Below, one piece after another: positions 1-64,000 of a stretch of DNA of 64,000 nt. The position numbers and the translations under genes were made by a program. The stretch is from contig NZ_JAEQBW010000005.1 in the NCBI RefSeq assembly GCF_016679925.1, forward strand, positions 124,001 through 188,000, given 5' to 3'. The notes below the pieces were generated by a model. That model did no database searches, was not told where the DNA came from, and saw nothing but the letters and a program-made list of their open reading frames with translations. This DNA comes from Marivirga aurantiaca (lineage in GTDB: Bacteria; Bacteroidota; Bacteroidia; Cytophagales; Cyclobacteriaceae). How positions within the stretch are numbered: the stretch's first letter is position 1; each line of letters opens with the position of its first letter.

Positions 1-628
1 TTATTCGATTTTCAATATCAGGCTTAACCCAATATTTCACAGTATTCCTTATTTCATTTTCCCGAATAACCATAGTCACCTCTTTGGCTCCTTTCCTATA
101 ACATTCCAGTGCTGCATCTACTGCAGAGTTTGCTGCACCAATTATTATCAGCCTTTGGTCATAATATGGGTGTGGTTCTTTGTAATAATGTGTAACCATT
201 GGTAAACCTTCACCGGGGATACCCAGCATATGTGGCAAATCATAAAAGCCCGTTGCCAGAATCACATTTTCTGCATTTATCTCCTGTTTCTCAGTTTGTA
301 CTAAAAAGCCATCCCCATTCTTCTCAACAGTTTTCACAGCATTATAAAGAGAAGTATTTAATTTTTTGAAAGATGCTACTCTTCTATAATATTCCAATGC
401 CTCCATTCTGGTGGGCTTGGGATTATGGGAGATGAAAGGAATTTCTCCAATCTCTAATTTATCGGATGTGCTGAAAAAAGTCATCCCGTAAGGATAATGG
501 TACAATGAATTAACAAGGGTGCCTTTGTCAACAATAATATGGGATAAGCCTGCCTCTTGTGCCTTTATGCCACAAGCAAGACCAATGGGGCCTGCACCAA
601 TGATTACTACATCATAGTTTGATTGCAT
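1..628 (-). CDS. ypdA: YpdA-like FAD/NAD(P)-dependent oxidoreductase, 3' end cut by the window
   Basis: About 209 codons are visible and the frame runs open to base 1, so the C-terminus lies outside the window. The N-terminus has the dinucleotide-binding motif GAGPIGLACG directly after a beta strand (DVVIIGAG). A second nucleotide-binding motif, IIGAANSAVDAAL, lies near residue 160 after an ATGFYD stretch. This arrangement resembles the YpdA family (putative bacillithiol disulfide reductase) within the thioredoxin-reductase fold; no CxxC pair is visible in the part present. The ATG at 626-628 is the first good start. The family call rests on recalled sequence style, so a general thioredoxin-reductase-like oxidoreductase is the fallback. 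Confidence 0.75.
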   Translation of the reverse strand, partial: MQSNYDVVIIGAGPIGLACGIKAQEAGLSHIIVDKGTLVNSLYHYPYGMTFFSTSDKLEIGEIPFISHNPKPTRMEALEYYRRVASFKKLNTSLYNAVKTVEKNGDGFLVQTEKQEINAENVILATGFYDLPHMLGIPGEGLPMVTHYYKEPHPYYDQRLIIIGAANSAVDAALECYRKGAKEVTMVIRENEIRNTVKYWVKPDIENRI

Positions 629-854
629 ACTGTTGTCCGTTAATTACAGTTTGCCATTTCAGATTAATGGCATTACCTTAAATAAATACGAAAACAAGGT
701 ATAAAGTTTATTATCAATAAAAACAACAAAGCACTTTACACCCCTTTCTGTACTTCTTTAAATGGGAAATTTAAAGTTAAAACCTCTTTTTCGAAAGCTT
801 TAACCGGCTGAAATTAATCCGGAGACCCGAGATATCTGGGAATTGACTAAGCAG

Positions 855-1808
855 TTAATAATGATACGCAGGTATGTTTTCTAAAATATCTGCTACCATA
901 TCTTCTAATAAATATTGCGGTTTCCATCCCCAGTCTTTACTGGCAATGCTATCATCCATGCTATTGGGCCATGAGTCGGCTATTTTCTGCCTGTAATCAG
1001 GTTTAAAACTGATCGTAAAATCAGGATGATGCTTTTTGATAGCTTCATAAATTTCTTTCGGACTAAAACTCATAGCGCTCACATTATAGCTGGAGCGAAC
1101 AGAAAGGTTCTCAGATGGTGCCTGCATCAAATCAATGGTTGCTTTAATGGCATCCGGCATATACATCATTGGCAAGTAAGCATCCTCAGCTAAAAAACAT
1201 TCAAAATGCTCGCTATTAAGAGCTTTATGGAAAATATCCACAGCATAATCAGTAGTACCACCACCAGGTAAAGATTTGTAGCCAATCAAACCTGGATATC
1301 GCAAGCTTCTTACGTCTACTCCATATTTCTGGAAATAATATTCACACCATCTTTCACCCGCTTGCTTACTAATTCCATATACTGTATTAGGATCCATCAC
1401 ACAATGTTGGGGGGTATTGTTCACAGGAGAATTGGGGCCAAATACTGCAATGGAGCTAGGCCAATATACTTTGTCCAAATTCTTTTCCTTCGCTATCTCA
1501 AGAACATTCAAAAGGCTTTGCATATTCAAGTCCCAGGCAAATTTGGGATTCTGCTCTCCTTTTGCAGATAAGATAGCGGCTAATAAATAGATTTGAGTTA
1601 CTTTATATTGATCAACAATTGAGGCAATTTTTAGGGCATCCATAGCATTTAACTGCTCAAAAGGCCCTTCTTCAAGTTGCTCAGGCCGGGGAGCCTGGAT
1701 ATCGGAAGCTATTACATTGGCATTACCGTAAATAGCTCTAAGTTCAGCTGTAAGTTCTGTTCCTAACTGTCCGCCTGCTCCAATTATTAATATAGTGTCC
1801 GTCTCCAT
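855..1808 (-). CDS. tdh: NAD-dependent epimerase/dehydratase family, probable L-threonine 3-dehydrogenase (SDR type)
   Basis: 317 residues, an extended short-chain dehydrogenase. The Rossmann motif GAGGQLG is at residues 10-16, the catalytic serines SS at 118-119 and the YxxxK pair at Y144/K148. Length and sequence resemble the SDR-type L-threonine dehydrogenases of Bacteroidota, which oxidise L-threonine to 2-amino-3-ketobutyrate with NAD. The partner Kbl (aminoketobutyrate CoA ligase) is not in this window. The ATG at 1806-1808 is followed upstream by a perfect 6+1+6 inverted repeat at 1822-1834 that could be an operator. A sugar-nucleotide epimerase is the main alternative, but the C-terminal half (KPDYRQKIADSWP) fits the threonine dehydrogenase group. 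Confidence 0.8.
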   Translation of the reverse strand: METDTILIIGAGGQLGTELTAELRAIYGNANVIASDIQAPRPEQLEEGPFEQLNAMDALKIASIVDQYKVTQIYLLAAILSAKGEQNPKFAWDLNMQSLLNVLEIAKEKNLDKVYWPSSIAVFGPNSPVNNTPQHCVMDPNTVYGISKQAGERWCEYYFQKYGVDVRSLRYPGLIGYKSLPGGGTTDYAVDIFHKALNSEHFECFLAEDAYLPMMYMPDAIKATIDLMQAPSENLSVRSSYNVSAMSFSPKEIYEAIKKHHPDFTISFKPDYRQKIADSWPNSMDDSIASKDWGWKPQYLLEDMVADILENIPAYHY

Positions 1809-1821
1809 AGCATAAATTTTG

Positions 1822-1834
1822 CACGAATTTCGTG
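1822..1834. promoter_or_regulatory. Palindrome CACGAA-T-TTCGTG upstream of the threonine dehydrogenase gene
   Basis: A perfect 6-bp inverted repeat with a one-base centre sits 14 bases upstream of the ATG at 1808. Size and place fit a dimeric repressor operator or a small hairpin in the leader. No regulator is identified, so the role is inference. Confidence 0.35.
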
Positions 1835-2072
1835 AAATATTTGGATCAAAAAAATTAAACCCAAGCTAATTGGAATAAAGCCTGAAGGAGATCACAGACA
1901 TCTTTCTTTATTAATAATTACTCATCAAAAATATCTACCTTATGACGAATTTATATCCGATTTCAAATGTTAATTCAGCAGTTTGAAGAAAAGTAATCAT
2001 TGCTCACTATTTAGACAAAAAATAAATAAGGGAATCTAATCCCATCTTCTTCTTTTCTTAGTGCTTAACTAT

Positions 2073-2080
2073 TAATTTTG
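2073..2080 (+). promoter_or_regulatory. Bacteroidota-type -7 box (TAATTTTG) for hemA
   Basis: TAATTTTG matches TAnnTTTG, the -7 element read by the primary sigma factor of Bacteroidota. No clear TTG is seen at the -33 position. Transcription would start about 2086, giving a roughly 13-base leader to the ATG at 2099. This also argues against the in-frame TTG at 2078, which lies inside the box. Confidence 0.5.
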
Positions 2081-2098
2081 CGTATCGGAATTTTAAAT

Positions 2099-3364
2099 AT
2101 GTATCAGAATTTTAAAGCCTTAAGTCTATCTTTCAAAAATGCCCCTATTCAAATTAGGGAGCAGGTTTCCCTCAGCGATGAGGCAGTAGGAAGATTACTC
2201 CATTATTTTAAGGAATTTACTTCAGCAACAGATGTATTGGTGCTATCCACCTGCAATCGCACAGAAGTATATTATTTAAATGAGGATGAGCTAAGCGAGG
2301 ACATTATCAAACTAATAGGCATTGAAAAAGGAATTACCAATTTTGATCATATAAAGCCTTTTTTCGAAATAATTAACGACCATCAGGAAGCCATCAAACA
2401 TTTATTCCAGGTTTCAATGGGCCTTGAAGCACAAGTAGTTGGAGATGTTCAAATTTCAAATCAGGTAAAAAGAGCCTATCAGTCATCAGCAGATTTACAG
2501 CTGGCTGGCCCATTTTTACACAGATTGATGCACACTATTTTCTTTACCAATAAAAGAGTGGTTCAGGAAACAACTTTCCGTGACGGTGCGGCTTCTGTAT
2601 CTTATGCAGCTACTGAACTGGTAAAAACACTTACCGCTGAAATCAGTTCTCCGCGAATATTGGTAGTAGGTGTAGGGGAAATTGGTGAGGATGTTTGCAG
2701 AAACTTAATTGGAGCCAGCAACATGTCCGTCAAAATAACCAATCGTACAGAAGAAAAAGCGCAACAATTAGCATTGGAATGTGGATTTGAAGTGCAGCCA
2801 TTTTCTGATCTTTGGAAAGCCGTGAGTGAGGCAGATGTGATTATTTCTTCTGTAGGTTCTGAGAATCCTCTTTTCACAAAGAACAAAGTGGACGAGTTGG
2901 AGATACTTAGCTTCAAATACTTTATAGATTTATCAGTGCCCCGTAGCGTAGGTATTGATGTGGAAGAAAACCCTGCGACCATTGTTTACAATGTAGATAG
3001 TATCAAAAGCAAAGCAGATGTTGCTTTGGAAAAAAGGATCAAGGCTATTCCTCAGGTTCAATCAATTATTGAAGAAGCTATTGCTGAATTCAATGACTGG
3101 TCCAAAGAAATGATTGTTTCGCCAACCATCAACAATCTAAAAAATGCTCTGGAGCAAATACGACAGGAGGAATTGGCCCGGTATTTGAAAGAAATCAATG
3201 AGTCTGAAAGCGATTTAGTGGAGAAAGTTACCAAAAGCATGATGCAAAAAATCATAAAACTACCGGTTTTACAGTTGAAAGCAGCTTGCAAACGAGGTGA
3301 GGCTGAAACACTGATCGACTTGCTCAATGATTTATTTGATCTTGAAAAAAAACAAGTCAAGTAA
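2099..3364 (+). CDS. hemA: Glutamyl-tRNA reductase
   Basis: First committed enzyme of C5-pathway tetrapyrrole synthesis: it reduces glutamyl-tRNA(Glu) to glutamate-1-semialdehyde with NADPH. From the ATG at 2099 the protein has 421 residues. The signature STCNRTE carries the catalytic cysteine (C52), and VVGVGEIG in the middle is the NADPH-binding Rossmann motif. The C-terminal third is the helical dimerisation region. The frame is open to a TTG at 2078, but that codon overlaps a -7 promoter box, and the MYQNFKALS start matches the usual family N-terminus. hemD (29.6 kb) and hemW (33.3 kb) are in the window but not linked. Confidence 0.95.
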   Translation: MYQNFKALSLSFKNAPIQIREQVSLSDEAVGRLLHYFKEFTSATDVLVLSTCNRTEVYYLNEDELSEDIIKLIGIEKGITNFDHIKPFFEIINDHQEAIKHLFQVSMGLEAQVVGDVQISNQVKRAYQSSADLQLAGPFLHRLMHTIFFTNKRVVQETTFRDGAASVSYAATELVKTLTAEISSPRILVVGVGEIGEDVCRNLIGASNMSVKITNRTEEKAQQLALECGFEVQPFSDLWKAVSEADVIISSVGSENPLFTKNKVDELEILSFKYFIDLSVPRSVGIDVEENPATIVYNVDSIKSKADVALEKRIKAIPQVQSIIEEAIAEFNDWSKEMIVSPTINNLKNALEQIRQEELARYLKEINESESDLVEKVTKSMMQKIIKLPVLQLKAACKRGEAETLIDLLNDLFDLEKKQVK

Positions 3365-3379
3365 ATCATTAAAATTAAC

Positions 3380-3410
3380 TTGTTACTGAGAGGGCTTTCC
3401 TCTATTTTTG
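3380..3410 (+). promoter_or_regulatory. Promoter TTG-N20-TATTTTTG
   Basis: A TTG at 3380-3382 and TATTTTTG at 3403-3410 are 20 bases apart, which fits the Bacteroidota -33/-7 consensus (TTG / TAnnTTTG, 19-21 bp). It begins just after the hemA stop codon and faces the 44-codon gene at 3436, so that small gene very likely has its own transcript. Confidence 0.65.
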
Positions 3411-3435
3411 TCACTCATAATAAAAAAAGTAAACC

Positions 3436-3570
3436 ATGATTTTTGATATTCCCGTAACCGAAGGTGCCAATCTGTTTTTTTGGATTTTAGTTTCTCTTAT
3501 AGGTCTTGTTAATGCTATTCTTTTTATTGACAAGAGAAATACAGATAAAGAAACTGACACCAAATCATAA
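3436..3570 (+). CDS. Small single-pass membrane protein, 44 residues, unknown function
   Basis: An ATG at 3436 opens 44 codons ending at TAA 3568-3570. Residues about 13-30 (LFFWILVSLIGLVNAILF) form one hydrophobic helix, followed by a charged tail (DKRNTDKETDTKS). A short acidic N-terminus precedes the helix. I do not recognise the family. The coding call is supported by a good promoter 26 bases upstream and by the clear membrane-then-charged pattern. It sits between hemA and an outer-membrane barrel gene that starts 29 bases downstream and could share its transcript. Confidence 0.65.
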   Translation: MIFDIPVTEGANLFFWILVSLIGLVNAILFIDKRNTDKETDTKS

Positions 3571-3599
3571 TTTACTCCTTACAAAAAAGTTTATTTAGT

Positions 3600-4286
3600 A
3601 TGAAAAAGAAACACCTCATTTTCATACTTCTCCTATTTGTCCTGTGCTCCGAAAAAGCACAGTCACAATCTTATATTGGTACAAAATCAGGAGTAAATAT
3701 TCCCTCAGTCTATTTCACTGATTTTGTAATTGATACCCGGTTCAGAACTGGTTATTTTGCCTCTCCTTATATTAGCCTAACTTATCGCTATATGCACCAT
3801 CCCAAAATAGGAATCCAAATGGACTTGGCTTATTCCTCAAAAGGTTGGCAACAAAACACTTTGGAATTCACTAATTCTTTTCGTACAGAAATTAATTATA
3901 TAGAAATGCCGGTATATATGCATTGGGCAATCATTGGCAACAAGAATTTTAAATTTAACATAGACCTGGGGTTTTATACAGCCTATGCCATCAGCACCAA
4001 CAAAACTGTGAAAAATGATCAGGATGTAGAAGAAAATATACTTCGCTATAATATTGAAACAGACAATAAAGGTGACTTCGGATTAGTAATGGGAGCAAGC
4101 TTATCATACAATTTTCCATTTGGCATTATACAGATTGAAGGAGGATTTAAAACAGGCTTTGCCAATATTTTCCCCCGTAGTTATATCAAAAAAGAAAATC
4201 CTGCTGTTTCAACTAACCAGGTGCCCAATATCACAATCAGCTATTTAATCCCCCTCTCAAGATCCGGCAAGAGTAAAAATGACTAA
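3600..4286 (+). CDS. PorT/OmpW-like outer membrane beta-barrel protein
   Basis: 228 residues beginning with a lysine-rich signal peptide (MKKKHLIFILLLFVLCSEKAQSQ) that ends at an SQ-type cleavage site common in this phylum. The mature part has alternating hydrophobic and polar strands with many aromatic residues (SYIGTKSGVNIPSVYFTDF, YFASPYISLTYRYM) and ends with a strand-like segment (PNITISYLIPLS). This is the pattern of the 'outer membrane protein beta-barrel' family typical of Bacteroidota, some members of which (PorT) serve type IX secretion. There is no direct evidence that this copy is PorT; treat it as a generic eight-strand barrel. Confidence 0.7.
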   Translation: MKKKHLIFILLLFVLCSEKAQSQSYIGTKSGVNIPSVYFTDFVIDTRFRTGYFASPYISLTYRYMHHPKIGIQMDLAYSSKGWQQNTLEFTNSFRTEINYIEMPVYMHWAIIGNKNFKFNIDLGFYTAYAISTNKTVKNDQDVEENILRYNIETDNKGDFGLVMGASLSYNFPFGIIQIEGGFKTGFANIFPRSYIKKENPAVSTNQVPNITISYLIPLSRSGKSKND

Positions 4287-4402
4287 ACAGTAAGTGCTGT
4301 TGGCATATCCTTAGTTCATTTATTATCATTTTATTTACCATAAAAGCTGGAATCATTTCTTCATTTTTTTACTTTAGTTAAAATAAATAGTATCAATACT
4401 TT

Positions 4403-5551
4403 ATGAAAAAACATTTTTGCAAAGCCAACATTCTTGTATTGCTCCTTTTGACCACTTCTTTTCTTAAAGCACAGGATGTTCCGCTAAAGATATATCAAGA
4501 AAAAACAGAAGACGGTTACATTTTCTATGCTGATAATTCAGCAATGGTGCCCTATTCCATTCAGCTTAACTTTAAAGAATTGGTCAATTTAAAGCCTGAC
4601 AAAAACCTGAAAGGGTATATTGCAGTGGCTCCTGCTAAAACCACTAAAAAAGAGATATTGAGATTAATCAAAGGAAAAGAAGGTAACACTTCTTTCGATT
4701 TTAATTACATTTTCTCAATAGGTGATCCTAATTTAAAACCTGATGAGGATTTCGCCTATTGGTTTCCTTATGCACATGGTAATAAGGAAAAGGTAGCGCA
4801 AGGAAATAATGGATCCGGAACACACAAAGGCATCAACGCAATTGATTTCAATTTGCAAATTGGAGAGGCCATTCATGCAGCACGTGGCGGTTTGGTAATT
4901 GAAGTAAAGGAAGATTCCAACATTGGAGGCAATGATCCCAAATTTGAGAAATATGGCAATTTCATCCGGGTATATCATACTGATGGCACCATTGCAGATT
5001 ATGTACATTTACAGCAAAATGGAAGCCTGGTAAGAAAAGGGGACAAAGTAAATGCCGGGGACAAAATAGGCTATAGTGGAAATACTGGTTGGAGTTCCGG
5101 ACCACATCTACATTTTATGGTTACTTACAGTAAAGATTTCCATAGCATATCACTCCCAGTCAAGTTTCTCAATTATGATGGTAAAAAAGTGATGCCTCTG
5201 GAAGGAAATAGTTATTACGCATTTCACAAGGGGAAACCTGAGTTTGAGGTAGAAACAAAAGAAAATTTTATAGAAAGCGTTTATGAAAACAGAACAGAAA
5301 AATCAACCAAGAAGGATAATATTGAAATCACCTCAGATAGTTATGATGAATATACTCTGATCTATGTAGATAATGGGTTCAATAGAAGTATTAGCGGGAA
5401 ATTATTTGTACAGGTCCAGAATATGGAAAGTACGAAAGAACTTCCCTATGAGTTTGAAGTACCTGCCAAAACAAAACTTTACTTATTAGCCTTAAAACCT
5501 ACGAATACTTCAGCTAAATTTGGTTATCAGTTATCCGCTGAATTTAAATAA
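4403..5551 (+). CDS. Secreted M23 (LytM-type) metallopeptidase
   Basis: 382 residues. A signal peptide (about 1-24, ending LKAQ) precedes an N-terminal domain of unknown role. The M23 domain at about 135-245 has the zinc ligands H141 and D148 (HKGINAID) and H235/H237 (GPHLHF), with a further catalytic H202 (DYVHL), so it looks active. A C-terminal beta-rich region of about 110 residues follows. M23 enzymes cut peptidoglycan cross-bridges, so a cell-wall hydrolase in the periplasm or outside is expected. The gene is separated by about 116 bases from the barrel gene upstream and by 38 bases from rmuC downstream. Confidence 0.88.
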   Translation: MKKHFCKANILVLLLLTTSFLKAQDVPLKIYQEKTEDGYIFYADNSAMVPYSIQLNFKELVNLKPDKNLKGYIAVAPAKTTKKEILRLIKGKEGNTSFDFNYIFSIGDPNLKPDEDFAYWFPYAHGNKEKVAQGNNGSGTHKGINAIDFNLQIGEAIHAARGGLVIEVKEDSNIGGNDPKFEKYGNFIRVYHTDGTIADYVHLQQNGSLVRKGDKVNAGDKIGYSGNTGWSSGPHLHFMVTYSKDFHSISLPVKFLNYDGKKVMPLEGNSYYAFHKGKPEFEVETKENFIESVYENRTEKSTKKDNIEITSDSYDEYTLIYVDNGFNRSISGKLFVQVQNMESTKELPYEFEVPAKTKLYLLALKPTNTSAKFGYQLSAEFK

Positions 5552-5589
5552 GCATACTGATGCGCAATGCATCAATCAAGAAAACAATT

Positions 5590-6918
5590 ATGGAAATTAT
5601 TTGGCTTATCACAGGTTTATTAATTGGAGCAACATTGGCTTATTTCATTGTTAAATCACAACATGGATCAAATGGGCAACTTGAAAGCCTGAAGGAAGAA
5701 AAACAAACTCTTCATACACAGCTAAGCTTAATCAAAAATGATAAAGAAAATATGCGGAGAGAGTTACTCCAGGAAAAAAATGAACTAAAATTTGAGCGCG
5801 AAAAAAATATCCAGTTAAATAGGGAATTATCTTCTGCAGAATCGGATTATAAAAACCTTAGAATAAAGCTGGAAGAGCAAAAAGCAGAGCTGGCTGAAAT
5901 CCAGACTCAATTCCGGAATGAATTTAAAAACCTGGCACAGGATATTTTTGAGGAAAAAAGCAAAAAATTCACTGATCAGAACAAAACAAACATTGGAGAA
6001 TTGCTCAACCCTTTAAAAGATAAAATAGATAAATTTGAAGAGAGGGCTGAGAAAAGCAGTAAAGAAAACCTGAGCTGGAATAGTGCTTTAAAAGAGCAAA
6101 TCAACTCACTGAAAGAACTTAATTTACAAATTACTAAAGAAGCTGAGAACCTCACCAGGGCATTAAAAGGTGACTCAAAAGCGCAAGGAAATTGGGGTGA
6201 AATGCAGCTTGAACTTATTTTGGAAAAGGTTGGCCTGCAAAAAGGAACTCATTATGAAAAAGAAAGAAATTTTAAAAATGAAGGTGGAGCCAATCAACGA
6301 CTGGATTATATTATTAAAATGCCCGATGAGAAATACCTGGTTTTGGATTCAAAAGTTTCGTTAACCGCTTATAGTAATTACTTTGACGCTACTGATGATG
6401 TTAGCCAGGCTAAATACCTGAAGAACCATTTGGAAAGCATCAATTCCCACATTAAAATATTGGGTGATAAAAATTATCAAAACCTCTACGACATCAATCA
6501 GCCGGATTTCGTATTAATGTTTATAGCCAATGAGCCTGCATTGATGATGGCACTAAAGGAAGATGCCAGTTTGTATGAAAAAGCTTTAAATAAAAACATT
6601 GTTTTGGTTTCTACTAGTACCTTAATGGCTACTTTACGAACTATTTCATATATCTGGAAACAAGATCTTCAAAACAGGAATGCGATTGAAATTGCTGTTC
6701 AGGCCGGGAAATTATATGATAAGTTTGTGAATTTTTCCGAAGACTTGCTTAAAGTCGGAAACCATCTGCAAACTACCCAGAACAGTTATTCCGATGCGAT
6801 GAAAAAATTAGCTGATGGTAAAGATAATCTGATCAGGAAAACTGAGAAGTTGAAAGAACTAGGTGCCAGGGCCAGCAAAACCATAGACGCCCGGCTTTTG
6901 GACAAAGCCGGTGAATAA
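5590..6918 (+). CDS. rmuC: DNA recombination protein RmuC homologue
   Basis: 442 residues from the ATG at 5590; the frame is open back to 5560, but the downstream methionine begins a clean N-terminal membrane helix (MEIIWLITGLLIGATLAYFIV). A long coiled coil follows (about 35-180), then the RmuC nuclease-like domain with GDSKAQGNWGEMQLE and VLDSKVSL, which fit the PD-(D/E)xK fold proposed for the family. RmuC limits inversions at short inverted repeats in E. coli; the biochemical reaction is not firmly known. Confidence 0.9.
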   Translation: MEIIWLITGLLIGATLAYFIVKSQHGSNGQLESLKEEKQTLHTQLSLIKNDKENMRRELLQEKNELKFEREKNIQLNRELSSAESDYKNLRIKLEEQKAELAEIQTQFRNEFKNLAQDIFEEKSKKFTDQNKTNIGELLNPLKDKIDKFEERAEKSSKENLSWNSALKEQINSLKELNLQITKEAENLTRALKGDSKAQGNWGEMQLELILEKVGLQKGTHYEKERNFKNEGGANQRLDYIIKMPDEKYLVLDSKVSLTAYSNYFDATDDVSQAKYLKNHLESINSHIKILGDKNYQNLYDINQPDFVLMFIANEPALMMALKEDASLYEKALNKNIVLVSTSTLMATLRTISYIWKQDLQNRNAIEIAVQAGKLYDKFVNFSEDLLKVGNHLQTTQNSYSDAMKKLADGKDNLIRKTEKLKELGARASKTIDARLLDKAGE

Positions 6919-6946
6919 TATATATACATAGAAATCGTTATAGCTG

Positions 6947-7753
6947 ATGGTGAAAAAATTACTCTTTTTAGTTCTTAGTATGTTAATGGTAAGTATTACT
7001 AATGCGCAATCTATTAAGGGTACACTATATTCTTCTCAAGATAGCTTGGCCATTGAAGGGGCGCATATTATTAATACTACCAGGACTACAATGGCTACCT
7101 CATCGGCTGTTGGAATTTTCACTTTGGAGGCTCTTCCTGGCGATACAATGGTAATCAGCAACATTAACTATAATACAAAACAATTCATAGTGCCGAAAAA
7201 GAAAGAAGTAACTATTTGGTTAAACCCTGCTGAAATACAATTGAAAGAAGTGGTAGTCAATAACATCCCTGAATCTCAGGCTGATTTTAGAAAAAAACTC
7301 GTTGACATGCCGATGCAGGACGATGGTAATTTCCTGCCTCTCGGGGTAACTCCTGGAAAACCAATGGGGAAAATCCCAAAGGCCCACGAACGAGCATCTG
7401 ACATTAAATATGGATATAAAGCAATAGGGCCTGTTATAGGCCCCTCTGTTGTAGTTCCGATGTCTTTTTTCACCAAGAAATTCAGTAAAAAGCACAAAGC
7501 TAAAATAAAATATTATGAAACGGTGGCCTATCAGGGTAATACCATTCTTTCCAATAAAAAATATAACAGGGAATTGGTAGCCCAGCTTACTGGACTAAAA
7601 GAAGAAAAGCTAACGGAATTTATACATTTTATGGATTTGGACAGTGAATTTATTGGTCGTGCATCTGAATATGAGATTGCTGTTAAGGTGATGAAAGAAT
7701 TTGAAAATTACCTATACAAGCTTTCAGCTACTGACAGTACTGGAAAAGGATAA
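6947..7753 (+). CDS. Secreted protein with carboxypeptidase-regulatory-like domain, copy 1 of a tandem pair
   Basis: 268 residues. A signal peptide (1-20, ending TNAQ) is followed by a carboxypeptidase D regulatory-like beta domain (about 22-100: IKGTLYSSQDSLAIEGAHI ... EVTIWLNPAEIQLKEV), the plug-entry domain often seen before TonB receptors but here without a barrel. The C-terminal half is basic and helical, with no recognised fold. The next gene is a close paralogue. The two share about 18 bases of upstream leader (ATCGTTATA), so the duplication included the translation signals. A periplasmic or outer-membrane location is likely; the function is unknown. Confidence 0.75.
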   Translation: MVKKLLFLVLSMLMVSITNAQSIKGTLYSSQDSLAIEGAHIINTTRTTMATSSAVGIFTLEALPGDTMVISNINYNTKQFIVPKKKEVTIWLNPAEIQLKEVVVNNIPESQADFRKKLVDMPMQDDGNFLPLGVTPGKPMGKIPKAHERASDIKYGYKAIGPVIGPSVVVPMSFFTKKFSKKHKAKIKYYETVAYQGNTILSNKKYNRELVAQLTGLKEEKLTEFIHFMDLDSEFIGRASEYEIAVKVMKEFENYLYKLSATDSTGKG

Positions 7754-7840
7754 TTTGGTAAGCAAAGGAACTATCTGAAAGTTTTACCTTCAGCTTGAAT
7801 TAGCTAGTAATAATTTACAAATTAGAATCGTTATAATTGG

Positions 7841-8617
7841 ATGATGAAAAAATTACTCCTTCTTTCTTTTATTATTTTTATGGCAAGTATGGCAAATGGC
7901 CAGTCAATAAAGGGTACACTTTACTCCTCACAAGATAGCCTTGCCATTGAAGGGGCACATATAATTAATACCACCAAGAGCAAAATGGCTACCTCATCGG
8001 CTGCTGGTGTTTTTATTTTGGAGGCTCTTCCTGGCGACACAATGGTAATTAGTAACATTAACTTTAATACCAGGCAATTCATTGTGCCAGAAAAGAAAGA
8101 AGTAACTATATGGCTGAATCCGGCTGAAATACAATTGAAAGAAGTGATAGTCAATAACATTCCTAAATCCGAAGCAGATTTTAGGAAGAAATTAATTGAT
8201 ATGCCTATGCAGGATAATGGCAATTTCTTACCTTTTGGTGTCACTCCGGGAAAACCTATGGGGAAGATCCCTGTAAATTATGATCGAAATGTTACTAATA
8301 GCGTAGGCTATGCTATAAACAAACCGGTCTCTTTCATTCAGAAGAAACTAAGCAAAAAATATAAAGCCAAGAGGAAATATTACGAAACGGTTGCTTCTCA
8401 GGGCAATACCATTCTTGCCCATAAAAAATTTAATAGGGAGCTTGTTAATTCTATCACAGGTCTTGAAGAAGAAAAATTAACAAAGTTTATTGATTTTATG
8501 GATCTGGACAATTCATTTATCATGAACTCTTCTGATTATGAAATTGCTGCCAGAATTATCAGCGAATTTAAAAGCTATCAGGATCAACAGATGTCTGACA
8601 GCGTTGAAAAAGGATAA
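7841..8617 (+). CDS. Secreted protein with carboxypeptidase-regulatory-like domain, copy 2 of a tandem pair
   Basis: 258 residues, nearly co-linear with the preceding gene: same signal-peptide style (ends ANGQ), same regulatory-like domain (IKGTLYSSQDSLAIEGAHI repeated almost exactly) and the same FRKKL.DMPMQD..NFLP block. It lacks about 14 residues that copy 1 has after PMGKIP (the KAIGPVIGPSVVVP stretch). The C-termini diverge more than the N-termini. An 87-base gap separates the copies. Function is unknown; the pair looks like a recent tandem duplication under divergence. Confidence 0.75.
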   Translation: MMKKLLLLSFIIFMASMANGQSIKGTLYSSQDSLAIEGAHIINTTKSKMATSSAAGVFILEALPGDTMVISNINFNTRQFIVPEKKEVTIWLNPAEIQLKEVIVNNIPKSEADFRKKLIDMPMQDNGNFLPFGVTPGKPMGKIPVNYDRNVTNSVGYAINKPVSFIQKKLSKKYKAKRKYYETVASQGNTILAHKKFNRELVNSITGLEEEKLTKFIDFMDLDNSFIMNSSDYEIAARIISEFKSYQDQQMSDSVEKG

Positions 8618-8742
8618 CAACACTTATAAAACCATCTTTCGTTAGCATTTATTATGTTTTTTAGCGAAGTCTACAATTGCTATCATCAATTTATTACCTT
8701 CAAGAATTAATTCTAAGCTAATTTATTAGCAATACCCATTTC

Positions 8743-9390
8743 ATGAAAAAAGATATTTTAACTCACATATGCAGGTTATGCAATAACTCAGGCACTGTAT
8801 TTTCCCAATCTAAAAAAAAGCTATTCTACCAATGCCCTATATGTTCAGGAATATTTGCGGATAGCGCTTATTTACCAACTGACAAAACGGAGATAGAACG
8901 CTATGAGTCGCATAACAATGACACGAGTGATCCCAGGTACAGGAATTTTGTAAGCCCTATTACAAACGCAATAGAAACTAACTTTACACTGGATCATTCT
9001 GGTCTTGATTTCGGATCCGGTACAGGGCCGGTTATTACTGAAGTATTAACAGAAAAAGGGTATAACATAAAACCCTACGATCCATATTTTGATAATCATC
9101 CTGAATTACTAAAGCAAAAATATGATTTCATAGCTTGTTGTGAGGTAATTGAACATTTTCATCAACCTGCCAAAGAGTTTCAACAATTACGAAATCTACT
9201 AAAAAAAGGAGGGAAGCTTTTCATTATGACTGATCCTTATAAAGAGGGAATAGATTTCTTAAATTGGTACTATAAAAATGATCCGACACATGTCTTTTTT
9301 TACAAAAAAGAAACCTTTCACTGGATACGTGACCAGTATAATTTCTCAGACTGTACTATCGCAGGTAGGTTAATTGTATTCTCCGATTAA
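8743..9390 (+). CDS. SAM-dependent class I methyltransferase with N-terminal zinc-ribbon-like cysteines
   Basis: 215 residues. An N-terminal Cys4 knuckle (C10, C13, C31, C34: CRLC ... CPIC) could bind zinc. The SAM motif I is LDFGSGTG (about 87-94), followed by YDPYF at the end of strand 2 and CCEVIEHFHQP, the typical motif of the Methyltransf_23 group. The substrate is unknown. It stands alone between the tandem secreted pair and the CBS gene, on the same strand. No clear promoter match was found. Confidence 0.82.
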   Translation: MKKDILTHICRLCNNSGTVFSQSKKKLFYQCPICSGIFADSAYLPTDKTEIERYESHNNDTSDPRYRNFVSPITNAIETNFTLDHSGLDFGSGTGPVITEVLTEKGYNIKPYDPYFDNHPELLKQKYDFIACCEVIEHFHQPAKEFQQLRNLLKKGGKLFIMTDPYKEGIDFLNWYYKNDPTHVFFYKKETFHWIRDQYNFSDCTIAGRLIVFSD

Positions 9391-9473
9391 CCAAAACATT
9401 GATAAAGAAGTGCTTAATTGGATAAAGAGTTAATTTTCACTATATTAATAGAAACTTTAAAACTTTTTCAATC

Positions 9474-9944
9474 ATGGTAAAGAGCTATCAAGGGGCATTC
9501 ACCCTTAAAAATAACAAAAAAGAAGAACCTCAATCTGTCACTGTATCAGATTATATGGCCACTAAACTTATTACATTTAATGAGCTCCAATCTATTAATG
9601 AAGTAATGGAGATTCTTTTAAGAAATAAGATTTCAGGTGGGCCTGTTGTAAACGAAAATCAGGAACTGGTAGGTATTATTTCCGAAGGTGATTGCCTTAA
9701 GGAAATTGTAAGAGGAAAATACAATAATACTCCCAGGTTGCCTGGCTTGGTAAAGGATCATATGGCCACCAATATTATTTCCATTCCGCCTGAAACTAAT
9801 ATTTTTGAGGCTGCCAATATGTTTCTTCGCTTGCGGTTCAGAAGATTCCCTGTATTGAAAGATGGCAAATTAGTTGGGCAAATCAGCCAAAGAGATATTA
9901 TGCGAGCTGTTAATAGTACGAAGGAAGTGAACTGGAAACATTAA
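9474..9944 (+). CDS. Tandem CBS-domain protein
   Basis: 156 residues made up mostly of two CBS motifs: about 23-80 (VSDYMATKLITFNELQSINEVMEILL ... GIISEGDCLKEI) and about 95-150 (VKDHMATNIISIPPETNIFEAANMFL ... GQISQRDIMRAV). A Bateman pair usually binds adenine nucleotides and acts as an energy sensor. No catalytic domain is attached, so it must act on a partner, which is not identified. Its stop codon overlaps the hairpin that terminates the convergent atp operon. Confidence 0.9.
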   Translation: MVKSYQGAFTLKNNKKEEPQSVTVSDYMATKLITFNELQSINEVMEILLRNKISGGPVVNENQELVGIISEGDCLKEIVRGKYNNTPRLPGLVKDHMATNIISIPPETNIFEAANMFLRLRFRRFPVLKDGKLVGQISQRDIMRAVNSTKEVNWKH

Positions 9945-9975
9945 AAAAGCCTCATCTACTAAGTAAACAAGGCTT
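9942..9975 (-). terminator. Terminator of the atp operon
   Basis: On the minus strand AAGCCT (9975-9970) pairs with AGGCTT (9952-9947) around a long loop and is followed by a six-T run. It lies 26 bases past the atpG stop codon. The stem is only 6 bp, so efficiency may be modest; it also overlaps the end of the convergent CBS gene. Confidence 0.55.
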
Positions 9976-10000
9976 CTCAATATTTTATTAGATCGTACTA

Positions 10001-10891
10001 TTATTGAGCTGCTAAAGCTTCTGCACCCGCTGTAATTTCAAGAATTTCAGTTGTAATAGCTGCCTGACGAGTTCTATTATATTTTAGCCTTAACTCTTTT
10101 AGCAAGTCTCCTGCATTCTCTGTCGCCTTATCCATTGCGGTCATCCTTGCTCCTTGTTCAGACGCATTGGAGTCCAACAGGGCTTTAAAAAACTGTGTCT
10201 TCAATGAAGTAGGAATTAATTCATCCTGAATATAATCCTTGGAAGGTTCGTAAATATAATCGTTCCCGGAAGATTTAGCCGTTGAGCCTTCCTCCTCTTT
10301 CTTTTCAATAGGAAGAAACTGCTCATTGTTCACTACCTGGGTAGCTGCATTGATGAACTCATTATACAAAATTTCTACTTTGTCATAAGTGCCTTTAGTG
10401 AATTCTTTCATCACATAATTAGCCGCCTCACTTACATCAGCAAAATTCAGAGAATTAAAAAGATCAACATAAGTAGCATTATAAGGTAATTTATTCCTTC
10501 TAACATACTCCATTCCTTTTTTTCCTATTGGAAGAAAATCGATATTTCCTGATTTTGCCAATTCCAAATACTGCCCTTCCATTAAGCTTTTGGCCTTTCG
10601 AACAACAAAACTATTGAAAGCACCACACAAGCCTTTATCAGAGGTAACTAATACAATTAATAATTTACCAACAGGTCTCTGCTCTGCGTATGGATTATCC
10701 ATATCGCCATCATTATTTTCACTCACATTTTGCAGTATAGCAGAAAGATGCTGAGAGTAGGGACGCATCATAGTAATCCTGTCCTGAGCCCTCTTCAATT
10801 TTGCTGCCGCCACCATTTTCATGGCTTTAGTAATTTGTTGAGTAGAAACTACTGAGTTAATTCTGTTCTTTACTTCCTTAAGATTTGCCAT
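10001..10891 (-). CDS. atpG: F1Fo ATP synthase gamma subunit
   Basis: 296 residues; the central rotor shaft of F1. The N-terminal helix (MANLKEVKNRINSVVSTQQITKAM) and the C-terminal helix (RQAAITTEILEITAGAEAL) are the conserved coiled-coil halves that turn inside the alpha3-beta3 ring. The middle domain carries an acidic insert (about 198-225) that varies between groups. Last gene of the atp run, 93 bases after atpA, with a strong hairpin in that gap. Confidence 0.97.
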   Translation of the reverse strand: MANLKEVKNRINSVVSTQQITKAMKMVAAAKLKRAQDRITMMRPYSQHLSAILQNVSENNDGDMDNPYAEQRPVGKLLIVLVTSDKGLCGAFNSFVVRKAKSLMEGQYLELAKSGNIDFLPIGKKGMEYVRRNKLPYNATYVDLFNSLNFADVSEAANYVMKEFTKGTYDKVEILYNEFINAATQVVNNEQFLPIEKKEEEGSTAKSSGNDYIYEPSKDYIQDELIPTSLKTQFFKALLDSNASEQGARMTAMDKATENAGDLLKELRLKYNRTRQAAITTEILEITAGAEALAAQ

Positions 10892-10950
10892 TCAGCTTAT
10901 GAGTAAGTTTCAATTTCCCTCCGGGAATTAAATGTTCTATTCATCAAAAC

Positions 10951-10976
10951 AGCGGTATAAAAGCCTTTATACCGCT
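10951..10976. other. Intercistronic hairpin between atpA and atpG
   Basis: AGCGGTATAAA (10951-10961) and its exact complement TTTATACCGCT (10966-10976) form an 11-bp stem with a 4-base loop. On the transcribed minus strand it follows the atpA stop and is followed by only four Ts after one G, so it could be a partial terminator, an RNA-processing site or a stabiliser of atpA mRNA. Confidence 0.6.
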
Positions 10977-10984
10977 TTATTTAT

Positions 10985-12559
10985 TTAATATTTAGAAGCT
11001 AAATCTTTAGCTACTTTTTCCACTACAGCAATTAATTCGTCAGTGTATTTTCCTGATTTAAAAGCATTAAGTGTTTCTTTCTCTTGTGCTTCCATCATTC
11101 TGGCGAATTCCTTTTCAAACTCCTTCACCTTGTTTACAGGCACCTTATCAAGGAATCCTTTGGTAGAAGCTACAATAATTGCAACTTGCTGCTCAACTGA
11201 TACCGGAGAATATTGCGCTTGCTTAAGAATCTCCTGATTACGCTTTCCTCTTTCAATTACCTTTTTGGTAGTTGGATCCAAATCAGAACCAAACTTAGAG
11301 AAAGCCTCTAATTCACGGAACTGAGCCTGATCAAGCTTTAACGTACCTGCAACTTTTTTCATTGATTTAATCTGCGCATTACCACCTACACGGGATACCG
11401 AAATACCTACGTTAATAGCTGGCCTGATACCAGAGTTAAACAGGTCAGTATCCAGGAATATTTGCCCATCTGTAATAGAAATTACGTTGGTTGGGATATA
11501 GGCTGAAACGTCACCTGCCTGGGTCTCAATAATTGGTAAAGCCGTTAAAGAACCTCCACCTTTTACCATTCCCTTTAAAGATTCAGGTAAATCATTCATG
11601 TCCTTGGCAATGTTGTCATCATTAATCACTTTTGCCGCTCTTTCTAATAAACGAGAGTGCAAGTAAAACACATCCCCAGGATAAGCTTCACGTCCCGGAG
11701 GTCTTCTCAATAAAAGGGAAACTTCACGGTAGGCAACAGCTTGTTTTGATAAATCATCATATACTACTAATGCCGGACGACCTGTATCCCTGAAGAACTC
11801 GCCAATTGCCGCACCAGAGAATGGAGCGTAGAATTGAAGAGGGGCCGGATCAGCAGCTGAACCAGATACAATGGTAGTGTACTCCATAGCACCAGCTTTT
11901 TCCAACTCTGCAACAATCATTGCTACAGTTGAAGCTTTTTGCCCAATGGCTACATATATGCAATAAACAGGCTTACCTGCATCGTAAAATTCTTTTTGGT
12001 TGATAATGGTATCAATCGCCACAGCAGATTTACCTGTCTGACGGTCACCAATAATCAATTCCCTTTGTCCCCTACCTACAGGAATCATAGCATCAATAGC
12101 TTTCACTCCTGTTTGCAACGGCTCTGTTACAGGCTCTCTGAAAATAACCCCGGGAGCTTTTCTTTCCAAAGGCATTTCGTACAGCTTACCTGCAATAGGT
12201 CCTTTTCCATCAATCGGGTGGCCAAGAGCATTTACAACTCTCCCCATAATGCCATCACCTACCTGGATAGAAGCAATTTTACCTGTTCTTTTAACAGTGT
12301 CTCCTTCTTTTATTCCTTTGGTTTCACCTAATAATACAGCTCCCACATTGTCCTCTTCAAGGTTCAATACCAAAGCTTGCAAACCATTTTCAAACTCTAA
12401 TAACTCACCTGATTGGGCTTGTGTTAAGCCATAAATACGAGCAACACCATCACCAATTTGAAGCACGGTGCCTACTTCTTCTAATTCAGCTTCTGTTTTG
12501 AAACTGGAAAGTTGTTCTCTTAATATTGCTGAAACCTCATCTGGTCTAACCTCTGCCAT
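10985..12559 (-). CDS. atpA: F1Fo ATP synthase alpha subunit
   Basis: 524 residues; non-catalytic nucleotide-binding subunit of the F1 head. The P-loop GDRQTGKSA is at 171-179. The alpha signature [14 protein letters not shown] is present, with the beta-barrel domain at the N-terminus and the helical bundle at the C-terminus. Length is normal for the family. It follows atpH by 27 bases and precedes atpG. The catalytic beta subunit (atpD) is not in the window, so it must be encoded elsewhere. Confidence 0.98.
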
Positions 12560-12586
12560 TATTATATTATTATAGGTTAATTAATT

Positions 12587-13144
12587 TTATATCTGTTTGA
12601 TGTATTGATTTTGAGTCATTTCTCTTCTGAGTACATTAAGTTTACTACTTACTGTATCATCAATTTGTCTGTCTCCGACTTTAATGATGAACCCACCAAT
12701 TATGTCTTTATCCACAATTTCTGTAAGGTCAACATTCTTACCTGAAATCTCCTTCACAACCTTCTCTACTTCCTTCTTCAATTCAGGAGTCAAAGAAAAA
12801 GTAGTGGTTACCTCAGCCTTGATTATTCCTTTAAACTCATTGTATTGAGCGATAAAAGAACCCGCTATTTCCGGTAAAAAAGCCTCTCTGCCCTTTCTTG
12901 CAATAATTGCAAAAAATGCAAGAGTAAGGTCTGATACTTTCCCTTCAAAAATACTTTTTATGATTGCACTCTTTTTACCACTTTGTACAATCGGGTTTTT
13001 TAGTAACAATACAAAATCCCTATTCTCTTCACATACCTTCAAAAATAAATCAATATCATTTTTGGTAGCTTCAAGGGTATTCTTCTCAACCGTAAGGTCT
13101 AACAGGGATTTAGCGTAACGCGAAGCAATTCTAATTTCTGACAT
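12587..13144 (-). CDS. atpH: F1Fo ATP synthase delta subunit
   Basis: 185 residues; the stator protein that joins the F1 head to the b-subunit stalk. The all-helical N-terminal domain begins SEIRIASRYAKSLLDLTVEK, the usual family start, and the C-terminal part has the conserved GGFIIKVGDRQIDDTVSSKL motif. The gene lies 8 bases after atpF and 27 before atpA on the minus strand, consistent with one transcript. Confidence 0.97.
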   Translation of the reverse strand: MSEIRIASRYAKSLLDLTVEKNTLEATKNDIDLFLKVCEENRDFVLLLKNPIVQSGKKSAIIKSIFEGKVSDLTLAFFAIIARKGREAFLPEIAGSFIAQYNEFKGIIKAEVTTTFSLTPELKKEVEKVVKEISGKNVDLTEIVDKDIIGGFIIKVGDRQIDDTVSSKLNVLRREMTQNQYIKQI

Positions 13145-13152
13145 ATATCAGA

Positions 13153-13647
13153 TTAATTGAGTTTTATATCTTTTAAATATTCATCTACTAAAGCTTTTTG
13201 CTCTTTATCATTAGATAAATTCTTACGCAATACTTTTTCAGCAATGTTTAGTGACAGTTCGGCAACTTTAACGGTTACTTCTTTTAAAGCAGCATTTTTT
13301 TCAACCTCAATAGCCTTTTTAGCATCACTGATCATTTTTTCAGTTTGCTTTGATGCATCAGTTTTAGCCTCTTCTTTAATTTTATTGGCTATTTCAGTAG
13401 CATCTTTCAATAACTTGTCTCTTTCAGCTCTAGCTTCCTGTAATAATTTTTGATTATCAGCCTGAAGCTTTGCCATTTCTTGTTTGGCATGCTCTGCTGA
13501 TTTCAGAGCCTCCTCTATTGAATCTTCTCTTGCCCTTAAAGCAGAAAGGATTGGCTTCCATGCAAAAGCACGAAGGATAGTGATTAATATCAGGAATACT
13601 AAGGTAGTCCAAAATACAAGACCAATCGATGGGGTTATTAAATCCAT
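13153..13647 (-). CDS. atpF: F1Fo ATP synthase b subunit
   Basis: 164 residues; peripheral stalk. One N-terminal membrane helix (about 7-28: PSIGLVFWTTLVFLILITIL) is followed by a long charged, alanine-rich helix (KSAEHAKQEMAKLQADNQKLLQEA) that dimerises as the stator. Family length and layout are normal. It is 90 bases downstream of atpE, and the gap holds a 12-bp hairpin. Confidence 0.97.
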   Translation of the reverse strand: MDLITPSIGLVFWTTLVFLILITILRAFAWKPILSALRAREDSIEEALKSAEHAKQEMAKLQADNQKLLQEARAERDKLLKDATEIANKIKEEAKTDASKQTEKMISDAKKAIEVEKNAALKEVTVKVAELSLNIAEKVLRKNLSNDKEQKALVDEYLKDIKLN

Positions 13648-13693
13648 TTTATATAAAGTTTTCTTTGTTAAATGACTCTTAATGGAACTATGA

Positions 13694-13722
13694 AAAACCT
13701 GCAGCCTATCGCTGCAGGTTTT
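13694..13722 (-). terminator. Hairpin with T run directly after atpE
   Basis: AAAACCTGCAGC (13694-13705) pairs perfectly with GCTGCAGGTTTT (13711-13722), a 12-bp stem with a 5-base loop. On the minus strand it lies 15 bases past the atpE stop and ends in a T5 run, so it has the form of an intrinsic terminator inside the operon. It could end part of the transcripts, or protect the 3' end of atpB-atpE mRNA, and so raise c-subunit output. Confidence 0.6.
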
Positions 13723-13737
13723 AAGTAATCCTTTTTC

Positions 13738-13956
<219 letters not shown>

Positions 13957-13988
13957 TTAATTAAACATTGAAAATGCAAATACTAAAA

Positions 13989-15038
13989 TTAATGATGTTC
14001 CGGCTCAGCTACTGCCTGACCGATGAATAATGCAGATAGCAAAGTAAAGACAAACGCCTGTAAAAATGCCACTAACAATTCCAACACACTAATAAACAAT
14101 GCCAATGGTACCGCAACTGCGGATGCTGCCACTGACCCTAAAATAAAGATTAATCCTATTAATGATAAAATTACAATATGTCCTGCCGTAATGTTGGCAA
14201 ACAAACGAACCGCCAAGGCAAATGGCTTGGCAAAAACGCTAATCAACTCAATAGGAGCCAATAATATTTTTACTGGTACCGGCACACCTGGCATCCAGAA
14301 TATATGTTTCCAATAAGCTTTATTACCACTGAAAGTAGTCACTAATAAAGTAATTACCGCTAAAGTAGCCGTAAATGAAACATTCCCACTTAAGTTGGAG
14401 CTCCCGGGAAAGAAAGGTACGAGTCCTATTAAATTACTCAACCATATAAAGAAAAATACAGTCAAGAGATATGGCATAAATTTATAATAATTCTTACCAA
14501 TATTAGGTATGGCTATTTCATCCCTTACAAAAATGATCAAAGGCTCCATAAATGATTGCAAGCCTTTTGGCGCTCCCGGCCTTTTCTTATAGGCCCTGGC
14601 TGTAGAAATAAAGATAAGGCAGATTAGTAAGGAAGAGAGAATTAAAGTAAAAACATTTTTGGTAATAGAAAAATCCAGAGGCTGCTCACCCGTATGCTCT
14701 TCTTCAGAATAAGTTCCTGCATAGTAAATTTTATCATGGATCAATTCGTAAGAACCTTTATCAGTAGTTACTGTCTCTTCACCGTGATGAAACTTGCTGG
14801 ACATGAAAATATCCAAGCCGTTTTTAGTATATAGAATAATAGGTAGTGGAACAGATACAGAAGATTCTCCTTCACCTAAAATATGAAATTCGTGTGAGTC
14901 ACTAATATGATGCATGATCATCTCAGTGGCATTAAAATCCTCCCCTTCGTCCGAAGCCTGTAGTTTTTCAGTAAATAATAATGAAAATAAAAAAAGAATT
15001 ACCAAGGGTATAAACCTATTGCGGTTGTTTTTAATCAT
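13989..15038 (-). CDS. atpB: F1Fo ATP synthase a subunit with long N-terminal periplasmic extension
   Basis: 349 residues, about 100 longer than the E. coli protein. A signal-like segment (about 11-29) is followed by a histidine- and acid-rich region (HHISDSHEFH, FHHGEE) before the usual five or six membrane helices. The essential arginine is in AVRLFANITAGH and the C-terminal helix pair is intact. Such an extension is common in Bacteroidota atpB. The gene overlaps the preceding small membrane-protein gene by 8 bases, suggesting translational coupling. Confidence 0.96.
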   Translation of the reverse strand: MIKNNRNRFIPLVILFLFSLLFTEKLQASDEGEDFNATEMIMHHISDSHEFHILGEGESSVSVPLPIILYTKNGLDIFMSSKFHHGEETVTTDKGSYELIHDKIYYAGTYSEEEHTGEQPLDFSITKNVFTLILSSLLICLIFISTARAYKKRPGAPKGLQSFMEPLIIFVRDEIAIPNIGKNYYKFMPYLLTVFFFIWLSNLIGLVPFFPGSSNLSGNVSFTATLAVITLLVTTFSGNKAYWKHIFWMPGVPVPVKILLAPIELISVFAKPFALAVRLFANITAGHIVILSLIGLIFILGSVAASAVAVPLALFISVLELLVAFLQAFVFTLLSALFIGQAVAEPEHH

Positions 15039-15447
15039 TTTTTGAAGCTTTATCAGTTCCTGCTGAAATTTCGCGCAAGTTAGACATTATAGTAATGATT
15101 TCAAACAACATATATGACAAATACAGTACAAAAAAATTAAAGATAAATGTTAGCTTATCTTCTATACCCAAATAGGCCATTACCAAAACGAAACTCATTG
15201 ACAGCAAAAGCCGGGTAGTTATTGCGGCAAAAAGCTGTCCTCCTCTTTCATAGGTATCCGATTTGAAAGCTTTAATGTTTAACAAATGAATCAAAAACAT
15301 GGAAATGGCGAGGAATCCTACCATCATATACGCTGATTCATGAATCAAGAAAGACAACTTCTCATTCTGAGACAATAAAAAAACAATGGCCAACTGAACA
15401 GCCGCCATTATTAATAACTTAAAAGATTGGATAAATACGTTTTTCAA
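15031..15447 (-). CDS. Four-helix membrane protein in the atp operon (AtpI-like)
   Basis: 138 residues with four predicted membrane helices (about 10-25, 40-57, 72-96, 101-122) and a charged C-terminal tail. Its place between atpZ and atpB is where atpI lies in other bacteria. AtpI assists c-ring assembly, and this protein may do the same; sequence alone does not prove it. The reading frame starts with a TTG at 15445-15447, 14 bases after the atpZ stop; the alternative ATG at 15408 would remove half of helix 1. Confidence 0.7.
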   Translation of the reverse strand: MKNVFIQSFKLLIMAAVQLAIVFLLSQNEKLSFLIHESAYMMVGFLAISMFLIHLLNIKAFKSDTYERGGQLFAAITTRLLLSMSFVLVMAYLGIEDKLTFIFNFFVLYLSYMLFEIITIMSNLREISAGTDKASKND

Positions 15448-15461
15448 AGCAATTATTTTCG

Positions 15462-15683
15462 TCAGACAAATTCCCTGATAATCTGGTACAGGGAGATCGC
15501 TATGCCTAGAAGGGAAAAAATAATTAAATTAACCGGAGTGGTTTTGTCAAACCACTCATCTAATTTATAGCCAATAAATACAAAAAGCCCGATAGTACCC
15601 AACATCTGGAATGCCAAACCGGAATATTTAATGTAATTATTAAACTGCTTTTGCTTCTTTGAATTTTGGGGTTGCTTGTCCAT
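15462..15683 (-). CDS. atpZ: AtpZ/AtpI-family ATP synthase accessory protein
   Basis: 73 residues. A basic, glutamine-rich N-terminus leads into two membrane helices (GLAFQMLGTIGLFVFIGYKLDEWF, then PVNLIIFSLLGIAISLYQII). The GYKLDxWF motif between them is typical of the AtpZ family, which acts with AtpI in magnesium transport or Fo assembly. It overlaps the 3' end of the bactofilin gene by 44 bases in another frame, so the two are probably translated in a coupled way. Confidence 0.85.
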   Translation of the reverse strand: MDKQPQNSKKQKQFNNYIKYSGLAFQMLGTIGLFVFIGYKLDEWFDKTTPVNLIIFSLLGIAISLYQIIREFV

Positions 15684-16080
15684 TCGCTACTTCATCTCCT
15701 ATTTTAATACTTTTAGTAGCTACGCCCATTTTGCACGAACCGTTAAAAGTAGCACCTGATTCAACAACTAATTTATTGGTAATAATATCTCCGTGTACAA
15801 CTGCAGAAGGTTTTAAAACTAAAAGTTCGGTGATTTCAACCACTCCTTTTACTTCTCCTTCAATCTCTGCATTTTGAGAGAGCACATTCCCCTCGATATG
15901 TGATGTGCTACCCAATACCAATTTCGACTTGGTTTTGATATTGCCTACAACTCTACCGTCTATTCTGATATTGCCAAAAGTTTCAATATCTCCATTTATT
16001 GTGGTTCCTTTCCCAACAGTATTACTGGAACTGGTTATGTCTTGTGCCATTTGTTTTTTGTTCTGTGTCTTGTTAAACAT
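15640..16080 (-). CDS. Bactofilin (polymer-forming cytoskeletal protein)
   Basis: 146 residues. The core (about 15-130) is the right-handed beta-helix of short repeats seen in bactofilins: TTINGDIETFGNIRIDGRVVGNI, then HIEGNVLSQNAEIEGEVKGVVEI and VVHGDIITNKLVVESGATFNGSC. Bactofilins polymerise without nucleotides on the inner membrane and scaffold cell-wall enzymes. The M23 peptidase gene directly upstream (13 bases away) is the usual partner, so the two probably act together in shaping the wall. Confidence 0.92.
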   Translation of the reverse strand: MFNKTQNKKQMAQDITSSSNTVGKGTTINGDIETFGNIRIDGRVVGNIKTKSKLVLGSTSHIEGNVLSQNAEIEGEVKGVVEITELLVLKPSAVVHGDIITNKLVVESGATFNGSCKMGVATKSIKIGDEVANGQATPKFKEAKAV

Positions 16081-16093
16081 CTAATTGCTTTAT

Positions 16094-16945
16094 TTAAAAA
16101 GTAATAAATTCTTCCGGGTCTACCGGATTACCATTATACCAAAGTTCTAAATGAACATGCGGGCCTGTAGTAAGTTCACCTGTGTTACCTATAATTGAAA
16201 TTACCTCTCCTGCGTTCACAAAATTACCAACTTTTTTTAATAATGCCGAATTATGTCGAATTACTGATATCAGATTAGCCCGATGTTGTACCGCAATTAC
16301 ATATCCGCCCTCCTGTGTCCATGATGAGAGTATAACGGTTCCATCAGCAATAGATTTCACAGGCTCATTGTTTTTTGCCACAATATCTACTCCATAATGA
16401 TCAATGGATAAATCATAAGGTGAGCTTACAATTCCCTGCAAAGGAGTAAAAAAGAAAATATCTTTTAATTCTTCTGAATAATTATTTCTACTGTAACTAG
16501 TGAGTGAAACTTCTATTTGTTCGAATTCTTCTCTTATTATGGAGTCTCCTTCCGATATTTTTCCGGGGTTCATGTCCCTGTTGAAATCATCAGAGCCTAA
16601 ATTATCAGGTTCTCTATAGACTGTTCCCGTTGGAACATCTCCTTTAAGTACATTCTGAAAATTATCGATAAATTTATTTTGAGACCTTAATTTCCACTTT
16701 AAGGAATCCATTTCCACTGTGAGCTTCAGCAACTTACGGTTATATTCCATAGTGGTATGACGTGGGTCGAACCATTGCGAAAGAGCTGTTTGAGCCAGAA
16801 AAAGACCTCCAATAAAAAATAAAATGAAGATCAATAGACTTATAACTATTACCTTTGCATAGGTAAAATTAACAGAAGAAACTTCTGCTAAGTTTTCTTC
16901 ATTCCTCACCACCATCTGGTAGCGTGTGGTGAGCCAATTGGACAT
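16094..16945 (-). CDS. Membrane-anchored M23 peptidase paired with bactofilin
   Basis: 283 residues from the ATG at 16945; a TTG six codons upstream (16963) is in frame but less likely. A cytoplasmic N-terminus is followed by one membrane helix (about 28-51), a short coiled-coil region and a C-terminal M23 domain with HYGVDIVAK (first zinc ligands) and GPHVHLELW (HxH). The domain should face the periplasm and cut peptidoglycan. The same bactofilin-M23 pairing occurs in many Bacteroidota and in Helicobacter, where it controls cell shape. First gene of a minus-strand run that continues into the atp genes. Confidence 0.9.
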   Translation of the reverse strand: MSNWLTTRYQMVVRNEENLAEVSSVNFTYAKVIVISLLIFILFFIGGLFLAQTALSQWFDPRHTTMEYNRKLLKLTVEMDSLKWKLRSQNKFIDNFQNVLKGDVPTGTVYREPDNLGSDDFNRDMNPGKISEGDSIIREEFEQIEVSLTSYSRNNYSEELKDIFFFTPLQGIVSSPYDLSIDHYGVDIVAKNNEPVKSIADGTVILSSWTQEGGYVIAVQHRANLISVIRHNSALLKKVGNFVNAGEVISIIGNTGELTTGPHVHLELWYNGNPVDPEEFITF

Positions 16946-16985
16946 TGTTTTTCTTATGCGCAAATCAATTTCTATTTATTTAGTG

Positions 16986-17014
16986 CAAAAATACATAATA
17001 TCATTCAGTCTCAA
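16986..17014 (-). promoter_or_regulatory. Promoter TTG-N18-TATTTTTG for the M23-bactofilin-atp run
   Basis: Read on the minus strand, TTG (17014-17012) and TATTTTTG (16993-16986) are 18 bases apart, one short of the ideal 19-21. The predicted start near 16980 gives a leader of about 35 bases to the ATG at 16945. It may also be the main promoter of the atp genes, because no other clear promoter is seen before atpB. Confidence 0.6.
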
Positions 17015-17059
17015 TAGTAATATTATATGAATCGTGTAAATTAGTCGTTGATACTATCA

Positions 17060-19660
17060 GTGAAAACATTATTTTTAAAATATCGGATCTTTATTTATGG
17101 GCTTATACTAGCTATAACCGCATGTTCACCAGCAAATACCGGTGTCACCAGTTATGCATACCATAATGTTACGGCAAAATTTAATGCATATTTTATTGCC
17201 AATGAAAAATTAAATGAGGTTTTAGAAGAAATAAAAGACGCTCATAAAAATAATTTTAACAAAACATTAAAAGTATTTGCGCCCATAGATACGAACATTG
17301 TCAATGCCAATGAAGAAAAAATTGAAGATGTTATCAAAAAAGCATCTATAGCTATTCAAAGACATAAAGTAAGTAAATGGGTGGATGATAGCTATATACT
17401 TGTGGGTATTGTACGTATGTTGAACCAGGAGTATGAAGAATCAATAGAAACCTTTAAATATGTAAACGTTAATGGCAAGGATGACCCTACCAAACACCGA
17501 GCATTGATAAATTTAATAAGGACATTTACAGAATATAAAGAGTATAATAATGCCTTGGCAGTCATAGATTACCTCAACAGACAAAAGCTCACCAAATCCA
17601 ATAAACGGGATTTATATTTAAATGCTGCCCACTTCTATCAAATCACTAATGATCCTAATAATGTAATCAACTACTTAAGTGCTGCTGTGGAGTTAATGAA
17701 AAAAGGTGAGGAAAAGGCCAAGGTTCATTATATTCTTGCCCAGCTCTTCCAGAAAGCAGGTTTAGATGCCATGGCTTATGATAATTACCAAAACGTCCTA
17801 AAAAACCAACCTCCTTATGCTTTTTCTTTTCATGCACGCCTGAATATTGCACAGGTGACAGAGCTTAGTAAAGGAGCAGATATAAAGAAAATAAGAAAAT
17901 ATTTTTCTCAATTACTTAAAGATGGTAAGAACAAAGAGTTTAGAGATAAAATATACTATGAAATGGCTGAGTTTGAATTAAAACAAGGCAATATTAAAGA
18001 AGCCATACCTTTCTATGAATCATCTATAAGTGAGAGCATAGATAATCCGAGACAGAAGTCATTTTCATACCACAAATTAGGTGTATTATACTTTGATAAA
18101 TTGAAAAGTTATCCTTTAGCCAAGGCTTATTATGACAGTGCCGCAAGCATAATGCCTAAGGATGAGGAAATATACCCTCAGGTAGAAACAAGGCAAAAAG
18201 TATTGTCTAATTTCATTACACAAATTGATATTATCCAACAAAATGACAGCTTACTTACGCTTGCTTCCATGGATTCTACCCAATTAGGGCAAATATTTGT
18301 TCAACAAAGAAATGAAAGATTGGCAAGAGAAAAGGAAGAGTCTAAACAAAAACGCAAAGAAGAAAGAAACAAATCAAATATCAATCAGCAAAATTCTTTT
18401 AGTACACCCGCCATGCAAACCAATTTAGGAGCAAATGGTAAATTCTATTTTTACGATCCCACGACTGTAGCTTCCGGAATCAATGAGTTTAAAAGGATAT
18501 GGGGAGATCGTTCCTTGCAAGATAATTGGAGAACCAATGACAAAAAAGTATCAGACCGGGAGAGCGAAGAAGAAGGTGTTCAGTTAAGTGATGAATTACT
18601 TGTACAAGAAGGCGGAGAACCTTTGGATGAAGAGGCTCAATTGGAAAAAGAAAGAAATGCTTTTTACGCATCCATTCCTTTCTCAGAAGAAAGACAAGTA
18701 GCCCTCAATGAAGAAATGGAGGTCGCTTATTATAAATTAGGGAATATCTACAATTTTGATTTAAAAGAAAAAAAAGAAGCAGCTGAAACCTATTCTACAC
18801 TTCTTACACGCTACCCTGAAACAGAATACAAGCCAGAATTGCTTTACCTACTATACATTTTTCATAAAGAAACTGATCCTGTAGAAGCAAACAAGTATGC
18901 GGATGAACTCACAAGTAATTTCCCTGAAACCATATTTGCCAAGCTCATCATCAATCCTAACTATCAGGAAGAGAGTAATTTGGCAAGTGCAAAAGTAAAA
19001 GTGATATACGAAAAAGCTTTTAAGGCTTATGATGTTGACAGTTTCAAACTTGCGTTATCACATATTGCAGATGGATTGGAGAACTACCCGGAAAATGAAT
19101 ATGAAGACAACTTGAAATTATTGGAGGCATTAATTACAGGTAAAACTGAAGGCCGTACCAATTATGTTTATAAGCTCCAACAATTTGTGAAGAAATACCC
19201 GGAAAGTGAATTATTGGATTTCGCAAAACAATTACTTCAAGCTGTGGATCAATTTAACCAGCAACAACTAGCAAAAAACAAAATCAAATACACTCCTTAC
19301 TTTGATCAGGCCCATTATTTTGTGGTGATATATGAAAACAACAAAGCGTTATCAGGGATTTTACCTGGTGAGATTGAAAATTTTGCCAAAGATTTCTATC
19401 CAAATGAAACTCTTAATGCGGGAAATCTTGTTTTCAATGCGGATCAGTCAATGATTTTATTAAGCGAGTTTAAAGATCGAAAGACTGCAGAATCATTTTA
19501 TTTAAAATTCAATAGTGATGCATCTCCTTTGAAAAATTTTAGCTCGTTAAATTTTAGTAACTTTATTATATCAAAAGATAACTTCCAAATATTCTATCAA
19601 TCAAAAATCCCTGACAGTTATAATGACTTTTTCAAGGAGAATTATAATCTAATACCATGA
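17060..19660 (+). CDS. porW: PorW/SprE-like type IX secretion lipoprotein with tetratricopeptide repeats
   Basis: About 866 residues. A lipoprotein signal ends at a lipobox (LAITAC) with the lipidated cysteine about 22 residues in. The N-terminal block YAYHNVTAKFNAYF is characteristic of the SprE/PorW group. Several TPR stretches follow, then a long charged linker (about 410-545) and more TPR repeats. In Porphyromonas and Flavobacterium this protein is needed for type IX secretion and gliding. The start is either TTG 17048 or GTG 17060; a near -7 box (TAAATTAG, 17037-17044) favours the GTG. Its stop overlaps the next gene (ATGA). Confidence 0.88.
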   Translation: MKTLFLKYRIFIYGLILAITACSPANTGVTSYAYHNVTAKFNAYFIANEKLNEVLEEIKDAHKNNFNKTLKVFAPIDTNIVNANEEKIEDVIKKASIAIQRHKVSKWVDDSYILVGIVRMLNQEYEESIETFKYVNVNGKDDPTKHRALINLIRTFTEYKEYNNALAVIDYLNRQKLTKSNKRDLYLNAAHFYQITNDPNNVINYLSAAVELMKKGEEKAKVHYILAQLFQKAGLDAMAYDNYQNVLKNQPPYAFSFHARLNIAQVTELSKGADIKKIRKYFSQLLKDGKNKEFRDKIYYEMAEFELKQGNIKEAIPFYESSISESIDNPRQKSFSYHKLGVLYFDKLKSYPLAKAYYDSAASIMPKDEEIYPQVETRQKVLSNFITQIDIIQQNDSLLTLASMDSTQLGQIFVQQRNERLAREKEESKQKRKEERNKSNINQQNSFSTPAMQTNLGANGKFYFYDPTTVASGINEFKRIWGDRSLQDNWRTNDKKVSDRESEEEGVQLSDELLVQEGGEPLDEEAQLEKERNAFYASIPFSEERQVALNEEMEVAYYKLGNIYNFDLKEKKEAAETYSTLLTRYPETEYKPELLYLLYIFHKETDPVEANKYADELTSNFPETIFAKLIINPNYQEESNLASAKVKVIYEKAFKAYDVDSFKLALSHIADGLENYPENEYEDNLKLLEALITGKTEGRTNYVYKLQQFVKKYPESELLDFAKQLLQAVDQFNQQQLAKNKIKYTPYFDQAHYFVVIYENNKALSGILPGEIENFAKDFYPNETLNAGNLVFNADQSMILLSEFKDRKTAESFYLKFNSDASPLKNFSSLNFSNFIISKDNFQIFYQSKIPDSYNDFFKENYNLIP

Positions 19661-21951
19661 CATCAGAAGTAAAAAAGAAATCAATAACAAAAAAAATAAT
19701 AACTGCCCTGTGGATAGTTTTCTTTGGCGGTATATTAGCTATTTCCTTATTTATTTATTCCATAAGTATTAACCTTAATGGATGGTATGGCGAACTCCCA
19801 AGTTTAAAATCATTAGAAAATCCTAAAAGTGATTTATCTTCTGTACTTTATTTTGCGGACAATGTTGAAATGGGAAAGTATTTCCGGTACAACAGAAGTC
19901 AGGTAACATTTGATGAATTATCTCCAAATGTGGTGAATGCTTTGATAGCTACGGAAGATGTGAGATATATTGAACACTCAGGTATTGATTTGTATGGCTT
20001 AGGGAGAGTATTCTTCAAGTCAGTCCTCCTTTTTGATAAAAGTTCGGGTGGAGGAAGTACTATCACCCAGCAACTGGCAAAAATACTTTTTAGAACCAGA
20101 AGTGATTTATCCAATGGCTCTTTAAATGATGTGCCGGTATTAGGATTGGTAATAGCAAAAATGAAAGAATGGATTGTTGCCGTTAAGCTGGAGCAATCAT
20201 ATACCAAAAAAGAAATTATTGCTATGTACCTGAACACTTTTGAATTTGGAAGCAATGCCTTTGGCATAAAAACAGCAGCTGCCACTTTCTTTAATACTAC
20301 TCCTGATCAACTAAAAATTGAAGAGGCTGCGGTATTGGTAGGTTTGTGTAAAAACCCCAACCTATACAGCCCGGTTTATGAGCCTAAAAATGCTTTTCAT
20401 AGAAGAAACACAGTGTTGGGTCAGTTACATAAATATGGCTATATAGATGATATTGCCTTTGATTCCCTCAGGGCGAAACCCATAGAATTAGACTATGATG
20501 TCAAAAACCATAATGACGGGCTGGCTACTTATTTTAGAGGCACTATCCTTTGGGATCTTTTGGCCTGGTCAAGAGAGAATGGCTATGACTTATATGAAGA
20601 TGGTTTGAAAATATATACCACCATAGATAGTCGAATGCAGAAGTATGCGGAAGAGGCTGTTGAAACTCATATGGCATACCAACAAAAACTTTTTGATGAG
20701 CACTGGGATGGACAAAATCCATGGAGAGATGAGGAAGGAAATGAAATAAAAGATTTCCTTATAAATGAGGCCAAGAAAACTACTTATTACAAGCAGTTGA
20801 AAAAGGAATACGGTAATGATGAAGATAAAATATTTGATAAATTAAATGAAAAGAAACCGATGACTGTTTTTAGTTGGGAAGGAGAAGTTGATACGGTTTT
20901 CAGTACTATAGACTCCATCAAATACTTTAAAAACTTTTTGAACACAGGTTTTATGGCCATGGACCCTCACAACGGTCACATCAAAGCCTGGGTAGGAGGC
21001 ATTAACTATAAATATTTCAAATACGATCATGTAAAGCAAGGAAGAAGGCAACCAGGCTCAACATTTAAGCCTTTGGTATATGCCGCTGCTATCGATAATG
21101 GCTATTCACCCTGCTACCAAATTCAAGATGTTCCTGTTACTTTTGAAGTAGTAGGAGATCCTCCAACCTGGACCCCCTCTAACTCTACAGGAAGGTATAC
21201 CGGGGAAACCATGACCATTAGGCAGGCGATGGCACAATCCCTGAATTCAGGCACAGCATACGTGATGAGAAAAATTGGTCCTGAAACTGTTGTGAATTAT
21301 GCTAAAAGATTAGGCATTGAAAGCCCTTTGCAGGCGGTTCCAGCTTTATGTTTGGGTACATCAGATGTATCCGTCTATGAGCTTGTGGGTGCCTACAGTA
21401 CATTTGTGAATGATGGCTTTTATACCAAACCTTTCTACATTGATAGGATTGAAGATAAAAATGGAAAAGTACTAAAGCAATTTGTGCCTAAAACCGGAGA
21501 GGCATTAAGTTCAGAAACTGCTTACGCCATGCTCCATATGTTAAAAGGAGCAACAGAACTACCTGGAGGTACAGCCTTAGGGTTGGACAGGGAACTAAGA
21601 ACAGATAATGAAGTAGGCGCAAAAACAGGAACTACACAAAACTTTTCTGATGGTTGGTTCATGGGTGTAACTAATGACCTGGTGGCTGGTGCATGGGTAG
21701 GTGGAGATGATCGCAGCATTCACTTTAAAAGCATAGCTTTAGGTCAGGGAGCAAGAATGGCTATGCCTATCTGGGAAATTTTTATGAAAAAGGTGTATGC
21801 AGATGAAGAACTTGGAATTACTAAAGGCAAGTTCAAAAAACCATCCAATTTCTCGATTCAATTAGATTGCGAAGAATATAATAGGCAACAAATGAACCTA
21901 ACTGATTCAGTGGAACAAGTTAATCAGTTTGATGTAGATGGTATTCAATAG
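19657..21951 (+). CDS. Class A penicillin-binding protein (PBP1A type)
   Basis: 764 residues: a bifunctional peptidoglycan glycosyltransferase and transpeptidase. One N-terminal membrane helix (about 13-35). The GT51 domain has the catalytic E100 in ATEDVRYIEHSGID, then GGGSTITQQLAK. The transpeptidase has SxxK at S468 (PGSTFK), SxN at 528-530 and KTG at 656-658 (AKTGTTQNF). It starts inside the stop codon of the porW/sprE gene (4-base overlap), so the two are translationally coupled. A large hairpin follows it. Confidence 0.95.
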   Translation: MTSEVKKKSITKKIITALWIVFFGGILAISLFIYSISINLNGWYGELPSLKSLENPKSDLSSVLYFADNVEMGKYFRYNRSQVTFDELSPNVVNALIATEDVRYIEHSGIDLYGLGRVFFKSVLLFDKSSGGGSTITQQLAKILFRTRSDLSNGSLNDVPVLGLVIAKMKEWIVAVKLEQSYTKKEIIAMYLNTFEFGSNAFGIKTAAATFFNTTPDQLKIEEAAVLVGLCKNPNLYSPVYEPKNAFHRRNTVLGQLHKYGYIDDIAFDSLRAKPIELDYDVKNHNDGLATYFRGTILWDLLAWSRENGYDLYEDGLKIYTTIDSRMQKYAEEAVETHMAYQQKLFDEHWDGQNPWRDEEGNEIKDFLINEAKKTTYYKQLKKEYGNDEDKIFDKLNEKKPMTVFSWEGEVDTVFSTIDSIKYFKNFLNTGFMAMDPHNGHIKAWVGGINYKYFKYDHVKQGRRQPGSTFKPLVYAAAIDNGYSPCYQIQDVPVTFEVVGDPPTWTPSNSTGRYTGETMTIRQAMAQSLNSGTAYVMRKIGPETVVNYAKRLGIESPLQAVPALCLGTSDVSVYELVGAYSTFVNDGFYTKPFYIDRIEDKNGKVLKQFVPKTGEALSSETAYAMLHMLKGATELPGGTALGLDRELRTDNEVGAKTGTTQNFSDGWFMGVTNDLVAGAWVGGDDRSIHFKSIALGQGARMAMPIWEIFMKKVYADEELGITKGKFKKPSNFSIQLDCEEYNRQQMNLTDSVEQVNQFDVDGIQ

Positions 21952-21952
21952 A

Positions 21953-22003
21953 AACTTGAAAACATACATGTTTATTAATTGTACACATATATGTTTTCAA
22001 GTT
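21953..22003. other. 14-bp stem hairpin between the PBP gene and uvrC
   Basis: AACTTGAAAACATA (21953-21966) is matched exactly by TATGTTTTCAAGTT (21990-22003) with a 23-base loop. It starts one base after the PBP stop codon and ends 19 bases before the uvrC ATG. No T run follows, so it is not a standard terminator; a processing or stability element, or a binding site for a dimeric regulator, is possible. Confidence 0.6.
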
Positions 22004-22022
22004 AATAGATTGGAGATAGACA

Positions 22023-23834
22023 ATGTATGAATCCCCCTTTTTCAAAAGAGATGAGTTCAATTTATTGCCCCCTTCACCAGGAATTTACAAATTCCATAAT
22101 AGTGAAGGGATAATAATCTATGTTGGAAAGGCTAAAAATCTCAAAAACAGGGTTACTAGTTATTTTAATAATTCCAAAACCCATAATAGAAAGACATTAA
22201 AGCTTGTTAGTGAAATTCAGAAAATTGAAATATCTATTGTCAATTCAGAATTTGATGCCTTACTCTTAGAGAATTCCCTCATAAAAGAGTTACAGCCCAA
22301 ATACAATATATTACTTAAAGATGACAAAACATTTCCTTACCTATGTGTAACCAATGAGCCTTTTCCACGCATCATTGCCACAAGGAATAGGAATACCAGA
22401 AATGGCACCTATTTCGGCCCCTATGCAAGTGTAAGAGCCATGAACAATGTGCTCGAGCTAATCAGAAAGTTGTATACTATAAGGACCTGCAAACTCAACT
22501 TAAGTAACAAAAACATTCAATCAGGTAAATTTAAAGTTTGCCTGGAGTACCATATCGGAAATTGTAAAGGTCCCTGTGAAGGTTTTCAGAATAGTGCTGA
22601 CTATCAAAAAGATATTGAATTAGCAGAGCAGATTCTTAAAGGAAATCTTATTATACCAAAACAATACTTTCGTGAACACATGGAAATTTCCGCCAGCGAG
22701 CTTCAGTTTGAAGAAGCACAGAAGTATAAAAACAAGCTGGAACTATTGGAGAAATTCCAATCAAAATCATTGGTAGTCAACCCACGATTGACAAATATTG
22801 ATGTGTGTTCTATTATTTCAGAAGAGAAATCAGCTTTTCTCAATTATATGAGAATCAAAAATGGTAGTATTATTGCCACACAGACCATAGAAATCAAAAA
22901 GAAATTGGAAGAAAGTGATGCCGAAATTTTACTACTTGCTATTATAGATTTAAGAAACCTTTATCAAAGTGCATCTCCGGAAATTCTTACCAATATAGGA
23001 ATAGAAAATATTCCTGCTGAATTCCATTTTACCACCCCTCAAATTGGAGATAAAAAGAAATTGGTTGACATGAGTTTGAAAAATGCCTTGTTCTTCAAAA
23101 AAGAAAAGCTTAACCAAAATGAATCCAGCAAGATAAAAGAATTGAGGGTGATCAAACAGCTTCAAGTTGACTTACAATTAAAAGAATTACCTATACGAAT
23201 AGAATGCTTTGACAACTCTAATTTAGGAGGAACAAACCCCGTTGCATCAATGGTGCATTTCAAAAATGGCAGACCAGCAAAAAATGAGTACAGACATTAC
23301 CACATCAAAACTGTTGTTGGACCTGATGATTTTGCTTCAATGACAGAAATTGTGGGCAGAAGATATGGAAGGTTGCAAAAGGAAAACCTTCCTTTACCTA
23401 ACTTAATTGTAATTGATGGTGGCAAAGGTCAGTTAAACGCTGCTTGTATTGCCATAAAAGAACTAGGCCTTTATGGAGAAATCCCCATAATTGGCATAGC
23501 CAAAAGATTGGAAGAGATATATTTTCCGGGAGACCAATTTCCATTACACATCAGCAAAAAAAGTGAATCACTTAAATTACTTCAGCGACTAAGAGATGAA
23601 GCACACCGGTTTGCTATCACTTTTCACCGCAACATTAGAAGTAAAAACACCTTTGTAAGCGATCTAGAGAAGATATCCGGTATTGGGGAGAAAACAATTA
23701 ATGAATTATTGACTCACTTTAAGTCGCTCAGGAAAATAAAAGATGCAAGCTTTGAAGAACTCAATAGGGTAGTGGGTAGTAATAAAGCAGAAGTATTAAT
23801 GAAATCCTTTCAGCATAAAAAAGGAGAGTCTTAA
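22023..23834 (+). CDS. uvrC: Excinuclease ABC subunit C
   Basis: 603 residues; the dual-incision nuclease of nucleotide excision repair. The N-terminal GIY-YIG domain is clear (GIYKFHNSEGIIIYVGKAKNLKNRV). A UVR motif lies in the middle (about 220-235, ASELQFEEAQKYKNKLELLE), then the RNase H-like domain with VIDGGKGQLNAA and a C-terminal helix-hairpin-helix (ISGIGEKTINELL). Length is normal. Its stop codon lies in the loop of the terminator hairpin. Confidence 0.97.
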   Translation: MYESPFFKRDEFNLLPPSPGIYKFHNSEGIIIYVGKAKNLKNRVTSYFNNSKTHNRKTLKLVSEIQKIEISIVNSEFDALLLENSLIKELQPKYNILLKDDKTFPYLCVTNEPFPRIIATRNRNTRNGTYFGPYASVRAMNNVLELIRKLYTIRTCKLNLSNKNIQSGKFKVCLEYHIGNCKGPCEGFQNSADYQKDIELAEQILKGNLIIPKQYFREHMEISASELQFEEAQKYKNKLELLEKFQSKSLVVNPRLTNIDVCSIISEEKSAFLNYMRIKNGSIIATQTIEIKKKLEESDAEILLLAIIDLRNLYQSASPEILTNIGIENIPAEFHFTTPQIGDKKKLVDMSLKNALFFKKEKLNQNESSKIKELRVIKQLQVDLQLKELPIRIECFDNSNLGGTNPVASMVHFKNGRPAKNEYRHYHIKTVVGPDDFASMTEIVGRRYGRLQKENLPLPNLIVIDGGKGQLNAACIAIKELGLYGEIPIIGIAKRLEEIYFPGDQFPLHISKKSESLKLLQRLRDEAHRFAITFHRNIRSKNTFVSDLEKISGIGEKTINELLTHFKSLRKIKDASFEELNRVVGSNKAEVLMKSFQHKKGES

Positions 23835-23852
23835 AAAACTCTCCTTTTTTTA
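23815..23852. terminator. Bidirectional terminator between uvrC and gldN
   Basis: AGGAGAGT (23822-23829) pairs with ACTCTCCT (23838-23845). A T run follows on the plus strand and an A run precedes it, giving T runs in both directions. It therefore ends both uvrC and the convergent gldKLMN transcript; the gldN stop is 25 bases away. Confidence 0.85.
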
Positions 23853-23876
23853 TGTCGCTATGAATTTAATTACTGA

Positions 23877-24761
23877 TCAATAAGACCATAATTCATGTTC
23901 CTTTTCCATTAATTGATGCTCAATCCATTGAGAAGCCATAATTCCTTGTTTAGGAGACTCACTATAAACATCAATAATTGCATCATCATTAGGGTTAGCT
24001 ACTTTTACAATTCTAGCCTCAAATAATCTTAGAGCAAATGCATCAGCCAAATTCTTATGTTCAGCACTGTTTTGAGGGTTAAACCAAATCGCTTCATCCG
24101 GCATACTTCTAAACAACTTAACTAAGTCTTTGAATTTAAATACACCCACTTCCCTTAGAATGCCCGCAGTAAATTTCTCAGCAGGAATCACCAACTTGAT
24201 GGCCTGAATATCCCAATTAATAGTAGAACGTTTTTTGTCGAAAATCATATCCTCAACAATTTCCATTACTGAAACATCTCTTGGAGCAAACTTTGTATCT
24301 ATTGGACCGATATCTTCAGCTTCTTCTTCGCCTCCCCAAGCATCATCGGCTGCTGCAGTATCTCCTGAATCATCACCCCAGGCATCATCACCACCCCATG
24401 CATCATCACCACCACCTAATTCCTCATCAAGACCACGAAGTTGTGGATTTTCCAAATTTTCAAGAAATTCCTCTTTCGTATATCTTGAATTCATGGAATC
24501 TGTTTTATAAATAGGGAGAATGCCTGCTTTTGCTGCTTCTATAATTATTTTACTAATTTCATTTCCACTTGCAAAAAAAGGCAGGTTTTGTTTCTCTTTC
24601 AAATCCATTCTTCTCCACACCCTTTTCTTGAACATGATATCATCTTCATGAATAGGATGAATAGAATTAGGGTTGTACCCATTATTCTGAGACTCCTGAG
24701 CAATGCCTGGTACCACACACAGTATCGGCAACATTACTATTAAAAACACAAATTTTTTCAT
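23877..24761 (-). CDS. gldN: Type IX secretion / gliding protein GldN (PorN)
   Basis: 294 residues with a signal peptide (about 1-21, ending GIAQ). GldN/PorN forms the periplasmic ring with lipoprotein GldK/PorK under the outer membrane. The conserved block IHEDDIMFKKRVWRRMDLKEKQN (about 37-59) is typical. Residues about 116-152 are an unusual low-complexity insert with three DDAWG units (119-123, 125-129, 139-143) rich in Asp, Gly and Glu. Last gene of the gldKLMN operon, 24 bases after gldM. Confidence 0.95.
   Translation of the reverse strand: MKKFVFLIVMLPILCVVPGIAQESQNNGYNPNSIHPIHEDDIMFKKRVWRRMDLKEKQNLPFFASGNEISKIIIEAAKAGILPIYKTDSMNSRYTKEEFLENLENPQLRGLDEELGGGDDAWGGDDAWGDDSGDTAAADDAWGGEEEAEDIGPIDTKFAPRDVSVMEIVEDMIFDKKRSTINWDIQAIKLVIPAEKFTAGILREVGVFKFKDLVKLFRSMPDEAIWFNPQNSAEHKNLADAFALRLFEARIVKVANPNDDAIIDVYSESPKQGIMASQWIEHQLMEKEHELWSY
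24305..24415 (-). repeat. In-frame short repeat encoding DDAWG units in gldN
   Basis: On the plus strand the unit CCCCA-n-GCATCATC recurs three times within about 75 bases, encoding three DDAWG pentapeptides on the minus strand inside an acidic linker. Such near-identical DNA units can expand or contract by slippage, so linker length may differ between strains. Confidence 0.75.
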
Positions 24762-24785
24762 AACACAAAAATTAAAATATTATTC

Positions 24786-26369
24786 TTAGTTAAGAGGTAT
24801 TACTTTGGTTTGTTCTCCAATATTTACCTCTTCTGTACTTCCTCTGAAGTTTCTTCTCAATACCTGAACCACTTCTACTACCAACCTGTCACCAGACTTG
24901 GCCTGAGACATAATCTGAGACAAGTTTACAGTTTCACTAGTAGCTTTTATAGGCTGGCCGATAGGTCGAGGACCTCTAGCTAATCTAATTGTCCACTGAG
25001 TTACTTTATATTGCGCATCATCTGGCAATTGCTTTTTAAAATTATCCTCAGCAATAGCCGCAGATCTTAAAATCCTCAATGAGCTGATGTTTTCTCCTTG
25101 CTTTTGATTAATTGGTTTTGACCCATTGTATACTTCTATGGAAGGCTTAGGGATTCGCTGTACATCAAAATCAACATCTCCAATTTTATTTCCATTAGAA
25201 GAAACCCCCAGCCTAACTTTAGGTGCATTAGGAACTACAGTCACCACACCTATCTCTTTACCAGCGATAGAAGTTCCACCTGTTACATTAAATGTAGGGT
25301 TATAAGAAGTTCCTAAAGCAGGAACTGCCACATTAAGTTTATTGCCACAATTTAAATAAAGAGTACTTAATGCAGCTGATTGAACTTGAATTACAGGCTT
25401 AGCAACAAAATATTCAATTTCATCCCTATATACACTATCTTTTAACTTAGCTGTTGCTTCATAGGTTTTACGTACTGTTCCATCTTTATCGTAAGCACCC
25501 GGAGTAGCTGTAAATTCAATCAGTCCCTCTCCACTTTCTACAGGTATAGATTTTCCTTCCCAAGTCATTTCCGGATCTTCGGCTGATGAAGAGGCCGCAA
25601 CAATTAAATGGGCTTTGTATTTTGCACCTGCCGCAACAACTTTAGATTCAGGCAAGGCAACAAGTCTGATTTTATCAAATTTTAAGTCGCTGGCACCTAC
25701 TCTTCTTGCCAAAAGATCTAACGCACGAGATTCATAAGCCATTACTTTATTTTGGTAATCGCTTATTGTAGCTAAACCTGCTGGTGTAGGAGTCCCCATA
25801 AATTCCAAAGTAGCCCAATCCTTATTCTTTTGATTAGGATCATTTTGAAATCTCGGATTATCATTCGCATCAAGTGCTAAAGGCTGGAATCTTATCACTG
25901 AATCTTGGATAGTATTATTCAAAAATGAAGAATATTCATTTAATGATTTTTGAAGTGCCTCCCCTTGATTTTGGTTTTCAGGCATCATATAGTTACCTAC
26001 CAAATCATAGTCAGTTTTACCTACTATTTCTCCTTCTTCATTGATACCACCAGTTATTTCGATGAACTTCTCTTTGTAGGAAGCCAGCTCGTTAATCATT
26101 TCTCTGGTCTTAGCCCTGATTTCCTTAGCTTTGTCAAGAATTGCTACATCAGCAGGCCTGTTACCAGACTCTTCTACAGCATTCTCAATCCGTTTTATAG
26201 TATTTCCATTTAGCTCCTTAGCTGCTTCAAGAGAAACTTCTAGGGAGTTGTTTATATCGATGAATTTGTCGAGTACCGTTACACTAACGTTCAATGCCAA
26301 CAGAGCTGTTAGCACCAGGTACATCATACCAATCATCTTCTGTCTTGGGGTTTCTTTTCCGCCAGCCAT
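24786..26369 (-). CDS. gldM: Type IX secretion motor protein GldM (PorM)
   Basis: 527 residues. One N-terminal membrane helix (about 12-34, MIGMMYLVLTALLALNVSVTVLDKF) is followed by a long periplasmic part with the GldM domains D1 to D4. With GldL it forms the proton-driven rotary motor whose periplasmic shaft reaches the GldK/GldN ring. Length and the start MAGGKETPRQKMIGMMYLVLTALLAL match the family well. It lies 29 bases after gldL in the operon. Confidence 0.97.
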   Translation of the reverse strand: MAGGKETPRQKMIGMMYLVLTALLALNVSVTVLDKFIDINNSLEVSLEAAKELNGNTIKRIENAVEESGNRPADVAILDKAKEIRAKTREMINELASYKEKFIEITGGINEEGEIVGKTDYDLVGNYMMPENQNQGEALQKSLNEYSSFLNNTIQDSVIRFQPLALDANDNPRFQNDPNQKNKDWATLEFMGTPTPAGLATISDYQNKVMAYESRALDLLARRVGASDLKFDKIRLVALPESKVVAAGAKYKAHLIVAASSSAEDPEMTWEGKSIPVESGEGLIEFTATPGAYDKDGTVRKTYEATAKLKDSVYRDEIEYFVAKPVIQVQSAALSTLYLNCGNKLNVAVPALGTSYNPTFNVTGGTSIAGKEIGVVTVVPNAPKVRLGVSSNGNKIGDVDFDVQRIPKPSIEVYNGSKPINQKQGENISSLRILRSAAIAEDNFKKQLPDDAQYKVTQWTIRLARGPRPIGQPIKATSETVNLSQIMSQAKSGDRLVVEVVQVLRRNFRGSTEEVNIGEQTKVIPLN

Positions 26370-26398
26370 AGATTTTTATTTTTTAGTACAACATTTAA

Positions 26399-27205
26399 TT
26401 AACCTTTCATTGCAGAAAGCATATTTCCATACACTTTATTCAATTGAGAAAGATTAGTTGTAAGATTTTTAACTTCTGTTTTGAACTGTGCAGTATCTTT
26501 ACTGGCTTCAGTCATATTTTCCATAGCCACTGAAAGGTTGGAATAAAATTTATTCATTGCTTTCACATGATTTTGAGAATCTTGCAACTCCATTTCATAC
26601 ACTTGATTCAATGCAGACAAGTTTTTTGTTACAGCCTGAACCTGAGAATGATATTGTTTTGCATCCATAGAAGCATTTGACATATCGGCCATGGCTTTTA
26701 CAGTACTGTCATAAGATTTATTCATTTCAAGTAATGACTTACTGGCTTGCTTTACATTAGTCGCATAATCATTTGTGGCTACTGCTGCGCTGCTTAAATT
26801 AGACATTTGCTTAGCAGATTCTGCCATACTTTTCATCCCTTCACCCAGACTTTTAATCAAGTCAGGTCCTACTTTTCCTTCTTCCAACACTTTATCTAAT
26901 TGTTGAGCAGTTGAAGAACCATTTGTAGAAATTTGCTTTCTTCTAGGTGCCGCTCCTTCGAAATCTTCTGACAATTCAGGATAAACCTTACTCCAGTCTA
27001 CTTCTTCGTGAGCAGGCTCGAATGCACTTAATAAGAATATTAGGGCTTCAGTGGTAAGACCCACACCTAACATAAATGCCGCACCCTCCCAGTGCAAAAT
27101 TTTGAACATGGCACCGATAATAACGATAGCCGCACCAATACCATAAACTTTAGGCATTATGGTCTTGAAGAGTAATTCCTGAAATCCGCCTTTTTTATTG
27201 CTCAT
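26399..27205 (-). CDS. gldL: Type IX secretion motor protein GldL (PorL)
   Basis: 268 residues. Two membrane helices near the N-terminus (about 18-36 and 41-62: VYGIGAAIVIIGAMFKILHWEG, FMLGVGLTTEALIFLLSAF) are followed by a cytoplasmic helical part. The glutamate in the second helix is the likely proton-carrying residue known from the GldLM motor. The operon order K-L-M-N is standard. The C-terminal region has heptad-like repeats (KQMSNLSSA, NLSALNQVYE). Confidence 0.96.
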   Translation of the reverse strand: MSNKKGGFQELLFKTIMPKVYGIGAAIVIIGAMFKILHWEGAAFMLGVGLTTEALIFLLSAFEPAHEEVDWSKVYPELSEDFEGAAPRRKQISTNGSSTAQQLDKVLEEGKVGPDLIKSLGEGMKSMAESAKQMSNLSSAAVATNDYATNVKQASKSLLEMNKSYDSTVKAMADMSNASMDAKQYHSQVQAVTKNLSALNQVYEMELQDSQNHVKAMNKFYSNLSVAMENMTEASKDTAQFKTEVKNLTTNLSQLNKVYGNMLSAMKG

Positions 27206-27264
27206 GTTTGTAGTTTTTTAATGGTTAATGCTTTAAAGATTGTTAATATTTTTTAAAATGTCAA

Positions 27265-28302
27265 TTAAAATTCTGATCCTGCGGATCTGCCCAGATAAGT
27301 CATAGCACATCTAAAGCCAATGTAAGCTCTTGTTGAATCCTTGTGTTCATAGGCTCTGGTACCTGTTTCCAAATAAAAGGCTATGTCTTTCCACGATCCA
27401 CCTCTCACAACTTTGCGGGGCTCTGTTTCATCAAAGAATGTTGGGTTCAAATCCCATACCAATGGAACTGATGCAGGATTAAAAGCATCTTCACACCATT
27501 CCGATACATTTCCTGACATATCGTATAACCCGAAATCATTTGGGAAATATGATGTAATCGGAGCTGTGTAAGCGAAACCATCGTCAAAATAATTACCTCT
27601 GCCTGGTTTAAAGTTGGCCAACATACATCCTTTTGCGTTTCTGATATATGGATTACCCCACGGGTACTTGGCCATATCTCGTCCGCCTCTTGCTGCATAT
27701 TCCCATTCTGCTTCTGAAGGTAATCTAAATGCAGGCATAGGAAATTCCCCCAGAGATGCTCTGTAAGCATTCAAATATTGAGTCCTCCATTTAGAGAATT
27801 CTTTGGCTGCTTCCCAATCAACTCCTACAACAGGATAATCATCAAAGGCAGGATGTATATAATAATATTCCTGCATAGGATCTCCCATATGGTGGGTGAA
27901 ATCTTTCATCCAAACAGTAGTATCAGGATACAATTCAGTCTTGATATAGTCTCTGCCTAATGTTGAGGCAGAATCTTCCATCATTCTATCTACGAATTGT
28001 CGATACTCATTATTAGTGATTTCAGTATCATCCATATAGAATCCACCAATAGTCACTTGTTTGTTGAAATTAATTTGCGAGGCTGCAACATCTTCATCGG
28101 CTTGACCCATATGAAAAGTACCTGCAGGAACAGATACCATTCCGTATGGTACTGCCATATACCAGCCCTCCCGGCCTGCTACACCTACTAACTCGCCCTG
28201 ATCACCTGCTCCACCACCAAAAAGGCCACAGCCTTGAAGAAATAATGAAGCTACAAACACCAGTGATAGGCTTACATTTTTCAAAACACTTTTATTATTC
28301 AT
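27265..28302 (-). CDS. gldK: Type IX secretion lipoprotein GldK (PorK)
   Basis: 345 residues from the ATG at 28302; the frame also opens at TTG 28320. A lipoprotein signal peptide ends in LFLQGC, so the mature protein is lipid-anchored, probably in the outer membrane. The FGE-sulfatase-like domain (SVPAGTFHMG, FRLPSEAEWEYAARGG, YDMSGNVSEWCED, VVRGGSW) is complete in fold. In GldK this fold is structural, forming the periplasmic ring with GldN. First gene of gldKLMN. Confidence 0.95.
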   Translation of the reverse strand: MNNKSVLKNVSLSLVFVASLFLQGCGLFGGGAGDQGELVGVAGREGWYMAVPYGMVSVPAGTFHMGQADEDVAASQINFNKQVTIGGFYMDDTEITNNEYRQFVDRMMEDSASTLGRDYIKTELYPDTTVWMKDFTHHMGDPMQEYYYIHPAFDDYPVVGVDWEAAKEFSKWRTQYLNAYRASLGEFPMPAFRLPSEAEWEYAARGGRDMAKYPWGNPYIRNAKGCMLANFKPGRGNYFDDGFAYTAPITSYFPNDFGLYDMSGNVSEWCEDAFNPASVPLVWDLNPTFFDETEPRKVVRGGSWKDIAFYLETGTRAYEHKDSTRAYIGFRCAMTYLGRSAGSEF

Positions 28303-28374
28303 AACACCTATTTGTTTCAAACTAAACGCTAATATATTGTTATTTATTTATTTAACGTTTCACACCTTGTTATT

Positions 28375-28397
28375 AAAACCTTCTCTTGTAAGGTTTT
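28375..28397 (-). terminator. Hairpin between the PorP/SprF gene and gldK
   Basis: AAAACCTT (28375-28382) and AAGGTTTT (28390-28397) form an 8-bp stem with a 7-base loop. It lies 76 bases past the PorP/SprF stop on the minus strand. Only the stem's own T4 is present, so it is a weak terminator candidate. Confidence 0.4.
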
Positions 28398-28472
28398 ATT
28401 GTATTTTAAAGAAAATATAGAAATCTATCTACAATCTTGACAAAAAAGATTTATATAGCAAACAATTTACGA

Positions 28473-29429
28473 CTAATGTCTGAATCGAGGCGTTCTTACT
28501 ACCTTTTTACCCGATGTAGATATTGCAGGCAACCTGTAACTTAACATCACCTCATGTGATGTGGCACCTTTTGCATCTCTAGCCACGACCGTATAATCAA
28601 ACGCATAACCAAACCTTAAAGTATTCTCTTTAAAGAAACTATATCCTAACATTAATATTGCAGATTCTTGTTGCCTAAAAGACACACCTCCCCAGATTTT
28701 ATCTTTGTATGTAGCAATAGTAGAGATATCGAATGTATAGGAGGTGAACTCTGTAGACCTAAGCAAGAGGCTAGGAGTTACACTAATATCATATGTCAAT
28801 GGAAAAGTATATCCTCCTGTAAGAATTAAATCTTTGGGATAAGGATTCCTGTAAGGATCAGAGCCAAAACCAAATTCAGTCTCAATCATATGATTGAATG
28901 ATGCTCCGACATAAAAATTCTCATGTTGAAAATGTAGCCCTAATGAGAAATCCGGGCGAACCTGTGTCGGCTCAATATTTTCTATAACCTCGTCATCCGG
29001 ATTAATAGCTATATATATATCTTTATTAACAGTTTGAGTAATAGCGCCTGCCCTAAAACCAATACTCAATTTAGAATCTTTAATACCTAAATGATAGGCT
29101 CCCGAAGCTTGAACCTGCACAAAGTTAGATGCCTGGATTTGATCATTTACAATAAAAAAACCGAAACCACTATTTATTCTGTTGATTGGGGAAGTAATTG
29201 ATATCAGCTGAGTATTCAGCGCCCCTCCGGGGCCAACAGTAGGACTGTAACCTAACCACTGTGTCCTATGAAGAGCCGTTAGTTTGGTATAACCCTCCAC
29301 TCCAGAATACGCTGGATTATTGTACAAGTTATTAAACATGTAGTGGGAAAAAGATGTGTTTTGTGCTTTGGCCGAACCTACAGCAAATAACACACTGAAA
29401 AACATTATTTTTAAAATCAGATGCTTCAT
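28473..29429 (-). CDS. PorP/SprF family type IX secretion outer membrane protein
   Basis: 318 residues from the ATG at 29429 (the frame extends six codons further). Signal peptide about 1-23 (ends GSAKAQ), then the typical PorP/SprF opening FSHYMFNNLYNNPAYSG and LHRTQWLGY. The rest is an outer membrane barrel of about 14 strands. PorP/SprF proteins pair with GldJ/PorE-type or adhesin partners in type IX secretion and gliding. The neighbourhood of gldKLMN makes it likely to be the PorP that serves the core machine. Confidence 0.93.
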   Translation of the reverse strand: MKHLILKIMFFSVLFAVGSAKAQNTSFSHYMFNNLYNNPAYSGVEGYTKLTALHRTQWLGYSPTVGPGGALNTQLISITSPINRINSGFGFFIVNDQIQASNFVQVQASGAYHLGIKDSKLSIGFRAGAITQTVNKDIYIAINPDDEVIENIEPTQVRPDFSLGLHFQHENFYVGASFNHMIETEFGFGSDPYRNPYPKDLILTGGYTFPLTYDISVTPSLLLRSTEFTSYTFDISTIATYKDKIWGGVSFRQQESAILMLGYSFFKENTLRFGYAFDYTVVARDAKGATSHEVMLSYRLPAISTSGKKVVRTPRFRH

Positions 29430-29646
29430 TTTTTTATTTTTACTCAAGCAATCAAACTACAAGTTCAATTTTTATCGAAAAACCAAAGGATGAATATACT
29501 CTTTTATGAGGAAATCTATCTCCTTTAATTACGCTAACTTGTTACTTTAAGGGATAAATATAATAAAAAATACTTTTGTTCAAGTAATTATGTAATATAT
29601 TTAAAGTAATTATATAAAATAAAGCATTTAAAATACTTACCCACAG

Positions 29647-30426
29647 TTATTTAAGACCATTACATTTTTTTATATAAAGTTCCAGAGCCCCCGTCATTGA
29701 TGGTGCATTAGGCAATGGGGCTTCAATATCCAGTATAAGCCCTGCTTCCTTTGCAGCCTGAGCTGTTGTAGGGCCAAAAACAGCAATACGTGTTTTATTC
29801 TGTTTAAATTCAGGGAAATTCACAAACAATGAATTGATCCCGGATGGACTAAAAAAGGCAACTATATCATAGGAAACATTATCTAAATCAGATAAATCAG
29901 CTGCAACTGTTTCGTAAATAATAGCTTCCGTAAAGTTATATCCATTATCAATCATGAAAGAAGGAATGTCATCCTTTCTTATGTTAGAACACGGAAACAG
30001 GTATTTCTCATTCTTATGTTTTTTGATCACTTCAAGAATATCCTGAGCGGTTCTCTCTCCTACAAAAACTTTTCTCTTCCTCACCACAATGTATTTTTGC
30101 AAATAATTGGCCGTTTGTTCAGAAATACAAAAATATTTCATTTCCGGTGGCATTTCTATTTTGCTATCCTTACATATTTGAAAGAAATGATCTACTGCGT
30201 TTCTACTGGTGAAAATTATGGCAGTATGTTTGAGTATATCTATCTTCTGCTTTCTAAAATCCTTTGCATTTATAGGGTCCACTTTTATAAACTGCCTGAA
30301 ATCAATTTTAATTCCGTATTTATCAGCTAATTTGTGATAAGGGGAATTAATAATATCATTCGGTTTAGGCTGGGAAACTAAAATACTTTTTACGGGATAA
30401 AAACGATCCTTTGTGGTTATTGACAT
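29647..30426 (-). CDS. hemD: Uroporphyrinogen-III synthase
   Basis: 259 residues. It closes linear hydroxymethylbilane to uroporphyrinogen III with inversion of ring D. The protein shows the two-domain alpha/beta fold of HemD: SILVSQPKPND at the start, IIFTSRNAVDHFF (about 74-86) and a second half with VAFFSPSGINSLF and AVFGPTTAQAAKEAG. HemD is poorly conserved, but these blocks are diagnostic. It follows a DUF4271 gene by 27 bases, an arrangement typical of Bacteroidota. Confidence 0.9.
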   Translation of the reverse strand: MSITTKDRFYPVKSILVSQPKPNDIINSPYHKLADKYGIKIDFRQFIKVDPINAKDFRKQKIDILKHTAIIFTSRNAVDHFFQICKDSKIEMPPEMKYFCISEQTANYLQKYIVVRKRKVFVGERTAQDILEVIKKHKNEKYLFPCSNIRKDDIPSFMIDNGYNFTEAIIYETVAADLSDLDNVSYDIVAFFSPSGINSLFVNFPEFKQNKTRIAVFGPTTAQAAKEAGLILDIEAPLPNAPSMTGALELYIKKCNGLK

Positions 30427-30453
30427 ATTTTTGGTTCTACAATAAAAAATGAA

Positions 30454-31548
30454 TCAATAGAAATATTTAAGTCCTATCACAAATGGGAATATTTCTGTCG
30501 TGCAAAAGTAAGAAAATAAATATAGATTAGTAAAACCACTTAGTTTTAATATTTTAAAATACATCAAAATCATGCGAAAAAGATATAAAACCAGCACCAT
30601 ATTTTTCGCCAGAACCCACCAATATGTCGGTAAATAGCCATTATATAAGTACAAAATTGTAGTAAGAACAATTACCAGTGTAATAAAATAGGTGCTAAGG
30701 TTTAATAATTCCTTAATAAAGAAAGAATTCATACGACTGGATTTGAATAAACTTGATTTATATAAAAAAGACATTGCAAATATGATGAAGATTTTAGCAG
30801 CCAATAAAGCTAAAACAAACAACCAGGTTTGAAGAAAACCGGTTATAGCTCCATTATCAACAGCAAATAGCTGCATTTCTTGTGGGGAAAAATACAAATA
30901 AACGACTATAGAAGTTGCAAAGGTGTAAATTAATGCGAGGAACAAGCCATCTTGTTCAAAAAGCCTGATTCGCATGCTATCACCATCATATGGCCTTAAT
31001 GAAAAATTCCGTGAGATGGAAAACACATCTTGAAACCTTTTGGGAAATGTTGCCTTAAAACTAGCCAATAAAATAAAAAATACAATTAACAAAGCTACAA
31101 CTGTACCTTCAAAAAGGTTTTTTTCCTCTTTGAAATTAGGCCTGGGGATAACAGAATAATTTATAGCTTTCTTGATCTCTACCTTTCGGAAAAATCCATA
31201 AGTAATATTTTTTGTATTAGGACTGACTAAAACCTTAAGTATATCTGTGCTTAATATTGCTTTTAGGCTATCCACCAACAATGTGGTTGAATTACTCCCA
31301 GGTTTTAGAAGAAGCTTTTCTCTATCGTAAAGATAGAACTCTCTATCTGACCTGATGGAAAGAGATACTTCATCGATACCATATTTGGTAATATTGATAT
31401 AAAAAAGGTTATCTTCTACTTGTGCCTGCTTCTTTTCCAACCAATTAATATGGTATTGAACAGATTCATCCGTTACATCAGCTTGCCTGCTTTCAAGATT
31501 CTGACTGAAGCCTGTCCAACTAAAAAAAATCAATAACACATGTAACAT
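30454..31548 (-). CDS. DUF4271 family membrane protein
   Basis: 364 residues from the ATG at 31548; a TTG at 31563 is also in frame. A signal peptide (ends TGFSQ) precedes a periplasmic part (about 20-140). A membrane helix (about 145-165) is followed by a cytoplasmic loop and six more helices in the C-terminal half. The layout and the place directly before hemD fit DUF4271, a Bacteroidota family of unknown function. No catalytic residues are recognisable. Confidence 0.75.
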   Translation of the reverse strand: MLHVLLIFFSWTGFSQNLESRQADVTDESVQYHINWLEKKQAQVEDNLFYINITKYGIDEVSLSIRSDREFYLYDREKLLLKPGSNSTTLLVDSLKAILSTDILKVLVSPNTKNITYGFFRKVEIKKAINYSVIPRPNFKEEKNLFEGTVVALLIVFFILLASFKATFPKRFQDVFSISRNFSLRPYDGDSMRIRLFEQDGLFLALIYTFATSIVVYLYFSPQEMQLFAVDNGAITGFLQTWLFVLALLAAKIFIIFAMSFLYKSSLFKSSRMNSFFIKELLNLSTYFITLVIVLTTILYLYNGYLPTYWWVLAKNMVLVLYLFRMILMYFKILKLSGFTNLYLFSYFCTTEIFPFVIGLKYFY

Positions 31549-31581
31549 AGAGAGGTGATTCAAAATGATCAGAATTTTTGG

Positions 31582-33279
31582 CTAAAATAAGGCTATATAT
31601 CCGAAATGCACTTTTGCTGTGGAAAAATTTATCTTTTCATCTGTATTTGCTCCTACGGCATATATTAATCTAAACCATCCATTTTTACTCTTTATGTCAA
31701 GACCTGCTCCCAAAGCATAAACTGTTCCTATAGCATTTTGTAGTCTGGCTATATCTGTAAGTAAAAAAAAGCTGGAGTTGTTATCCAAAAAGTATCTGTA
31801 ATTCAAATTTAACAAAACATAATTACTAGCGTAAAAAAAATTTCTATCAAACCCTCTCAAATTCTGCAAGCCCCCCAACCGGAGTAAATCATTTCTTGAC
31901 AAGACTTTGTTTTCAACTATTGCTAATTGCAGCCTTTCCTCCAAAAGAAACCTTTTTTTTACTTTTTGCTGCGCACCAATCTCTACCAATCCATTGTAAT
32001 TCCCACTTTTCTCAGGCACATCTCTCCATTCTTCGGGCATCTGAGAATGATTTTTAAGTTTCTTGAGCCCCAAATCATTAATAGTCATGATATAATAGTC
32101 ATTTTTCAAGATAGGGTAAGTAGGTTTTTCTCTCCAACTAATGGAAAAACTTATAGAATTTATTTGACTGCTTCGAAAAGGATCATCTGCCTGTTTAATC
32201 TCTGTGGAATCAAATTCTCTAATTATGTTATTTGAAATACCCTTATATCCCATACCTATTGTCAGGGAATTTTTGAAAGGGTAAAACAGGCCTATGCGGT
32301 AAGAATTTTGTAAGAAGGTGCTGTCTTCCTGTAATAATCCAAATTGTGCCTCCAAACCAAGTGGCGTCTTAAATGTTGCTTTCTGAGCCAGATAAGTATT
32401 TAGAAATTGGGAATTAGCACTATACTTTTGCCAATTTAATTGCCAGATGATAGCCCTTTTAAATAAATTTTGAAAGGAAACATCTACCTGGCCTGTTACA
32501 TTGGTTTTTTCTCCCTCTGGAACTAACCCTATAAATGCATCTAATTGATTTTTTGATGTTGATAACAGACTTAAAGTAATCTGGCTCTTACTATTACTAA
32601 ATTGTAGTAAAGGCGGTTCTGTTAATTCAAGAAATGGAAGTTGATTTAATTTTTCAGGAATAGACAGATATTCCTCGGTACTAAAAAGTGAGCCAACCTG
32701 GATTTTCAAATAATTTTGCAGGTACTTTTCATTAATAAGAGGCTTATCAGATTTTACTTCAATAGAATCATAAACTATTCTGTTTTTCAGGTAAATATTG
32801 ACAGTAGCATATACTTTGTAATTGCTGATGCTATCTATTTGTAAATCAGCTTCAGCAAAAGGGTATCCTTTATTGTGGGCTTCCTTCCTAAGATATTTGT
32901 TCAGCTTTCTTTTCAGTACACTTTTATTGGCATACTTCCCTGTCAGTGTTTCTTCAGTGAATAAATCAAGCTGCTGCCCCTCTTGATAAAATGTTAATCT
33001 CCCCCATAAAAACCTTTTCCCCAACTGGAAATAATAGAAGGTGGAAGAGCTTGTGTCGCGTACATAATATGAAGCTGCCAAATACCCCAAATTTTGTAAG
33101 GAATCAATTGTGTTGTTGGGTTTAAAAATTCCAGTTTCGTTTTCACTTTCAGAAATTGTTCGTTTAAAATCAAAATCCTGAGCTATTACATTTGTACTAA
33201 AGAAATAAACCGCACAAAACATCCCCCAAATCCATAAAATTCGGCTTAACTTTGTATTAATTTTGGCAGGTATATACAT
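31582..33279 (-). CDS. BamA/TamA family outer membrane protein
   Basis: 565 residues from the ATG at 33279 (the ATG at 33297 is in frame six codons upstream). A signal peptide ends VIAQ. Two or three POTRA-like stretches (about 90-250, VLKRKLNKYLRKEAHNKGYPFAEADL) come before a C-terminal barrel with the LRGFDRNFF motif (an R-G-F/Y loop signature) and an aromatic end strand (VHFGYIALF). Shorter than BamA, so a TamA-like or lineage-specific assembly factor is more likely. It overlaps the divergent hemW start. Confidence 0.85.
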   Translation of the reverse strand: MYIPAKINTKLSRILWIWGMFCAVYFFSTNVIAQDFDFKRTISESENETGIFKPNNTIDSLQNLGYLAASYYVRDTSSSTFYYFQLGKRFLWGRLTFYQEGQQLDLFTEETLTGKYANKSVLKRKLNKYLRKEAHNKGYPFAEADLQIDSISNYKVYATVNIYLKNRIVYDSIEVKSDKPLINEKYLQNYLKIQVGSLFSTEEYLSIPEKLNQLPFLELTEPPLLQFSNSKSQITLSLLSTSKNQLDAFIGLVPEGEKTNVTGQVDVSFQNLFKRAIIWQLNWQKYSANSQFLNTYLAQKATFKTPLGLEAQFGLLQEDSTFLQNSYRIGLFYPFKNSLTIGMGYKGISNNIIREFDSTEIKQADDPFRSSQINSISFSISWREKPTYPILKNDYYIMTINDLGLKKLKNHSQMPEEWRDVPEKSGNYNGLVEIGAQQKVKKRFLLEERLQLAIVENKVLSRNDLLRLGGLQNLRGFDRNFFYASNYVLLNLNYRYFLDNNSSFFLLTDIARLQNAIGTVYALGAGLDIKSKNGWFRLIYAVGANTDEKINFSTAKVHFGYIALF

Positions 33280-34393
33280 ACATATTCCATTTTGCAAGCA
33301 AGCTTGCTTTTACTGCGATTTTCATTTTTCCACCAATATGGCATTAAAAGATGAGATGGTAAATGCTATATGTCATGAAATTAAACTTCAGAAAGATTAT
33401 TTAAAGAAAGAAAGAATTCATTCAGTTTATTTTGGAGGAGGCACGCCTTCTTTACTAAACGAATTGCAACTTCAGAAAATATTAAATACCCTCAATCAAT
33501 ATCTGGAAGTAAGCTCTTCTGCTGAAATCACTTTAGAGGCCAACCCGGATGATATAACCCCTGAACAATTAAAAATGCTTTTTCAGAATGGAATTAATAG
33601 GCTAAGTGTTGGGGTTCAATCGTTTAATGCTGAAATTCTAAAATGGATGAACAGAGCCCACAATGCCAAGCATGCCTTCCGTTGTTTAGAATGGATCAAT
33701 GAAAGTGAATTCAAAAACTTCAGTGTAGATTTGATTTATGGTATTCCTATAAGCACTCATGTCCAATGGCGAGATGATTTGAAAACACTATTGTCATTTC
33801 TTCCACCTCATATTTCGTCCTATTGCCTTACCATAGAGCCTGCCACTGTTTTTGGCAATTGGCAAAAGAAAGGCAAGCTATCAGAAGCTTCCGAGGAATA
33901 TGCTGCTGAACAATTTATAGAGCTAGTTGAAGCTTTGCAGTCCTCCGGCTATGAGCATTATGAAATATCAAATTTTGCACAATCCAGTTTTGTATCACAG
34001 CATAATAGTTCTTATTGGCAACAAAAGCCTTACCTGGGACTCGGTCCAAGTGCACATTCATATAATGGACAAAGTCGCCAATTTAATCTCACCAATAATA
34101 CAAAATATATTAAAGCTATTCAGCAAGATATTCTTCCTTTTGAAAAAGAACAATTGTCCAGAAATGACCAAATCAATGAATACCTAATGACTTCTTTAAG
34201 AACCTCTGATGGCTGTAACCTTTCATTCCTTTCAGAAAAATACGGTTATGAATTAATGAACGAACAGAATAAAATAATTAGCCAATGGCTGAATAATGAC
34301 TTGTGTATACTGGAAAACCACCGCATTTGCTTGACCCGAAAAGGAAAATTACTGGCTGATAAACTAGCCTCTGATCTTTTCCTGGTCAATTAA
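33263..34393 (+). CDS. hemW: Radical SAM heme chaperone HemW
   Basis: 376 residues. The CxxxCxxC iron-sulfur motif is C11, C15, C18 in IHIPFCKQACFYC, then FGGGTPSLL. HemW shares the coproporphyrinogen dehydrogenase fold but acts in heme delivery to respiratory enzymes. The start must be the TTG at 33263: it gives the family's standard MAGIYIHIPFC opening, and the next in-frame ATG would drop the cluster cysteines. The 5' end overlaps the divergent BamA/TamA-type gene by 17 bases, and the stop overlaps the convergent LytTR gene by 4. Confidence 0.93.
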   Translation: MAGIYIHIPFCKQACFYCDFHFSTNMALKDEMVNAICHEIKLQKDYLKKERIHSVYFGGGTPSLLNELQLQKILNTLNQYLEVSSSAEITLEANPDDITPEQLKMLFQNGINRLSVGVQSFNAEILKWMNRAHNAKHAFRCLEWINESEFKNFSVDLIYGIPISTHVQWRDDLKTLLSFLPPHISSYCLTIEPATVFGNWQKKGKLSEASEEYAAEQFIELVEALQSSGYEHYEISNFAQSSFVSQHNSSYWQQKPYLGLGPSAHSYNGQSRQFNLTNNTKYIKAIQQDILPFEKEQLSRNDQINEYLMTSLRTSDGCNLSFLSEKYGYELMNEQNKIISQWLNNDLCILENHRICLTRKGKLLADKLASDLFLVN

Positions 34394-35109
34394 AGGCTCA
34401 TCAAATCTTTAAATTTAGTGGCTTGTCTGCGACTTACCTCTACCTTTTCCCCTCCTTTTAGCTTTACCATTAATCCACCATTAAACCATGTTTCTATTCC
34501 CTCCACCCAATCCAGGTTGATGATATGCTTTCTGCTAACCCTGAAAAAAGATTTGTCATCCAATTTTTCATCCAACGCATTAAGCGACTTGTGAATCATA
34601 GGCTTGTACTTATCAAAATACACTTTTATATAATTTCCGTCAGATTCAAAAAGTCTCACATCCTTCAATCTGACAAACCAACAATTATCTCCATCCTTCA
34701 CAAAAACCTGATCATTCACAGTCAGGGGCGACTTATTACTCTTCACGTGTTCGGTTGAAACCACTTCACGCCTGATTTTTTCAATAGAATCGTTTAATCT
34801 CTTTGGCTCAATGGGTTTCAACAAATAATCAAGGGCATTGAACTCAAATGCCTTAAGGGCATACTCATCATATGCCGTGGTAAATATTACTTTGGGAGTC
34901 TTTTCCAGACTTTCCAATAATTCAAATCCGGTTTTCCCTGGCATTTGAATATCCAGAAATATTAAATCGGGAAGCAATTTATCAATTAATTTTTCGGCTT
35001 CTTCAGCATTCACAGCCTCTCCAACAATTTCGATGTCCTTAAATTCAGCTAACAAATTCGTCAGCTCTTTTCTGGCCAGTCTTTCATCATCAATTATTAA
35101 TGCTCTCAT
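34390..35109 (-). CDS. LytTR-type response regulator
   Basis: 239 residues. Receiver domain about 1-120 with acidic pocket D7-D8, phosphorylation site D53 (LIFLDIQMPG) and the conserved K after FNALDYLLKP. The C-terminal LytTR DNA-binding domain spans about 135-235 (RVSRKHIINLDWVEGIETW). With the LytS-type kinase immediately upstream (45 bases) it forms a two-component system. The target genes are not visible. The stop codon overlaps the hemW stop by 4 bases. Confidence 0.95.
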   Translation of the reverse strand: MRALIIDDERLARKELTNLLAEFKDIEIVGEAVNAEEAEKLIDKLLPDLIFLDIQMPGKTGFELLESLEKTPKVIFTTAYDEYALKAFEFNALDYLLKPIEPKRLNDSIEKIRREVVSTEHVKSNKSPLTVNDQVFVKDGDNCWFVRLKDVRLFESDGNYIKVYFDKYKPMIHKSLNALDEKLDDKSFFRVSRKHIINLDWVEGIETWFNGGLMVKLKGGEKVEVSRRQATKFKDLMSL

Positions 35110-35154
35110 TCTTCCGTTATTTTAAGAATTTTAAATTTAATTAAATAAAAATAT

Positions 35155-36186
35155 TCAATAACTCATTTGGGGAATTTTAACTGTGGTCAAAACCAAACTA
35201 TCAGTTTCATTCTTTATGCTAAACGAAGCTGCTTTATCAAAAATTAATTTTAATCTTTGCTTAGTGTTTTCAATTCCAAACCCTTTGCGATTACGCCTTT
35301 TATCCATTGAAATCTGCCCCGAGTTTCTGATACAGATAATAAGATAATTTTGTTCCACCACAGTCTCTATCGAAATTAATCCACCTGAGGTTAGGTTTGA
35401 GATTCCATGTTTTATACCATTTTCGACTAAAGTTTGCAGCATCAGGGGTGGAATCTGATACTTATAAGATTCCGGGTGAATGGTAAATTGTGTTGTTAAT
35501 CGTTCCTCATACCTGATTTTTTCAAGAGCCAAAAAATCAATTACTGTATTGAGTTCGTCATTAAAGTTTATTAATCTTTTTTTATCCAACATCAAAGAAT
35601 TTCTCAAAATATTGGACAATTGAGTAATGGCATTTTTGGCCTTTCCCGGATCTTCATCTACCAGTGCCCTTACACTATTAAGTGCATTGAAAATAAAATG
35701 GGGGTTTAGTTGTGACTTCAGATTATTGAGTTCGATTTCATTCATGGTCGCATTATATTTCAATGACCTGTTATAATTTTCTACGTAGTGATACATAAAA
35801 TACACCAGGGACCACAAAAAATACAATATCAGGTTGGCCAGAATACTTAGAAAAATTACGATGGGGTTTAAATCGTATTCGGGGTTAAGCAATCCTAAAA
35901 TGGATGAAATAACAAAAAGAAACCCATAATTGAGGATACTGAGTATAAAACAAGCCACAACTACTCTCAGTACTAGTTTTTGGATAATCAACTGCAACCA
36001 TCCATTTCTAATAATAAAATTACGGTAGAGGTGAGTAATGCCGATGTAAAAAGGTACAAGAGTAAATTGACCTATTGCCTGTTCTGTAGAAAGACGCTCG
36101 CCCAAAAATGCCAAATAAATATTCAGCAAGCCATAAGCTGTCCATCCAACGATCTGCAGGGTCCAATAAAGTGCTTTTTTATTCAT
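35155..36186 (-). CDS. LytS-type sensor histidine kinase (HisK_7TM-like)
   Basis: 343 residues. Four membrane helices (about 8-28, 40-58, 70-98, 108-132) precede a short cytoplasmic kinase core. The phosphoacceptor is H163 in SQLNPHFIFNALNSV. The ATPase part has LVENGIKHGI (N box) and a glycine-rich KGFGIENTKQRL. This is the histidine kinase family that pairs with LytTR regulators, matching the next gene. The ligand is unknown. Confidence 0.94.
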   Translation of the reverse strand: MNKKALYWTLQIVGWTAYGLLNIYLAFLGERLSTEQAIGQFTLVPFYIGITHLYRNFIIRNGWLQLIIQKLVLRVVVACFILSILNYGFLFVISSILGLLNPEYDLNPIVIFLSILANLILYFLWSLVYFMYHYVENYNRSLKYNATMNEIELNNLKSQLNPHFIFNALNSVRALVDEDPGKAKNAITQLSNILRNSLMLDKKRLINFNDELNTVIDFLALEKIRYEERLTTQFTIHPESYKYQIPPLMLQTLVENGIKHGISNLTSGGLISIETVVEQNYLIICIRNSGQISMDKRRNRKGFGIENTKQRLKLIFDKAASFSIKNETDSLVLTTVKIPQMSY

Positions 36187-36279
36187 CTAATGCTATTCGG
36201 TCAGCTTAAATAATTTAAGACTCAACTATAAAGCGGAAAAATAGCAGTATTTTTAATGATTAAGAAACCGCTTGTCAAA

Positions 36280-37608
36280 TCACTTCTGTCCGAGCTCTTG
36301 TTTTTTAAGGTTCCCTAATTGAGAAGGTAAAAAAGGCCTGATGATTAATCTTGTTCCTCTATCATATGTAAAGTAATTCCAAATCCAATTAGTAAGCACT
36401 ACAAGTTTACTTCTAAAGCCAATAATGGAAACCAAATGCACAAACATCCAAACAAACCATGCGAAGAATCCTCCAAAATGCATATTCTTTGGCAAATCCA
36501 CTACTGCCTTATTCCTTCCAATGGTAGCCATGCTGCCCCTGTCCTTATACTTAAATGGTTTAGATGGTTTGTTTTGAAAGCTATTTAATAGATTATTAGC
36601 TAAATTCTCTCCTTGCTGCATAGCTACAGGGGCCAGCATAGGATGCCCTTTGGGAAACTTCTCTGTTTCCATATGGGCAATATCTCCTACAGCATAAATA
36701 TTATCTGTATTTAACACTTTATTAAATGAGTCCACTTTATACCTGCTTTTAAACACGCTCTCCTCAGGTAGTCCTAAAATGACGTTTCCCATTACTCCGG
36801 CCGCCCAAACCAAAGTATTTGTTGACAGAGTATCATCATTATCGAATACTACGCGATCTCCATCAAAACTCTTTACCATAGTTTTAAGCATCACATGTAC
36901 ATCAAACTTCTTTAAATATTTTTGGGATTTCTCATTGGCAAAATCAGACATGCCGCTTAACAACCTGGGTAAGCCCTCCACCAAATAAATATTCATCTGA
37001 TTCAAATCCAGATCAGGATAATCATTAGGCAACACATGTTTTTTCAATTCACCAAATGCCCCGGCTACTTCAACACCAGTTGGGCCTCCTCCTACAATGA
37101 CAATGTTTAATAATTTGGAAATTTCTTCTTCATCGGAAGATAATACGGCCTGTTCAAGGTTTTGTAAGATGTGACTCCTCAAATCCAATGCCTGGGGAAT
37201 TTGTTTTAAAGGAAATGCTTTTTCAAACTTATCGGAATTTCCAAAGAAATTTGTCTTAGATCCGCAAGCTATAATTAAGTGGTCATATTCAATAGTTCCC
37301 TTGTCAGTAAAAACTGTATTTCTATCCTGATAAATTTGAGAAACAGTAGCCATGCGGAAAAAGATATTTTTGGAATTATCCAATAGCTTTCTGAGTGGAC
37401 CGGCAATGGCATCTGGCTCCAATCCGGCCGTGGCTACCTGATAAAGCAAGGGCTGGAAAGTATGGTAATTGTGTCGATCAAAAAGAATAACCTGTACTGC
37501 TTTGTTTGCAAATTTCTTAGCCATCTGGACACCTGCGAAACCACCACCAATAATCACTATTCTTGGATAATCAGATTGAGGTATTCTGAACGATTTATTT
37601 CCTTCCAT
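36280..37608 (-). CDS. ndh: Type II NADH dehydrogenase (NAD(P)/FAD-dependent)
   Basis: 442 residues. The FAD motif is VIIGGGFAGVQMA at about 18-30 and the NADH motif IVIVGGGPTGVEVAGAF at about 170-185. ALRS-free but with the family's AVGDIA (FAD phosphate) and GEN loop. The C-terminal part has hydrophobic stretches (about 385-412) and a basic tail that anchor such enzymes to the inner membrane. It oxidises NADH to feed quinone without pumping protons. Confidence 0.92.
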   Translation of the reverse strand: MEGNKSFRIPQSDYPRIVIIGGGFAGVQMAKKFANKAVQVILFDRHNYHTFQPLLYQVATAGLEPDAIAGPLRKLLDNSKNIFFRMATVSQIYQDRNTVFTDKGTIEYDHLIIACGSKTNFFGNSDKFEKAFPLKQIPQALDLRSHILQNLEQAVLSSDEEEISKLLNIVIVGGGPTGVEVAGAFGELKKHVLPNDYPDLDLNQMNIYLVEGLPRLLSGMSDFANEKSQKYLKKFDVHVMLKTMVKSFDGDRVVFDNDDTLSTNTLVWAAGVMGNVILGLPEESVFKSRYKVDSFNKVLNTDNIYAVGDIAHMETEKFPKGHPMLAPVAMQQGENLANNLLNSFQNKPSKPFKYKDRGSMATIGRNKAVVDLPKNMHFGGFFAWFVWMFVHLVSIIGFRSKLVVLTNWIWNYFTYDRGTRLIIRPFLPSQLGNLKKQELGQK

Positions 37609-37972
37609 AAAATACTCATTTAATATTTACTCTGTTTTACGAGATAACTTACATTTTTGATATGGAAGAAAATTTATTTTACCACAGCACAAAAAAGCCT
37701 CAATTTATCCCTGTCATTTTTAGCACAAAACAAGCAATTGCACAAATGCAAATATGCCATATTTATGATTAGGGCCCACGTAAAAATCCATATTTTATAA
37801 TTCATGATATTTTATAAAAAAATATGTAAATAATTTAATAATGGCAAATAAGTAGTTTTTTGTAAGATTTATTACATCTAACTTACATCTACAAAATTTT
37901 ATTTTAAATTTGCATGCAACTTTAATGTAATCAGTTGCGTCAATATGGTCAATGGAATTAATACAAAATAAT
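37609..37972. other. 364-base intergenic region between ndh and the small secreted protein
   Basis: AT-rich with several A and T runs. The only clear element is the -7 box TAAATTTG near 37905, described separately. No open frame with convincing coding features was found, and no RNA family was recognised. Confidence 0.5.
37905..37912 (+). promoter_or_regulatory. -7 box TAAATTTG of the small secreted protein gene
   Basis: Exact match to TAnnTTTG, 60 bases upstream of the ATG at 37973. The -33 region has only TTA at the correct distance, so it is a single-element match. Confidence 0.45.
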
Positions 37973-38263
37973 ATGAAAAAGAGTATTTTAAGTTTAGCGA
38001 TTTTTTTTGCAGCAACTAGCTTGGTTTTTGCCGAAGACAAAGGATTAAAAAAAGAGGCCAAATTGATTAATGAAGTGATCGAATCAATGGAGCTAAATGG
38101 TTTATATTTTGAGGAAATCAACCTTAAAAAAACCATCAAAGTTTATACAGTTGATGGCACGTTATTGCACAGCTTTTCAGAGGAAAATTTTGATGCAAAA
38201 GCCATAAGGAATGCAGATTTTATAATGGAAGATGAATCAAGTAAAATATTTATAAAACTTTAG
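37973..38263 (+). CDS. Small secreted protein, unknown function
   Basis: 96 residues. The ATG at 37973 begins a clear signal peptide (MKKSILSLAIFFAATSLVFA, then E); an ATG at 37952 would put seven extra residues ahead of it. The mature part is about 76 residues, charged, with an acidic C-terminus (EDESSKIFIKL) and one hydrophobic patch (IKVYTVDGTLLHSF). Not recognised; a periplasmic regulator or inhibitor is possible. It is followed by a strong terminator, so it is probably monocistronic. Confidence 0.65.
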   Translation: MKKSILSLAIFFAATSLVFAEDKGLKKEAKLINEVIESMELNGLYFEEINLKKTIKVYTVDGTLLHSFSEENFDAKAIRNADFIMEDESSKIFIKL

Positions 38264-38336
38264 GAACTAAAAACCCGGAAATTCTCTTTTAATAGTAATA
38301 GTTTTATTCATAGTGAATGGATGATGTTTTGGTAAG

Positions 38337-38367
38337 TAAAAAGCCACCCAATTGGGTGGCTTTTTTA
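38337..38367. terminator. Terminator, 20-base perfect palindrome with T run
   Basis: AGCCACCCAATTGGGTGGCT (38342-38361) is a perfect palindrome flanked by an A run on the left and a T6 run on the right, so it works in both directions. It ends the small secreted gene and probably the convergent solute-binding gene. Confidence 0.85.
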
Positions 38368-38406
38368 TTTACAGGTTTTTTAACAATCCAATATTTATTT
38401 ATGGTG

Positions 38407-39276
38407 CTATTTAGCAGTTACTGCATCCAGCAATTTTAATGCATTTGGCCCTAAATGTAAAGCTATAATCTTTCTGTAGCTTGAGCTAGTTTCATAAGCA
38501 GTAGTTAAAAATTCATTAAACGGCTTTACCCAATCACTATTTTTGGGCATAATAATTCCGAATTTTTCGGCTGTTTGGTCCCCAGCCGGATGTCTTTTAA
38601 TAGATTTTTTGTTGTTAAGGGCGCTTAAATAATAGGTAAAGTCCACATTGGTGAAATAATCAGTACTATTGTCAATCTTTACCATTGCCTCATCAAAGTA
38701 ATTTACATACTCAATTTTAAGGTTTGGGATGTAATTAGCTTTTATCTTTAAAATTTGCTCTTCATTTGTCGTGCCCTTTATTGTAAGGGCTGTTTTGCCC
38801 TCAAATACTTCGGCTATCCTATCCAGGCTTTCCAGGGTGGGCACGTCCTTGTGGGTCAAAATCATGGCTATATTTGTAATATAAGGAGGGCTAAAAGAGT
38901 ATTCTTTCTTTCGTTTCTCTGTAATAGTGGTATTGCTGAGGCCAAACACTCCATTTTTAGAGGCTTTAACCGTATTGAGATAATCTGTAAAATTATTAGC
39001 ATGTTGCTTATTCATAGTGGAATTCACAGTAATCCCATACTTATCCAGCAAGAAAAACTCGAAATCGTTCATAATATCTACGCATACACCTTGAACTTTT
39101 CCATTTTGATTAGCAGCAAAACCTGGTGCCTCCGAATAAATATAAGTAAGGTTAGCTTTCTTTGTTTCCAAAGCCTTTGCAAAAGTGTCTCCTGAAATTT
39201 GAGCACTTACGATATTTAATCCACCCAAGCTGATGACTAAAAAACTAAGGGTAACTCTAAGTAAATGATTTTTCAT
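38407..39276 (-). CDS. Periplasmic solute-binding protein (SBP family 3-like)
   Basis: 289 residues from the ATG at 39276; the frame opens further at 39312. Signal peptide ends IVSAQ. The body resembles bacterial extracellular solute-binding proteins of the amino-acid family: GVCVDIMNDFEFFLL near residue 50 and FGLSNTTITEKRKKEYSFSPPYITN around 100-125. No ABC permease or ATPase gene is adjacent, so it may be a sensor or an orphan binding protein. The ligand is unknown. Confidence 0.78.
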   Translation of the reverse strand: MKNHLLRVTLSFLVISLGGLNIVSAQISGDTFAKALETKKANLTYIYSEAPGFAANQNGKVQGVCVDIMNDFEFFLLDKYGITVNSTMNKQHANNFTDYLNTVKASKNGVFGLSNTTITEKRKKEYSFSPPYITNIAMILTHKDVPTLESLDRIAEVFEGKTALTIKGTTNEEQILKIKANYIPNLKIEYVNYFDEAMVKIDNSTDYFTNVDFTYYLSALNNKKSIKRHPAGDQTAEKFGIIMPKNSDWVKPFNEFLTTAYETSSSYRKIIALHLGPNALKLLDAVTAK

Positions 39277-39458
39277 CTTGATTATTTGTTTGATCCTGAA
39301 ATAATACAACAATTAGAATGCCAACTATCTATTATTCAATATATAAAACAAATACTTTTATCGATAAAATAAAATTTATTCTCTTAAAATGTGAGATTAT
39401 GGAGTCTTAAGCCTGATGAAATAATTGAACTCAGGTTATTAATGACAAAAAATATTAC

Positions 39459-39497
39459 AAAAAAAGCATAGCCAAATAGAAGTATGGCTATGCTTTT
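39459..39497 (-). terminator. Terminator of the thioredoxin operon
   Basis: On the minus strand a 13-bp stem (39485-39497 with 39462-39474, AAAAGCATAGCCA and its complement) is followed by a T7 run. It lies 23 bases after the stop of the 85-residue gene. Confidence 0.85.
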
Positions 39498-39519
39498 AAT
39501 TACTTATCAGATCAAAAAT

Positions 39520-39777
39520 CTATTTATCAATTGATCCAGTCACTCTTTTCATAAATCCATTTAAAGCCTCTTTTTGTGGTGTGCCGCTTTTAATATCCTT
39601 GTGAACTTCCAAAGCACCGGAGAAATTAGACAATAATTCTCCAATCACATCCAGTTCTTCGTCCTTGATTCCTTTAGCTTCTATTAAATCTTCCAGAAGC
39701 TCCATGGATTCCACTACCCAATCTTCATCATTTTTTTCAATGAATTCTACTATGTGTTTAATTATTGGTAACCTCAT
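39520..39777 (-). CDS. Conserved small acidic protein beside thioredoxin (possibly DUF6952)
   Basis: 85 residues, mostly helical and acidic, with no cysteines and no signal peptide. It overlaps the 3' end of the thioredoxin gene by 20 bases. A small protein of this size after a thioredoxin is a recurrent pair in Bacteroidota, and I think it belongs to DUF6952, though from memory only. The coupling suggests it helps that thioredoxin, for example as a partner or target. Function unknown. Confidence 0.65.
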   Translation of the reverse strand: MRLPIIKHIVEFIEKNDEDWVVESMELLEDLIEAKGIKDEELDVIGELLSNFSGALEVHKDIKSGTPQKEALNGFMKRVTGSIDK

Positions 39778-40069
39778 CTAGCAAATCTGTTATAATACTT
39801 GGTTTATTTCCTGATACTGAATTGATCAATTTTCCATTTTTGAACCCGGCAAAAGTTGGCAAGTTTTTTACTTCTGCCAAAGATCTGGAATTAGGTAATT
39901 TTTCAGCATCTACATACACAAATTTAATGTTTTCATTCTCGTCTCCCAATCTCCTGAATTTTGGCTTAGTAATTTTACAGTTGCCACACCAGGTAGCACC
40001 ATATTGAACCATTACCATTTCATTGTTATCCACAATGTCCTTTAAGTTATCTTCTGTTAATTCTATCAT
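39758..40069 (-). CDS. Thioredoxin family protein
   Basis: 103 residues with the thioredoxin fold. The active site is C28-G-N-C31 (ATWCGNCK), differing from the classical WCGPC by an asparagine, which shifts the redox potential. The cis-proline loop is NLPTFAGF. No signal peptide is visible, so it is cytoplasmic. It overlaps the following small gene by 20 bases. Confidence 0.92.
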   Translation of the reverse strand: MIELTEDNLKDIVDNNEMVMVQYGATWCGNCKITKPKFRRLGDENENIKFVYVDAEKLPNSRSLAEVKNLPTFAGFKNGKLINSVSGNKPSIITDLLDEVTNN

Positions 40070-40186
40070 TTCAATAAGTTTTCTTTACAGTATTTAACCC
40101 CAAAATTAATACATAGTTTCAATTAGCATAATCAATAATATATATTACATTATAGATAAAAGCAATAGCTCTTAACTATTAGTATC

Positions 40187-41668
40187 TTAATCTAGCTGAT
40201 CAAAAATCTGATTAAATGAACATTCCTTATGCAAAAATTCCTCCAGAGCATCCGCATTAATCCGCTCCTGTGAAGTAGAATCACGATGACGAATAGTCAC
40301 AGTGTTATCCTCCAGGGTTTGATGATCGATTGCAATACAATAGGGCGTACCAATTAAGTCCTGCCTGGTGTATCTTTTACCAATTGAGGCAGCCTCTTCG
40401 TAAATTACATTAAAGTTTCTTTTTAACTTCTTATATATTTCCTGCCCTTTCTCTGGTAAGCCATCCTTTTTTGTCAATGGCAAGATTGCAGCTTTCACAG
40501 GGGCTAGTGCCGGGTGGAATTTCAAATAGATTCTTGTCTTTTGATTCTCTTCTTCGCCACTGGTTTCCTCAGTGTAAGCATTACATAGAAGCATAAGGAA
40601 CAATCGATCACAACCTACAGAGGTTTCTACTACATAGGGGATATAGTTCTTATTAACTTCAGGATCGAAATATTGAATTTTCTTTTTAGAGACTTCCTGG
40701 TGGCTTCTAAGGTCAAAATCCGTCCGGCTATGAATTCCTTCTACCTCCTTAAATCCAAAAGGAAACTCAAATTCCACATCGACTGCTGCATTGGCATAAT
40801 GAGCTAATTTATCATGATCATGAAACCTTAGTTTGTTTTCAGGAATCCCCAAAGCTTTATGCCACTGCATACGCATATCCCTCCATTTGGCATACCATTC
40901 CAATTCTTCTCCCGGTCTCACAAAAAATTGCATTTCCATTTGCTCGAACTCCCTCATCCTGAAAATAAATTGACGAGCGACAATCTCATTTCTGAAGGCT
41001 TTACCAATTTGAGCAATTCCAAAAGGTATTTTCATCCTGGCGGATTTCTGTACGTTAAGAAAATTGACAAATATACCCTGGGCTGTTTCCGGACGTAAAT
41101 AGACTTTATTGGAGTCTTCTGCAAGGCTTCCTATTTGAGTAGAGAACATGAGGTTAAACTGACGCACTTCTGTCCAATTAGCTGTCCCTGATACCGGACA
41201 TACAATTTCCTCGGCTACAATTAACTCTCTCACGGCATTTAAATCTTCCGCCTCCAAAAGTTGTCCCATTTTTTTTAACAAGGCAGCAGATTTTTCCAGA
41301 TCACCAGCTTTTTCATATAAAGCAGCCTTTTCTTCCAGAAGCACATCGGCACGATATCTCTTTTTGGAATCTTTATTGTCGATCATTGGATCATTAAAAC
41401 TATCAATGTGCCCGGATGCTTTCCATGTATCAGGATGCATAAAAATAGCGGAGTCCAGACCAACAATATCATCATTGAAACGGGTCATAGTATTCCACCA
41501 CAACTCTTTGATATTTTTCTTTAGTTCTGATCCAAATGGGCCATAATCGTAAACCGCCTGTAATCCGTCATAAATCTCGCTTGACTGAAATACAAAGCCG
41601 TATTCCTTAGCATGTGATACAATATCTTTAAATAGAGTGTTCTCGGGAATCTTTTCATTTTTTGCCAT
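40187..41668 (-). CDS. glyS: Glycyl-tRNA synthetase (homodimeric class II)
   Basis: 493 residues, a single-chain enzyme of the alpha2 type (not GlyQ/GlyS). It charges tRNA-Gly, and a tRNA-Gly gene is at 56.3 kb. Motif 2 is RNEIVARQFIFRMREFEQME, motif 3 is VGCDRLFLMLL, and the anticodon-binding domain at the C-terminus has IGTPYCIAIDH. Length is typical for the group. An essential gene in a region of generally core content. Confidence 0.97.
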   Translation of the reverse strand: MAKNEKIPENTLFKDIVSHAKEYGFVFQSSEIYDGLQAVYDYGPFGSELKKNIKELWWNTMTRFNDDIVGLDSAIFMHPDTWKASGHIDSFNDPMIDNKDSKKRYRADVLLEEKAALYEKAGDLEKSAALLKKMGQLLEAEDLNAVRELIVAEEIVCPVSGTANWTEVRQFNLMFSTQIGSLAEDSNKVYLRPETAQGIFVNFLNVQKSARMKIPFGIAQIGKAFRNEIVARQFIFRMREFEQMEMQFFVRPGEELEWYAKWRDMRMQWHKALGIPENKLRFHDHDKLAHYANAAVDVEFEFPFGFKEVEGIHSRTDFDLRSHQEVSKKKIQYFDPEVNKNYIPYVVETSVGCDRLFLMLLCNAYTEETSGEEENQKTRIYLKFHPALAPVKAAILPLTKKDGLPEKGQEIYKKLKRNFNVIYEEAASIGKRYTRQDLIGTPYCIAIDHQTLEDNTVTIRHRDSTSQERINADALEEFLHKECSFNQIFDQLD

Positions 41669-41731
41669 AGGGCAAAGATATATTAAATCATTAAGTGATA
41701 AGAAGAGAAAGTTTAAAATTTGCGCAGGAAA

Positions 41732-43420
41732 TTACTCTTTTGGTAATTTTATTGAAAAAGTAGTGCCCTCTCCGGGTTCGGATTTTAAGTAAATTTCGCC
41801 TCCAATTCTTTCAATCATCTCTTTTACAATGTAAAGCCCCAACCCTGAACCTTTAGAATTGTCGGAAGCCCTGTAAAACATATCAAATATTTTATCCTGT
41901 GCCTGGAGTGGAATTCCCTGCCCATTATCTATTACCTGAATGATGACTGAATTGGTTTCTTCAATTGATTTAATTGCTACAAATTTGCCCGGCTGTGAGT
42001 GCCTGTGGTATTTAATAGCGTTATCTATCAAGTTGTTCAAAACGATGCTCAACCGACCTTGATCAGTATGTACAATTAAATTTTCACTAACCAAAAGCCT
42101 GAAATCTATTGCAGCTGCCTGCTCACGGTACTGCGCATTCTCAAAAACCTCAGTAGTCAGGCTAATTAAATCAATAGGTTCTTTTACTATTTCAGTGCGG
42201 GAATTCCTGGCAAAGTTGATGATCTCATCTATAAAGGAATAGAGCTTCTTGACCCTGTTCTTCATCATGCTCATCAACTGCTTCAACTCCTTGGTATCGT
42301 CAGTGGTGTCACTAATATTTATTAAGCCTTGAATAGAGTTCAATGGTGCACGCAAATCATGAGAAACACTATAGACAAATCTATCCAATTCAGCATTTGA
42401 CTTCTCCAATAAAGAATTCTTCTCCTGAATCTCTTCTTCTTTTATTTTCTTTTCAGTGATATCTACTAAAGATCCCACCATTCTTATTGGCTGCATATCA
42501 TCGGTCCATTTAGCCTGTCCGGAGCCGTGGAACCACTTATAAGTACCATCTTTGCACTTAAACCGATACTCTACCGAGAAAGGTTCTTTATTTCTAAAAT
42601 GTTTTTTAAAATCATTCACCAATCTGGGGAAGTCTTCTTTTTGTGCCAGAAGGTTCTTGAATGCCATTTTGTTAGGCTCAATTTCTTCAGGTTTATAGCC
42701 CAATAATTCATATAACTTGGGCGACCACCACTGTTGATCTTTATTAATATTTTCCCAATCCCATATGCCGGCATTGGTCCCTTCCACAGCGAGTCGGAAA
42801 CGCTCTTCACTTTCTTTTAATTGCAAGTCTTTTTTGATTAGCTTTTGCTCAGATTTATACTGCAATTTCACTTGAAAATAAATGATGATAATCAAGCTGA
42901 CAAAAGTGAAAAAATAGTTCAGAAAATATATCTTATCTTCTTTTGCTTCATTGATAGCATCAACCACTATTAGTTTATAATTGGTGAATTCACTAATAGC
43001 AAAACACAAAAAGGCCAGAACAGCATAAAAAAGCCAAACTTTTACTCTTTTGTAACCAAAAAGGGAAATTGAAGCTACTAAAATGGTGAAAAGGTATAAT
43101 TGAGATCCATAGTATTTGCCCTCGTTGCTCATGAAAATGAAAACAAAGAAAAGCGCAATCAATAGTAAAGTATGCTTGGCCAATTCAAATTTCCTGAAGC
43201 GGTTCAAAGTAAAACCCAAGGTTCCCCCAAGAATTCCCACCATAAAAGAAGAAGTGAGTGAAATATCCCAGAAAATAATATTGAGCAAGCCATTAACGGT
43301 ACTGACGAATACAAGGATTATGCAACTTACTCCCACCAATAATGACTTACGATAATCACTTTCAGCAGGGATATGCACGTTTTTCCCGAGAACAATATCT
43401 TTAATGGAGAACTTTAACAT
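41732..43420 (-). CDS. PAS-domain sensor histidine kinase with six-helix N-terminal membrane domain
   Basis: 562 residues. About six membrane helices (30-190) are followed by a PAS domain with its PAC motif (about 205-330: RFRLAVEGTNAGIWDWE, FSVEYRFKCKDGTYKWFHG). The HisKA site is VYSVSHDLRAPLN (about 348-360), then HATPase with NNLIDNAIKYH, DNGQGIP and GSGLGLYIV. No partner regulator is adjacent. The signal is unknown. Confidence 0.93.
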   Translation of the reverse strand: MLKFSIKDIVLGKNVHIPAESDYRKSLLVGVSCIILVFVSTVNGLLNIIFWDISLTSSFMVGILGGTLGFTLNRFRKFELAKHTLLLIALFFVFIFMSNEGKYYGSQLYLFTILVASISLFGYKRVKVWLFYAVLAFLCFAISEFTNYKLIVVDAINEAKEDKIYFLNYFFTFVSLIIIIYFQVKLQYKSEQKLIKKDLQLKESEERFRLAVEGTNAGIWDWENINKDQQWWSPKLYELLGYKPEEIEPNKMAFKNLLAQKEDFPRLVNDFKKHFRNKEPFSVEYRFKCKDGTYKWFHGSGQAKWTDDMQPIRMVGSLVDITEKKIKEEEIQEKNSLLEKSNAELDRFVYSVSHDLRAPLNSIQGLINISDTTDDTKELKQLMSMMKNRVKKLYSFIDEIINFARNSRTEIVKEPIDLISLTTEVFENAQYREQAAAIDFRLLVSENLIVHTDQGRLSIVLNNLIDNAIKYHRHSQPGKFVAIKSIEETNSVIIQVIDNGQGIPLQAQDKIFDMFYRASDNSKGSGLGLYIVKEMIERIGGEIYLKSEPGEGTTFSIKLPKE

Positions 43421-43595
43421 CTGTTTATAAAGTAAATATACTTATATATTGATATTAAAGGATTTGTTATTGAATATCTACTAATTCATGAATGTGCTTT
43501 TTAGGAATATTTGCACCTATAAAAAGCAATTAAAAGAGCCCAGATTGATTTAAGGTTCTGAGAAAGAGGGAAATAAAATGTAATAAATTTAAGCA

Positions 43596-44201
43596 TTATC
43601 CATTTTTTATTTTTTTAAATGCGAAGGTTCCCATAGTTCTTACATTTCCAACGACCACATATTTTGGTATTTCCAAAAATTCCAATCCGTAAATATTGTA
43701 GAAATGTTGTAAAAGGTTTTCATTCAGAAGAAACCTCTTTTTATTATCAGCAATGTTATTCTCGCCTGAATTATCTAGTCCTTTATCGGCCATTGTCCTC
43801 ATAAACAACTTTCCGTCAGGCTTTAACACCCTTACGCATTCACTAAGCATTTGCATGAAATGAGTTTGACTTTCAGCAAAGTGTAGAACTGCCGAATTAA
43901 TGATTACATCAAAGCTTTCGTCCGGGAAACGAAGTTTGGCCAAATCCATCACCTGAAAGCGGGCATCGATATCTGTTACATTGAATTGTTTAGCCATTAG
44001 TTTTAAAAACATAATAGCTTCCGGGTTTTGATCAACTCCAAAAACATCATAACCAGTTTGCATACAGTAGAAGAGATTGCGCCCTTCTCCACATCCGGCA
44101 TCCAATATTTTCGCATCGTCCTCAAGGTTTCCTTTTAATATAAAATCCAACCAATAAAGGTCTATGTTTCCAATAAGTTTATTGATTGTTTTCCAATGCA
44201 T
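43596..44201 (-). CDS. Class I SAM-dependent methyltransferase
   Basis: 201 residues from the ATG at 44201 (the frame opens to 44234). Motif I is ILDAGCGEGRN (about 34-44), followed by GVDQNPEAI for SAM ribose binding and FDVIINSAVLHF. The C-terminus is basic. Substrate unknown. Its start overlaps the patatin gene by 23 bases (56 with the longer frame), so the pair is probably coupled. Confidence 0.85.
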   Translation of the reverse strand: MHWKTINKLIGNIDLYWLDFILKGNLEDDAKILDAGCGEGRNLFYCMQTGYDVFGVDQNPEAIMFLKLMAKQFNVTDIDARFQVMDLAKLRFPDESFDVIINSAVLHFAESQTHFMQMLSECVRVLKPDGKLFMRTMADKGLDNSGENNIADNKKRFLLNENLLQHFYNIYGLEFLEIPKYVVVGNVRTMGTFAFKKIKNG

Positions 44202-45102
44202 ATTGATAGTCTTTAAAAGCTGATTCAAAAGCATTTTTCCCAGCCTCTACCAATGATTTACTTTTATAGAATTCAAAGGTCCCGCAACTTTCTCTTGATA
44301 CACGCACCACCATTTCAGGCTGCTGTTTCTCCATCTGGAGCGTTGTGATACGCTGTTGCATCAAATCGATAGAGCGGTTCAGTAAGTCAAAATACCCGAA
44401 CTTTTTAACATTGTTACGTCCTGTAGGTGAAGGGTCTTTTGTGGGATAAGGCCACATATTTTTCATTTTCAGCTTAAATTCTTCCAGAAACTGATTATAT
44501 TTCTGGTTCTCCTGTACTTCCACTGCTGTTACAGGAGTTGGGGGAATAAAAGGAATGTTAGAGTTTACATCTACCGCTACCAGTATATCTCCATTGGTTC
44601 TGCTTACAAAATTAATGGGGATCGGATTTAAAACGCCTCCATCTACAATTTCTTCTCCTTTTAAATATACAGGTTTCATTACAGTAGGAATGGCACATGA
44701 TGCCCTTAAAGCATCCATTAAGTTGCCTTTATTGTAAATAACCTCTTTCTGCGTTCTGATATTTGAAGCCACAGCAGAAAAAGGAATATTCATTTCTTCT
44801 ATTTGTATGTCTCCAAGAATTTTGCTCATTTCTCTAAACACACGCTCTCCCCGTACAAATCCCTGTAGACTAAAGGTAAAATCCAGCAACTTAAATACAT
44901 CGATTTTATCGAAGTTGGTAACCCATTCCTTATAAAGGTCCAGCTTGCCTGCCGCGAAAATCCCGCCTACTACAGCACCCATACTGGATCCTGCAATTGA
45001 AGTGATTTCAAAATTATTTTCCAATAATGCCTCAATAACACCAATGTGGGCTACACCCCTGGCACCCCCACTACCTAAAACCAAAGCTACTTTTTGTTTC
45101 AT
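44179..45102 (-). CDS. Patatin-like phospholipase (RssA/NTE type)
   Basis: 307 residues. Oxyanion motif GSGGARG (10-16), nucleophile S40 in GSSMG and catalytic D154 in VDGG; all key parts of the Ser-Asp dyad are present. No signal peptide, so it is cytoplasmic. Single-domain bacterial patatins of this type release fatty acids from phospholipids or act in lipid turnover. It is followed in the same direction by the methyltransferase. Confidence 0.93.
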   Translation of the reverse strand: MKQKVALVLGSGGARGVAHIGVIEALLENNFEITSIAGSSMGAVVGGIFAAGKLDLYKEWVTNFDKIDVFKLLDFTFSLQGFVRGERVFREMSKILGDIQIEEMNIPFSAVASNIRTQKEVIYNKGNLMDALRASCAIPTVMKPVYLKGEEIVDGGVLNPIPINFVSRTNGDILVAVDVNSNIPFIPPTPVTAVEVQENQKYNQFLEEFKLKMKNMWPYPTKDPSPTGRNNVKKFGYFDLLNRSIDLMQQRITTLQMEKQQPEMVVRVSRESCGTFEFYKSKSLVEAGKNAFESAFKDYQYALENNQ

Positions 45103-45198
45103 TCAATAGTTTGATCAGTTTACAACCTTAAAGTAATATATTTGAAATGGAATATTGAGTGTTTTCGGAAAAACCTTATACTATTGACTACTTAATTA

Positions 45199-47373
45199 TT
45201 ATGAATTTAAATCCACCCCCTGATTTAATTCAGTAATTGCACGGCTATAAAAATTATCTTTTCCCAATAAATCTTTAGGAGAACCTTCTGCTGTAATTTT
45301 TCCTTTTTCCAGGATATAAATATAGTCTGAAAAAGAAGCCACTTTCATTCTATGGCTTACTATCATAATGGCCTTTTCTGATTTTAATTTATCCAATAAA
45401 TTCAAGATAAATTGCTCGGTATTCCTATCCATTGCAGAAGTTCCTTCATCAATTAACAGCACTTCAGGATTACGATAAAGAGCCCTTGCCAGACCTACTA
45501 GTTGTTTCTGCCCTCCGGAAATGTTAGAGCCTTCTTCACCAAGTAATGTCATGTAGCCCTGAGGGAATTTGTTAAAGAATTGATCGAACCCATTGGCTTT
45601 GCACCATGGGAGAACTTCCTCCAATTTTTTCGGATCGTCAGTTAAAGCAATATTAAAAAGTAAATAATTATTGAAGATTTTAATATCCTGAGGCACCACG
45701 CCAATATTTTTCCTGTATTCACTTAAATTTAGATCCTGTATAGATTGTGTATTAATTTTTACCTCTCCTTCTGAAGGTGTATAAAATCTTTGCATGATTT
45801 GCAAAATGGTACTTTTGCCTGCCCCGCTTTCTCCCAATAAGGTGACAATTTTGCTTTTTTTTATTTGAAGGTTAATTTGTTTCAGCAAGTTTAAAGAGCC
45901 TGGGTAATGAAAACTCACTTTGTCAAAAGCTAAAGTTTCAATAGAATCAGCATTCAATTTAGTGCCTTCTACCTCTTCCGTTTTTATTCCTGTAAATTCT
46001 TCCATCCTGTTAAAAGCTACTTTGGCTTCCTGGAATTGAATATTAAAAAGGGCTATTCGGGTAAGAGAGGGACCAATAGAACCTGAAAGAGACAATAAGG
46101 CCACCAAAGAGCCTAATAAAAGATTCCCCTGCAATACTAAAAAAGAGGCTATTGAAATTACAGCTATTATTAATAAAATGCCCGCTAACTCAGTCAATAA
46201 TCCGAACTTTACCTGAATTTTACCCAATTTAAAAACCTGTTCCTGAAAGGTTTTATATAAAAATGTTGTCGTTCTGTGGAAAAGATTGATAGTTCCAGTG
46301 CTCTTTACTTCGGAAATCCCCGTTATCACATCAATATAATTGCCTTCATTTAATGCATAAGCACTCATTACATCCTTTTGTGCATTAACGATTGGCTTGT
46401 TCAAACGCCATAAAATAAGAGCATAAATAGGGATGAAAATAGAAACCACTATACCTACCTGCCATGAATAAACAAACACGCCAATTAAGGAAATGATTAT
46501 TACCAAAAACTCAATAAGCAAGTTTCCAATTAGGTTGCTGATAGAAGTTTGGATGCGTCTTGTATCATTCATCCTGGCAACCATATCACCAGTTTTTTTT
46601 GAATCGAAAAAAGGTTTAGGAATGCGTAAGAGAGATTCAAAAAATGAACTGATCATCCGGTTATTAAAATCCTTGCTTTGTGTAATCAGGAAAGTTGACC
46701 TTACATAACTTAAACCCATCTTAATTAACAGTATACAGCCAAAGAGTACCAATCCTATAATTAGCTTATCAATTTCTTTTGTGGGTAAAATAACATCTAT
46801 CAGTTTTTGACTGAAGATGGCAGTCGCTAAGGAAAAAATGGCAATGATGATGCCTAAAAACAATGCGGCCAATAAAATATTTAAATCTTCTTTTACCCAG
46901 CTAAGAAGATTCTCATATCTTCTACTCTTTGCATTTTCCTTTGCAAAGCCTGCGTTAGGAGTTAATTTCAACAATGTTTTTGATTGCCAAACGCCTGCCA
47001 GTTTTTCTTTGCTCCATAATTCCACTCCCCTGCCAGGATCACTCATCATTAATTTGTCTCCCTGGAACCCATAGAAGATCACATAATGCTGCATCCTGTT
47101 TTCAAGCACCACATGCAAAATGGCTGGCTCATCTAATTCTTTCAGATTTTCTATATTCTCTGCTTCAAGTCCTTCTACCTCAAAACCTAAATCTTTTGCT
47201 CCCTGGAATAAGCCTAATAATTTAGTGCCTGTTTGGGTTGTTCCGGTAATTCTTCTTAGCTCGTCCAGTGAATGTTCCCCGCCATGGTATTTAATAATGG
47301 AAGCCAGGCAAGCCGGTCCACAATCCGACTGGCCATGTTGTTGAATGAAATACTTTTTGAATTCTTTGATCAT
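45199..47373 (-). CDS. Peptide-processing ABC exporter with C39 peptidase domain (PCAT)
   Basis: 724 residues in three parts. The C39 peptidase (about 5-140) has the oxyanion Q12, nucleophile C18 (QSDCGPACL), H96 (MQHYVIF) and D112 (MSDPGRG); all are present, so it should cut double-glycine leaders. A six-helix transmembrane domain (about 165-445) follows, then an ATPase with Walker A GESGAGKST, signature NISGGQKQL and Walker B VLLIDEGTSAMD. It is the last gene of a minus-strand cassette that begins with a GG-leader peptide gene at 49452-49619, its likely substrate. No HlyD-type adaptor gene is adjacent. Confidence 0.95.
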   Translation of the reverse strand: MIKEFKKYFIQQHGQSDCGPACLASIIKYHGGEHSLDELRRITGTTQTGTKLLGLFQGAKDLGFEVEGLEAENIENLKELDEPAILHVVLENRMQHYVIFYGFQGDKLMMSDPGRGVELWSKEKLAGVWQSKTLLKLTPNAGFAKENAKSRRYENLLSWVKEDLNILLAALFLGIIIAIFSLATAIFSQKLIDVILPTKEIDKLIIGLVLFGCILLIKMGLSYVRSTFLITQSKDFNNRMISSFFESLLRIPKPFFDSKKTGDMVARMNDTRRIQTSISNLIGNLLIEFLVIIISLIGVFVYSWQVGIVVSIFIPIYALILWRLNKPIVNAQKDVMSAYALNEGNYIDVITGISEVKSTGTINLFHRTTTFLYKTFQEQVFKLGKIQVKFGLLTELAGILLIIAVISIASFLVLQGNLLLGSLVALLSLSGSIGPSLTRIALFNIQFQEAKVAFNRMEEFTGIKTEEVEGTKLNADSIETLAFDKVSFHYPGSLNLLKQINLQIKKSKIVTLLGESGAGKSTILQIMQRFYTPSEGEVKINTQSIQDLNLSEYRKNIGVVPQDIKIFNNYLLFNIALTDDPKKLEEVLPWCKANGFDQFFNKFPQGYMTLLGEEGSNISGGQKQLVGLARALYRNPEVLLIDEGTSAMDRNTEQFILNLLDKLKSEKAIMIVSHRMKVASFSDYIYILEKGKITAEGSPKDLLGKDNFYSRAITELNQGVDLNS

Positions 47374-47447
47374 GTAAGAAAAGGGTTGATCTAATTAAAT
47401 AACATCGTCAAAGTTTAAAAATTTGGAAAAGTTAAAGTGAAGGACAA

Positions 47448-47927
47448 TCACCTTAAAACTTGTAAAATAGCTTCTATTTTTACTTCCCCTTTAAAATGCT
47501 TTTCCAATTCACCATTTTTATAGATAAAAGTTTGAGGCACACCTCCCATAATGGTTGAAGTGAGTAAATCGGGATGAGCCTCTACATAATAAGCTGATAA
47601 ATTATGCTCATTTAAGAATCTAATGGCTTCTGATTTAGGTTCAAAGGAAGCCAGCATTAATTGATAGTCTTCAAACTTTTCAATGTTCTTTTGGATCTCC
47701 TTCATTTCCCACTGACAGAAATGGCAATCACTATTAAAATAAATAAAAATTGTGGATTGGCCGGTATTGATGTTCTCCAGCTTCAATTTTGTAGCAAACG
47801 AGCTAAGGCGTTGGACAATTTTTTCTGATTCAGCTTTTTGATCTAGTTTTTTTATACTGGAATAGCCCATCCATGACAAGAGTCCTATAATCAGTACTCC
47901 GAATACGATTAATAATTTCTTTTTCAT
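47448..47927 (-). CDS. Membrane-anchored thioredoxin-like protein in the peptide-export cassette
   Basis: 159 residues. An N-terminal helix (about 5-22) anchors a periplasmic thioredoxin fold. The active site is C68-H-F-C71 (SDCHFCQWE) and the cis-proline loop is GGVPQTF. A histidine-containing CxxC with an export signal suggests a disulfide-forming or exchange role. The precursor core has exactly two cysteines, so this protein may make or check that disulfide. It lies 3 bases after the membrane-protein gene and before the exporter. Confidence 0.8.
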   Translation of the reverse strand: MKKKLLIVFGVLIIGLLSWMGYSSIKKLDQKAESEKIVQRLSSFATKLKLENINTGQSTIFIYFNSDCHFCQWEMKEIQKNIEKFEDYQLMLASFEPKSEAIRFLNEHNLSAYYVEAHPDLLTSTIMGGVPQTFIYKNGELEKHFKGEVKIEAILQVLR

Positions 47928-47930
47928 TAG

Positions 47931-48569
47931 CTATCCTCCTAAGTTAATTGATAAGAAAGTAATGAAAAGTATCCAAACAATGAGAGCCGAACCATACACA
48001 GGTAGTGTGAAACTCAATGCGGAATCATAATCCATCTTCAGTATTTTCTTGATGCCCAATGCCAAAATCAATAAATAAAGTGCCTCAAAAAGATTGAGGG
48101 ATTTTAAAGGAAAAATTAGCCATGATTCTATTGTAGTGGCTTCAAATAAGCTAAGAAGTGAAAGCGGGGCAAAATATTGAATATCATTAAAAGAATAATT
48201 GGTGTCAAATATACCAAACCAAATGATTAATAGTAGAGAAGGCAAAAGCCAAACAAATTCTGCTCCAATAATTACTTTGAAAATCGATTTAAAAGTGACT
48301 TTGTATCCAAAAAGGATAGTTCCGCATAAAATCCAAAAGCTGATAAGTGAAAATTTTATCAAATAGATTATAGGAAGAAATAAGTAATTTAACCAAGCCC
48401 ACTCTTTTCTCGTCTCAATCATTCTCAAAATTCGTTCGTAACCCATTTGCTCTTGAAAATATTCAATAATCAGATTTTCTTTAATTATGTGATTTTGGAG
48501 AATATAACTGAGGAGACTGGCTGCGAGAACTAGAAATATATAGAGATATAATTTATTAGTATTAAACAT
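47931..48569 (-). CDS. Polytopic membrane protein of the peptide-export cassette, unknown function
   Basis: 212 residues with about five or six membrane helices (Yip1-like hydrophobic profile: about 8-25, 58-85, 100-120, 132-155, 160-175, 190-210). No catalytic motif is visible. It is translationally close to the thioredoxin-like gene (3 bases). Polytopic membrane proteins beside a bacteriocin-type exporter are often immunity factors or accessory transport proteins, so it is a candidate for either. No family recognised with confidence. Confidence 0.65.
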   Translation of the reverse strand: MFNTNKLYLYIFLVLAASLLSYILQNHIIKENLIIEYFQEQMGYERILRMIETRKEWAWLNYLFLPIIYLIKFSLISFWILCGTILFGYKVTFKSIFKVIIGAEFVWLLPSLLLIIWFGIFDTNYSFNDIQYFAPLSLLSLFEATTIESWLIFPLKSLNLFEALYLLILALGIKKILKMDYDSALSFTLPVYGSALIVWILFITFLSINLGG

Positions 48570-48696
48570 TTTTTATTAGTTCTTCTTAAGAATAAGCTTA
48601 AGATGCCTTCATTATCTTTAATTACCGGAGATAAAACAAAAAAAATTAAAAAATAGAAACTAAGACAAATAAGACAAAAAGAAAGGACTTCTTCAC

Positions 48697-49389
48697 CTAG
48701 TTATTGTAACTTTTAGATGCCTTTTTTATAAAACTGATAGAAATATCACTTATTTGATTTGTCAAATAACCAGAGGTTAAAACTATGTTTTTAGGATATT
48801 TAATAGATGGGTACCCGTCCACTTTTTTATAGTTTTTGAATTCTATTTTAGAATCCATCATATCTGCTGTAAAATAGTCAGTTTGCATAGATGTCATATT
48901 AAATTCTGAATTAAAAATGTACTTTACAGAAGTATTATTATATATGCATTCGCAGCTTGTAATTAATTCATTTTGTCTTATTTGGCAGCTATCATTCAAC
49001 TCCACGAGAAATAATTTTTCAAGAAGAAAATTTTCATTTTCAAAGGTAATTGGTATATCATCCTGCCTCACTAGCTGGCCGTTAAATCCAGTTTCATATA
49101 TATTATTTTGAAATTTTTCATTCAATATAACACCGCTACTATACGTGATTTGCCTTAAATAAGAACTGTCGCTTATATTATAAATAATCGTGTCCTGATA
49201 TATTTTTTCTTGAAAATCGTTAGTTACAACATGATTATTAGATGCATATACAATTTTTGTTATATTATTGATAGAGATAAATTCTTTTAACTTTTTATTT
49301 CTAATTTCAATATTTAAAGAGTCTTGACTTTTTGACATGAGTGGAATGAAGAATATTAGAAGGGTAATTAACAAAGTTGTTTTTTTCAT
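48697..49389 (-). CDS. Secreted protein of the peptide-export cassette, unknown function
   Basis: 230 residues from the ATG at 49389. The frame extends to an ATG at 49410, but that lies in a hairpin and the shorter start begins a good signal peptide (MKKTTLLITLLIFFIPLMSKSQ). The mature part is beta-rich, with NNITKIVYASNNHVV, repeated YSSGVILNE and IYETGFNGQL strands, and contains three cysteines. A lipoprotein-sorting or GLPGLI-like fold is possible but not shown. It could protect the producer, carry the peptide across the periplasm or be unrelated. Confidence 0.65.
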   Translation of the reverse strand: MKKTTLLITLLIFFIPLMSKSQDSLNIEIRNKKLKEFISINNITKIVYASNNHVVTNDFQEKIYQDTIIYNISDSSYLRQITYSSGVILNEKFQNNIYETGFNGQLVRQDDIPITFENENFLLEKLFLVELNDSCQIRQNELITSCECIYNNTSVKYIFNSEFNMTSMQTDYFTADMMDSKIEFKNYKKVDGYPSIKYPKNIVLTSGYLTNQISDISISFIKKASKSYNN

Positions 49390-49402
49390 TTTCCTGGATT
49401 TG

Positions 49403-49435
49403 AAAAACATGGGAATTCAAACAATTCCCGTGTTT
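49403..49435 (-). terminator. Hairpin with T run just after the GG-leader peptide gene
   Basis: Reading the minus strand, AAACACGGGAATT (49435-49423) pairs with AATTCCCATGTTT (49417-49405) with one C-A mismatch, 5-base loop, followed by T5. It begins 17 bases after the precursor stop. It should end most precursor transcripts and let a fraction read through into the cassette genes. Confidence 0.7.
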
Positions 49436-49451
49436 AATTAAGACTAAATTG

Positions 49452-49619
49452 TTATGATACACACCCCGCACTTACATATGCTCCCACATATGTTTCTCTA
49501 CTAATAGAGTCACTAGCTGTCATAGCTAGTCCCCATAAGATATTGCAGGTAGTGAGGCCAGGATCCATTACCAATCCCCCATTAATTTGTTCTAAAGTTT
49601 CTAAATTAACTTTTTTCAT
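49452..49619 (-). CDS. Double-glycine leader peptide precursor (bacteriocin- or pheromone-like)
   Basis: 55 residues from the ATG at 49617-49619 to TAA at 49452-49454. The leader MKKVNLETLEQINGG ends in Gly-Gly at residues 14-15, with the hydrophobic positions (L6, L9, I12) that C39 peptidases recognise. The predicted mature peptide is 40 residues, starting LVMDPGLTTCNILWGLAM. It has two cysteines (C25 and C53) that could form one disulfide, a glycine-rich aromatic segment (TYVGAYVSAG) and near-neutral charge. The exporter with C39 domain is four genes downstream. It resembles class II bacteriocins or bacteroidetocins in form, but I cannot confirm homology. A thiopeptide or lanthipeptide is less likely because no modifying enzyme is nearby. 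Confidence 0.85.
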   Translation of the reverse strand: MKKVNLETLEQINGGLVMDPGLTTCNILWGLAMTASDSISRETYVGAYVSAGCVS

Positions 49620-49733
49620 AATTTTAATTTTTAATTGTTAAACATCCCGCAATAACCATAAAAAAACCAGGTAAATTATTCATATTTGCATAACCTTATT
49701 CATATACAAATAAAAACCAAAACCCGAAGCCTT

Positions 49734-50078
49734 GTGTCAATAGGAGATAACATCAGGAAAATTAGAACAATACGAGGATATAGCCAACAATTTTTAGCAG
49801 ATTCAATTGGAATCAGCCAGAGTAAATTGAATAGAATTGAGAATGGAAAATCAGACTTATCAGTAGATCATCTCATGCAAATATGTGAGGTGCTAGAGTC
49901 TGGTTTCAATGAAATATTACAAACGAGCAACAATTTTAAAAAGTCCTTCCCAAAAAGCGAAATAAAGAAACCTGAATTAATATATGAAGAACATATCCGG
50001 CCACTTAAAGAAGAAATGAGAGCTTTGAGAAATCAGGTTTCAGAAATTTCTTGTCTGCTAAAAAAGCAGAAAACTTGA
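49734..50078 (+). CDS. XRE-family HTH regulator, divergent to the peptide cassette
   Basis: 114 residues from the GTG at 49734; the open frame reaches a TTG at 49686. The GTG start gives MSIGDNIRKIRTIRGYSQQFLADSIGISQSKLNRIENGKSDLS, the complete helix-turn-helix of the Cro/CI type at the N-terminus. The C-terminal half is a short coiled coil (EEHIRPLKEEMRALRNQVSEI), suited to dimerisation. Sitting head-to-head with the precursor gene (114 bases between starts), it is a candidate controller of the cassette. Confidence 0.8.
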   Translation: MSIGDNIRKIRTIRGYSQQFLADSIGISQSKLNRIENGKSDLSVDHLMQICEVLESGFNEILQTSNNFKKSFPKSEIKKPELIYEEHIRPLKEEMRALRNQVSEISCLLKKQKT

Positions 50079-50097
50079 GTAAGGAAATAGAAGTACT

Positions 50098-50790
50098 CTA
50101 TTTATTCACTTCAATAAATTTATTTACATCCTGAGATTTCCCCAATAGAATCATGATATCAGTTTCTTTCAAAAAAGTATCGGCTCTGGGCACTCCAATA
50201 ATATGTTCTACTTTTTGGATTTCATCTCCTTTTTTTTCCTCAAAAAAACGCTTTACTGTTATTAAGTTAAGATTGTATTTCTCACGAAGGCCAATTTCGC
50301 TAATGGTTTGATCAACCACACGTGAGGGGGTATTAATTTCTACTATTTCATAATCATCCGGCAAAGGAAGGAAAGATCGCATATTTGGGTGAAGCAACAT
50401 TTCAGCTACTGTTTTACCTACAGTTTCCTCCGGAGAAAGAATCTCTTCTATACCCATTTTCTCAAGAATCATTCGTTGTTGGGAATTGGCTGCTCTTGCG
50501 ATTATTCTTTTCACTTCCAGTTCCAGTAAAAGCACAGTGGTCAGAAGTAAACCTTCAAAATTTTCACCAATGGCTACCACAACAGCATCCATGTCCTGAA
50601 TATTCTGGGCCTTGAGTGCTTTTACATCTGTTGAATCAAGTGCAACTGCATACGCCACTTCATCTTTCATTGACTCTACCTTATCCAGGTCAATATCAAT
50701 GGCTAATACCTCCGCACCACGGTCAGCCAAAGTTCTGGCTATTGACTCTCCAAATTGTCCAAGTCCTATTACTGCAAATCGGTTGGTCAT
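50098..50790 (-). CDS. trkA: Potassium uptake regulator TrkA/KtrA-type (RCK protein)
   Basis: 230 residues: an RCK_N Rossmann domain with VIGLGQFGESIARTLADRG (about 6-24) and acidic end of beta-2 (LAIDID), followed by a C-terminal RCK_C domain (about 145-225). The protein gates a TrkH/KtrB-type potassium channel by binding NAD or ATP; the channel gene is not in the window. It overlaps udk by 4 bases (ATGA). Confidence 0.93.
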   Translation of the reverse strand: MTNRFAVIGLGQFGESIARTLADRGAEVLAIDIDLDKVESMKDEVAYAVALDSTDVKALKAQNIQDMDAVVVAIGENFEGLLLTTVLLLELEVKRIIARAANSQQRMILEKMGIEEILSPEETVGKTVAEMLLHPNMRSFLPLPDDYEIVEINTPSRVVDQTISEIGLREKYNLNLITVKRFFEEKKGDEIQKVEHIIGVPRADTFLKETDIMILLGKSQDVNKFIEVNK

Positions 50791-51404
50791 ACGCTTTTAC
50801 TTTTTAAATAAGATACTAAAACTTCCAGTCCTTTATCAAATTTACTATTATTCGGAATGATTATATCAGCATCGTACTTAAAAGGTTCTATATATTTTTC
50901 GTAAGTAGGTGCTACATGCTTTTCATACCTATACAGCACATCATCCAAATCGTAACCTCTTTCGGTATTATCCCTAACAATCCTGCGTTTTAATTTTACA
51001 TAATCCTTTGCATCTATAAAAACTTTTAGATCCAACAGTTTGGCTAATTCCGGAAAATAAAACACAAACAAGCCTTCAACCACGATTATCCTGGAGGGAT
51101 TAAAATGAAGAATCTCAGGAATGACATTGGGATTATTGAAGGTATATTCCTTACGGCTTACCGGGTTTCCCTCCTTTAAGGATTTGATATCCCTGGCATA
51201 TTCATCAAACTCTATGGATTGTGGAGTGTCGAAATTCTCGATACCATTTTCATCTTTAGGCTGTAGATGCCTGTCGCGATAATAATTGTCCTGGGATACT
51301 AAGCAGACTTCATCACTTTTAAAATGACTTAGCAAACTTTTCAGAAACATAGTTTTTCCTGAAGCACTACCTCCGGTGATGCCAACAATGAAAGGATTGT
51401 TCAT
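50787..51404 (-). CDS. udk: Uridine kinase
   Basis: 205 residues. P-loop GITGGSASGKTMF (about 8-20), then the conserved SQDNYYRD and FDTPQSIEFDEY typical of uridine/cytidine kinases. It phosphorylates uridine and cytidine for pyrimidine salvage. Length agrees with the family. Member of the run from nrnA to trkA, 26 bases after rdgB. Confidence 0.95.
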   Translation of the reverse strand: MNNPFIVGITGGSASGKTMFLKSLLSHFKSDEVCLVSQDNYYRDRHLQPKDENGIENFDTPQSIEFDEYARDIKSLKEGNPVSRKEYTFNNPNVIPEILHFNPSRIIVVEGLFVFYFPELAKLLDLKVFIDAKDYVKLKRRIVRDNTERGYDLDDVLYRYEKHVAPTYEKYIEPFKYDADIIIPNNSKFDKGLEVLVSYLKSKSV

Positions 51405-51430
51405 GAATGCAAAACTACTCTTTAATCTGC

Positions 51431-52015
51431 TTATAGAAAATTAGTTTTCAAAAAATTAACAAAACTTCTTACAGCTTTTCCTCGATGGGATATTTCGTTT
51501 TTTTCTACCAGGAACATTTGGGCAAAAGAATTTTCATGTCCGTCAGGGATAAAAATGGGATCATATCCAAAACCTTTTTCACCGGAAATCTCAAAAGCAA
51601 TTTTCCCTTTGGCTACTCCCTCAAAATAAAACTTCTTATGATTGATAATAGCACAAATCACAGTTCTGAACTGAGCTGATCTATCTGTAGCACCTTTCAG
51701 GTTTTCCAACAGCAGCTTTATATTATCAATGTCAGATCTTTGAGGGCCAGCATACCGGGCTGAATAAACACCGGGTTCTCCATTTAATGCATGTACTTCC
51801 AGACCGGTATCATCTGCAAAGCAATTGATTTTAAAATTTTTTGCAACATAGCTGGCCTTTTGGTCTGCATTGCCCTGAAGCGTATTCTGATCCTCAGCAA
51901 GGTCTTCGTTGCAGCCTATCTCATCTAGACTTAACAATTTGACTTTGCCCTCCAGCATAGCTTCTATCTCCTTTATCTTATTAGCGTTATTGGTGGCAAA
52001 ACAAATTTCCGTCAC
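51431..52015 (-). CDS. rdgB: dITP/XTP pyrophosphatase (RdgB/HAM1)
   Basis: 194 residues. The family start TEICFATNNANKIKEIEAML and the FADDTGLEVHALNGEPGVYSARYAG block are strong signatures, together with EKGFGYDPIFIPDG. It removes deaminated purine nucleotides from the pool. The start is a GTG at 52013-52015, one base before the stop of the upstream FKBP gene, which suggests translational coupling. Confidence 0.97.
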   Translation of the reverse strand: MTEICFATNNANKIKEIEAMLEGKVKLLSLDEIGCNEDLAEDQNTLQGNADQKASYVAKNFKINCFADDTGLEVHALNGEPGVYSARYAGPQRSDIDNIKLLLENLKGATDRSAQFRTVICAIINHKKFYFEGVAKGKIAFEISGEKGFGYDPIFIPDGHENSFAQMFLVEKNEISHRGKAVRSFVNFLKTNFL

Positions 52016-52016
52016 T

Positions 52017-52526
52017 TTAATATTGATTTAACCTGATACGAAATTCCAGATTAGCATTGGGTGGAATTACAACAGAACTATCCGATCTTACAACTCCCTC
52101 TTCACCATATGCTAATACTGATGGTATAAAAAGCCGATAATCAGCTCCCTTATTCATTAACTTGAGTCCAAATTTCCAACCTGTAATTATACCACCACTC
52201 ATCCTAAATTGAGCATCAGTACCTGAATCGAAAGTTTGATCTTCACCTAAAATTCTCCCTTCATAATCTACAAGTACACTACTGCAATAGGTTGGAGTAT
52301 TTCCTGTACCCGGTTCAACTATGCTATATCTTAGGCCAGATGGATCTATACTATAATCTATATCATTCTCTTGCAAATAATCATCAATAGCATCCACATC
52401 CTGGTTTAATTGCTGCTGATCAATCTCAGAAATATCCGGGCCTTCAGAACAATCTCTCTCCTCGGTACACGAAAAAAAAGTAATCATAAGAAAAGGGGCG
52501 ATCAAACAAAAAATAACTTTATTCAT
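52017..52526 (-). CDS. FKBP-type peptidyl-prolyl isomerase lipoprotein, divergent copy
   Basis: 169 residues. The lipobox is ITFFSC (signal about 1-20). The FKBP domain (about 75-169) is recognisable from VDYEGRIL, TFDSG, GWKFGLKLM and VIPPNANLEFRIRL, but several active-site positions are changed (YEGRILGEDQTF instead of YVGKLMDGTVF). Smallest and least conserved of three FKBPs in tandem; it may be a chaperone with low isomerase activity. Outer or inner membrane lipoprotein facing the periplasm. Confidence 0.85.
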   Translation of the reverse strand: MNKVIFCLIAPFLMITFFSCTEERDCSEGPDISEIDQQQLNQDVDAIDDYLQENDIDYSIDPSGLRYSIVEPGTGNTPTYCSSVLVDYEGRILGEDQTFDSGTDAQFRMSGGIITGWKFGLKLMNKGADYRLFIPSVLAYGEEGVVRSDSSVVIPPNANLEFRIRLNQY

Positions 52527-52540
52527 TCAACAATGTATGT

Positions 52541-53071
52541 TTAGAATTTAATATCTACTAGTTCAACTTCAAATAATAAAACAGTATTCGGAGGGATAGG
52601 GCCTTTTCCTTCCGGACCATAGGCTAATCCAGAGGGTATAATGAAAGTTGCCACGCTGCCTTCTTTTAATAAAGCCAGACCTATCTCCCAACCAAGTATG
52701 ACCTGACCAGCTCCCAATTGAAACTTGATGGGCTCATAAACGCGGGTCTCACTGAATATTCCTGCTTCTCTTGCAACAGAATCAACAGAGGTATCAAAAA
52801 CTCTTCCATCAAGGTATTTACCCACATAATTAACGGATAATTCCTGCCCTCTATTAGGTAAATCCCCATCCCCTTCATGATCAATGATGTAGAATAAATC
52901 GGAAAAATGTCTTTCTGCTTCAAGGTTATTGTCTTCTAAATAATTCTGGATGATTTGAATATCTTTGGCCAATTGTTCCTCGCTACATTGACCATATTCA
53001 TTTTCACAGTCTTTATTGCAGGAGCTAAAAATAGCTCCTGCACAAAGAATAAGTATTAAATTTCTAAACAT
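52541..53071 (-). CDS. FKBP-type peptidyl-prolyl isomerase lipoprotein
   Basis: 176 residues with lipobox FSSC (signal about 1-18). The C-terminal FKBP domain is complete: VNYVGKYLDGRVFDTS, QVILGWEIGLALLKEG, IIPSGLAYGPEGKGPIPPNTVLLFEVELVD. The Tyr, Phe-Asp, Trp and Tyr positions of the active site are present. Member of the tandem FKBP cluster between rdgB and the gldI-like gene, separated by 14 and 7 bases from its neighbours, so one operon. Confidence 0.92.
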   Translation of the reverse strand: MFRNLILILCAGAIFSSCNKDCENEYGQCSEEQLAKDIQIIQNYLEDNNLEAERHFSDLFYIIDHEGDGDLPNRGQELSVNYVGKYLDGRVFDTSVDSVAREAGIFSETRVYEPIKFQLGAGQVILGWEIGLALLKEGSVATFIIPSGLAYGPEGKGPIPPNTVLLFEVELVDIKF

Positions 53072-53078
53072 ATAGTGT

Positions 53079-54008
53079 TTACTCTACAACATCAACTAAC
53101 TCAACTTCAAAAATCAAGATAGAGTTAGGGGGAATAGCAGCGCCAGCCTGTCTGGAACCATATGCCAAACCTGAAGGAATTAAAAAAGTAGCTTTAGCAC
53201 CTTCGTTTAACAATGCTATGCCTTCATCCCATCCCGGAATCACTCTTCCTTGCCCAATAGGGAATTCCAATGGCTCATATGGCCTCTGTTCATTATATAA
53301 CTCATTCTCTTTGGCGGTTTCCTCAATAGATGTATCGAAAACAGTACCATCCATTAATTTTCCAACATAATTCACTTTCACTGTATCTCCTTGATCCGGG
53401 GATTCTCCGCTTCCTTTTTCTTCTATTACATAATACAAGCCGGATTCAGTTTGCTGAGCATTTAAGTTATTCTCAGCTATATATTCCTGAATTAATTCAT
53501 CATCAATTGTTTTCTGAGCTTCAGCTTCCTTCTCCATCTTAGTCATCATCTCTTCCCTTTTCTGCTCTTGCCACATCACAAAGCCTGCAGAGTCATACTT
53601 TTGAATAGCTTTTGCATAAACAGTTATCCTTTCGTCTTTCTCCATATCTTCGCTCAGAGGCTGACGAAACCCTTTCATGAATATTTCATTGGCCGTTAAA
53701 ATAGTTTTAACACTATCGCCTACATGCATCTCTTTAAGGACAGAAAATAATTGCCCCCTTCTACCTAAAGTAGCCGAATCAATTTGCAAAGGCATTTCAC
53801 CTACTTCCTCACTATCTATCAATACGGAATCCTTGGAATCAATCATTTTAAGGGAATAAGTAACATAGTCCCCTTGTTCAAAGTCTTCTCCATTATCAGA
53901 GTTAATAACAACATATTCCACACCATCTGATGTAGTTTCCTTTTTATTAGAATCACAGGCAATTAAGAATGTAAAGCTAATTAATAAAATCGCGGTTAAA
54001 TTCTTCAT
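53079..54008 (-). CDS. Two-part FKBP-type peptidyl-prolyl isomerase lipoprotein, GldI-like
   Basis: 309 residues from the ATG at 54008 (the frame extends to 54026). Lipobox FLIAC. The N-terminal half (about 35-140) is a degenerate FKBP-like domain, followed by a charged helical linker (KREEMMTKMEKEAEAQ) and a canonical FKBP domain (VNYVGKLMDGTVFDTS, GRVIPGWDEGIALL, FLIPSGLAYG). In Flavobacterium the lipoprotein FKBP GldI is needed for gliding and lies near an nrnA-like gene, as here. It is longer than GldI, so the equivalence is not certain. Confidence 0.9.
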   Translation of the reverse strand: MKNLTAILLISFTFLIACDSNKKETTSDGVEYVVINSDNGEDFEQGDYVTYSLKMIDSKDSVLIDSEEVGEMPLQIDSATLGRRGQLFSVLKEMHVGDSVKTILTANEIFMKGFRQPLSEDMEKDERITVYAKAIQKYDSAGFVMWQEQKREEMMTKMEKEAEAQKTIDDELIQEYIAENNLNAQQTESGLYYVIEEKGSGESPDQGDTVKVNYVGKLMDGTVFDTSIEETAKENELYNEQRPYEPLEFPIGQGRVIPGWDEGIALLNEGAKATFLIPSGLAYGSRQAGAAIPPNSILIFEVELVDVVE

Positions 54009-54009
54009 A

Positions 54010-55044
54010 TCATACATACGTTTCAATTGGTTTTTTATTTTTTAGTTGTACTGAATATTCTTTAATAATGTTTTCAAAAAAGGCAACTGTGTCATCAAGG
54101 CTTTTATAGGAAATACCTCCGGCAGCATTCTTATGTCCTCCGCCATTAAAATAATGCGCGGCTAATGTATTTACCTCAAAATCGCCTATAGATCGCAAAG
54201 ACAATTTAACCCCTTCTTCGCTTTCTGTAAACAAAGCAGCCATAGTGATTCCATTAATAGAAAGTGCATAGTTAACCAATCCTTCCGTATCACCTGTTCT
54301 GGATTTAAATTTTTCCAAATCTTTCATTGAAATGGCAAAATATGCTACGTGGTACTCCGGAAATACTTTCAACCTTTGGCTAAGGGCAAATCCTAAAAAT
54401 TTTAACCTGTCTAAAGAATTGGTGTCATAAATTAAACGTGACACTTCAGAATTATTAGCTCCTAAATCAATTAATTCTGCTACAATCTCATGAACTTCTT
54501 TATTGGTATTAGGGTGCTTGAAGGAACCTGTATCCGTCATGATACCAGCATAAAAGCATTCTGCAATATCTTTATCTACTAAATGTTTATCCCCATATGC
54601 CACGATAGTTTTATAAACCAATTGTGCAGTGGAGGCAGAACCAACATCATGATAACCATAATCAGCAAATTGCTCAGGCTCTCTATGATGGTCGATTAAC
54701 ACTTTCTTTGCAGAGGAATTCCTGACCAACTCTCCCAATTCTTTTATTCTTTTCAAATTGGAAAAATCAAGGCAAAAGATGATATCAGCTTTATTGACTA
54801 AAGATTGAGAAAGACTTTCATTTCCGTCTGAAAACACTACCACTTTGTCATTTCCTTTCATCCAGGCAAGAAAATCCGCATAATCCGATGGCGTGATTAC
54901 GGTTACTTGATGGCCCTTTTTGATCAAATAGTTGTAAAGACCCAAACTACTCCCTAACGCATCAGCATCGGGCTTATGATGTGTGGTGATTATTATATTT
55001 TGAGGTATTTCCAGTACCTCTTTTAGTTTTAATATATCTTGCAT
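54010..55044 (-). CDS. nrnA: Bifunctional oligoribonuclease/PAP phosphatase NrnA (DHH family)
   Basis: 344 residues. DHH-domain motifs: HHKPDADALGSSLG (about 22-35), VFSDGNE with LDFSNL, IDHHREPEQF (DHH) and the DHHA1 motif GGGHKNAAGG near the C-terminus. It hydrolyses short RNA oligomers and 3'-phosphoadenosine 5'-phosphate. First gene of the minus-strand run reaching trkA. Confidence 0.95.
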   Translation of the reverse strand: MQDILKLKEVLEIPQNIIITTHHKPDADALGSSLGLYNYLIKKGHQVTVITPSDYADFLAWMKGNDKVVVFSDGNESLSQSLVNKADIIFCLDFSNLKRIKELGELVRNSSAKKVLIDHHREPEQFADYGYHDVGSASTAQLVYKTIVAYGDKHLVDKDIAECFYAGIMTDTGSFKHPNTNKEVHEIVAELIDLGANNSEVSRLIYDTNSLDRLKFLGFALSQRLKVFPEYHVAYFAISMKDLEKFKSRTGDTEGLVNYALSINGITMAALFTESEEGVKLSLRSIGDFEVNTLAAHYFNGGGHKNAAGGISYKSLDDTVAFFENIIKEYSVQLKNKKPIETYV

Positions 55045-55178
55045 GTAGAATCATTAACCCTATTTGGTTTAGATTGATTTGCAAAGTTGCTAAGAATTTA
55101 AAGAAAAACAAATCATAAACTTCGGAAAGGCGTGTGTATAAAATCAAAAGGATAAGTACATTTTACCCAGATAAAATA

Positions 55179-55207
55179 TTTGTAATCAGAATTATCCTTT
55201 AAATTTG
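55179..55207 (+). promoter_or_regulatory. Promoter TTTG-N17-TAAATTTG for ndk
   Basis: TTTG at 55179-55182 and TAAATTTG at 55200-55207, 17 bases apart. The -7 box is exact; the spacing is a little short. It is 32 bases upstream of the ATG at 55240, and the alternative GTG start at 55207 lies in the box. Confidence 0.6.
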
Positions 55208-55239
55208 TGGCAAAATTCATAAACAATAATAAAAGAAAA

Positions 55240-55659
55240 ATGGCTGGAAACAGAACCTTCACGATGATTAAGCCCGATGCTGTGGCTGCCAACAATATTG
55301 GAGCAATTACCAAAATGATAGAAGAGGCAGGATTCAGGATTGTGGCAATGAAAATGACTAAACTTTCAAGCGAAAGAGCTGGTCAGTTTTATGCTGTACA
55401 TAAAGAAAGACCTTTTTATAATGACCTTTGCAATTACATGTCAAGCGGACATATTGTAGCCATGATATTGGAAAAAGACAACGCAATAGCTGATTTCAGA
55501 AAGTTAATAGGCGCAACTAATCCTGCCGATGCTGAGGAAGGTACAATACGTAAATTGTATGCTAAATCTATTGAAGCCAATGCTGTGCATGGTTCGGATT
55601 CTGATGAAAACGCACAAATAGAGGGGAGTTTCTTTTTTGCGGATATTGAGAAGTTTTAA
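55240..55659 (+). CDS. ndk: Nucleoside-diphosphate kinase
   Basis: 139 residues from the ATG at 55240. It moves the gamma-phosphate between nucleoside triphosphates and diphosphates through a phosphohistidine: H117 in NAVHGSDS is the active-site residue. Family motifs TMIKPDAV (8-15) and [11 protein letters not shown] are present. An 11-codon extension to a GTG at 55207 is possible but unlikely because of the promoter. A perfect terminator follows 22 bases after the stop. Confidence 0.97.
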
Positions 55660-55681
55660 TTAAAAACAAAAAACTTCTTAA

Positions 55682-55718
55682 AGGCACTTACTTTACTAAA
55701 AAGTAGGTGCCTTTTTTT
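55682..55718 (+). terminator. Terminator of ndk
   Basis: AGGCACTTACTTT (55682-55694) pairs with AAAGTAGGTGCCT (55700-55712) with one T-G pair, 5-base loop and a T run to 55718. Classical intrinsic terminator. Confidence 0.92.
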
Positions 55719-55804
55719 ATATGGATGCATTCCAATTGTAAATAGAATGCAAATATTATAACTCGTACCTGCTTTTATGTAATATCCCACATTTACATAA
55801 ATCA

Positions 55805-55946
55805 TACCTTTGTGGCTGTTCATTCAGAATGGAAACTACAAGCTCTGTAAATACAGAAAGAAAATTAAAGATGAAACTGCGTTTGCAAGGTTATGTTTTT
55901 CTACCATGTGTCATAACCATGCAGCTTATAAGAAGCTACTTTTTTT
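55805..55946 (+). ncRNA. Candidate small RNA (promoter, hairpins, terminator)
   Basis: TACCTTTG (55805-55812) matches the -7 consensus. The predicted start near 55819 leads into three stem-loops: TCTGTA-AA-TACAGA (55844-55857), then TGCA-A-GGTTATG (55884-55895) paired with CATAACC-A-TGCA (55912-55923), and AGCTT-ATAAG-AAGCT (55923-55937) followed by a T7 run. A 39-codon frame from 55829 overlaps these stems but shows no protein-like pattern. I cannot assign it to any known RNA family. No -33 element is visible. Confidence 0.45.
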
Positions 55947-55966
55947 AAAACTAGAATTAATATTCA

Positions 55967-56092
55967 ATGGCTAATTTTTTTAAAACTACTTATGCTGCTT
56001 TAAAATCTAAGAAATACAGATGGGGCTGTTTTGTCATCATTCTTTTCATTTTAGTCCTGCTTTTTGCGATGTTTGGGGGATTGTTTTCCTGA
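55967..56092 (+). CDS. Small single-pass membrane protein, 41 residues, unknown function
   Basis: ATG at 55967 to TGA at 56090-56092. A short amphipathic N-terminus (MANFFKTTYAALKSKKYRW) with several lysines precedes a membrane helix (about 21-40, CFVIILFILVLLFAMFGGLF). This is the form of small membrane proteins that bind larger complexes. It is 20 bases past the terminator of the candidate RNA and upstream of two tRNAs on the opposite strand. Not recognised. Confidence 0.6.
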   Translation: MANFFKTTYAALKSKKYRWGCFVIILFILVLLFAMFGGLFS

Positions 56093-56171
56093 CAAAGTTG
56101 ATTTTTCCTATATTAATATTTTAGAATTGCTCTAAAACACAAAAAGCCTCGAATTGCTTCGAAGCTTTTTG

Positions 56172-56255
56172 TGCCAGGAGCGGGACTTGAACCCGCACGA
56201 GGTTGCCCTCACAAGATTTTAAGTCTTGCGTGTCTACCAATTTCACCATCCCGGC
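56172..56255 (-). tRNA. tRNA-Leu (anticodon TAA)
   Basis: Acceptor GCCGGGA (5' at 56255) pairs with TCCTGGC (56173-56179) with one G-T. The anticodon loop CTTAAAA between CAAGA and TCTTG gives TAA. A long variable arm (TGAGGGCAACCTCG), TTC loop (GGTTCAAGTCC) and D loop (TTGGTAGAC) are typical of class II tRNA-Leu. No CCA is encoded. Length 84. Confidence 0.95.
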
Positions 56256-56316
56256 AGGTATTTGCCATGTTTAAACAAAAAAATAGTGAGCAATAACTGC
56301 TCACTTATTTCTTTTG

Positions 56317-56389
56317 AGCGGGAGACGAGGTTCGAACTCGCGACCTCAACCTTGGCAAGGTTGCGCTCTACCAGCTGAGCTACTCTCGC
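56317..56389 (-). tRNA. tRNA-Gly (anticodon GCC)
   Basis: The cloverleaf is clear: CAACC-TTGCCAA-GGTTG gives anticodon GCC, the T arm has GTTCGAAC and the D loop AGCTGGTAGAGC. In the acceptor, GCGAGAG faces CTCCCGC, so position 4 is an A opposite C69, a mismatch where the related genes I recall have G. Whether it is genuine is discussed under findings. Encoded 62 bases from tRNA-Leu on the same strand. Confidence 0.94.
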
Positions 56390-56483
56390 TTATTTCCCCT
56401 TTGGGATTGCAAATTTAACACCACTTTTTTAAAATACAATAGATGCAGATGAAAATATTATTTTTTTTCTGCATTATAAAAAC

Positions 56484-57413
56484 TTAAGCTACCTGACTCT
56501 TCAATTTTTCCTTGATTTCCTTTGCCTCTTCTTTATTCTTTGACATCTTAATATGCTTAGGGACAGGCTTTAAATCCCAAATGAGTCCTAACCATGATAA
56601 TATTTTTAGTCCGTAAAAAGTTAAATCAACTTCCCACCAAAAGAAGCCCTGCCTAGCGGAGGTTTCATAATAATGGTGGTTATTGTGCCATCCCTCGCCT
56701 AAAGTCAGTAAAGCTAACCATACACTATTTCTTGATTCATCACCAGTTTCATACCGTTGACGCCCAAATTTGTGCATGATACTGTTAATTGAGAAAGTAG
56801 CATGATATAATATAATAGTGCTCAAGAAAAACCCAATAAACAAAGTCGAAAAACCAGCGGAGGTAAACATAGCCGCAATACTGCCACCATTTACAATACC
56901 CCCCAATGCCATTACAATAAGGGCCAATACGACAGGTGGAACTAAATAATTCTTATTTAGCCATCTTAGCTCAGGATATTTACTATAATCAGAAATTACT
57001 TTAAAATCTGTTTTTTTAAAATCAGTACCTATAATCCAGCCTACATGGGAGTACCAGAAACCGAAATGTAACATAGAGTGGGGATCTTTCAGTGTATCAC
57101 TGTTTCTATGGTGATGCCTGTGATGGGAGGCCCACCATAAAGCACCTTTTTGCGCGGAAGTTTGAGCAAAAAAGGCGATAAGAAACTGAAAAACTCTTGA
57201 GGTATTGTAACTCCTGTGTGCGAAATATCTATGGTAACCCCCTGTTACCCAAAACATTCGGGAAACATATAAAACCAGACAAACGATCCAGTCAAATAGA
57301 GTTGCACCTGTCCAAATAGCCCCTAAGGGCAAAAGGTGTACAATTGCAAAGCTAACTTCCTTTTTCCAGGTGCCTTTTTTTCTGAGTTTTAGGTTTTCTT
57401 GTATTGCAGCCAT
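56484..57413 (-). CDS. Acyl-CoA/fatty acid desaturase (delta-9 type)
   Basis: 309 residues. The three histidine boxes of membrane di-iron desaturases are all present: HRYFAH (about 62-67), HRHHH (about 98-102) and HNNHH (about 238-242). Four hydrophobic stretches fit the expected two hairpins. It inserts a cis double bond in acyl chains and so adjusts membrane fluidity. A basic C-terminal tail (KHIKMSKNKEEAKEIKEKLK) is extra. A -7 box (TATCTTTG, 57439-57432) lies 19 bases upstream. Confidence 0.94.
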   Translation of the reverse strand: MAAIQENLKLRKKGTWKKEVSFAIVHLLPLGAIWTGATLFDWIVCLVLYVSRMFWVTGGYHRYFAHRSYNTSRVFQFLIAFFAQTSAQKGALWWASHHRHHHRNSDTLKDPHSMLHFGFWYSHVGWIIGTDFKKTDFKVISDYSKYPELRWLNKNYLVPPVVLALIVMALGGIVNGGSIAAMFTSAGFSTLFIGFFLSTIILYHATFSINSIMHKFGRQRYETGDESRNSVWLALLTLGEGWHNNHHYYETSARQGFFWWEVDLTFYGLKILSWLGLIWDLKPVPKHIKMSKNKEEAKEIKEKLKSQVA

Positions 57414-57431
57414 GTATTAGTTAATTTGTTA

Positions 57432-57439
57432 CAAAGATA
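57432..57439 (-). promoter_or_regulatory. -7 box TATCTTTG for the desaturase gene
   Basis: Exact TAnnTTTG on the minus strand, 18 bases from the ATG at 57413. No TTG at the -33 distance, so one-element evidence. Confidence 0.45.
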
Positions 57440-57637
57440 GCCCTTTTAATAAAAGAAAAGACCAGCAGATAATTAAATTAGAAATGTAAAAACGATTTGA
57501 GAGAAAGATTGGTTCAGGATAATTTCCCAAAATTATCATTGCCGGTTTTAAGGAGTCACATTCTTGTTCAATATTTTGAGCCGTACTCAACATTTAAAAG
57601 CATTTCCTCCCAAATCTTCCATGATTTATTTTATCCC

Positions 57638-57658
57638 AATCCTTAGCAGGATTTTTTT
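57638..57658 (+). terminator. Orphan terminator-like hairpin
   Basis: AATCCT (57638-57643) and AGGATT (57648-57653) with loop TAGC and a T7 run (57652-57658). It does not follow any gene on the plus strand. It may end a short RNA or act as a leader attenuator for the DUF2267 gene 88 bases further on. Confidence 0.45.
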
Positions 57659-57745
57659 CCAAACACAAAACTCCTAAAGATTAATGTAGTATACCCTTAT
57701 AAAGGCCAACAGCATTTGATTTTTTAACCTTAAATTATATGAACC

Positions 57746-58198
57746 ATGGAAAACACAACCCAACAAAAAGTGAATTTTGAGAAATTTTCGCATGAATCAA
57801 ATCGCTTCATTAATAAGCTTTCCGAAGAGCTTGGGCATCCGGAAGAGCAAAATAGATCCTTCATTTTGTTAAGGTCAGTCATGCATGTGATTCGTGACAG
57901 AATAGCCATACCTGAATCTTTTGATCTTATGTCTCAGTTACCGTTAATATTGCGAGGCATATATACCGAACAGTGGAAATTTCATGACAAACCGCCACTT
58001 GAATACGACACAATAGAAGAAATGAAAGAGGAGGTGAAAAATTTACAGTCTCGTTTCGGAGAGGTAGAATTTAACTGGGAAAAGTCAACAGAAGAATTGA
58101 TCTCCATAGTGATTAACTGCTTGAAAGAATACCTAAGTGAAGGGCAAATTGACCATATCAGAAGCCAAATGCCAAAGGAAGTAAAAGGTCTGATATAA
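57746..58198 (+). CDS. DUF2267 family protein
   Basis: 150 residues, soluble and helical. The central block RSFILLRSVMHVIRDRIAIPESFDLMSQLPLILRGIYTEQW is the recognised DUF2267 core, a family of unknown function that is widespread and often found with stress or gas-vesicle genes. No other motifs. Acidic pI. It is preceded by an orphan hairpin and followed by a short hairpin at 58210-58232. Confidence 0.85.
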   Translation: MENTTQQKVNFEKFSHESNRFINKLSEELGHPEEQNRSFILLRSVMHVIRDRIAIPESFDLMSQLPLILRGIYTEQWKFHDKPPLEYDTIEEMKEEVKNLQSRFGEVEFNWEKSTEELISIVINCLKEYLSEGQIDHIRSQMPKEVKGLI

Positions 58199-58209
58199 TG
58201 AATCTAAAG

Positions 58210-58232
58210 CAGCAGAATGTCGGATTCTGCTG
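58210..58232 (+). terminator. Hairpin after the DUF2267 gene
   Basis: CAGCAGAAT (58210-58218) pairs exactly with ATTCTGCTG (58224-58232), loop GTCGG. The T run is weak (TTAATT), so termination is probable but not certain. Confidence 0.55.
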
Positions 58233-58284
58233 TTAATTAGCCTTTATTTCTCAAGTATTCACGGTTTGAAAACCGAACTTCAAA

Positions 58285-58366
58285 GCTATTAAGTTAAGAC
58301 AATCCTCCTTCTCTCTTTGGGGAAGGATGCAAGGAAGGGGTTTTAATTAAAGCTTAACTTAATAGC
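58285..58366. repeat. Candidate inverted-repeat (MITE-like) element between the DUF2267 gene and mutS
   Basis: GCTATTAAGTTAAG (58285-58298) and its exact complement CTTAACTTAATAGC (58353-58366) flank a 54-base centre made of pyrimidine- and G-rich stretches (TCCTCCTTCTCTC, GGGGAAGGAT). No transposase is present. Short non-coding elements with such ends often exist in many copies; whether this one does cannot be judged from one window. Confidence 0.5.
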
Positions 58367-58450
58367 GTTGGGAGGGGATTATAGGGGTGTTATTTGAATA
58401 AATAATAGTGTTATCAGCTGAAAAGATCAAATCTTATATAGTAGCAATCA

Positions 58451-58482
58451 GCTTTAGGTTAACGAAGCTTTAGGTTAACGAA
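58451..58482. repeat. 16-bp tandem duplication across the mutS stop codon
   Basis: GCTTTAGGTTAACGAA occurs twice in direct tandem (58451-58466 and 58467-58482), followed by a partial GCTTT. The mutS stop (TAA, 58475-58477) is in the second copy, and the first copy contains a spare stop in the same register of the repeat. A slippage product. Confidence 0.85.
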
Positions 58483-61090
58483 GCTTTCCCTTTAATTCGT
58501 TAAGCTTTAATAAAGCCTCTACAGGTGACAAAGTATTGATGTCCAGTTTATCCAATAGTTCCCTAATCTCTGTCAGCACAGGATCTGCTTCAAACATATT
58601 GAGCTGATAATTATTTTTAGGGATTTCCTGCATGCGCTTTTGCGTCTGATGACGGATTTTGTCTTTCTCAAGGTGATGCATGATTTCATTGGCCCGTAAT
58701 ACTACAGGATTAGGCATGCCTGCAATATGTGCCACATGGATACCAAAACTATGCTCGCTTCCACCTTTTTTAAGTTTCCGCATAAAGATGATCTCTCCAT
58801 TGATTTCCTTTACCGAAACATTGAAGTTTTTGATTCTCGGAAAGTCATTGGCCAATTGATTTAATTCATGATAATGGGTAGCAAATAACGTTTTCGCCTT
58901 TGATTTGGGATGATTATGGAGGAACTCAACTATACTCCATGCAATAGAAACTCCATCATATGTACTTGTTCCCCGGCCAATCTCATCCATTAAAATCAAA
59001 CTCCTATCCGAGAGATTATTTAAGATACTGGCTGTTTCCGTCATCTCTACCATAAAAGTAGATTCCCCTTTGGACAAATTATCAGAAGCACCTACTCTGG
59101 TGAACACTTTATCAATCAATCCTATTTCCGCAGACTTTGCCGGAACAAAGGATCCCATTTGTGCCATCAACACAATTAAGGCTGTTTGTCTAAGCAAAGC
59201 AGATTTACCTGCCATATTTGGTCCTGTAATCACCATAATCTGCTGCGTTTCATTATCAAGGTATACATCATTCGGAATGTATTCTTCACCATGTGGTAAT
59301 TGTTTTTCAATTACCGGATGACGGCCTTGTTTAATATCGAGCTCGTGACTTTCCGTAATGGTAGGACGCACGTATTTATTCTTTTGGGCAATTTCTGCAA
59401 AAGAAAGTAAGCAATCAACCATTGAAATTACGCGTGCATTTTGTTGGATAGGACTTACATAATCATTCGCATGTTTTAATATTTGCTGGAAAATCCTTTG
59501 CTCAATAGCTACCATTTTATCCTCCGCGCCTAAAATCTTCTCCTCATACTGCTTAAGCTCTTCAGTGATGTAGCGTTCAGCATTTACCAGCGTTTGTTTC
59601 CTGATCCATTCTTGTGGCACCTTGTCTTTGTGGGAGTTGGTTACCTCAAGATAGTAGCCGAATACTTTATTATAAGCTATTTTCAAGGAACTAATGCCAG
59701 TATTCTGCATTTCACGTTTCTGCATCTGCAGAAGGTAATCTTTACCTGAGTAAGCTATTTTCCTTAGTTCATCCAATGCCTCATCTACCCCTTCTTTAAT
59801 CAAATTCCCCTGATTGGTCAGCAATGGTGCATCATCATGAAGTTGTGTATCAATTAGCTCATATAAAAACTCACAGGGATTAATTTGATCTCCTAATTTC
59901 TTCAAAGCTTCTATCCCTGATTGAGAAAGTGCTTCCTTAACAGGAACGGCAAGACCTAATGCTTTCTTCAATTGTAACATTTCCCTGGGATTGATTCTGC
60001 CAACAGCGACTTTGGAAATTAACCGTTCCAGATCACCCATAGCTTTGAGGCTATTTTTTAGTGCATCAGCCAGCCCTTTATCCTTATAAAATGCCTCCAC
60101 TATATGCAACCTCTCTTCAATGATGGCTTTATCCTTCACCGGTAACACCATCCATTTTTTGATCATACGAGAACCCATTGGAGTTAAGGTTTCATCAAGA
60201 ATAGAAATTAAGGGTACGCCCCCCTCTTGTTGAGGATATACCAGTTCCAGGTTACGAATGGTAAATTTGTCCATCCACACGTATTTCTCTTCTTCTATTC
60301 TTGAGATAGAGACAATATGATCAATATCTTTATGTTCAGTCTCTTCCAAGTAGTGGAGAATAGCTCCGGCTGCAACAATTCCTTCCTGAATAGATTCAAT
60401 TCCAAACCCTTTCAGTGAATTTGTTTTAAAATGCTTAACTAATTTCTCATAAGTAAAGTCATAGGCATAAATCCAGTCTTCCAGATAATGGGTATTATAA
60501 TCATCAGAAAAAGCTTTCTCAAACTCAGCTCTTACTGCTTTGGAATATATAACTTCCGAAGGTTGAAACCCCTGTAGTAATTTGTCGATATAAGGCTTCT
60601 TACCTGAAGCAGTCATGAACTCTCCGGTAGAAATATCCAGAAAAGCCACACCCAGTACATCTTTAGTGAAATAAACTGAAGCGAGGTAGTTATTTCTACC
60701 CTGTTCCAGCACATTATCATCAAAACTCACTCCAGGTGTAACCAATTCTGTTACACCTCTTTTTACGATTCCTTTAACTGATTTGGGATCTTCCAGTTGA
60801 TCGCAGATAGCCACACGACAACCGGAACGAACTAATTTCGGCAAGTAATTATCCATTGAGTGATGAGGAAAACCCGCCAGCTCTATATGCGAAGCTGAAC
60901 CATTAGCCCTTTTTGTTAACACTATATTCAGGATTTTACTGGCTTTAACAGCATCTTCTCCAAAGGTTTCATAGAAATCGCCTACACGAAACAACAATAG
61001 GGCTCCCGGATACTTCGCCTTGATCTGGTTATATTGCTTCATCAATGGTGTTTCAGTCGCTTCTTTAGCTTTGGTGTGCGTTTTGGACAT
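58475..61090 (-). CDS. mutS: DNA mismatch repair protein MutS
   Basis: 871 residues. The mismatch-binding F-x-E motif is in GDFYETFGE (about 38-46), and the ATPase has Walker A TGPNMAGKS, then STFMVEMTE, Walker B LILMDEIGRGTSTYDG and ATHYHEL. Complete five-domain MutS1 with normal length; it recognises base mismatches after replication. The divergent SpoU-type gene starts 46 bases upstream. Confidence 0.98.
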   Translation of the reverse strand: MSKTHTKAKEATETPLMKQYNQIKAKYPGALLLFRVGDFYETFGEDAVKASKILNIVLTKRANGSASHIELAGFPHHSMDNYLPKLVRSGCRVAICDQLEDPKSVKGIVKRGVTELVTPGVSFDDNVLEQGRNNYLASVYFTKDVLGVAFLDISTGEFMTASGKKPYIDKLLQGFQPSEVIYSKAVRAEFEKAFSDDYNTHYLEDWIYAYDFTYEKLVKHFKTNSLKGFGIESIQEGIVAAGAILHYLEETEHKDIDHIVSISRIEEEKYVWMDKFTIRNLELVYPQQEGGVPLISILDETLTPMGSRMIKKWMVLPVKDKAIIEERLHIVEAFYKDKGLADALKNSLKAMGDLERLISKVAVGRINPREMLQLKKALGLAVPVKEALSQSGIEALKKLGDQINPCEFLYELIDTQLHDDAPLLTNQGNLIKEGVDEALDELRKIAYSGKDYLLQMQKREMQNTGISSLKIAYNKVFGYYLEVTNSHKDKVPQEWIRKQTLVNAERYITEELKQYEEKILGAEDKMVAIEQRIFQQILKHANDYVSPIQQNARVISMVDCLLSFAEIAQKNKYVRPTITESHELDIKQGRHPVIEKQLPHGEEYIPNDVYLDNETQQIMVITGPNMAGKSALLRQTALIVLMAQMGSFVPAKSAEIGLIDKVFTRVGASDNLSKGESTFMVEMTETASILNNLSDRSLILMDEIGRGTSTYDGVSIAWSIVEFLHNHPKSKAKTLFATHYHELNQLANDFPRIKNFNVSVKEINGEIIFMRKLKKGGSEHSFGIHVAHIAGMPNPVVLRANEIMHHLEKDKIRHQTQKRMQEIPKNNYQLNMFEADPVLTEIRELLDKLDINTLSPVEALLKLNELKGKLR

Positions 61091-61108
61091 GCTTTGCAGA
61101 AATGTTAT

Positions 61109-61116
61109 TAGTTTTG
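61109..61116 (+). promoter_or_regulatory. -7 box TAGTTTTG for the TrmH-family gene
   Basis: Exact TAnnTTTG match, 20 bases upstream of the ATG at 61137. The nearest TTTG elements upstream (61093-61096 and 61082-61085) have spacers of 12 and 23 bases, so the -33 assignment is open. Confidence 0.45.
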
Positions 61117-61136
61117 TACCTCAAAGATGATAAAAT

Positions 61137-61673
61137 ATGAGGAAATTAGCCAACGAAGAACTCAATCGATTAGCGTTAGAGGAAATAAAAGAAGTTAAAA
61201 AAAATCCGGTTGTAATAGTGTTGGACAATGTGCGCAGCATGAATAATGTTGGCTCTGCCTTTAGAACCGGTGATGCTTTCCTGGTTGAAAAAATATATTT
61301 ATGTGGGATTACCGCACAACCTCCTCATAGAGATATTCACAAAACAGCCTTAGGTGCTACGGAATCTGTAGACTGGGAGTATAGTCCAACTACTTTAAAC
61401 GCTGTTCATAAACTAAAAGAGGAAGGTTACATTACTATGAGTGTGGAACAAGCGGAAAACAGCTTAAGCCTTGAAAAGTTCACTCCCGAATCCGGTAAAA
61501 AATATGCTTTTATTTTTGGAAACGAAGTGTACGGAGTAGAACAGGAAGTAGTAAGCGCCAGTGATAATTGCCTGGAAATCCCACAGTTTGGCACCAAGCA
61601 TTCCTTAAATATATCTGTAAGTATAGGCGTAGTTCTTTGGCATACCGTGCTTAAGGGAAATATGACAGCCTGA
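61137..61673 (+). CDS. RNA 2'-O-methyltransferase of the TrmH/SpoU family
   Basis: 178 residues, single SPOUT domain. Motif 1 VLDNVRSMNNVGSAFRTGDAF (about 29-49), motif 2 FIFGNEVYGVEQEVV (about 122-136) and motif 3 LEIPQFGTKHSLNISVSIGVVLW (about 145-167) form the trefoil knot that binds SAM. It methylates a ribose in tRNA or rRNA; the target is not given by sequence. It converges on the TonB receptor gene with an 18-base gap. Confidence 0.94.
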   Translation: MRKLANEELNRLALEEIKEVKKNPVVIVLDNVRSMNNVGSAFRTGDAFLVEKIYLCGITAQPPHRDIHKTALGATESVDWEYSPTTLNAVHKLKEEGYITMSVEQAENSLSLEKFTPESGKKYAFIFGNEVYGVEQEVVSASDNCLEIPQFGTKHSLNISVSIGVVLWHTVLKGNMTA

Positions 61674-61691
61674 TAATCATGGAAACTCTCA

Positions 61692-64000
61692 TTAAAACTT
61701 TAGGTCCAGAGTAATATAGAAATTCCTTCCCGGGGATGGGATAATCCCAGGGCCAGGGTAACCTACAGCTCTTCTGGTAAAATAATAGTTATTGGTAAGG
61801 TTATTAACGCCTGCTTCAAGCTGAGCAAATTTATATTTGTACTTGGCACTTAAATCCAATACATGAAAGGCAGGGATAATGCCATCCACCCCTGAAGCTG
61901 TTCTTAAAGCATTGGTAGCATCTGTATATTGTTCACTTAAATAGGTGAATTGCAAGGTAGAGGAGAAGTTTTTCCAGTCATAATTAATGCCTGTTTTAAT
62001 ATTCAAATCCGGCACTAATTCTACCTTATTGCCGGCTATTGCATTTTCCTGGTTATTTTCCCCGTACCTGCCACGAATAAACGCTGCATTAAGAAAAGTG
62101 GAAAATTGATGGATAGGATTAGATAAAAGCCATTGACTCCAATTCATTTCAGTATAAGATTCTATTCCTGCAATAGAAGCACTCCCTACATTGGTACGGT
62201 AATGAAATACCCTGTTGAATTGATCATAATCAGAAATTGCTCCTAATCTATTATTATAAGCCAGGTAAAAAATACTCCAGTCAAAATTCAAAAAATCAGC
62301 ATGTTTTCCTCTAAATCCAAAATCAATATTATAGCCTTTTTCATCTTCAAGGTTAGGGTCTACTGACAAACTTCCGTTGTTCACTCTGAAATCATTGAAA
62401 TTAATCCCCCTATAGTTCATGGAAATATTCCCATAAAGTTCCAATTCTCTTATTGTTTTATAACTTATTCCCAGACCCGCCAGCATAAAGGAACGGTCCA
62501 GGTTTCTACTTTCAAAAACAGTAGTATCGAACATTACATTTCCAGCCAGATCTTCTACAGTTTCACGGTATTTTCCATCGCTATTGGTGCTGATATATTC
62601 CCACCTTAAACCCGGAGTAATACTTAACCGGCTATTAATATTAAAAATATTCTCTGCAAATAAAGCCACGTTTTCAGATGGGTAACGGTAAGATAAATCT
62701 TCCAGATTATTTGGGTTTAGAAAGCGAAAATCAGGCTCATAACCCGCAGGTCCTAATCCTTGCCTTTGTTGGGTATTGCCTTTAAAGTAGCGTATACCTC
62801 CAGCCAGGGCTTGAATTTGCCCAAAAAGATCATATCTATGTAAGATTCTCAACTCTGAACCAAAATTCTCATAATCATCCCACAATAGGTTTCTCTCTTG
62901 TTCAGGGGAATCTGCCTGTGTTACACGGTCCAAATTGCCAAGAGCCCTGCGAGAACCAATTAACCCAAAAGTTTTCCAATTAAGTTTTGTGCGGTTACTA
63001 ATACGATAATCCAACACTACGGCAGGTATATTCCACTGAATGGCAAACCAATTTCTTTCGCGGACAGATTGAGTTGGATCTTGTTCAAACAGTGGGTCAG
63101 TTAAGCCTCCGGCTTGCTGAGCCAAATAATCCATATGGGTAAATTCAAAGCATAAATAGAGTTTATCCCCAATATCAAAATTCACATCTGCAAATAAAGT
63201 ATTGGCTTCAAAAGATTCATTTTCTCTAAAGCCGTTCCCTTGTTTACGTTGATAGTAAACAAAATAATCCATTTTTTCAGTGTTGCCGGCAAGGCTGTTG
63301 TAAGAACTAAACAAACCATAACTGCCTACTGTATTTCTTGTGTGAAATTGAAAAGGGTCTCCCTCAGGTGCTTTTTTGAAAAGAAAGTTGATCATTCCAC
63401 CAAATTGTGTTCCATATTGCAAAGAAGCTGCCCCTCGTACTACCTCTATGCGAGATAAAGCCTCTACAGGCGGAGTGTAATAACTTTCCGGATACCCCAG
63501 AGGATCAGCAGATATATCATAGCCATTCTGCCTGGTATTGAAATTAGAGGTTCGGTTAGGGTTGAGGCCTCTACCACCAATCCCTAATTGTAAACCACCT
63601 CCATCACTTTCCCATATATTCAGGCCCGGAACTTTGGCAAATACTTGTCTTGCATTATTCGTGGCAAGGTTCCCATTTATCTGATCAATGGAAATAACTT
63701 CATTTTTTTTGGCTTCATATATTAAAGTTCCCTCTACCGCATTAAGACGAGAGACATTGAAAATCTCCTCTTTTTTTCCCAGGGCTTTTACTTCTTGCAA
63801 AGTTTCACTAATAGGGACAAGCTTAAATTCCAGATCTAACCAATCTCCATTTACAACTATCTCTCTAATTTCGCTTTGTCTGCCCAAATAAAATGCAGCA
63901 ATTCTATATTCTCCTGAGGGCAATGCTAATTCAAAACTACCTGCTTCATTGGTAATTGCTTTTTTATTGCTATTCAATACAAAAACCTCTGCTAACTCGA
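61692..64000 (-). CDS. TonB-dependent receptor, 5' end cut by the window
   Basis: The frame is open to base 64000, so the N-terminus and signal peptide are outside. The visible part (about 769 residues) begins inside a carboxypeptidase regulatory-like domain (NEAGSFELALPSGEYRIAAF), then a plug domain (QVFAKVPGLNIWESDGGGLQLGIGGRGLNPNRTS) and a 22-strand barrel ending in FYITLDLKF. The C-terminal phenylalanine is typical. The sequence resembles FecA or other siderophore receptors, but the substrate is not proven. No adjacent uptake genes are visible. Confidence 0.92.
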   Translation of the reverse strand, partial: ELAEVFVLNSNKKAITNEAGSFELALPSGEYRIAAFYLGRQSEIREIVVNGDWLDLEFKLVPISETLQEVKALGKKEEIFNVSRLNAVEGTLIYEAKKNEVISIDQINGNLATNNARQVFAKVPGLNIWESDGGGLQLGIGGRGLNPNRTSNFNTRQNGYDISADPLGYPESYYTPPVEALSRIEVVRGAASLQYGTQFGGMINFLFKKAPEGDPFQFHTRNTVGSYGLFSSYNSLAGNTEKMDYFVYYQRKQGNGFRENESFEANTLFADVNFDIGDKLYLCFEFTHMDYLAQQAGGLTDPLFEQDPTQSVRERNWFAIQWNIPAVVLDYRISNRTKLNWKTFGLIGSRRALGNLDRVTQADSPEQERNLLWDDYENFGSELRILHRYDLFGQIQALAGGIRYFKGNTQQRQGLGPAGYEPDFRFLNPNNLEDLSYRYPSENVALFAENIFNINSRLSITPGLRWEYISTNSDGKYRETVEDLAGNVMFDTTVFESRNLDRSFMLAGLGISYKTIRELELYGNISMNYRGINFNDFRVNNGSLSVDPNLEDEKGYNIDFGFRGKHADFLNFDWSIFYLAYNNRLGAISDYDQFNRVFHYRTNVGSASIAGIESYTEMNWSQWLLSNPIHQFSTFLNAAFIRGRYGENNQENAIAGNKVELVPDLNIKTGINYDWKNFSSTLQFTYLSEQYTDATNALRTASGVDGIIPAFHVLDLSAKYKYKFAQLEAGVNNLTNNYYFTRRAVGYPGPGIIPSPGRNFYITLDLKF

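What the first reader, a model, noticed from the sequence alone, without database searches (positions are those of the whole stretch)
45199..50078. Compact GG-leader peptide export cassette with its own redox protein and regulator
Seen: a 55-codon GG-leader gene (49452-49619), then on the same strand a secreted protein, a polytopic membrane protein, a membrane-tethered thioredoxin-like protein and a C39-peptidase ABC exporter; a divergent XRE regulator flanks it. Known: C39 domains of PCATs cut leaders after Gly-Gly during export. Inference: this is a full operon for one ribosomal peptide, possibly a class II-type bacteriocin or a signal peptide. The gene set contains no lanthipeptide, radical SAM or YcaO enzyme, so an unmodified disulfide peptide is the simplest reading.
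Basis: partly seen in the sequence, partly recalled or inferred. Interest (0 to 1): 0.88.

Follow-up and report, generated by a model that had tools for sequence, protein, structure and literature searches.

The report
Bacteroidetocin-type peptide cassette with swappable cargo
A Bacteroidota bacterium carries a compact gene set that probably cuts, oxidises and exports a small two-cysteine peptide; it looks like the known bacteroidetocin antibacterial-peptide system, but here the peptide sits next to an unstudied secreted protein that may protect the producer.

Summary
The operon is real: a divergent XRE regulator; a 55-residue precursor (15-residue GG leader, 40-residue two-Cys core); a secreted 237-aa protein; a 5-TM protein; a membrane-anchored thioredoxin-fold protein (CHFC); a C39-peptidase ABC exporter; no HlyD/TolC found in the window. 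5-TM protein + thiol oxidoreductase + C39 exporter + GG peptide is the anatomy of bacteroidetocin (class IIf bacteriocin) regions (PMC6671954). Of 74 loci encoding the 5-TM family, 57 also have the C39 exporter and 49 all three. Within the genus, 71-81% identical exporters sit beside different GG peptides; the precursor was found in none of the 9 other genus genomes. At the same chromosomal site other genus members have another cargo, an empty junction, or single genes. So a constant export module serves interchangeable cargo. Where some relatives have an ABC ATPase and polytopic genes, this locus and several others have a secreted partner (lipocalin-, LolA-, GLPGLI- or CarboxypepD_reg-like elsewhere), sometimes duplicated with its peptide, sometimes without one. 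My reading: a bacteroidetocin-type bacteriocin cassette whose secreted partner is a candidate periplasmic immunity protein (inferred). Activity and partner function are untested; the window's secreted protein has no convincing relative, and its fold model failed.

The parts
49734..50078 (+). XRE-family regulator, divergent (the ORF opens at TTG 49686; GTG 49734 is the likelier start)
   Evidence: HTH_3 E=7.9e-13; start by comparison with the XRE genes of L095 and L209; a divergent homologue of this XRE is found at 13 of 57 loci (window included) that have the 5-TM gene and the C39 exporter
49575..49619 (-). GG leader, 15 residues (MKKVNLETLEQINGG)
   Evidence: the only hit to the leader pattern in the window
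49452..49574 (-). core peptide, 40 residues, two Cys with 27 residues between them, plus the stop codon; calculated monoisotopic mass 4150.97 reduced
   Evidence: no homologue found in the other 9 genus genomes
48697..49410 (-). secreted 237-aa protein with an N-terminal signal segment (may start at 49389): candidate immunity or carrier protein for the peptide
   Evidence: signal-like segment; no Pfam/NCBIfam hit; no match in 58 other relatives; five weak matches (E 0.0016-0.0093) among 290 other order genomes; model pLDDT 33, uninformative
47931..48569 (-). 5-TM membrane protein of the export module, perhaps distantly Yip1-like
   Evidence: five segments; family alignment A1; 3 of 19 members match Yip1 at E<=0.1, best E=5.8e-5, the window protein itself does not; model pLDDT 79 with no PDB match at E<=0.001
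47448..47927 (-). membrane-anchored thioredoxin-fold oxidoreductase, CHFC active site
   Evidence: Thioredoxin_2 E=4.4e-6; CxxC motif found in most family members (2 had none in the stretch searched)
45199..47373 (-). C39-peptidase ABC exporter (PCAT)
   Evidence: Pfam C39 + ABC_membrane + ABC_tran; C18 and H96, the catalytic pair by recalled C39 knowledge, invariant in the 12-row alignment A3; best PDB match PCAT1 4ry2 E=1e-106

Best explanation
A bacteroidetocin-type (class IIf-like) bacteriocin cassette made of two modules. Constant export module: the C39 ABC exporter cuts the leader after Gly-Gly and moves the core across the inner membrane, the thioredoxin-fold protein handles its single disulfide in the periplasm, and the 5-TM protein is a required partner of unknown role. 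Variable cargo module: XRE regulator, the 40-residue peptide and a secreted partner. The partner occupies the slot that holds an ABC ATPase with polytopic proteins (ABC-2-like, putative immunity) in some relatives, and I infer that it binds its own peptide in the periplasm and protects the producer. Shown here: gene content, conservation, cargo swapping at one site, partner genes without peptide, no HlyD/TolC match at these loci. Inferred: cleavage, disulfide, antibacterial action, immunity.
For: Same four components as bacteroidetocin regions, where deleting the peptide, TM or thiol-oxidoreductase gene attenuated activity and four genes sufficed in E. coli (PMC6671954). 49 of 74 5-TM loci have all three export genes and 57 have the C39 exporter; 46 of those 57 have a Cys-containing GG-leader candidate nearby by an automatic pattern; up to 18 of the 74 loci came in through the exporter itself, so the fraction is biased upward. 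The HlyD/TolC queries hit none of the triad loci, only L098/L099 (exporters 31% identical to the window's) and L200. Cargo turnover: L095 has the cassette between the same TrkA and patatin genes with another GG peptide, two polytopic proteins and an ABC ATPase. Of 9 genus genomes compared at this site, 2 have a full cassette, 3 are empty, 1 has a lone lipocalin-like gene, 2 have only a CarbopepD_reg_2 gene (probably a resident neighbour, as L095 has one too), and 1 has XRE + a Sec-type peptide + two CarbopepD_reg_2-like genes. Peptide-partner units: L114 has three peptide + secreted-protein pairs around one exporter (two partners Lipocalin_4-like, one without a Pfam match); L113 has one peptide and a second lipocalin-like gene closer (46%) to L115's partner than to its neighbour (25%). 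On the exporter tree the secreted-partner label, assigned by me, needs 10 changes, at least 7 forced by starred branches.
Against: No activity data. In Bacteroides the bacteroidetocin producers are self-sensitive and no immunity gene was found (PMC6671954), so a partner need not be immunity. The window's secreted protein has no convincing relative; it did not match the LolA-like profile (36th among 302 sequences, 300 of them shuffles of itself) or the lipocalin-like profile, so the slot analogy rests on position and a signal peptide. The window core is not closer to peptides with secreted partners than to others (p=0.78). The link between low hydropathy and a secreted partner (p=7e-6, post hoc) falls to p=0.06 when partner families are collapsed. 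The partner label on the exporter tree is swapped but also clustered (10 changes against a shuffled mean of 14.3). Homology of the 5-TM protein to the Bacteroides TM protein could not be tested.
Confidence: 0.62

Rival explanations
1. A quorum-sensing or regulatory peptide: the GG peptide is exported and sensed, with the XRE protein or the secreted protein in the response circuit.
For: A divergent XRE homologue is at 13 of 57 exporter-bearing loci; some C39 exporters export signal peptides (the competence-factor exporter ComA is among the solved relatives).
Against: No receptor kinase in the cassette; orthologous exporters carry unrelated cargo, unlike a conserved signal; an ABC ATPase with polytopic genes takes the partner slot in some relatives.
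Confidence: 0.15
2. Bacteriocin cassette as above, but the secreted partner is a periplasmic carrier or chaperone that takes the peptide to the outer membrane, standing in for the missing HlyD/TolC.
For: No HlyD/TolC match at the triad loci; partners at other loci resemble LolA_like (E=2.7e-5, 2.7e-4 and 6.5e-5, all below the gathering score) and Lipocalin_4 (two of them above its cut-off), folds known (recalled) to hold hydrophobic ligands; pairs are duplicated together (L114).
Against: Many loci show no secreted partner, and four bacteroidetocin genes without one suffice in E. coli (PMC6671954); a lone partner-like gene persists without peptide or exporter at its site (L204), which suits immunity better.
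Confidence: 0.2
3. The secreted protein is a second effector (two-component toxin) or an unrelated passenger gene.
For: It has no convincing homologue and its fold is unknown.
Against: Secreted proteins of several families recur right behind GG peptides in this position, so a passenger is less likely.
Confidence: 0.15

Closest known systems
Bacteroidetocins A/B and relatives (proposed class IIf bacteriocins), Coyne et al. 2019, PMC6671954
   Same: 5-TM protein, GG peptide with a 15-residue leader and at least two Cys, thiol oxidoreductase, C39-peptidase ABC exporter; Bacteroidota
   Different: An extra secreted protein and an XRE regulator; the peptide precedes the TM gene (in the Bacteroides regions the peptide lies between the TM and oxidoreductase genes); the core is 40 residues against 42-53 reported (PMC8546649, passage); two Cys against four in A and B; sequence similarity to A/B not tested
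Class IIa bacteriocins and PCAT1/ComA-type exporters of Gram-positive bacteria
   Same: GG leader, C39-peptidase ABC exporter (PCAT1 4ry2 E=1e-106)
   Different: No YGNGVxC motif in the core; 5-TM and thioredoxin-fold genes; no operon protein matched a Pfam immunity family
Microcin/colicin V-type tripartite export (C39 exporter + HlyD + TolC)
   Same: GG peptide and C39 ABC exporter in a Gram-negative
   Different: No HlyD or TolC match in the window; that arrangement is seen in a Cytophagales plasmid with a 31%-identical exporter (L200)

Membership tests
Bacteroidetocin (class IIf) | 15-16-residue leader ending in GG | tested here: met
   15 residues, MKKVNLETLEQINGG; range from PMC6671954
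Bacteroidetocin (class IIf) | mature peptide of 42-53 residues | tested here: not met
   predicted core is 40 residues, two short of the published range (PMC8546649 passage); I therefore call the locus bacteroidetocin-type, not a confirmed member
Bacteroidetocin (class IIf) | at least two Cys in the core | tested here: met
   two Cys, 27 residues between them
Bacteroidetocin (class IIf) | adjacent five-TM protein | tested here: met
   five hydrophobic segments at threshold 1.3, helical model pLDDT 79
Bacteroidetocin (class IIf) | the TM protein is homologous to the Bacteroides TM protein | not tested
Bacteroidetocin (class IIf) | adjacent thiol oxidoreductase | tested here: met
   Thioredoxin_2, CHFC
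Bacteroidetocin (class IIf) | adjacent C39-peptidase ABC exporter | tested here: met
   Peptidase_C39 E=1.2e-29
Bacteroidetocin (class IIf) | kills Bacteroidota; acts through BamA (shown for bacteroidetocin A) | not testable with these tools
   needs assays
Class IIa bacteriocin | YGNGVxC motif | tested here: not met
   absent from the core; motif as given in PMC6671954
Lanthipeptide / radical-SAM / YcaO RiPP | modifying enzyme in the operon | tested here: not met
   no such Pfam match among the operon's proteins; the methyltransferase at 43596-44234 lies outside and persists at sites without the cassette (L207, L208)
Tripartite type I (microcin V-like) export | HlyD adaptor and TolC in the cluster | tested here: not met
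   single-sequence HlyD and TolC queries hit nothing in the window; a distant adaptor elsewhere in the genome is not excluded

The most novel reading that the evidence does not exclude
Bacteroidota share one inner-membrane export module (5-TM protein, thioredoxin-fold protein, C39 exporter) into which peptide + secreted-partner pairs are plugged and swapped, in this genus at a chromosomal hot spot. The secreted partners (lipocalin-, LolA-, GLPGLI- and CarboxypepD_reg-like, and the window's orphan) would be an undescribed kind of periplasmic bacteriocin immunity or delivery protein.
Probability: 0.35. Interest if true: 0.75.

Novelty: new variant of a known kind. Interest (0 to 1): 0.5.

Why it matters
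Bacteroidetocins are small-peptide bacteriocins of Bacteroidota that were reported without immunity genes. If the secreted partners protect against their peptides, this gives candidate immunity proteins, explains how producers could survive outer-membrane-targeting peptides, and turns a shared export module into a way to find many more peptides outside the gut, for instance in Cytophagales and Flavobacteriaceae.
Full report
What is there. On the minus strand between a TrkA-type gene (50098-50790) and a patatin gene (44179-45102) lie a 55-codon GG-leader gene, a 237-aa secreted protein, a 212-aa five-TM protein, a 159-aa membrane-anchored thioredoxin-fold protein with CHFC, and a 724-aa C39-peptidase ABC exporter; an XRE regulator is divergent (TrkA named from sequence, recalled). 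The exporter's closest solved relative is PCAT1 (4ry2, E=1e-106). It is the only C39-bearing exporter matched in the genome: all other hits begin at residue 144 or later. The organism belongs to the same genus as Marivirga atlantica: genome G298, labelled same genus, has a contig of the same length (1,635,370) and the same cassette as that species' record.

Relatives. A genome scan gave 18 loci with exporter relatives. The five-TM protein was matched in 65 of 291 order genomes and, as a profile, in 31 of 395 phylum genomes, its own genome included each time. I took 60 stretches around such hits and the genus exporters and looked at 74 non-duplicate loci that encode the five-TM family: 49 have all three export genes within my distance limits, 57 the exporter, 2 the thioredoxin gene only, and 15 neither. 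The loci came in through the exporter, so these fractions are biased upward. Of the 15, seven are lone genes in one family of the order outside any cassette; others are short contigs or degraded loci (L110, L121, L125), and L109 has an exporter farther off. In the Flavobacteriaceae loci (L049-L053, L055) the thioredoxin gene was not found, and a roughly 300-aa protein stands behind the peptide; three of these were tested and match CarbopepD_reg_2. With single HlyD and TolC queries no triad locus had either; the HlyD-linked exporters of two genus members are 31% identical to the window's.

This is the bacteroidetocin anatomy. Coyne et al. 2019 (PMC6671954; outline, passages and sections 7, 14 and 27 read) describe regions of a five-TM protein, a GG peptide with a 15-16-residue leader, a thiol oxidoreductase and a C39 ABC exporter. 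Deleting the TM, peptide or oxidoreductase gene attenuated activity, the four genes sufficed in E. coli, and neither the TM protein nor the oxidoreductase gave immunity. Bacteroidetocin A acts through BamA (PMC8546649, passages). Passages of two more papers were seen (PMC10352776; PMC11195462). The window meets the gene-content features; its core of 40 residues is just under the published 42-53, and sequence homology to the Bacteroides genes could not be tested, so I file it as bacteroidetocin-type.

Cargo is swapped. In the genus, 4 of 9 other genomes have an exporter 71-81% identical to the window's, two have only a 31% identical one and three none at E<=1e-90; none of the nine matched the precursor or the secreted protein. 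L095 (G293) has the export module between the same TrkA and patatin genes but with another XRE, a 67-aa hydrophobic GG peptide, two polytopic proteins and an ABC ATPase. L096 has yet another peptide with an ATPase and a permease (ABC2_membrane_4, E=6e-4, below cut-off), and L039/L097 a peptide with a lipocalin-like protein plus two more GG-like peptides. At the TrkA-patatin site in nine genus genomes: two full cassettes (window, L095), three empty junctions (L203, L207, L208), one lone lipocalin-like gene (L204; Lipocalin_4 E=0.0019, below cut-off; 43% identical to the L039 partner), two with a 432-aa CarbopepD_reg_2 gene (L205, L206; L095 also has such a gene beside its cassette, so it may be resident), and one (L209) with a related XRE, a 74-aa Sec-signal Cys-rich peptide and two CarbopepD_reg_2-like genes but no exporter. 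The tenth genome, G291, shows the export genes next to patatin, but its contig ends near the five-TM gene.

The partner slot. At many loci the gene behind the peptide is an ABC ATPase or a polytopic protein, as expected for immunity; at others it is a secreted protein: Lipocalin_4-like (L125 and one L114 partner above the cut-off; L039, L113, L115, L121 and a second L114 partner below it; the third L114 partner unmatched), LolA_like (L107, L111 and L112 by Pfam, all below the cut-off; L109 and L110 by a profile made from L107, L112, L119 and L100; L100 by a profile made without it, E=3.6e-4; L119 by my alignment alone), GLPGLI on two Flammeovirga plasmids (L198, L199) or CarbopepD_reg_2. L107 has the window's gene order: GG peptides (two candidates, the second with two Cys), LolA-like protein, five-TM, thioredoxin, exporter. 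L114 has three peptide-partner pairs; L113 has an extra lipocalin-like gene resembling another locus's partner; L204 has one alone. Co-duplication and leftovers are what immunity genes show, so I prefer immunity over a carrier, without proof. Statistics are weak: two-Cys peptides with 26-31 residues between the Cys are followed by a secreted protein in 12 of 22 cases against 7 of 50 others (Fisher p=9e-4), but the rule was set after seeing the data, related loci are counted separately, and the hydropathy contrast is not significant once partner families are collapsed. On the exporter tree of 45 rows the partner labels, set by me, change often but are also clustered beyond shuffles.

Limits. 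The window's secreted protein is an orphan by sequence: weak hits in 5 of 290 other order genomes at E 0.0016-0.0093 are not convincing. Its structure model is unusable.

Noticed in passing
L209:6591-8164: At the window cassette's chromosomal site another genus member has a related XRE gene, a 74-aa Sec-signal Cys-rich peptide (no Pfam match) and a CarbopepD_reg_2-like secreted protein, with no exporter: perhaps the same kind of cargo module using the Sec route.
   Followed up: partly
L204:4532-4957: A lone lipocalin-like secreted gene at the site, without peptide or exporter there; looks like a leftover partner gene.
   Followed up: partly
window 49676-49705: Two direct copies of ATATGAATAA, starting 20 bp apart, between the XRE and precursor genes (read from the sequence); possible operator, not tested against chance.
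   Followed up: no
L198:3826-11261: Flammeovirga pectinis plasmid: the export module with a GG peptide and a GLPGLI protein, followed by LanC-like and glycosyltransferase genes.
   Followed up: no
L095:5919-6559: The five-TM gene appears split into two frames (42 and 163 aa) in this genus member.
   Followed up: no
L042: Record titled Rickettsiales bacterium carries a Bacteroidota-type cassette and groups with Marivirga and Fulvivirga exporters; probably a mislabelled bin.
   Followed up: no
L120, L122, L123, L126, L129, L132, L133: Relatives of the five-TM protein that lie outside any cassette; possibly a housekeeping paralogue.
   Followed up: partly
window 52017-54026: Three consecutive FKBP-type-looking lipoprotein genes (named from sequence, recalled).
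   Followed up: no
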